IMG/VR virus record: IMGVR_UViG_3300042987_000824
Span: 1-20,004 of that record
Strand: one strand, 5' to 3'
Origin: a virus
Length of the DNA stretch: 20,004 nucleotides
Shown here: in pieces, positions 1 to 20,004 of the stretch
Layout: every line of letters starts with the position of its first letter
Position numbering within the stretch: position 1 is the stretch's first letter
Notes under the pieces: generated by a model
What the model was told of the DNA's origin: nothing
Seen by the model: the letters and a program-made list of their open reading frames with translations, nothing else
Databases searched by the model: none
Made by a program: the position numbers and the translations under genes

Positions 1-297
1 AACAACCCCGTTGGACGCAACAAGTTCTAGGTCATAGAGGCCGCGCCTCCAAGTGATGGCGGCAGTCGTTGTGGCTGTCAGGTTCAGGTCAATAGTCCCG
101 GCAGCGCCGCCCAAAGTAATCCGACCATTCTCGGTCGTGAGTTCCAGCAGGACGGTATCGCTTGCCTTGCTTTGGCGAACCTGCATCCGGGCGGTGTAGC
201 CGGTCAGGTTGACGGCGGTGCCAGCAGAGTCCTTCCAGATAAACTGCTTTGTGTATGTCTCGCCTTGCAAAAACTCAAGATCGTATTCGCCAGCCAT
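1..297 (-). CDS. Hypothetical phage virion-type protein (partial, runs off left edge)
   Basis: The frame is open from an ATG at 297 to the window edge, giving the first 99 residues. The protein begins MAGEYDLEFLQGETY and continues with alternating hydrophobic and polar stretches (YTARMQVRQS, TVLLELTT, GTIDLNLTA, GLYDLELVA) that look like an all-beta domain. The ATG shares one base with the TAA of the upstream gene (TAATG), so translation is probably coupled and the protein belongs to the structural operon. Short beta-rich N-termini of this kind occur in phage baseplate, tail-fibre and tail-associated proteins, which is an inference from pattern only. The C-terminus is outside the window, so neither length nor function can be judged. 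Confidence 0.75.
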   Translation of the reverse strand, partial: MAGEYDLEFLQGETYTKQFIWKDSAGTAVNLTGYTARMQVRQSKASDTVLLELTTENGRITLGGAAGTIDLNLTATTTAAITWRRGLYDLELVASNGVV

Positions 298-950
298 TAT
301 GGTCTCCGCAACTTGACTTGCAGATCGGAGCGCGAATGACCGCGCACCGAACGCTGAAGCGCACGGTTGATGCCCTGGCGGAACATCACATTCCCAAGAG
401 CAGCAACGTCAGGATTGGTGTAAGACTTCCCAGGGGTCATGCTAAGTCGCATCTTTGCGCCGTGAGCAATGAACTCCACATAGTCTTGAAACAGAATGTC
501 ATCGCAGGTCGTAGATGCGCGAGTGGGCTTTAGCGCAACACGCAGGGTGATCGCGTTCAAAATCGTTTCATCAGGCACCGGATACAGGGCAAACGTGCGC
601 TCGTCCTTCTGGACGATGTTGCGGGGCTTGCCCTTCAGCACATTCGGATCTGGAAACGTAGCGTTGTAAACGGTAGGGTCTGTAACCATGTCAGGGGCGA
701 TTGGCATAAGCGGATCGTGCAGAAACCATCCGCGCATGATCTTGGTTACAAGGTGGTTCTTGGGCGGCTCAAACTCGTAATCCGATTGATTTGCAATTGC
801 CTTAATCGGATCGTGGTCGCGCTGAAGGATCAGAGACTGCTCACAGAAGTCGATGACAGCAGATCGCACGGCCTGAATTGCAGTAACCTCCGGGCAACCT
901 GGCGTGTCCGGCAGAACGTAAGGCAAAAAATCGTCGTAGGCGGTAGACAT
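297..950 (-). CDS. Phage head-tail adaptor-like protein
   Basis: A 217-aa protein starting at an ATG directly abutting the TAA of the upstream gene, with a GGAGG SD 7 nt before it. The N-terminus (YDDFLPYVLPDTPGCPEV, then AIQAVRSAVIDFCEQS) matches a pattern I associate with small phage structural proteins encoded just after the DUF6682-type protein in podovirus-like genomes. These are usually regarded as adaptor or tail-completion proteins joining portal and tail. The middle is beta-rich (RTFALYPVPDETILNAITLRVALKP) and a helical stretch DYVEFIAHGAKMRLSM follows. The C-terminus is basic. Position and size support the adaptor role, but no catalytic motif exists to confirm it. It could instead be another tail-tube or connector component. 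Confidence 0.75.
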   Translation of the reverse strand: MSTAYDDFLPYVLPDTPGCPEVTAIQAVRSAVIDFCEQSLILQRDHDPIKAIANQSDYEFEPPKNHLVTKIMRGWFLHDPLMPIAPDMVTDPTVYNATFPDPNVLKGKPRNIVQKDERTFALYPVPDETILNAITLRVALKPTRASTTCDDILFQDYVEFIAHGAKMRLSMTPGKSYTNPDVAALGNVMFRQGINRALQRSVRGHSRSDLQVKLRRP

Positions 951-1637
951 TTACACGCCTCCAGTTTGAAGAGCGGCAGGGTTCGGGTTGCCACCCTTGC
1001 TGTTGAGGTCGGGAGAAAAGCCAACATCCCGCTGCGTCTTCACGCCAAGCATCGCAGAGAATGCTTGGAAGTAGTTGGTCGCCAACTGGGCGTTGGTCGC
1101 AAACTCCGAATCCTTGTTGTAGGCCCGGAACAGAACGTAGTTCAGGAGAGGCTCTGAATAAATGTCAGCCAGGGCCAGCGTGCTTCCGGTTGTCGTAACG
1201 TCGGCAGGATTTTTGGAGATAACGATCTCCAACTTTGATGTCGACTTTGCTGGCGGGTAAACGTAGAAAACTGTCGGCACCCGGTTGTCATATATGAAGT
1301 TCTTGACAACGACGGCCTGATCGTCTGAATGCCAGTCAGGATTTTGGCTGTCCAGGATGTCGCGGTCTACCAGCCTTACGGCACGTCCGGCAGAGTTGTC
1401 GGCATTGATGTTGCGAGTCACATCCAAAAGACGAATGCCGGTTGCCGGGATAGACTGCTTTGTCCCGGCGGCACACGTCAGGGTTTCAACAGAAACAGAC
1501 GCATCAGGGCGGACCAGAACGATGGCTCGCTGTCCATCGTTGATCCACTTGAAGAACTCCGAGTCTGCCCAGCGGTACGTTGCGACTGTGTCGTTTAGTA
1601 CCAGACGCGCTCGATCAATGATGTCACTCGCCAGCAT
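951..1637 (-). CDS. DUF6682-like phage structural protein
   Basis: A 228-aa protein. The N-terminus MLASDIIDRARLVLNDT, then YRWADSEFFKWINDGQRAI and VLVRPDASVSVETL, fits the family I know as DUF6682, which is common in podovirus-like virion modules and thought to be an adaptor or connector component. Later conserved-looking pieces are GIRLLDVTRNI, RAVRLVDRDILDSQNPDWH and PTVFYVYPPA. The ATG at 1637 lies inside the end of the preceding small gene (14-nt overlap), and the SD there is weak, so coupling is likely. It lies next to the adaptor-like gene, as expected for a head-to-tail connector. The C-terminal tail (GGNPNPAALQTGGV) looks disordered. The family assignment is from memory; the exact virion role is inferred. 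Confidence 0.8.
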   Translation of the reverse strand: MLASDIIDRARLVLNDTVATYRWADSEFFKWINDGQRAIVLVRPDASVSVETLTCAAGTKQSIPATGIRLLDVTRNINADNSAGRAVRLVDRDILDSQNPDWHSDDQAVVVKNFIYDNRVPTVFYVYPPAKSTSKLEIVISKNPADVTTTGSTLALADIYSEPLLNYVLFRAYNKDSEFATNAQLATNYFQAFSAMLGVKTQRDVGFSPDLNSKGGNPNPAALQTGGV

Positions 1638-1833
1638 CGGCTTTCTTCGCCTTCTCTATCTTGAACGGCGTTGATTTCGGTTCCGGCTTCGGCTCAACCT
1701 GTGGCTTTGGCTCGGGCTTTGGCTCCGGTACGAACTCGATCATGTCCGGCCTTTGGGCCAGATGTTCCGTCCAGACATAAACGAAATTCGTTCCGTGCTG
1801 CTTCAGATAACGCATAGGCTTTTGCAACTTCAC
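1624..1833 (-). CDS. Small phage protein, WTE-motif domain plus EPKPEPK tail
   Basis: A 69-aa protein read from a GTG at 1833, which has a strong AGGAGG 6 nt upstream. An ATG at 1815 would give 63 aa and aligns better with its relative. Residues 7-32 (MRYLKQHGTN, VYVWTEHLAQRPDM) closely resemble the first 25 residues of the adjacent glycosyltransferase (MRLLRKRGTN, FVWTEALSQRADM). After this motif comes a Pro/Glu/Lys repeat (EPKPEPKPQVEPKPEPK) and a basic end, probably disordered. Small proteins with such an N-terminal WTE motif occur in podovirus structural modules; their function is unknown to me. The gene starts inside the end of the glycosyltransferase frame and overlaps it for 140 nt in another phase, which is unusual. 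Confidence 0.7.
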   Translation of the reverse strand: MKLQKPMRYLKQHGTNFVYVWTEHLAQRPDMIEFVPEPKPEPKPQVEPKPEPKSTPFKIEKAKKADAGE

Positions 1834-2776
1834 GGCAGACCTCCTCTGGTTTAACGGTGTAGAGAGCGGAGCATCCCATCTCACACACCCGATCCCACCC
1901 CCCACTTCGCTGCCAATAACACTTGGCGCAACTGGCTTCAGCCTCTACCGTTCTCACGGTAGGCGAACACTCGAACAAGAACTTGCCGCTTGCCTGTGCT
2001 ATCACCGCCACGCAAGGGACAGAGTAGAGACCCGCTATGTGCGCTGGGCCGCTGTCGTTGGCGACTACGCAATCCGCATTGGCGAAATAACGCAGAGCAT
2101 CGTTAGCCGACAGACCAATCTGTTTGTCAACATCGACGCCGAAGAATCCTTCGTTGATCGCCTGTCTTCCATCCTCACCGGCAAGCACCACAACCTTGTG
2201 AGTCCGTGACAAATCCTTGGCGATCCTCCGCCAATGCGGCATCGGATATATCCTGGGACGACCGGCAGAGATCGGAGCGAGGACGATATACCCGTTGGGA
2301 TATATAGGCTCTGGCTTGAAGACCGTGTCCGGCCTAGCCGCCTTCACGTCGCCAATATCGAATTGCCGAGACAGATTCCGCAGATACCAATCAAGCCTGG
2401 TCTTTACCGATCCACGGTAAGCCGCTTCTAGTTGCCCATCGTAGTCGTCGTTGATGTCGAAGCACTTCTGGTCCGGCAGGATCTGCACGCCGGGATGCTC
2501 GACTTTCAACCAATCTGGAAACTTCGAGTGGTAAAGAACCTTGAACCCTGCGTTTGCTAGACCACAAGCAACGTATAGCGCACAGACCGCGTCCCCTATC
2601 CCCCCAGCGGAGGTGTAGAACTCGATCGTCCTTGTCTTGATTGGCTCGCTAGGGTACGTCTGGCCGGGCCCGATTCGCATGGCTCGGTCGAGGTACTCCT
2701 CCATGTCCGCCCTCTGTGAGAGCGCCTCTGTCCATACGAATAGTTCGTTTGTCCCCCTCTTCCTCAACAGACGCAT
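1694..2776 (-). CDS. GT9 (ADP-heptosyltransferase-like) glycosyltransferase with phage N-terminal domain
   Basis: A 360-aa protein. Residues 1-25 repeat the WTE motif of the neighbouring small protein. Residues 51 onward look like glycosyltransferase family 9 of the GT-B fold: GGIGD at 58-62 followed by a hydrophobic helix, HPGVQIL at 94-100, APISAGRPRIYP at 167-178, VVVLAGEDG at 195-203 and the typical NDSGPAHIAG at 240-249. A Cys cluster (CAKC, then CEMGC) follows, as in several GT9-like proteins. Family members transfer sugars from nucleotide-sugar donors. The glycan acceptor here is unknown; a virion protein or host LPS are guesses. The start has AGGA upstream and sits 3 nt after the DUF5872 stop. 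The last ~46 residues overlap the next gene out of frame and look unlike the family, so the natural stop may have been lost. Confidence 0.85.
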   Translation of the reverse strand: MRLLRKRGTNELFVWTEALSQRADMEEYLDRAMRIGPGQTYPSEPIKTRTIEFYTSAGGIGDAVCALYVACGLANAGFKVLYHSKFPDWLKVEHPGVQILPDQKCFDINDDYDGQLEAAYRGSVKTRLDWYLRNLSRQFDIGDVKAARPDTVFKPEPIYPNGYIVLAPISAGRPRIYPMPHWRRIAKDLSRTHKVVVLAGEDGRQAINEGFFGVDVDKQIGLSANDALRYFANADCVVANDSGPAHIAGLYSVPCVAVIAQASGKFLFECSPTVRTVEAEASCAKCYWQRSGGWDRVCEMGCSALYTVKPEEVCREVAKAYALSEAARNEFRLCLDGTSGPKAGHDRVRTGAKARAKATG

Positions 2777-2779
2777 TGC

Positions 2780-3163
2780 CTACTTCCTGAACCGTGCAGC
2801 CTTCTCCGCAATCTTCTTGGGCTGCGGGACAAACTGCTTGCCCTTGGCGTTACCCTCAGCCTTGGCCTTGTTGGTAGCCGCCTTCTCCGAGGATGACATC
2901 GCCTTCCACGCTGCGTCTGGTAGGTAACGCTTCTTGCCTTCCGATGGCGTGTTGTCTGAGGTACGCCACTTCTCGCCTGTCCATTTACTCAGGGACTTCT
3001 GCGAGGAGGACTTGCTTCCAGAGTACCCACCGCCGGCCTTCTCATACCTTTGGGCAACCAGTTGCGCTTTCCTGGCAGACCACTCGCCCGGATCGCCACC
3101 CTTGCTTCCAGCCATTACCTCTTTCTTGATCCGCTCTCGCAGAGCCGGTTTCGTGTATCCCAT
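2780..3163 (-). CDS. DUF5872-like small basic protein
   Basis: A 127-aa Lys-rich protein. MGYTKPALRERIKKEVMAGS, then GGDPGEWSARKAQLVAQRY and EKAGGGYSG, followed by QKSLSKWTGEKW, RYLPDAAWKAMSSSEKAATN and GKQFVPQPKKI, fit the pattern of DUF5872, a family found in environmental phages and some large algal viruses with no established function. The ATG at 3163 was chosen because AGGGGGA precedes it and the family pattern starts there. A TTG at 3184 and an ATG at 3181 in the same frame lie in the terminator region. The gene sits between the capsid gene terminator and the glycosyltransferase. Its basic charge and internal SARKAQ/GGGY motifs would suit nucleic-acid binding, but this is inference. Confidence 0.85.
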   Translation of the reverse strand: MGYTKPALRERIKKEVMAGSKGGDPGEWSARKAQLVAQRYEKAGGGYSGSKSSSQKSLSKWTGEKWRTSDNTPSEGKKRYLPDAAWKAMSSSEKAATNKAKAEGNAKGKQFVPQPKKIAEKAARFRK

Positions 3164-3184
3164 TCTTCCCCCTGAACGCATCAA

Positions 3185-3212
3185 GAAAGAGGCAGGGGTG
3201 CCGAAGCACCCC
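3185..3212 (-). terminator. Intrinsic terminator after the capsid gene
   Basis: On the minus strand GGGGTGC and GCACCCC form a perfect 7-bp stem closed by a TTCG tetraloop, followed by TGCCTCTTTCTT. It begins 13 nt after the capsid protein stop codon. A stable stem with a UUCG loop and a pyrimidine/U-rich tail is typical of a rho-independent terminator. It would reduce transcription of the glycosyltransferase and adaptor genes relative to capsid, or protect the capsid mRNA 3' end. Confidence 0.8.
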
Positions 3213-3224
3213 CGCCGTTACTGC

Positions 3225-4196
3225 TTACGCCTTGTAGGCGTAGAGGTCCACCAGAGCCTCGGGCTTGACGACCTTGTAGCCATACACGTTCAGACCGCGA
3301 ACGATGTTGCCGAAGGTCGACTCGCTGCGAAGCGTCTCGACGTTGCTCATCTGGGACGCGAAGGTGATTGCATCCTTCGTGCCAGCGAGAACGTGCCACG
3401 ACTTGCGGTCAGCCGCCGCGCCCGTGCCGCCCGACGAGGAGTCGGAGCCGAGGTCGGTAGCGGACGACAGGTTGTTCGACACGAAGACCGTGAAGCGGTC
3501 GATCATGCCGAGTTTGCCGTTCCGCAGCGGGGACACGCTATCGCCCGTGAGGTAGGCTTGCTTGAGGTCCGACTTCTTCAGGAACGCAGCCATCCACGCC
3601 GGGATAACGATGAAGCGCCCGGTCTCCGGCACGTTCTGCTCGTCGAGAACCTGACCGCAGTCAAGGATCGCGTCGAGGACCGTGGTCGACGACACAGAGC
3701 GGGGAGCGCCAGTCGCACCAAGGTTGATGTCACCGGAGAGCAGACCGGCGGTCGCGCCCTTGTTGGAGGCGTGCGCGTCGGCGTAGACGTTGCCAAGGAC
3801 ATCGCTGTCGATTGCAATCTTCATCTGCTCGGCGGCGTCGTTCGTGAAGATGTCCATCAACTTCACGTCAGCCTGAACTTCCTGCACGTCGTCAACGATA
3901 ACGGCGAAGTACTTGCCCTTATCGATGTTCAGTTCGAGCGGGGTGCTGGACGGAACCTGATTGGTCAGGCTCAGGCCAGAGGTGTAGTTGTTGATCGTGA
4001 TGTTCGGCACGGTGCGGATATGCACCTTGTCGCCCATCGACTTGATCTCACCCTGCCAGTCGGTGTTGGCAATCTCGCCAAAGACCGTCGACTTATAGAA
4101 CTTGACCTGGAGTTTGCCGCTCCAGATTTCGGGGATGAACTTCGACGTACCAGCACCGGAATAACCGGTGTAACCACCTGCGAGAGGGAATGCCAT
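3225..4196 (-). CDS. Major capsid protein
   Basis: A 323-aa protein beginning MAFPLAGGYTGYSGAGTSKF and then IPEIWSGKLQVKFYKSTVFG. This N-terminus is typical of HK97-fold phage capsid proteins in podovirus-like genomes. Further supporting segments are EIKSMGDKVHIRTVPNITI, AVIVDDVQEVQADV (acidic spine-helix region), VLDAILDCGQVLDEQNVPE, GRFIVIPAWMAAFLKKS, FTVFVSNNL and the near-C-terminal NIVRGLNVYGYKVV. Length is normal for the class. The ATG has AAGGTGA 8 nt upstream. It directly follows the scaffold-like gene and is itself followed by a strong terminator, as expected for the most abundant virion protein. No protease gene is recognisable nearby, so capsid maturation may use scaffold exit without cleavage (inference). 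Confidence 0.92.
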   Translation of the reverse strand: MAFPLAGGYTGYSGAGTSKFIPEIWSGKLQVKFYKSTVFGEIANTDWQGEIKSMGDKVHIRTVPNITINNYTSGLSLTNQVPSSTPLELNIDKGKYFAVIVDDVQEVQADVKLMDIFTNDAAEQMKIAIDSDVLGNVYADAHASNKGATAGLLSGDINLGATGAPRSVSSTTVLDAILDCGQVLDEQNVPETGRFIVIPAWMAAFLKKSDLKQAYLTGDSVSPLRNGKLGMIDRFTVFVSNNLSSATDLGSDSSSGGTGAAADRKSWHVLAGTKDAITFASQMSNVETLRSESTFGNIVRGLNVYGYKVVKPEALVDLYAYKA

Positions 4197-4243
4197 GATG
4201 AGTCACCTTTCAAGATTGAATGGCGGCTCACCGAGGACTTCCG

Positions 4244-5194
4244 TTATCGGATGCGTCCTTCGAGTTGAGCCGCGTGGATGTCTGCTTCGATGGCAACCGC
4301 ATCCTTGTCGCTGACATCCCCTCGACGCATTGCTGCGTAGAAGTTGCCGATCTCCTGGCTCGTCCAGATCTTCTTGCCTACAGGAGGCTTCGAGACACGG
4401 GACGAATCAGGGACGACTTGGGATTCCAGTTTCTTGGAGGCGCTTGCCGCCCACGACTGCCCAGCCTTCTTGTATGCCTTGAAGAAGTTGGCTACGAGAC
4501 GCGCATCGCGACTTGCTTCGGCTTGCGACAACAGGTTCTGGCGCACCTCGCCAGTCAACTCGTCGTACCCGGATAACCACTTGTGGAAGTTCTTGTCGTC
4601 GTTGATCGCAACCCAGTCCGGCACCTCGCGGGCCAGACTCTCGTAGAAATCAACCTCAACAACCTTGGAGGTGCGGCTGTCGAAAGCGTCGATCTTGGCT
4701 TTGAGTTCCTTGATCTCAGATTCCTTGGCAGACACCTCTTCGCGTGCGGCGCGACGGATCAAATCGATCAGCGGCTCGCCGTACTCTTCCACTTCCTCGG
4801 GCTTGACGAACGACTGCGGTGACGCAGCCTTGCCCTGCTTCATCGCTTCCAACTCCGCTTCCATCACCTTGAGTTGGTTCTTCAACTCTCGGTTGTCAGC
4901 GGCAAGTCGCGGAACCTCGGCGGAGTACTTCCCAGTAAGAACCTTGAAGCGGTGTTCCCAAGTCTCCTCCTCGCCAAGATCTTCTTCTTGTTGCGGCGGG
5001 GGTTCGATGCCTTGGGAGCCGACAGGCTCGGGGGTTTCCTCTTGCGCGGGAGGCTCGGTGGTTTCAGCACTCGGCTGTTCCGGCGCAGGCTCCTCATTGG
5101 GAGCGTCCTCAGGTTTCGCTTCGTAGACCTGCTTGTACAGTTCCTCGGCTTTCGCCTCGGCTTCCAGTACCTTCTTCGGCAATGCAATAGACAT
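4244..5194 (-). CDS. Scaffold-like capsid assembly protein
   Basis: A 316-aa, strongly acidic protein. Residues 1-80 are rich in Pro/Glu (NEEPAPEQPSAETTEPPAQ), likely disordered. A coiled-coil-like segment follows (RLAADNRELKNQLKVMEAEL and EIKELKAKIDAFDS). The second half has conserved-looking motifs VEVDFYESLAREVPDW, HKWLSGYDELTG and ARLVANFFKAYKKAG, and the end is helical and charged (WTSQEIGNFYAAMRRGDV). This layout and its position between portal and capsid genes match scaffold proteins of podovirus-like phages. Such proteins direct procapsid assembly and leave before or during packaging. AAAGGAA lies 4 nt before the ATG. The role is inferred from position and composition; there is no catalytic motif. 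Confidence 0.85.
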   Translation of the reverse strand: MSIALPKKVLEAEAKAEELYKQVYEAKPEDAPNEEPAPEQPSAETTEPPAQEETPEPVGSQGIEPPPQQEEDLGEEETWEHRFKVLTGKYSAEVPRLAADNRELKNQLKVMEAELEAMKQGKAASPQSFVKPEEVEEYGEPLIDLIRRAAREEVSAKESEIKELKAKIDAFDSRTSKVVEVDFYESLAREVPDWVAINDDKNFHKWLSGYDELTGEVRQNLLSQAEASRDARLVANFFKAYKKAGQSWAASASKKLESQVVPDSSRVSKPPVGKKIWTSQEIGNFYAAMRRGDVSDKDAVAIEADIHAAQLEGRIR

Positions 5195-5335
5195 GGGTTC
5201 CTTTCCGTGAGCCGGACAACAGACGTGTGCGAGCCTCGCGGTATTCGCGGTCGTCAGTTGCTACGGTGTTCTCGGTTCCGGGTCGACGCCCCGGTGCGTT
5301 TGCGGTCTGCGACCGCGTCGGTAACTTGGTTACCG
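5195..5335 (-). repeat. Intergenic segment with two adjacent perfect hairpins
   Basis: Between the 77-aa gene and the scaffold gene are two perfect inverted repeats: CGGTAAC/GTTACCG (5319-5335, 3-nt loop), which contains the TAA stop of the 77-aa gene, and GCGGTC/GACCGC (5302-5316, 3-nt loop). No U-tract follows on the minus strand, so these are not ordinary terminators. They may be RNA processing or stability elements. No start codon with SD opens a separate gene here. Confidence 0.5.
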
Positions 5336-5563
5336 AAACTTCTGGAGGATGCTGCGGGCCTCTTCCGAGTAGCGAACAAACTCCCTCACAGCCTGAGCAG
5401 CACCAGCGTTCCAACGGGCGAGCGTGTCGTCCTTGGTTTCGGTGGTCTGTACATACAGGTCTTGCAGGGACTCATTCAGCCATTTCCGCACATCCTCGAA
5501 ATGGGGGTTGCTCTCCAAGGAGGAGAGCGCGTTCAAGACCTTTTGGTCTGGACGCTTGAGCAT
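5330..5563 (-). CDS. Conserved-type small phage protein (77 aa)
   Basis: A 77-aa helical protein, MLKRPDQKVLNALSSLESNP, followed by FEDVRKWLNESLQDLYVQ, TKDDTLARWNAGAAQAVREF and SEEARSILQKFR. I recognise the layout (short acidic/basic helices, KD(D/E)xLxRWxxGAAQAVxxF) from small proteins encoded between portal and scaffold in podovirus-like phages. Their role is unknown; a virion-assembly accessory is a guess. The ATG overlaps the TAA of the upstream small gene by one base (TAATG), so it is translationally coupled. A perfect 7-bp hairpin spans its stop codon. Confidence 0.8.
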   Translation of the reverse strand: MLKRPDQKVLNALSSLESNPHFEDVRKWLNESLQDLYVQTTETKDDTLARWNAGAAQAVREFVRYSEEARSILQKFR

Positions 5564-5736
5564 TACTTGCCGCCCTTCTTCATGTTCTTGCCAGTAAGCG
5601 ATCCGGCGCGACCACAGGCCATGCCGCCGTCAGCCATCTTGCTGACTTTGCCGCCATGCTTGTAGCCCTTGACGACCATGCCGCCATCCATGTAGCCGCC
5701 CTTCGCAAAGGGGGGCTTCATCATTTTTCCTTTCAT
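5563..5736 (-). CDS. Small Gly/Met/Lys-rich protein (57 aa)
   Basis: A 57-aa ORF with an AGGAGA SD: MKGKMMKPPFAKGGYMDGG, then MVVKGYKHGGKVSKMADGG and a C-terminus ending NMKKGGK. It is very basic, with repeated short units such as KGGYMDGGM, KHGGKV and MADGGM. Small GG-Met-Lys-rich proteins of this sort are frequent in phage structural modules and are seen in virions in some cases, but I know of no function. Its N-terminus MKGKM is shared with the preceding gene, which suggests a duplicated leader or shared evolutionary origin. Its stop overlaps the next ATG (TAATG), and a 10-nt gap containing the SD separates it from the preceding gene. Confidence 0.75.
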   Translation of the reverse strand: MKGKMMKPPFAKGGYMDGGMVVKGYKHGGKVSKMADGGMACGRAGSLTGKNMKKGGK

Positions 5737-5746
5737 GTCCTATCTC

Positions 5747-5881
5747 CTATTTCTTCTTCATGCACTTGCCCATCGCCTTGCACTTGGCAGGGTTCGGGCA
5801 ACCAGGACACGGCTTGAACGCAGCGCCGCCATTCTTGAAACCCTGCGGCATCGGCTTCTTGGCTTTCATCTTGCCCTTCAC
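5747..5881 (-). CDS. Tiny basic four-Cys protein (44 aa)
   Basis: A 44-aa ORF read from a GTG at 5881 that has AAGGAG 8 nt upstream, lying 3 nt after the portal stop. An ATG four codons later is the alternative. The sequence is MKGKMKAKKPMPQGFKNGG followed by a compact Cys segment CPGCPNPAKCKAMGKC and MKKK. The spacing C-x2-C-x6-C-x4-C would suit a small zinc-binding knuckle, though no homolog with known structure comes to mind. It shares the MKGKM start with the following 57-aa gene. The protein is highly basic. Nucleic-acid or portal binding is possible but unproven. Confidence 0.7.
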   Translation of the reverse strand: MKGKMKAKKPMPQGFKNGGAAFKPCPGCPNPAKCKAMGKCMKKK

Positions 5882-5884
5882 GGA

Positions 5885-7891
5885 TCACACTCCTTGCTGT
5901 TGTTGAGGTTGCATATCCGCCCCGCCAGCCGGGTTGCCGGCTGCGTCTAGCGTCTGGGGTGCCTGTTGCTGCGCTTGCTGCATTTGCATCATTGCTTGTT
6001 GCATTGCGCCAATCTCTTGCTGGTGCTTTAGCGCCTCTTGGCTCGGAACGAGTTTGTCCGTATCCATCTGGAGCGTTTTGGCAACCTCTCGCAGCAGATA
6101 GGCGCGACCATCAGGCCCGATGATCTGGAGGTCGACCGGGTTGGCAGTCGCAGCAAGGAACTCATTGCGACGGACCTGCAATTGCTCGCGGGCGAGCAGA
6201 CCCATTGCGCCCTTGGCGACGATGTTGAAGTCGCCCTTGATGTAGGGGTCCGGGTTGTACATCATGTTGTGGACGTAGAACCGATGCACGATCCCAGCCA
6301 CCACCCGGTCAATCTGAGCGATCGCGGCCTTGATCCCCTTCGCCGCGTTGTCCATCAACATCGACAGACCGGAGGCGGTACGCCCAGCGCCGCTAACAGA
6401 CGCAGACCCGTAGACGTAGTTGGGAATGCCGGTGACCTCGTCGGCCTGTCGCGCAAACTGCTGATACACGCCCATCAGTTCCGCAGCCTTCATGTCAGGC
6501 ACGAAGAACCGGATTCCGGCCTGACCGCCACCCGTCTTGTCAGAAGATGTTTGCCAGATCTTCCACGGGTACATCTGGGTAAGGTCTTCGCCTTCCGCCA
6601 GACGGTCCACGTTCACCTCGACCTGGGGGCCAGAGGCGATACCCATGTTGTTCGCCAGAGCGCGGGCAGCGGCGTTACAAAGGATCTGCACGTCGCGCAT
6701 GATCTCCGGCAAGGCCGTACCCCAGAACGAGCCGGGGATGTGTTCCCAAGACGTGATCTCGTATGGACGGCGACCAAGAGGATCGGGATTTAGGACGCAC
6801 TTGATAACGTGGTTCCCGACCATCCAAGCGTTGACCTCGTACTCGCCCATCGGGTCAACATCGTCCATCCCCCACTCGATCAGCATATCGCCAGACACAG
6901 GACCCCAGAACTCAAGGGCCTCGATCGTGTTGTCGGTGTGCAGTTCTGCGTGGGGCTTGCCCTCCAGGTCGTCGCGCTGCTCGTCTCCCTGCACCCACGA
7001 ACGCAGACCGCCACGACCGTAGTCGGCAAGGGCGGAGGCGATCATGTCGCTACTGTATCCGGGGACGCCCATGAATGACTTGAGGACTTCCCGGTTCAGC
7101 CGGTGGCGCTGGATAAGGAAGTTGTCATCAACCGACCCCGAGTTCGGAGCCGGGTAGATGTCATACGGGGAGACGCGTTCGATCTCGCGGTTGAAGTCCG
7201 AGACGACGATCGGCATGAACTCCGGCCCCCACTCCAGCCGTTTCTTCTTGCGAACAGACGGCCCCTTGAGTATTGCGGTGGGGTAGGTAACGAAGTCGGA
7301 GATGAAGTCGTTGAACGCCTTCTCCCAACTACCCTTGTTCAATTGGTCTTCGATCACGTCGCCCATCCGACGCGCACGCTCTTTCGACTCCTCCTTGATC
7401 TGGAGAAGGATCTGATCGTGTACCTCAGCCAAGCGCATTGAGAATGTGTCAGGGTGCAACTTGGCACCCATTGCCAAGAACTCCTGCGCCTCGGCCTGAA
7501 CCATGCGAATGATGTCGAGTTTTACCTCAGGAGGGATCGTCGGCTGCTCGGCAGGGGTGAGATCAAACGGACGCTCGCGCATCGTGATCATTACGTCCTT
7601 GATCCACGACTCAGCAGCCCGACACTTGATGTCGGTGAGCATCATAAAAATATCAGAGCCGCCAGTCTTGGCGATCTCCATAGCGCGGTCAGGGTCGTAC
7701 ACACCTCGACGTTGACGCTCGCACTTCAACAGACGCTCTGTCAGTTCGGTCTTGGCAAACTTGGCCTGGTTCCAGCAGTTCGTAATATGACCAGCAATGG
7801 CATACCCAAAGCGGGCGTTCTCTTCGCCGAGATCCTCGACACGAACATCTATTGCCGCTGGCGGTACTGCCTTGACTACTCTCACGTCCAT
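5885..7891 (-). CDS. Portal protein
   Basis: A 668-aa protein of the size usual for podovirus portals (about 600-750 aa). Portals form the dodecameric vertex ring through which the terminase pumps DNA. Recognisable features are the N-terminal helical part (NCWNQAKFAKTELTERLL), RMGDVIEDQLNKGSWEKAF (a typical portal clip/stem-type pattern), RVSPYDIYPAPNSGSVDD, NPDPLGRRPYEITSWEHIPG, WGTALPEIMRDVQILCNAAA and the segment GIPNYVYGSASVSGAGRTAS. Its last ~60 residues are Gln/Met-rich (AMQQAMMQMQQAQQQA), probably a flexible internal barrel extension. The start overlaps the end of the large terminase by 10 nt, as common for packaging genes. The two tiny basic genes follow within 3 nt. Confidence 0.92.
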   Translation of the reverse strand: MDVRVVKAVPPAAIDVRVEDLGEENARFGYAIAGHITNCWNQAKFAKTELTERLLKCERQRRGVYDPDRAMEIAKTGGSDIFMMLTDIKCRAAESWIKDVMITMRERPFDLTPAEQPTIPPEVKLDIIRMVQAEAQEFLAMGAKLHPDTFSMRLAEVHDQILLQIKEESKERARRMGDVIEDQLNKGSWEKAFNDFISDFVTYPTAILKGPSVRKKKRLEWGPEFMPIVVSDFNREIERVSPYDIYPAPNSGSVDDNFLIQRHRLNREVLKSFMGVPGYSSDMIASALADYGRGGLRSWVQGDEQRDDLEGKPHAELHTDNTIEALEFWGPVSGDMLIEWGMDDVDPMGEYEVNAWMVGNHVIKCVLNPDPLGRRPYEITSWEHIPGSFWGTALPEIMRDVQILCNAAARALANNMGIASGPQVEVNVDRLAEGEDLTQMYPWKIWQTSSDKTGGGQAGIRFFVPDMKAAELMGVYQQFARQADEVTGIPNYVYGSASVSGAGRTASGLSMLMDNAAKGIKAAIAQIDRVVAGIVHRFYVHNMMYNPDPYIKGDFNIVAKGAMGLLAREQLQVRRNEFLAATANPVDLQIIGPDGRAYLLREVAKTLQMDTDKLVPSQEALKHQQEIGAMQQAMMQMQQAQQQAPQTLDAAGNPAGGADMQPQQQQGV

Positions 7892-9318
7892 CCCTTCGCC
7901 GAAGTCTTCTTGAGCGCCTTGGCACGCACCGGCTGCGAGGTGGTTCTCACCCGCAGACAGGCGTACTGCAACGCATCGTGGATGTGGCTAAAGCGATCCT
8001 TCACCGGGCGCTCCCGGTACAACTCGCCTGATACCTTCAAGCGTTCGTAGCGGTAACCGCCGATGAAGCCCTTGCGTAACGTCTTGCACTCCGGGCTCAA
8101 CAGAAACCCCGGCTCTCCTCCCGCCATGCGGTTCAGGAAGAACGCAACAGATTCCCTGCGCGGAATGAAGTCGTTGGTATTCGCCGGCTCAGTAGGTAGC
8201 CCAGCCTCCAGTAACTCTTGGAAGCAGGTCCTCTCGTCCGTCTGAGCCCGGTTCTGTCCAGCCGGGTCACCGCAACTCTCGATGCGGTGCTTGGCGTACT
8301 TGTTCAGCAGCACAGGCTTTACAACGTCGGTGGCAAACTGCCTGATGCCCATGTCCTCTGCGACCAGTTCCTCCAGCACGATGAACTGACCGCGGGGCGT
8401 CATCTGGCAGATAGCAACCGCTGGCGTCAACCCGAAGTCCCAGCCAAGAATGATCGGCAGACCAAGGATTGGCTTCAGTTCCGACTGGGCCACATGGACC
8501 CGATCGTTGTACTCAGGGTAGACCGGCTTGCCATCTGCCGTCGTGCCGTAGTCGCCCATCAAGAAGACGGAGATCCAATCGTCCGTCTTCCCGCCCAACT
8601 GGCGAAGGTAGTACTCGTACCCGCCGGTTAGGTTGTCTATGTTCTCCGCGTCCGGGTGAGGCTTGTACTGCCCCTCTTCCCGGTACAGACCGCCAGGTTG
8701 ACGGAAGAACTCCCAGCCTTTGGGAGTCTCCTCCTCCGCGAACTTGTAGTACCAATGCTCGTCGTCGGGCGGGTTCGTATCCAGCAAGATGCAAGGGTGG
8801 GTAGGCCCTCCCTTGGTCTTCGGCGGGAAGCGCCCAACCCGCTGGGTCACCATGTCGAAGATCTCTTTCGGGACCTCCGAACACTCATTGATCCACGCGC
8901 CAGTCAATTCCAGCGACCGCAACTTCCCGGTCTCCTGCGCCTTGTCCAGCGCGAGGAAGATGACTTCGAGATCCAGACCCGTTCCGTCCCCGATGTCCTT
9001 CACCTTGAGACGGGCGGTGATTGGAGCGTCCCACTTGATGGGAGCGAAGTTGTCCGGCACCCAGTTCTGCCACGTCTTTATCGTGGTGGACTTGAGTTCT
9101 GGGTAGGTGTTTCGGATGACCGCCCACCTAGATTCCCGCACGCCGTTGAACGGCTTCTGCTTCAGCGCCTGGGCGATGATCTCCATCACGCAGGTACTGG
9201 ACTTGCCAGAGCCCACCGGACCCATCAAGCCCTTCACGAATGCTTCGGACTTGTGGAATCGAGACGCCTGTTCGCCCGGCGGCTTGTACTCGATTCGGTT
9301 CCCCCCTGCCCCGTCCAT
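7882..9318 (-). CDS. terL: Terminase large subunit (packaging ATPase/nuclease)
   Basis: A 478-aa protein. The ATPase domain has Walker A GPVGSGKSS at residues 33-41, an adenine-side motif YKPPGEQASRFHKS before it, the NTYPELKSTT stretch at about 70-79, and a Walker B-like segment LELTGAWINE ending in the catalytic-type Glu145. The C-terminal RNase H-like nuclease domain is seen as LPIILGWDFGLTPAVAICQ, SCGDPAG and the terminal HIHDALQYACLR with its Asp. The length is normal for a complete TerL. It cleaves and pumps concatemeric DNA into the prohead through the portal, whose gene overlaps it by 10 nt. The preceding TerS-candidate stop lies 1 nt before the ATG. The packaging strategy (cos, pac or other) cannot be told from this sequence alone. 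Confidence 0.95.
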   Translation of the reverse strand: MDGAGGNRIEYKPPGEQASRFHKSEAFVKGLMGPVGSGKSSTCVMEIIAQALKQKPFNGVRESRWAVIRNTYPELKSTTIKTWQNWVPDNFAPIKWDAPITARLKVKDIGDGTGLDLEVIFLALDKAQETGKLRSLELTGAWINECSEVPKEIFDMVTQRVGRFPPKTKGGPTHPCILLDTNPPDDEHWYYKFAEEETPKGWEFFRQPGGLYREEGQYKPHPDAENIDNLTGGYEYYLRQLGGKTDDWISVFLMGDYGTTADGKPVYPEYNDRVHVAQSELKPILGLPIILGWDFGLTPAVAICQMTPRGQFIVLEELVAEDMGIRQFATDVVKPVLLNKYAKHRIESCGDPAGQNRAQTDERTCFQELLEAGLPTEPANTNDFIPRRESVAFFLNRMAGGEPGFLLSPECKTLRKGFIGGYRYERLKVSGELYRERPVKDRFSHIHDALQYACLRVRTTSQPVRAKALKKTSAKGWT

Positions 9319-9319
9319 C

Positions 9320-9595
9320 CTATTTCTCGTGGTCCGTCTTGATCACGAAGGTCATATTGCTGACCTCCACGTCATGCTTGACCGCAGCCATGTTGGGCAT
9401 GACCTTGTCCAGCAGAATCTGAGCGGCCTTGATCTTGGTTCCGTTCATCTTCGGCGTGTTCTTACCCTTGCGATCAAAGATGTAGTCCTGAATGACGTGC
9501 AGGAGGTTCTTCGTGTCGATGACTTCCTGAGCGGCTTCAGCGGCGGCTTTCCGTCGCTTATCGCGGTACTGCTCGATTGCCTTGTCGTCTTTCAT
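9320..9595 (-). CDS. Putative terminase small subunit
   Basis: A 91-aa mostly helical protein: MKDDKAIEQYRDKRRKAAAE, VIDTKNLLHVIQDYIFD, KMNGTKIKAAQILLDKVMP, HDVEVSNMTFVIK. Its placement directly before terL and its helical, charged composition (KIKAAQILLDKVMPNM is typical of TerS-like proteins) suggest the DNA-recognition subunit. No clear HTH is visible and 91 aa is short for TerS. The ATG at 9595 was chosen; an in-frame GTG at 9616 would add seven residues. Neither has an SD: the leader on this strand is C-rich (CCCCCCTCCTCCC). It may therefore be leaderless-like or regulated by RNA structure. It could also be an accessory protein, with TerS elsewhere. Confidence 0.7.
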   Translation of the reverse strand: MKDDKAIEQYRDKRRKAAAEAAQEVIDTKNLLHVIQDYIFDRKGKNTPKMNGTKIKAAQILLDKVMPNMAAVKHDVEVSNMTFVIKTDHEK

Positions 9596-9631
9596 GTATA
9601 GGGGGGCGGACGCCACCGGGAGGAGGGGGGA

Positions 9632-9649
9632 CCTTCGCCGAAACGAAGG
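9632..9649. repeat. 6-bp inverted repeat upstream of the TerS candidate
   Basis: CCTTCG and CGAAGG flank a 6-nt loop (CCGAAA on the plus strand). The hairpin stands in the 77-nt gap between the 191-aa gene and the TerS candidate. No U-tract follows on the minus strand; instead a C-rich run does. It may be a processing or translational-control structure rather than a terminator. Confidence 0.4.
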
Positions 9650-9672
9650 CGGGGAACCCGGCAGCGCCGCCT

Positions 9673-10248
9673 TTATTTCTTGGTATTCGCGCTGAAGGCG
9701 TAGCCCATGCCCAACTGCTTGGCGCGGACATCCGACTCAGCAGCCTTGTCGAGGATGATCTGGCGCTGCTTGGCATTGCTCACCTTGGCAGCGGCTTCGC
9801 GCAACTGGCGACCCACAGCCGCTTCCTGCTCGTACATCTTCTTGACCTTCTGGTCTCCTTGTGGAGCAGCCTTCGCCATCTCGGTCGAGTACTGTTTCCC
9901 GTTCCACTCGAAAGTCTTGTTGCCGGCCTTGCGGTTCTCGGCAAAGGCTTGGCTAAATGACATGGCCTTCTTAGGCTCGCGCTTGGACTCGGCGATCGTT
10001 GACAATTCGCGAGAAGCCTCTTGGGCGTCACGATCCATCTGCGCCATGTCTTTCTCGTAGCGATCCTTGTTGGCTTGCATCTCCTCGTAACGCCCGTACT
10101 CGTAGGTATCTACGGTCGGCTCGCGATTGACCGTGAACCCTTCACGAGCAGCCTCCCGCTCATCCACCCCGCCAATGGTGCCGTCCGCAAAACCGGGGAT
10201 CGAGTTCTTCTTGAAGTTCTTGTTGTTCCAATCAGGACGATGGCCCAT
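9673..10248 (-). CDS. Hypothetical phage protein with FADG motif, paralog of the preceding gene
   Basis: A 191-aa, highly charged protein. N-terminus: MGHRPDWNNKNFKKNSIPGF then ADGTIGGVDE. It shares the pattern DW-x2-KN-(Y/F)-KK-...-FADG and a later RELSTI with the 115-aa protein encoded just before it, so the two are probably paralogs. The middle is helical (RYEEMQANKDRYEKDMAQM), then comes SFSQAFAENRKAGNKTFEWN followed by GKQYSTEMA. This S-F-x2-AF...AG-x-KTFxWNGKxYST pattern is one I have seen in phage structural regions without a known function. The end is basic and helical. SD AGGGA lies 8 nt upstream, and the ATG overlaps the preceding TAA by one base. A virion or packaging-associated role is inferred from position only. 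Confidence 0.8.
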   Translation of the reverse strand: MGHRPDWNNKNFKKNSIPGFADGTIGGVDEREAAREGFTVNREPTVDTYEYGRYEEMQANKDRYEKDMAQMDRDAQEASRELSTIAESKREPKKAMSFSQAFAENRKAGNKTFEWNGKQYSTEMAKAAPQGDQKVKKMYEQEAAVGRQLREAAAKVSNAKQRQIILDKAAESDVRAKQLGMGYAFSANTKK

Positions 10249-10595
10249 TAGCGTTTCCCTTTCACAAGCCCGCCGTCTTTGAGACCGGCAGCGGCAAGAA
10301 TACGGTTGGTGTACCGACCAGCCTCCTGATAGGCAGGGGGCATCTGATAACGGTCAGGCTCAATCTCTACTTCTAGGTTCTTGGAGGACGAAGACTTACC
10401 GGGCGAGAAATCAAACTTCTTCTCCTTGCCCATGTCCTGGATGGTCGACAGTTCCCGAGCATCCTCCTGCTTCACCCGCTCTTCCTCGGTCAGGCTCAAC
10501 CGCTCAGGCGGAGCCTGAAACTCCGGCATCCCACCGTCCGCGAAGGACTGAACCTTCTTGTAGTTCTTGCGTTGCCAGTCGGCGATCTCAGCCAT
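10248..10595 (-). CDS. Hypothetical phage protein, first gene of the late operon
   Basis: A 115-aa charged protein read from the ATG at 10595, which aligns with the start of its downstream paralog. MAEIADWQRKNYKKVQSFAD, GGMPEFQAPPERLSLTEEER, ARELSTIQDMGKEKKFDFS, then EPDRYQMPPAYQEAGRYTNR and a C-terminal GLKDGGLVKGKR. The frame extends upstream to 10679 but those codons cross a terminator-like hairpin and promoter and look non-coding. The only SD is a weak GGGG 5 nt upstream. It is the promoter-proximal gene of the packaging/structural operon. No domain of known function is recognised. The pairing with a paralog suggests a two-part assembly factor, which is inference. Confidence 0.75.
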   Translation of the reverse strand: MAEIADWQRKNYKKVQSFADGGMPEFQAPPERLSLTEEERVKQEDARELSTIQDMGKEKKFDFSPGKSSSSKNLEVEIEPDRYQMPPAYQEAGRYTNRILAAAGLKDGGLVKGKR

Positions 10596-10604
10596 GTCGA
10601 CCCC

Positions 10605-10640
10605 AGAAATAGAAAAGGCCGGGACGCAAACGCCCCAGCC
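10605..10640 (-). terminator. Terminator or attenuator hairpin in the late-operon leader
   Basis: On the minus strand GGCTGGGGCG and CGTCCCGGCC pair as a 10-bp stem (two G-U pairs) with a TTTG loop, followed by TTTTCTATTTCT. This is a good intrinsic terminator. It lies between a sigma70-like promoter (-10 at 10650-10655) and the first late gene at 10595. It would stop transcripts after roughly 35 nt unless read-through or antitermination occurs. Confidence 0.7.
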
Positions 10641-10649
10641 TATGCACGC

Positions 10650-10679
10650 CTTATACAGGATGATCCGCCCCTCCGTCAA
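10650..10679 (-). promoter_or_regulatory. Sigma70-like promoter for the late operon
   Basis: On the minus strand TTGACG (10679-10674) and TATAAG (10655-10650) are separated by 18 nt. Each box matches the sigma70 consensus at five of six positions. The predicted start would be near 10643, about 50 nt before the ATG at 10595. A palindrome lies just upstream and a terminator hairpin just downstream. Confidence 0.65.
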
Positions 10680-10695
10680 CAGGTTGATTTACTTT

Positions 10696-10725
10696 TTTGG
10701 ACACCTAACCGGCTGCGTGTCCAAA
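10696..10725. promoter_or_regulatory. Operator-like inverted repeat
   Basis: TTTGGACAC and GTGTCCAAA form a perfect 9-bp inverted repeat with a 12-nt spacer. Half-sites are 21 bp apart, two helical turns, as for a dimeric DNA-binding protein. It ends 16 bp upstream of the -35 box of the minus-strand promoter, a position suited to an activator or repressor. Confidence 0.5.
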
Positions 10726-10896
10726 TTTCGACCGAATCCAGTCCATATCTCCGTGGTAGCAGCCCAAATCCTCAACCCAAACTTTCCGAGCCGCTGAAAG
10801 ATAACCCCCCAATGGGGTCCCAATAGCCCCCCTATAGCCTCCCCATTTGGTCCCGTGGGGGGGGGTGCCAAAAAAATAGGCGGACTTTTCTGACAT
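10705..10896 (-). CDS. Possible 63-aa protein (uncertain)
   Basis: A 63-aa ORF with an ATG at 10896 and GAGGTG 8 nt upstream. It begins MSEKSAYFFGTPPHGTKWGG and ends YHGDMDWIRSKFGHAAG. Composition is protein-like, with several aromatic residues, and the region is less G-biased than the DNA further right. It covers a G9 tract and an A7 tract and its stop codon lies in the operator-like palindrome, both of which argue for a regulatory rather than coding stretch. No family is recognised. Real coding capacity is doubtful, and a 232-aa frame overlapping the same DNA on this strand is even less convincing. Confidence 0.25.
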   Translation of the reverse strand: MSEKSAYFFGTPPHGTKWGGYRGAIGTPLGGYLSAARKVWVEDLGCYHGDMDWIRSKFGHAAG

Positions 10897-11094
10897 CCGG
10901 GCGACACCTCAGGGGCGAGGGGGTCGAGTGCTTGTGATGGGGATAGGAGGAGAGGCTCGTGACGCCGGGGGGGTCGGCGGCGTGGCCCGGCGGGGGGGCC
11001 GGCGGGGGTCTGGCGGGCGTCTGTCGAGGCCGGCGGGAGGTGGCGGCACCCCCTGCGGAGGGGGTCGAGGCCCCGGTGGCGGGCTGTTGGCGGT

Positions 11095-11127
11095 GGGGAG
11101 AGGGCCGGCGGGGGGCGGTGGCGGGGG
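11095..11127 (+). repeat. Canonical G-quadruplex motif
   Basis: Four G-runs (G4 at 11095-11098, G3 at 11102-11104, G6 at 11110-11115, G5 at 11123-11127) are separated by loops of 3, 5 and 7 nt, which meets the G3+N1-7 rule. A second candidate with G7, G5 and G3 runs lies at 10992-11017. Confidence 0.55.
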
Positions 11128-11426
11128 CCGGTGCCGGTCGGTGGCGTCTGTCGGATTGATGATCCGCGGGTCGGGCGTGCCGGCTCAAGGGGTTGGCGGT
11201 GGGGTGCGCCGTTGGTGGGGCGTGACGCCCTGCCGGCTCTGGGGCGCCGACGGTCTCGGGAAGGGTAGCGGTACCCCGGCGGCTGTTGCGTGGCTCTGGG
11301 GCCGTTCTGGCGCGTCTGGGAGGGCCTCTGGTGGCGTTTTGAGTTCCCCGAAGGGTTGCCCATGAGGTCTACCGGGAAATCAAGCACTTGCGAGTGTTGA
11401 CCCCCCCATCGTTTCGGGCCTGTTCT

Positions 11427-11642
11427 GGCCTCTCCCGGTTCCCTGCTCTCCCCTGTCTTCCCTTCCTTGTCTCCATGAGGGTACGGCGGGCGGGTTGGGG
11501 TCGGAGGGTTGCGCGGCGGGGGTCTGGTGGCTGCGCGGGTGCCTTGCCGATCGCCCAGTCTGGCCCCGGCTCTGCATGGTTCCCCTGCTCTCCCTCTCCC
11601 TGTCTGGGCCTCTCCCGGCAGGGCCGGGGTCGGAGGGTTGCG
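11427..11642. repeat. Mosaic direct repeats
   Basis: GGGGTCGGAGGGTTGCG occurs at 11497-11513 and 11626-11642. GGCCTCTCCCGG occurs at 11427-11438 and 11607-11618. A related TTCCC(C)TGCTCTCCC block occurs near 11439 and 11579. The order of the blocks differs between the two copies, so this is not a simple tandem duplication. Confidence 0.6.
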
Positions 11643-11799
11643 GGCCGGCCTATCACCCTGTCGGGAATCGATTGCCTTTGGCCCCTCAGACAGGCGGATT
11701 CGATTGGAATAATCAATTAGAGCAAAATGTAGGTGCTGAACGATAATTTGACTCGTTGCACCGATTCACCCCCCTTTACCCACAATAACGGAGCATTAC

Positions 11800-12963
11800 A
11801 TGAGCATCGCAGCGCAAGTCGAAGCACTCCCCAAGTCGACCATCCTCGACCTCATCAAGAACCTCAACGGCGGCACGATCGGGTTCGACCATGAGCGAGT
11901 CAAAAAGGCCGAATGCGCCGAGCGCCTGATGGCATTCGGTGAGCAGCGCGTCTCGGCCCTCATCAACGGCGACACCGCAGCGGCTGCTGCACCGGTCGTC
12001 GAGAAGGTCATCGCGGTTGGCGGGGTTCAGTCTGTTGCGGCCCCGGTGACGGCGGTCGACCAGAACGCGATCGCCTCCCAGATCGCCGGCCTCTTCGCCA
12101 CTCTCGCCGGCTCCGCAGTCAACGAGCAGCGGGTGCGCGAGATTGTCGCGGGCGAAGTCGAGGCTGCTCTGGAGCGTTCCCCTGTCGTGACGATCGAGGT
12201 CAAGCGTGCCGACGGCACCACTCACACGGTCGAGGGCCACACTCGCCCCGAGTTCGCCGACGTTCTGACGGCGGCGTCTGTTGGGCTCAACGTGCTACTG
12301 GTCGGCCCCGCCGGCTGCGGCAAGACGCACCTCGCGCACCAAGTCGCCACCGCGCTCGGTCGCCAGTTCGCGTCCATCTCATGCACCGCCGGCATGAGCG
12401 AGTCGGCCCTCATGGGTTGGATGCTCCCCGGCCCGGGCGGCGAGTTCGTCTACGTCCCCTCTGACTTCGTCACGGTCTATGAGCAGGGCGGCGTGTTCCT
12501 GTTCGACGAGATTGACGCCGCCGACAGCAACACGCTCCTGTTCGTCAATCAGGCCCTCGCCAACGGTTCGTTCTACCTGCCGCAACGCAAGGGCGCGACG
12601 AAGGTCACGCGCCATCCCGACTTCGTCTGCATCGCCGCCGCCAACACCTACGGCACCGGCTCCAACATGGTCTACGCGGGCCGTGAGCGCCTTGACGAGT
12701 CGACCCTCGACCGCTTCCGCGCCGGCACGATCGAGTTGGGCTATGACCAGAAGTTGGAACGCGCCGCAGTCGACCCCGAGGTTCTGGCGTGGGGGTGGGC
12801 CGTTCGCAAGCGCATCTCCGAGGCCCGTCTGTCGCGTGTTCTGTCGACCCGATTCCTGCTCGACGCGACGAAGTTGGTCAAGGCCGGTCGCACGTTGGAT
12901 CAGATCAAGGCCACCTACTACACCGGTTGGAAGGCCGACGAACGCGCCAAGGTGGAGGTCTGA
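11800..12963 (+). CDS. MoxR/CobS-like AAA+ ATPase
   Basis: A 387-aa protein. Residues 1-150 are a helical, Ala-rich region starting MSIAAQVEALPKSTILDLIK, with no recognised domain. The AAA+ module (AAA_5/MoxR-CobS-like) follows: Walker A GPAGCGKT at 169-176, Walker B VFLFDE at 232-237 with Asp236 and Glu237, sensor-1 Asn282 in IAAANTYGTG, and an arginine-finger-type DRF around Arg305. The insertion SESALMGWMLPGPGGEF resembles the MoxR helix-2 insert. Such ATPases remodel partners, usually through a vWA-domain protein. The next gene, 2 nt downstream, encodes a possible degenerate vWA-like protein. CGGAG precedes the ATG after a long leader, so this is the promoter-proximal gene of the plus-strand operon. 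Its substrate is unknown. Confidence 0.88.
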   Translation: MSIAAQVEALPKSTILDLIKNLNGGTIGFDHERVKKAECAERLMAFGEQRVSALINGDTAAAAAPVVEKVIAVGGVQSVAAPVTAVDQNAIASQIAGLFATLAGSAVNEQRVREIVAGEVEAALERSPVVTIEVKRADGTTHTVEGHTRPEFADVLTAASVGLNVLLVGPAGCGKTHLAHQVATALGRQFASISCTAGMSESALMGWMLPGPGGEFVYVPSDFVTVYEQGGVFLFDEIDAADSNTLLFVNQALANGSFYLPQRKGATKVTRHPDFVCIAAANTYGTGSNMVYAGRERLDESTLDRFRAGTIELGYDQKLERAAVDPEVLAWGWAVRKRISEARLSRVLSTRFLLDATKLVKAGRTLDQIKATYYTGWKADERAKVEV

Positions 12964-12965
12964 TC

Positions 12966-13841
12966 ATGCTCACGCACAAGGCCGACAAGGAAGTGGTCAT
13001 CCTCTGGGACTCGATCACCGAGCCCGCCGAGGCCGCTGCACGCATCACCAACGAGGCCCGCCGCACCGAGGCCGCGCAGTTCGCCGCAGGAACCTACACG
13101 AAGTCGCAGGACGATGCAGAGTGGTTTGGCTGCTCCCTGCCCGAGTTCCACCAACGCATCACCGGGGGATGGGCCGAGGGCGTCGATCGGGTTCTGGCTC
13201 TGGAGTGCAAGGTTCGCGAGGCTGCGACTCTGGCTGCGAAGAGCGTGCGCCGCCGCCGCGTGCGTGAGGGGCAGGGCGACGAGGTCGATATGCAGTCGGT
13301 CTGGCGCGGCGACATCTCCCGAGCGTGGACTCGCACGCGCCGGCAGTCCCGGGTCTCGACTCGCGTGGTCTCGATCATCTGCAACGTGGGCGGGCTGTCG
13401 AACGTCACAGCAGCCGACCTGTTCTGGTCGGGCGCTGCTGCTCTGCGCCTCGCCAACGAGTTGACGGCGGCGGGCTACTCGGTCGGCCTGTACGCGGGCC
13501 AGTACTCCGACAACGTCGACGAGGCCCGCAAGGTGGGCGGCGGGCAGTTCGTCGAGATCAAGGCACCGGACGCGCCGCTCGACCTGTCGAAACTCGCCGC
13601 CATCACCTGCCTCGCCGGCTATTTCCGCACCGCCATGTTCGCCGGGAAGGTTGTCGCAATGGACATGGCGGGCCGCAACGTCAACCCGGGCCTCGGCTAC
13701 ACCAACGTCGACAAGGTGGCAGCAGCGGCTGCGAAGGTCGGCCTGACGGGCTGCATCGTCGAGCCCGCCATCTACTCCGAGGCTCAGGCGGTGGCGTGGG
13801 TGGCCTCCCAGACCGAGCGACTGGAGGCGGCAGCAGCGTGA
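12966..13841 (+). CDS. vWA-like protein (degenerate MIDAS), ATPase partner
   Basis: A 291-aa protein starting at an ATG 2 nt after the ATPase stop, with GGAGG upstream. Residues 1-110 are charged and helical, containing AEWFGCSLPEFHQRITGGWA and a basic patch KSVRRRRVREGQ. From about 133 a Rossmann/vWA-like core begins: RVVSIICNVGGLSN, then a long helix DLFWSGAAALRLANELTAAG, YSVGLYAGQY, and later KLAAITCLAGYFRTAM. In a normal vWA the first strand ends DxSxS; here the position reads NVGGL, so metal binding is probably lost. I associate this layout with a phage protein family accompanying MoxR-like ATPases (possibly DUF7192). The vWA call is inference from fold pattern and gene order. An upstream extension of the frame overlaps the ATPase gene and is rejected. 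Confidence 0.75.
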   Translation: MLTHKADKEVVILWDSITEPAEAAARITNEARRTEAAQFAAGTYTKSQDDAEWFGCSLPEFHQRITGGWAEGVDRVLALECKVREAATLAAKSVRRRRVREGQGDEVDMQSVWRGDISRAWTRTRRQSRVSTRVVSIICNVGGLSNVTAADLFWSGAAALRLANELTAAGYSVGLYAGQYSDNVDEARKVGGGQFVEIKAPDAPLDLSKLAAITCLAGYFRTAMFAGKVVAMDMAGRNVNPGLGYTNVDKVAAAAAKVGLTGCIVEPAIYSEAQAVAWVASQTERLEAAAA

Positions 13842-13846
13842 GCGCC

Positions 13847-13900
13847 GGGGGCCTCGGCCCCCCTGCTCCGAGCGTCTTCCCGCGAGGGCGCTCCGAGCAG
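13847..13900 (+). repeat. Structured intergenic RNA: two strong hairpins
   Basis: GGGGGC/GCCCCC with a CTCG loop (13847-13862) is immediately followed by a 12-bp stem with one mismatch, CTGCTCCGAGCG/CGCTCCGAGCAG (13863-13900). Its loop holds an inner CCC-GCGA-GGG hairpin. No U-tract follows. It separates the ATPase/vWA-like pair from the small-gene cluster and may stabilise or process the mRNA. Confidence 0.6.
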
Positions 13901-13933
13901 CACGGTGAATTCCCACAACCAACAGGAGACAGC

Positions 13934-14119
13934 GTGAAAAATTACAAGCGGAAATATGAGGAACTGGTCGAGGCAATCAGAGCCGGCGCCCCGTATGAGG
14001 TTATCGGCTACGACCGCAACGGCGCAACGCATCGCGCGTATGGCGAGGGCTGGAACGCGAACGCCGAGCGCCTTTGGCTGATCGCGCATGACTGGACGCA
14101 GACCCCCGACAACGACTGA
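13934..14119 (+). CDS. Hypothetical small phage protein (61 aa)
   Basis: A 61-aa protein from a GTG start with AGGAGAC upstream: MKNYKRKYEELVEAIRAGAP, then YEVIGYDRNGATHRAYGEGW and NANAERLWLIAHDWTQ. It looks like one compact alpha/beta domain. The reading frame is open for 600 nt upstream, but that part is out of phase with the vWA-like gene and has no SD. The upstream leader contains the CAACCAA...GGAGAC motif shared with several later genes. I do not recognise the family. It is the first of fourteen small ORFs in the early operon and its role is unknown. Confidence 0.7.
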   Translation: MKNYKRKYEELVEAIRAGAPYEVIGYDRNGATHRAYGEGWNANAERLWLIAHDWTQTPDND

Positions 14120-14151
14120 CGTTGCAACCAACAACCCAGAAGGAGACCAGC

Positions 14152-14355
14152 ATGGAAATCGGATACCTGAACCCCAACCCCTTCGCCTCCGACGAGGAGC
14201 AGTTCGTACTCACGCCCGAGCAGCAACGCGCCGCTCGGCTTCGGAACGCCGGCCCGGAAATGCTCGCCGCGCTGCGCTCCGCCGTGGCAATCATCGAGAG
14301 CATGGGGGGTGACGCAAGCCGCCAACGCGCCGCCATCGCCAAGGTGGAGGGCTGA
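14152..14355 (+). CDS. Small phage protein, APEMLxAL family
   Basis: A 67-aa protein starting MEIGYLNPNPFASDEEQF, with AAGGAGAC upstream of the ATG. Its second half, RLRNAGPEMLAALRSAVAII followed by ESMGGDASRQRAAIAKVEG, fits the very common phage pattern A(A/G)PEMLxAL...AxxAIAKAxG found in many small early proteins. A second member of this pattern is encoded at 16124. Function is unknown; these helical modules are often fused to a short variable N-terminus, here PNPFASDEEQFVLTPEQQ. The next gene begins 2 nt after its stop, so it belongs to the same transcript. Confidence 0.75.
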   Translation: MEIGYLNPNPFASDEEQFVLTPEQQRAARLRNAGPEMLAALRSAVAIIESMGGDASRQRAAIAKVEG

Positions 14356-14357
14356 CC

Positions 14358-14561
14358 ATGACCGAGCAGCAATTGATTGACCTGATCGAGGCGAAGTTGT
14401 CTGCGCCGAAGAAGTCGCCCGCACTCACCTCCCTGCTGAAGGCGGTCGCCCACAGCGAACGTGTCGCCGAGGAGGCGCACCCCTGCAAGTACGGGCACCT
14501 CCGCTGCTCTGACCGCGACGGCGGCGAGTGCGCCGACGAGTTGTGGAGCCAGGTGGCATGA
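14358..14561 (+). CDS. Hypothetical small phage protein (67 aa)
   Basis: A 67-aa protein, MTEQQLIDLIEAKLSAPKKS followed by PALTSLLKAVAHSERVAEEA and HPCKYGHLRCSDRDGGECAD. The first half is helical and the second holds three Cys and two His (HPCKYGH, C, C) that could coordinate a metal, though spacing fits no family I know. GGAGG lies upstream in the end of the preceding gene. Its TGA overlaps the next ATG (ATGA), so it is translationally coupled to the 94-aa gene. Confidence 0.7.
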   Translation: MTEQQLIDLIEAKLSAPKKSPALTSLLKAVAHSERVAEEAHPCKYGHLRCSDRDGGECADELWSQVA

Positions 14562-14842
14562 GTCAGCGCACGTTCTACGAGTGGGTCGCAGAAGTTGACG
14601 ACGCCGACGACCTCTTTCACACCGACACCTATGCCGACGCAGCGTCTATCGCCGCCGGCAAGATCGCCGAGGGCTGTCTGTGCGACGTTGCTCTGGTACG
14701 CAAAGTCTACGAGGCGGACACCGAGGACTTGATCGACACCCAATGGGCGTTCGTGTACGGCGGCGCTCTCGAACCCAAGTTCGACCGGGGAGCGAAGGTG
14801 CCAAAGCGGTTCATCGCTGAAGTGCAACGCGCCATCGGCTGA
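14558..14842 (+). CDS. Hypothetical small phage protein (94 aa)
   Basis: A 94-aa acidic protein, MSQRTFYEWVAEVDDADDLF, then YADAASIAAGKIAEGCLCDV, ALVRKVYEADTEDLIDTQWA and KFDRGAKVPKRFIAEVQRAI. The ATG is chosen because it overlaps the preceding TGA by four bases; the frame extends 30 nt further upstream without a better start. The mixed alpha/beta order and the length fit the small regulatory or host-interaction proteins of phage early operons. No family is recognised. A 7-bp hairpin follows the stop. Confidence 0.7.
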   Translation: MSQRTFYEWVAEVDDADDLFHTDTYADAASIAAGKIAEGCLCDVALVRKVYEADTEDLIDTQWAFVYGGALEPKFDRGAKVPKRFIAEVQRAIG

Positions 14843-14852
14843 CCCTTCCACC

Positions 14853-14872
14853 CTGCGCCTCACGGGGCGCAG
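14853..14872 (+). repeat. Hairpin after the 94-aa gene
   Basis: CTGCGCC and GGCGCAG form a 7-bp stem with a 6-nt loop, 11 nt after the TGA. There is no T-run downstream, so it is more likely an mRNA stability or processing element than a full terminator. Confidence 0.45.
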
Positions 14873-14910
14873 CAGGAAGTGCCAACCGCAACACAACCAA
14901 GGAGACAAGC

Positions 14911-15183
14911 ATGGATGAACAGATCGACAACGAATTGAGCGAGATGGGGGAGCAGGTCATCGAGGCGTCATGCGTCATTTCGCGCTACGGCATGGCCTAC
15001 TGCCTCGCGGTGGCTGAACTCGACACCGAGGTGGCAATGCGTGAGGCGCAGCGTTTCGCCGACGAGTACGCCGCCACTCTGGTGGTGGCGATTCGCAAGG
15101 CGATCGCCGACGCCGGCCCCGCCATCGCAGCCGACGTCATCGCAGCGGAGGTGATCGCCGCTGCATCCAGCCAGAAGCACTAA
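14911..15183 (+). CDS. Hypothetical small phage protein (90 aa)
   Basis: A 90-aa acidic, Ala-rich helical protein: MDEQIDNELSEMGEQVIEAS, ISRYGMAYCLAVAELDTEVA, RFADEYAATLVVAIRKAIAD and a C-terminal Ala/Ile-rich helix (AADVIAAEVIAAASSQKH). AAGGAGACAAGC stands before the ATG, again with the ACACAACCAA leader. It looks like a single helical bundle. No transmembrane segment is convincing since charges interrupt each hydrophobic run. No family is recognised. Confidence 0.7.
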   Translation: MDEQIDNELSEMGEQVIEASCVISRYGMAYCLAVAELDTEVAMREAQRFADEYAATLVVAIRKAIADAGPAIAADVIAAEVIAAASSQKH

Positions 15184-15197
15184 CCGGGAGAACAGAC

Positions 15198-15431
15198 ATG
15201 AGCGTCGGCATCTACGACATCAGCGAATTGAAGGCACGGTTCCCCGCCGCCTTCGAGGCCGGCTTCGAGGCCGGCTACGCCAAGCGCACGGGGCTCGGGC
15301 CGGATTACTTCCCGAGCGCCGCCTGTGAGATGGCCTATCTGGAGGGCTACGACGAGGGCGTCGAGTACCGGGAGGCGCAGGACAGGATCGCAACAGACGA
15401 GGCCCGCAGCAACGGGCGTCGGTTCGGCTAA
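15198..15431 (+). CDS. Hypothetical small phage protein (77 aa)
   Basis: A 77-aa protein beginning MSVGIYDISELKARFPAAFE. It contains a short internal repeat FEAGFEAGYAKRTG and a later GYDEGVEYREAQDR, both Gly/Glu/Tyr-rich and likely helical. GGGAGA precedes the ATG. The segment between the two (GPDYFPSAACEMAYLE) is conserved-looking. The family is not recognised. It lies 14 nt after the preceding gene and 23 nt before the next, in the small-gene array. Confidence 0.7.
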   Translation: MSVGIYDISELKARFPAAFEAGFEAGYAKRTGLGPDYFPSAACEMAYLEGYDEGVEYREAQDRIATDEARSNGRRFG

Positions 15432-15454
15432 CCCATCAACCAACGGAGACTGAC

Positions 15455-15727
15455 ATGAGCGTGTACCTGCATTTGTACCACGGTCGCGACACCCGCGACG
15501 AAGAGATGAACGGCTGGGGGTTCGATGGTCCGGTGATCGGCCCCCTCGACTACGTCCATACGACCTACGGTGACACAGTCACGGTGGGTGGAGCGCCCGA
15601 GGTGATCGAGCAGTTCTTCGGGGAGCGCGAGTCGGAATTCACGATCGAGGTTCGGGGCGGTCTGTTCTCGGTCGGCGGCAAGTTTTACGGCGATTGGACG
15701 GTCTACTCAAACGCGGAGGGGGAATGA
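15455..15727 (+). CDS. Conserved-type small phage protein (90 aa)
   Basis: A 90-aa beta-rich protein, MSVYLHLYHGRDTRDEEMNG followed by WGFDGPVIGPLDYVHTTYGD, then EFTIEVRGGLFSVGGKFYGD and WTVYSNAEGE. The pattern YLHLYHGRxxxDExMxxWGFDGPxIGPL is one I have met in small early proteins of phages and mobile elements. I know of no assigned function. ACGGAGAC lies before the ATG with the ATCAACCAAC leader. It is separated from the next gene by one base. Neither signal peptide nor membrane segment is present. Confidence 0.78.
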   Translation: MSVYLHLYHGRDTRDEEMNGWGFDGPVIGPLDYVHTTYGDTVTVGGAPEVIEQFFGERESEFTIEVRGGLFSVGGKFYGDWTVYSNAEGE

Positions 15728-15728
15728 C

Positions 15729-16127
15729 ATGAGAATCCAAGCACAGGTTCGCAGCATCGAGTACTACGTCATCGACATCGAGGTTCCAGACGACGCCGAC
15801 GAGGACGCGCAGCGCGAGGCGGTTCGCAACGAGTATTACTCGGTAATGATGAGCCCCGACGACACCGAGACCGAGATCGGCGACATCAATGTCATCCCGG
15901 CGGGCGGTTGGTGGGGCATCTGCTGCCCCAATGTCGACGGCGAGATGGAGGTTCTCCGCGACAGCGAGACCGGTGAGCCGGCCCTCTACGTTGACCGCGA
16001 CAACGCGGACGAGGAGTGCGAGGAGATCAACCAGTCCACCGACGGCGGCTACTTCGTCTGCGAGTGCGACGGCGACGGCAACGTGGTGGGCGCGGAGATT
16101 GAAACACCCGAGGAGGTGACCGCATGA
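15729..16127 (+). CDS. Hypothetical acidic phage protein (132 aa)
   Basis: A 132-aa, very acidic protein. The first part MRIQAQVRSIEYYVIDIEVP then DDADEDAQREAVRNEYYSV looks like a small alpha/beta module. The second part is Cys- and Asp/Glu-rich (GGWWGICCPNVDGEMEVLRD, NADEECEEINQSTDG, GYFVCECDGDGN). GGGGAA lies before the ATG, only one base after the previous stop. The acidity could mean DNA mimicry or protein binding, but this is speculation. The stop overlaps the next start (ATGA). No family is recognised. Confidence 0.72.
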   Translation: MRIQAQVRSIEYYVIDIEVPDDADEDAQREAVRNEYYSVMMSPDDTETEIGDINVIPAGGWWGICCPNVDGEMEVLRDSETGEPALYVDRDNADEECEEINQSTDGGYFVCECDGDGNVVGAEIETPEEVTA

Positions 16128-16390
16128 AGCACTCGCCCGGAAGATGGGTCGCGGAGTGCGTAGGCCACGGCGGCCCCGGCGACAACCCGGAGGAGGTTTG
16201 GGAGGTGACCAACGGTCACGCCCGGATCGCGGAGTACCTGACCGAGGCAGACGCTAGGCTCGTGGCAGCGGCCCCGGAGATGCTCGACGCCCTGCGGCGG
16301 CTTATGTCAGAGGAGCCGCCCGACGGAACCGAGGTGCTGAACGCGATGGTCGTGATCGCCAAGGCAGAGGGGAGGCTGATCGCCGAATGA
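16124..16390 (+). CDS. Small phage protein, APEMLxAL family (88 aa)
   Basis: An 88-aa protein starting MKHSPGRWVAECVGHGGPGD, with WEVTNGHARIAEYLTEADAR and LVAAAPEMLDALRRLMSE, ending VVIAKAEGRLIAE. The N-terminal HSPGRWVA...V...ARIAEYLTEADARLVAAAPEMLDAL is a widespread phage pattern (often starting T-P-G-P-W), function unknown. It is a second member of the family seen at 14152 and probably a paralog at least in its C-terminal half. It overlaps both neighbours by 4 nt (ATGA), so the genes from 15729 to 17030 are a tightly coupled block. Confidence 0.8.
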   Translation: MKHSPGRWVAECVGHGGPGDNPEEVWEVTNGHARIAEYLTEADARLVAAAPEMLDALRRLMSEEPPDGTEVLNAMVVIAKAEGRLIAE

Positions 16391-16644
16391 TCAACATCAC
16401 CCGCAACCCGGACGCATCTGTCACGGCGAATTACCAGCACCCTCGGACGGGGGTGCCGGTGTCCCGCACCTTCATCGTGGGCGACACGTTCGGCATCGTG
16501 TACGAGCGTGTCGGCAGCAGCACGATCCCGGTCGGCAGGAAGTTACGCCGCACCACCAACCCGATCCGCACGTTTGAGCGCCGCCTCGCGGACGTGATCC
16601 AGCAACAGACCGAGGCGCTGCTCAACCTGGAGGAACAGAAATGA
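16387..16644 (+). CDS. Hypothetical small phage protein (85 aa)
   Basis: An 85-aa basic protein: MINITRNPDASVTANYQHPR, TGVPVSRTFIVGDTFGIVYE, RVGSSTIPVGRKLRRTTNP, then a helical C-terminus TFERRLADVIQQQTEALLNL. The first half looks like an all-beta domain and the last 25 residues a helix that could mediate oligomerisation. Overlapping ATGA starts and stops with both neighbours show operon membership. No family is recognised and there is no catalytic motif. Confidence 0.7.
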   Translation: MINITRNPDASVTANYQHPRTGVPVSRTFIVGDTFGIVYERVGSSTIPVGRKLRRTTNPIRTFERRLADVIQQQTEALLNLEEQK

Positions 16645-17030
16645 ACAGACCGCACCCCACGCAGGACAAGCCAGCCAAGTGCTACGTCATCAACCCATTC
16701 GCCCGCACCGTGACCGAGGGCCAGTATCGCGGCGACTACCGCGAACTCTACGACATGATCGGCTGCGACTGCTTCACCACCGTCACGGTGAATCGGGAGC
16801 GCGACTCGATCTTCGTCGACGACGAGGGCCTCATCCGCAACAAGCCGCAGGAGTTCTTCGCATGGAAGGGGTACGAGCATCCCCTCGCCGGCATCGGAGT
16901 GATCCTCGGCTGCGACGAGGAGGGCGAGACGGTTGAGCCGGTCATCACTCTGGAACAGGTGCGTTCGTCTGTTGCGTGGATGACCCCTGTGCAGGTTCCG
17001 GGTGGCATCATCTTCATCGAGGAGGAGTGA
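16641..17030 (+). CDS. Conserved-type phage protein (129 aa)
   Basis: A 129-aa protein. KCYVINPFARTVTEGQYRGD, then YRELYDMIGCDCFTTVTVN, SIFVDDEGLIRNKPQEFFAW and LAGIGVILGCDEEGETVEPV follow a pattern seen in small phage and plasmid proteins (INPFxRTVTE...YxGDYRELY..IxCDCFT...VDDEGL...PLAGxGVILGCDEEGE). No biochemical function is known to me. The alpha/beta order suggests a compact domain. It overlaps the previous gene by four bases and the next starts 1 nt after its stop, with SD GGAGG inside its end. Confidence 0.8.
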   Translation: MNRPHPTQDKPAKCYVINPFARTVTEGQYRGDYRELYDMIGCDCFTTVTVNRERDSIFVDDEGLIRNKPQEFFAWKGYEHPLAGIGVILGCDEEGETVEPVITLEQVRSSVAWMTPVQVPGGIIFIEEE

Positions 17031-17031
17031 T

Positions 17032-17430
17032 ATGGACAACCCACGGCGAATCATCCGCGATGCGATGGACGAAGCGGGATTCTCTACCTACTCCCGGCTG
17101 ATGCGTGACCGGCAGAGGGGACAGGTGGCGGCGAAGGTGATTGCGACTTGGCTTCCGTCCGTCCAAGCGGAGGCGGTCAACGAGACGGACTACTCATGCC
17201 AAGACCATCTGCTACGCGATGTGATGGACGCGATGGCAAGCCACGGCACGCCAGAGTTCGCTGCCAAGTGCGCCCTGATTGGGGAGCGCGTCACGATGGC
17301 TGCGATTGATTACGTCCTGTCATGCCATGAGGGAGACGGTGAGGACATCGAGCAACAGATTCTCGCCGACGAGCGCGAGAACGCCGAGTTGGAGCGCAGG
17401 ACTTGGAACCAAGACCTTTACGGGAGTTGA
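17032..17430 (+). CDS. Hypothetical phage protein (132 aa)
   Basis: A 132-aa helical, acidic protein. MDNPRRIIRDAMDEAGFSTY then SRLMRDRQRGQVAAKVIATW, TDYSCQDHLLRDVMDAMASH, and a C-terminal DGEDIEQQILADERENAELE. The ATG at 17032 has GAGGAG upstream; a longer frame starting at 17002 has no SD. The end looks like a charged coiled-coil. No family is recognised. The next gene begins 1 nt after its stop. Confidence 0.7.
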   Translation: MDNPRRIIRDAMDEAGFSTYSRLMRDRQRGQVAAKVIATWLPSVQAEAVNETDYSCQDHLLRDVMDAMASHGTPEFAAKCALIGERVTMAAIDYVLSCHEGDGEDIEQQILADERENAELERRTWNQDLYGS

Positions 17431-17431
17431 C

Positions 17432-17521
17432 ATGAGCGACATCGGAGACAAGATCATCGGCTGGGTTGGGGCTGTCGGTTGCGCCCTGTTCATTGTGGAA
17501 TTTATTTTGGGGGTCAAATGA
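17432..17521 (+). CDS. 29-aa single-pass membrane peptide
   Basis: A 29-aa ORF with GGGAG 5 nt before the ATG. The peptide MSDIGDKIIGWVGAVGCALF then IVEFILGVK is a single hydrophobic segment of about 20 residues with a short acidic N-terminus and a Lys at the end. It would sit in the inner membrane. It is too short to be typical for a holin and no lysis genes lie nearby. An early membrane-modulating or superinfection-exclusion peptide is possible but a guess. It overlaps the following gene by four bases (ATGA), so it is inside a real operon, which supports coding. Confidence 0.6.
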   Translation: MSDIGDKIIGWVGAVGCALFIVEFILGVK

Positions 17522-17673
17522 AGAAGACAACGCAGAAGCGCAAGCCGGGACTGAACCACCCTTGGGTGGCATCATGGAAGCACCTCACCCCACAGGGTCT
17601 GGTCGACTTCGGGAACCGTCAGAAGGCGCGGCTGAAGGCTGTCGGGAAACAGAAGCGGGTGATCGTCACCTGA
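17518..17673 (+). CDS. Small basic protein (51 aa), last gene of early operon
   Basis: A 51-aa very basic protein, MKKTTQKRKPGLNHPWVASW then KHLTPQGLVDFGNRQKARLK and AVGKQKRVIVT. Lys/Arg account for about a quarter of it, suggesting nucleic acid or acidic-protein binding. The ATG overlaps the preceding TGA. Its TGA lies inside the 3' end of the convergent gene on the other strand (8-nt overlap), with no terminator in between. No family is recognised. Confidence 0.65.
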   Translation: MKKTTQKRKPGLNHPWVASWKHLTPQGLVDFGNRQKARLKAVGKQKRVIVT

Positions 17674-18130
17674 AGTGGTCGATCCACCTATCTGACAGGG
17701 CATCAATAGCGCGAAGGTGGATGGGGAGCCATGCTCTCTCCATCGCCTTCCGCGCACCAACCACCTGACGGTAGGACACGCCGCGCTTGGCGGCGATCGT
17801 GCGAACAGACGGTCTGCGCGTCACGAGGTTCGCCAGCACATCAGCCTGGAGTTCCCCGCCCTCACCACCCGTCATCACCACGGCGAGTTCCTGCACCGCC
17901 GCCCTACGCAACGATCCCGTGGCGAACGAGGCATACATCGCGAGCCTCTGATCCCGTGGCAGTTCGTCCAGTTGCCGGATGAAGATCGCCGCCTGTGCGT
18001 GTGCATCGTAGATGGTCATGCCGTTCGGGTCTGTGCTGCGAGACTCGAACAGATTGACGCTGGCGAAGTGCGCCTTCCTCCCCATCGTGAACGCCCACCG
18101 CAGAACGTGTTCCGGGCCTTTGAATTTCAA
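17666..18130 (-). CDS. Hypothetical phage regulator-like protein with C-terminal HTH-like segment
   Basis: A 154-aa protein read from a TTG at 18130, because AAGGAG lies 8 nt upstream and the TTG overlaps the preceding TGA by four bases. An in-frame ATG at 18154 lacks an SD. Body: FKGPEHVLRWAFTMGRKAHF, DAHAQAAIFIRQLDELPRDQ, LAMYASFATGSLRRAAVQEL. The C-terminus RPSVRTIAAKRGVSYRQVVG and ARKAMERAW looks like a helix-turn-helix (IAAKRGVSYRQV). The arrangement recalls phage antitermination/late-regulator-like proteins (helical body, resolvase-type HTH at the end). That function is inference. It is the last gene of the right-hand minus cluster and would be a candidate controller of the late promoter. 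Confidence 0.65.
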   Translation of the reverse strand: MKFKGPEHVLRWAFTMGRKAHFASVNLFESRSTDPNGMTIYDAHAQAAIFIRQLDELPRDQRLAMYASFATGSLRRAAVQELAVVMTGGEGGELQADVLANLVTRRPSVRTIAAKRGVSYRQVVGARKAMERAWLPIHLRAIDALSDRWIDHFR

Positions 18131-18441
18131 AACTCGAACTCCTTCAGTTCCCATCTGTTGGACTTGGCGTTCTTCTTCCACCCGTGAACGACGACCCTCC
18201 ACTCCAACTTCAGCAACAGAGGGAGAATGTCGGACTCGCTGATCTTGTTGATGCGAGCCTTCATGTTCGATGCGCTGGTCGTTTGCACGGCGACCACCTC
18301 GGTCTCCGACAGAGCCAGCACGTCGATGATCGTGAACAGATCCTGCCTGATTCGAGCGTGCGGATTCCACCGCTCGACAACCTCGGCTCTGTATCCTCGA
18401 TCGCGCAGATGCTTGAGCGTCCTCTGTGTCGGGCTACTCAA
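18127..18441 (-). CDS. Possible PDDEXK-fold-like protein, degenerate
   Basis: A 104-aa protein read from a TTG at 18441, overlapping the previous stop by 8 nt, with GAGG about 9 nt upstream. Longer starts overlap the Cys-rich gene in another frame. Sequence: SPTQRTLKHLRDRGYRAEVV, RIRQDLFTIIDVLALSETEV, VAVQTTSASNMKARINKISE, then LEWRVVVHGWKKN. The order helix, QDLFTIID-xLA, beta strand V-VAVQTT, ARINKI resembles small resolvase/restriction-like (PDDEXK) proteins in which D...(D/E)xK is catalytic. Here the Asp is present but the Glu position reads Gln in VAVQTT. Activity is therefore doubtful, or the family uses Gln. A DNA-recombination role is inferred. Confidence 0.6.
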   Translation of the reverse strand: MSSPTQRTLKHLRDRGYRAEVVERWNPHARIRQDLFTIIDVLALSETEVVAVQTTSASNMKARINKISESDILPLLLKLEWRVVVHGWKKNAKSNRWELKEFEF

Positions 18442-18814
18442 AGCGGTTTGCCTCGATGAATGCGTCCCTGTGTTCCCTGTCCGGCTGCGACACAACAGGC
18501 CAGCGCCCGCTGATGGCAGACATCCAATCCCCCCACCGCGCCCCGTTGATCCCAATGATCCCGTCGCTGCCGATCACGAACACCGTCTCCGGGTGAACGC
18601 AGCGACCCTCATCGATCATCCTGTCCCGGTGTTCAGGGGTGCAGTCCCGACAGATGTTCACCTTCGGCATTGGCTTCACGCTTCGGTAAGACGATCGCCA
18701 CAGTCGCTGGTATTCAACCCATTGCTCTCGCGTCTCGAAGCACCGCGGCTTACAGGCGGTTGGCAACCCACCATCGAAGCATGGTGACGGCGGCGTGTTC
18801 CCATTGAAGTCCAT
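18434..18814 (-). CDS. Cys-rich phage protein, possible zinc-binding
   Basis: A 126-aa protein starting MDFNGNTPPSPCFDGGLPTA with GGGAGGAAGAGC before the ATG. Eight-nt and 65-nt overlaps tie it to both neighbours. Cys motifs are CKPRCF near residue 24 and VNICRDCTPEHRDRMIDEG then RCVHPETVFV. The ICRDCTPE...M...GRCxHPETVF pattern occurs in other phage small proteins and looks zinc-coordinating. The remaining part is IGSDGIIGINGARWGDWMSA. I know of no biochemical function. A longer frame to 18919 exists but lacks an SD, so it is not used. Confidence 0.72.
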   Translation of the reverse strand: MDFNGNTPPSPCFDGGLPTACKPRCFETREQWVEYQRLWRSSYRSVKPMPKVNICRDCTPEHRDRMIDEGRCVHPETVFVIGSDGIIGINGARWGDWMSAISGRWPVVSQPDREHRDAFIEANRFE

Positions 18815-19073
18815 GCTCTTCCTCCCATTTGTTCTTGTCGTGATGCAGTTCGTCGTGATGCTGTCGGCACAGGGGTATAGCCCAGTAGTCTGGCGTCTTT
18901 GTCCCCATCCCCTTGCCACTCACAACGATGTGATGAGGGTCGTCCGCCGGCGTGTTGCAAACGCAGCACTCCAGAGACTTGACCCAATCAAGGTAAGACC
19001 TGTCCTCGATGCGCCCGAGGTGGCCCGTCTTCAGGGCATCTCGGAACGTGAGCCACGGCGGGATTGGCTTCAC
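18750..19073 (-). CDS. HNH/DUF968-type nuclease-like protein
   Basis: A 107-aa protein from a GTG at 19073 that overlaps the previous TGA (GTGA). WVKSLECCVCNTPADDPHHI, then DYWAIPLCRQHHDELHHDKN and WEEEHGLQWEHA. The C-x2-C pair, PHHI, PLCRQHHDELH and WE..HG elements define an HNH-like beta-beta-alpha metal domain of the DUF968/P1-Ref-like recombination nuclease type. These act in phage recombination or DNA processing. The putative catalytic His lie in DDPHHI and CRQHHDELH. The final 65 nt overlap the downstream gene. A TTG at 19076 in the same frame is an alternative start. Confidence 0.82.
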   Translation of the reverse strand: MKPIPPWLTFRDALKTGHLGRIEDRSYLDWVKSLECCVCNTPADDPHHIVVSGKGMGTKTPDYWAIPLCRQHHDELHHDKNKWEEEHGLQWEHAAVTMLRWWVANRL

Positions 19074-19441
19074 CAATGCTCCCGCCCTGCCGTCCCCGGA
19101 AGACCGGGCTCGAAGTCCACGGCGATCGTGGCGTTATTGGTGCGGGCCGGCGTGTCCTGCACGGCGAGTCGTCGGTTGACCACGGCGAACCCGATATAGG
19201 CGAGCGCACCCAACATCTCCCGCTCCCACCGCTCATGCTCCCACCCGCTGGCGTGCGTTGCCTCTCGCATCTTCTTCGCCGCCTGCCCCAGCAGGAACCC
19301 CTCACCAAAGTCATCGGCGATCTTCTTCCAGGGTTGTGCGAGGAAGTCCTCTCCCTTGCCATGCCTCTCTGCCCCCTTGCCAGCCGTGACCTGTTGCATC
19401 ACGGCGGCAAACACGCCAGCCAACAGTTCGGAGTTCCTCAC
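19070..19441 (-). CDS. Hypothetical helical phage protein (123 aa)
   Basis: A 123-aa protein from a GTG at 19441 that overlaps the preceding TGA (GTGA). MRNSELLAGVFAAVMQQVTA then GKGAERHGKGEDFLAQPWKK, DFGEGFLLGQAAKKMREATH, REMLGALAYIGFAVVNRRL. The pattern ERHGxGxxFxxQPW...GFLLGQAxKKxxEA...ERExLGAxxYIxxA is familiar from small phage and mobile-element proteins and is all-helical. It resembles small MazG-like helical bundles in general form, but no metal-binding EExxD motif is visible. No function is assigned. Confidence 0.7.
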   Translation of the reverse strand: MRNSELLAGVFAAVMQQVTAGKGAERHGKGEDFLAQPWKKIADDFGEGFLLGQAAKKMREATHASGWEHERWEREMLGALAYIGFAVVNRRLAVQDTPARTNNATIAVDFEPGLPGTAGREHW

Positions 19442-19641
19442 CGCAGCGCCTCGTCCTCGATCTGCCCGATCACAAAGTCGATCGCCTCGTCAGCGATGTC
19501 GGCGTCGTGTCCAGCCCCAATCAGGAAGGTGTAGAAACACTCCATGAAATGAAGCCGACTCCCATCCCCCTCGATCTCGATCGAGACACTCTTGCTCGGC
19601 TCTGAATCGTAATCCACGAACCCCATCGATATGCGTGCCAT
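19438..19641 (-). CDS. Hypothetical small phage protein (67 aa)
   Basis: A 67-aa acidic protein, MARISMGFVDYDSEPSKSVS, IEIEGDGSRLHFMECFYTFL and IGAGHDADIADEAIDFVIGQ. The ATG at 19641 overlaps the TAA of the DUF6321-like gene (TAATG), so it was chosen over the ATG at 19653. It looks like a beta-strand pair followed by helices. Its TGA overlaps the next GTG. No family is recognised. Confidence 0.68.
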   Translation of the reverse strand: MARISMGFVDYDSEPSKSVSIEIEGDGSRLHFMECFYTFLIGAGHDADIADEAIDFVIGQIEDEALR

Positions 19642-19898
19642 TAGCAGTCCCATGCCTTTCTCGCCTTGCGAAGGCGGCTGTTAGGGTTCTTCGCTGCCTC
19701 GGGGAACTTCTCCATCTGCCCCTTGCTCCGGGCGCAGAAACTCTTGCGGCGCTTTGCATCCTTCTCGGTCTTCGGGTTCGGGGCCGGGGGCTTCAGGTTC
19801 CCGCCGGTCTCTCTGTTGTACGAGGCACGGCCCTTCGCGTTGAGTCCGCCGTCCGGGTCTTGCCCTTCCTTCCTCTGCCATGCTGGGGTCTTAGCCAT
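19641..19898 (-). CDS. DUF6321-like small basic phage protein
   Basis: An 85-aa Lys/Arg-rich protein. MAKTPAWQRKEGQDPDGGLN, AKGRASYNRETGGNLKPPAP, RRKSFCARSKGQMEKFPEAA and RKARKAWDC follow the pattern of DUF6321, a family common in environmental phages (KTPAWQRKEGxxPxGGLNAKGRASYNRxTGGNLKxP...RRKSFCARM). Function unknown; a DNA- or RNA-binding role is suggested only by charge. The ATG at 19898 has GGAG in front and overlaps the preceding stop by 8 nt. A TTG at 19949 in frame is rejected as it falls inside the previous gene. Confidence 0.87.
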   Translation of the reverse strand: MAKTPAWQRKEGQDPDGGLNAKGRASYNRETGGNLKPPAPNPKTEKDAKRRKSFCARSKGQMEKFPEAAKNPNSRLRKARKAWDC

Positions 19899-20004
19899 AT
19901 GCTCTTTTCTCCATGCGCTCGTCAGCGCGTAATGTTTGCCAAACTGCAATGCCCAACTTCGCCACCTCCAACTCCCAGCGCAGCCGCTCGCTCTGCTCGA
20001 TCGC
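19891..20004 (-). CDS. Unknown phage protein, 3' end only
   Basis: The last 37 residues of a protein entering from the right edge, AIEQSERLRWELEVAKLGIA then VWQTLRADERMEKRAYG and TAA. The stretch is helical and charged. It overlaps the DUF6321-like start by 8 nt in a coupled arrangement, supporting that it is translated. N-terminus and identity lie outside the window. Confidence 0.65.
   Translation of the reverse strand, partial: AIEQSERLRWELEVAKLGIAVWQTLRADERMEKRAYG

Follow-up and report, generated by a model that had tools for sequence, protein, structure and literature searches.

The window analysed here is a 20,004-nucleotide stretch of viral DNA (IMG/VR virus record IMGVR_UViG_3300042987_000824, positions 1 to 20,004). 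Its minus strand carries a head module, in which the genes for the terminase, portal, scaffold and major capsid protein (MCP) are followed by those for a DUF5872-like protein, a family GT9 glycosyltransferase, a small protein and an adaptor (Table 1). The start of the DUF5872-like gene, which lies between the MCP gene and the glycosyltransferase gene, is uncertain, an ATG near 3160 being likelier than the listed TTG. For the small gene, the start at GTG 1833 was favoured, with AGGAGG at 1840-1845, 6 nt upstream; this is most likely where the small protein starts, and the gene therefore overlaps the GT9 open reading frame (ORF) by 140 nt. Within the GT9 ORF, dN exceeded dS in codons 320-345, and residues 331-360 of the protein model were disordered (pLDDT<50). 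The last ~40 residues of this ORF are thus taken to be a mere out-of-frame reading of the small gene.

The glycosyltransferase and the small protein share a segment, termed WTE after its motif. A preliminary description had reported that the first 25 residues of the enzyme match the adjacent small protein, and this match was found to be real, with correct coordinates and sequences. Residues 1-29 of the enzyme aligned without gaps to residues 7-35 of the small protein, with 16 of the 29 positions identical, and BLASTP between the two proteins gave an E-value of 2e-10. In a shuffle test the 29-residue match had z=9.9, and none of 20,000 shuffles came near it. A WTE profile of 9 sequences, those of L001 among them, matched both copies in this relative of the window (E=1e-21 and 2e-22). 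The possibility of a ubiquitous chance match, raised in the preliminary description, is contradicted by the BLASTP, profile and shuffle results. The extent of the segment did have to be revised, from a bare 25-residue match to a predicted mini-domain of ~29 residues. As judged from sequence, the shared segment is a real mini-domain of ~30 residues with a predicted beta-beta-alpha-beta arrangement. AlphaFold2 models of the stand-alone protein and of the fusion had this small unit in common; mean pLDDT was ~89 for residues 11-30 of the stand-alone protein and 76-79 for the first 30 residues of the fusion. Purifying selection acts strongly on the protein sequence of the fused WTE (dN 0.03-0.09 against dS 0.18-1.1), which is therefore translated and constrained.

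Table 1. Genes and features of the head module in the window
Feature	Position	Strand	Details
Large terminase	9318-7882	minus	
Portal	7891-5885	minus	
Probable scaffold	5194-4244	minus	
Major capsid protein (MCP)	3225..4196	minus	phrog_267 7.8e-63; PF25209
Terminator-like hairpin	3190..3216	minus	immediately 3' of MCP gene; -24.6 kcal/mol
Small DUF5872-like head-module protein	2780..3184	minus	phrog_14910 3.6e-32; PF19197 under its cut-off
Likely ribosome-binding site of WTE-GT9 gene	2783-2788		AGGAAG
WTE-GT9 fusion gene	1694..2776	minus	360-codon ORF, ATG start
Fused WTE mini-domain	2690..2776	minus	residues 1-29; predicted beta-beta-alpha-beta
GT9 domain, heptosyltransferase-type, GT-B fold	1817..2626	minus	residues ~51-320; PF01075
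3' end of GT9 ORF	1694..1816	minus	next gene read out of frame; apparently unconstrained
Stand-alone WTE small protein	1624..1833	minus	69 aa from GTG; WTE domain followed by Pro/Glu/Lys-rich tail
WTE mini-domain of small protein	1729..1815	minus	residues 7-35
SU10-type adaptor	951..1637	minus	PF24175 3.2e-33

Two consecutive minus-strand genes of the window, 297-950 and 951-1637, were both SU10-adaptor-like, the second scoring 26.7 bits against a cut-off of 27. On the strand opposite to the head module, an AAA+ ATPase-like ORF with the motif GPAGCGKTH (11800-12963, plus) was followed by an uncharacterised gene (about 12789-13841, plus). The long overlapping Arg/Pro-rich ORFs on both strands at 10689-11720, between the two gene blocks, are probably non-coding G+C-rich sequence.

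The earlier assignment of the enzyme to GT9 was borne out by its match to PF01075 (39 bits, cut-off 22), and 14 of 14 relatives of the enzyme also matched this family at E<=0.001. The enzyme model had a GT-B fold, for which Foldseek returned 1psw (8e-11), 3tov (1e-10) and 2h1h (2e-9), the nearest folds being WaaF, the Veillonella GT9 protein (3tov), WaaC and TibC. The window enzyme has the motifs GIGD, NDSGPAH and Cys-X2-Cys-X11-Cys-X3-Cys, the last being a conserved four-cysteine motif in the C-lobe (residues 283, 286, 298 and 302). GIGD (or GVGD or GLGD) and NDSG..H were present, with small variations, in all 13 sequences. By analogy to WaaC, the Asp of GIGD may be the catalytic Asp of the N-lobe loop, and NDSG..H, as the D/H motif of the C-lobe, may provide donor-site residues. 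In family match, fold and these two motifs the enzyme is thus like the GT9 proteins WaaC and WaaF, but it differs from them by its N-terminal phage head-module domain and by its locus between MCP and adaptor. It also resembles TibC, a bacterial autotransporter heptosyltransferase: both combine a GT9-type fold with an additional N-terminal domain, and the four C-lobe cysteines of the window enzyme recall the iron-finger of TibC. TibC, an enzyme of GT9 fold, has a protein as its acceptor and depends on its N-terminal domain, and its iron-finger is formed by Cys 339, 342, 358 and 370 (PMC4358343). The N-terminus of TibC is a beta-barrel of ~97 residues, whereas the window enzyme is without one and has just the 29-residue mini-domain and a linker before the glycosyltransferase. 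The cysteine spacing differs too, being CX2C-X11-C-X3-C in the window enzyme and CX2C-X15-C-X11-C in TibC.

WTE was found at the N-terminus of small proteins that make up a family, whose genes lie between those for MCP and the SU10-type adaptor in dozens of contigs from metagenomic phages. The stand-alone WTE protein is thus a widespread, unnamed small head-module protein, typically made up of WTE, a Pro/Glu/Asn-rich linker and a short basic tail. The only known family matching several members was phrog_31421, which has no name and no assigned function; among 34 stand-alone WTE proteins it matched 17, at 4e-6 in the best case, while its match to the small protein of the window was weak (0.0014) and partly due to the low-complexity tail. 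No relative of WTE was detected among solved structures in the PDB, where just meaningless MbtH-like matches were obtained (E>=4.6), and no predicted viral structure matched at E<=0.001, the best being the unnamed A0A516LIC9 (rmsd 0.6 over 31 columns, E 0.04). Named phage records gave a single half-length, insignificant match to WTE proteins and zero matches to the fused enzymes. In bacterial genomes, none of the five matches to WTE was a WTE protein, and relatives of the glycosyltransferase core were not found. As judged by gene numbering, gp10 of phage SU10, which has a related head module, takes the same position as the WTE proteins, between MCP gp9 and adaptor gp11, and it was not seen in the cryo-EM particle (PMC9509320). 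SU10 gp10 is predicted to be immunoglobulin-like, unlike WTE with its predicted beta-beta-alpha-beta arrangement.

Variants of the small protein were also observed. Two tandem WTE copies were present in one head-module protein of L123 (3662-4462) and of L216 (7748-8578), each with a long C-terminal part that by eye ends SAP/HeH-like; a Pfam search of the L123 protein recognised no family. In the more distant MCP clades, the basic tail of the WTE proteins of L129, L149, L159 and L174 was replaced by a segment that looked SAP-like by eye.

WTE-GT9 fusions were found in metagenomic phages of five lineages, four of them clear and the fifth probable, all in the slot between MCP and adaptor. These phages are uncultured and short-tailed. 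In lineage A (the window and L001-L004) the gene order is MCP, DUF5872-like, WTE-GT9, stand-alone WTE and adaptor, and the homologues in L001-L004 aligned with the window fusion over residues 1-357. Lineage B (L089-L093 and L126, the latter with its start cut off) has WTE-GT9 directly after MCP, and no second WTE was found in contigs of 47 and 58 kb. The order is MCP, WTE-GT9, stand-alone WTE and adaptor in lineage C (L173), and MCP, fusion and adaptor in both lineage D (L201) and lineage E (L204). The slots of lineages B, D and E were without any second WTE copy. The WTE N-terminus was clear in lineages A, B and C, was detected in E by HMM search (E=1e-5) and was weak in D (HMM E=0.07, shuffle z=5.7). 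The glycosyltransferase cores of different lineages were 30-40% identical.

Lineages D and E came from a search with the glycosyltransferase core only, which returned 17 loci and is not an unbiased census, because it was seeded with fused enzymes. Among these loci, all enzymes in the MCP-adaptor slot with their 5' end present had a WTE or WTE-like N-terminus (that of L201 weakly so). Three free enzymes without WTE (L200, L202 and L203) were all in other phage contexts. Relatives lacking the N-terminal segment, which the preliminary description had regarded as evidence against a fused domain, therefore occurred only in unrelated phage contexts.

On the MCP tree, the distribution of the fusion required 5 changes, at least 4 of them forced by well-supported branches; these changes are gains or losses of the gene in phage lineages rather than fusion events. 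The sister of L173 (lineage C) was L186, in which the slot is enzyme-free and the flanks are 89% and 81% identical. Lineage B grouped with L122 and L148, and the tail of its fusion, EPDIKEMAKVLLKRK, matched the C-terminus of the stand-alone WTE proteins of L122/L148 and L011 (family-wise 4 of 1000 shuffles). The same comparison for lineages A, C, D and E gave nothing beyond chance. From these sequences, the lineage B enzyme appears to have been placed inside the resident protein, with the N-terminal domain of the latter before it and the C-terminal tail behind it. No WTE protein other than the fusion occurs in the contig, and the fusion would therefore do the job of the resident protein, if this is needed. 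Lineage E grouped with L021, and the E domain and the slot protein of L021 have an unusual FEIF ending in common.

The preliminary description had suggested that a duplication captured a glycosyltransferase. As a local event, this was not upheld. On the WTE tree, a weak tree of 29 columns, the fused WTE of lineages A and C lay apart from the adjacent stand-alone WTE, and in the slots of B, D and E there is none besides the fused one, so that local duplication is not supported as the source of the fused WTE. A single fusion event, followed by transfer of the whole gene among related phages, is a possible origin, although on balance a doubtful one, and would be compatible with any functional reading. 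The fused WTE of A and C grouped together (95/84), along with the tandem copies of L123, a single clade of the fused WTE from A, B and C was not rejected (p-AU 0.285), and the tree of the glycosyltransferases did not resolve and was compatible with one or several origins. Against a single origin, free enzymes were as close to lineage A as lineages B and C are, the tail of B is similar to stand-alone proteins from the sister clade of B on the MCP tree, and FEIF ends the domain both in E and in L021, the sister of E on that tree. Repeated grafting and single spread both stand, given the weakness of the 29-column trees, the p-AU value and the lack of resolution in the glycosyltransferase tree. 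A mixture of repeated grafting and transfer of one fusion is likely, and part of the recurrence pattern could be due to horizontal movement of the fused gene as a whole.

The joining of WTE and GT9, which probably took place on several independent occasions, suggests, without proving it, that the enzyme is directed to virus particles as they form. We tentatively favour, at somewhat less than an even chance, the reading that the enzyme is docked through WTE to the head under assembly and glycosylates a virion protein. A phage GT9 glycosyltransferase follows WTE in-frame in several related lineages, and in this scheme WTE would bind to some component of the (pro)capsid or connector. A flexible linker may then let the GT-B enzyme reach its target, to which it would add a sugar from a nucleotide-sugar donor during assembly. 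The donor might be ADP-heptose-like if the enzyme resembles its nearest solved relatives. The docking reading is supported by the homology of the two domains, the selection on the fused WTE, the recurrence at a single genomic slot, the free relatives without WTE elsewhere, the enzyme-free sister and the intact GT9 motifs. Against it speak SU10 gp10, the counterpart by position that was not seen in the particle, the Ser/Thr content of the MCP, the weakly WTE-like domain of lineage D, and the glycosyltransferase tree with its failure to separate one origin from several. Targeting to a structure had been suggested previously; its basis, a domain common to the enzyme and a head-module protein, stood and was extended by the recurrence of the fusion, which makes the targeting role itself plausible.

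Phage glycosyltransferases have been linked to capsid-protein glycans in Che8-type mycobacteriophages (Freeman et al. 2023, as cited in PMC11256854 and PMC12691614). The announcement PMC11256854 locates the enzymes towards the 3' end of the genome and mentions no head-module fusion, whereas the window enzyme is encoded beside the capsid gene. By analogy, TibC and mycobacteriophage capsid glycosylation agree with a virion protein as acceptor, without proving it. The MCPs of enzyme-bearing phages were no richer in Ser/Thr than others (0.161 against 0.152, within range). An enrichment of the MCP in Ser/Thr had been considered for L173 and L186, with 7 against 1 S/T-only positions, but the wider comparison was flat. 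In the SU10-like phage L064 (2949-4280), an FkbM methyltransferase and a family-2 glycosyltransferase were located between the MCP and adaptor-type genes. Enzymes that modify sugars have here come to occupy the MCP-adaptor slot independently, which by analogy agrees with glycosylation of a virion protein but does not prove it. The glycosylated capsid or adaptor protein hinted at in the preliminary description has in its favour the gene position, this parallel in L064 and the precedent in other phages.

The enzyme might instead act on the host surface, with the lipopolysaccharide core or some other glycan as its target and a block to superinfection as one conceivable effect, WTE serving only expression, stability or oligomerisation. 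The nearest solved relatives are indeed the lipopolysaccharide heptosyltransferases WaaF and WaaC, and the free relatives in other phages sit outside the head-gene slot, so that catalysis there needs no WTE. We consider this role unlikely, as neither a late head-gene position nor repeated fusion to a head domain is necessary for it; moreover, WTE was absent from the bacterial genomes searched, and thus nothing indicates lysogenic conversion. The fusion could also be a by-product of a gene-accepting slot, in which an insertion borrows the translation signals of the resident gene and WTE is useless to the enzyme. Such an outcome would fit the variability of the slot and the terminator-like hairpin that directly precedes WTE starts, but it is hardly reconciled with the strong purifying selection on the fused WTE, with the conservation of this domain across lineages whose glycosyltransferase cores have diverged so far, or with the C-terminal tail that lineage B also keeps, and we regard it as quite improbable. 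It is more improbable still that the sugar goes to a WTE protein or its partner, with WTE pairing the enzyme and the stand-alone WTE protein and the linker of the latter being glycosylated. The two genes are adjacent and overlapping in lineages A and C, and some linkers contain Ser/Thr/Asn; yet in lineages B, D and E the slot lacks a stand-alone WTE protein to pair with, and the linker of the window protein is nearly free of Ser/Thr.

A further form of the docking reading makes WTE a general head docking tag to which phages have repeatedly attached a glycosyltransferase. The assembling particle would then contain the enzyme in stoichiometric amount, in lineage B as the sole form of the resident protein, and the virion may carry it too. 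We think this improbable, at about the level of the host-surface role. If true, sugar transfer would be an activity built into the phage head. Research on glycosylated phage virions is at an early stage, also as regards the way in which these enzymes locate their substrate. A mini-domain that recurs before one enzyme class at one genomic position is a natural and testable targeting signal. If this holds, it would provide a tag of ~30 residues for sending proteins to phage heads, and a role for a common, unnamed small head-module protein.

A hairpin after the MCP stop was also observed in L173 (minus strand, just after the stop at 6935), L089 (3942-3990) and L122 (3955-4000). In several relatives, WTE starts a few bases past the hairpin without a separate Shine-Dalgarno sequence, as if read-through of the hairpin sets the level of the WTE gene.
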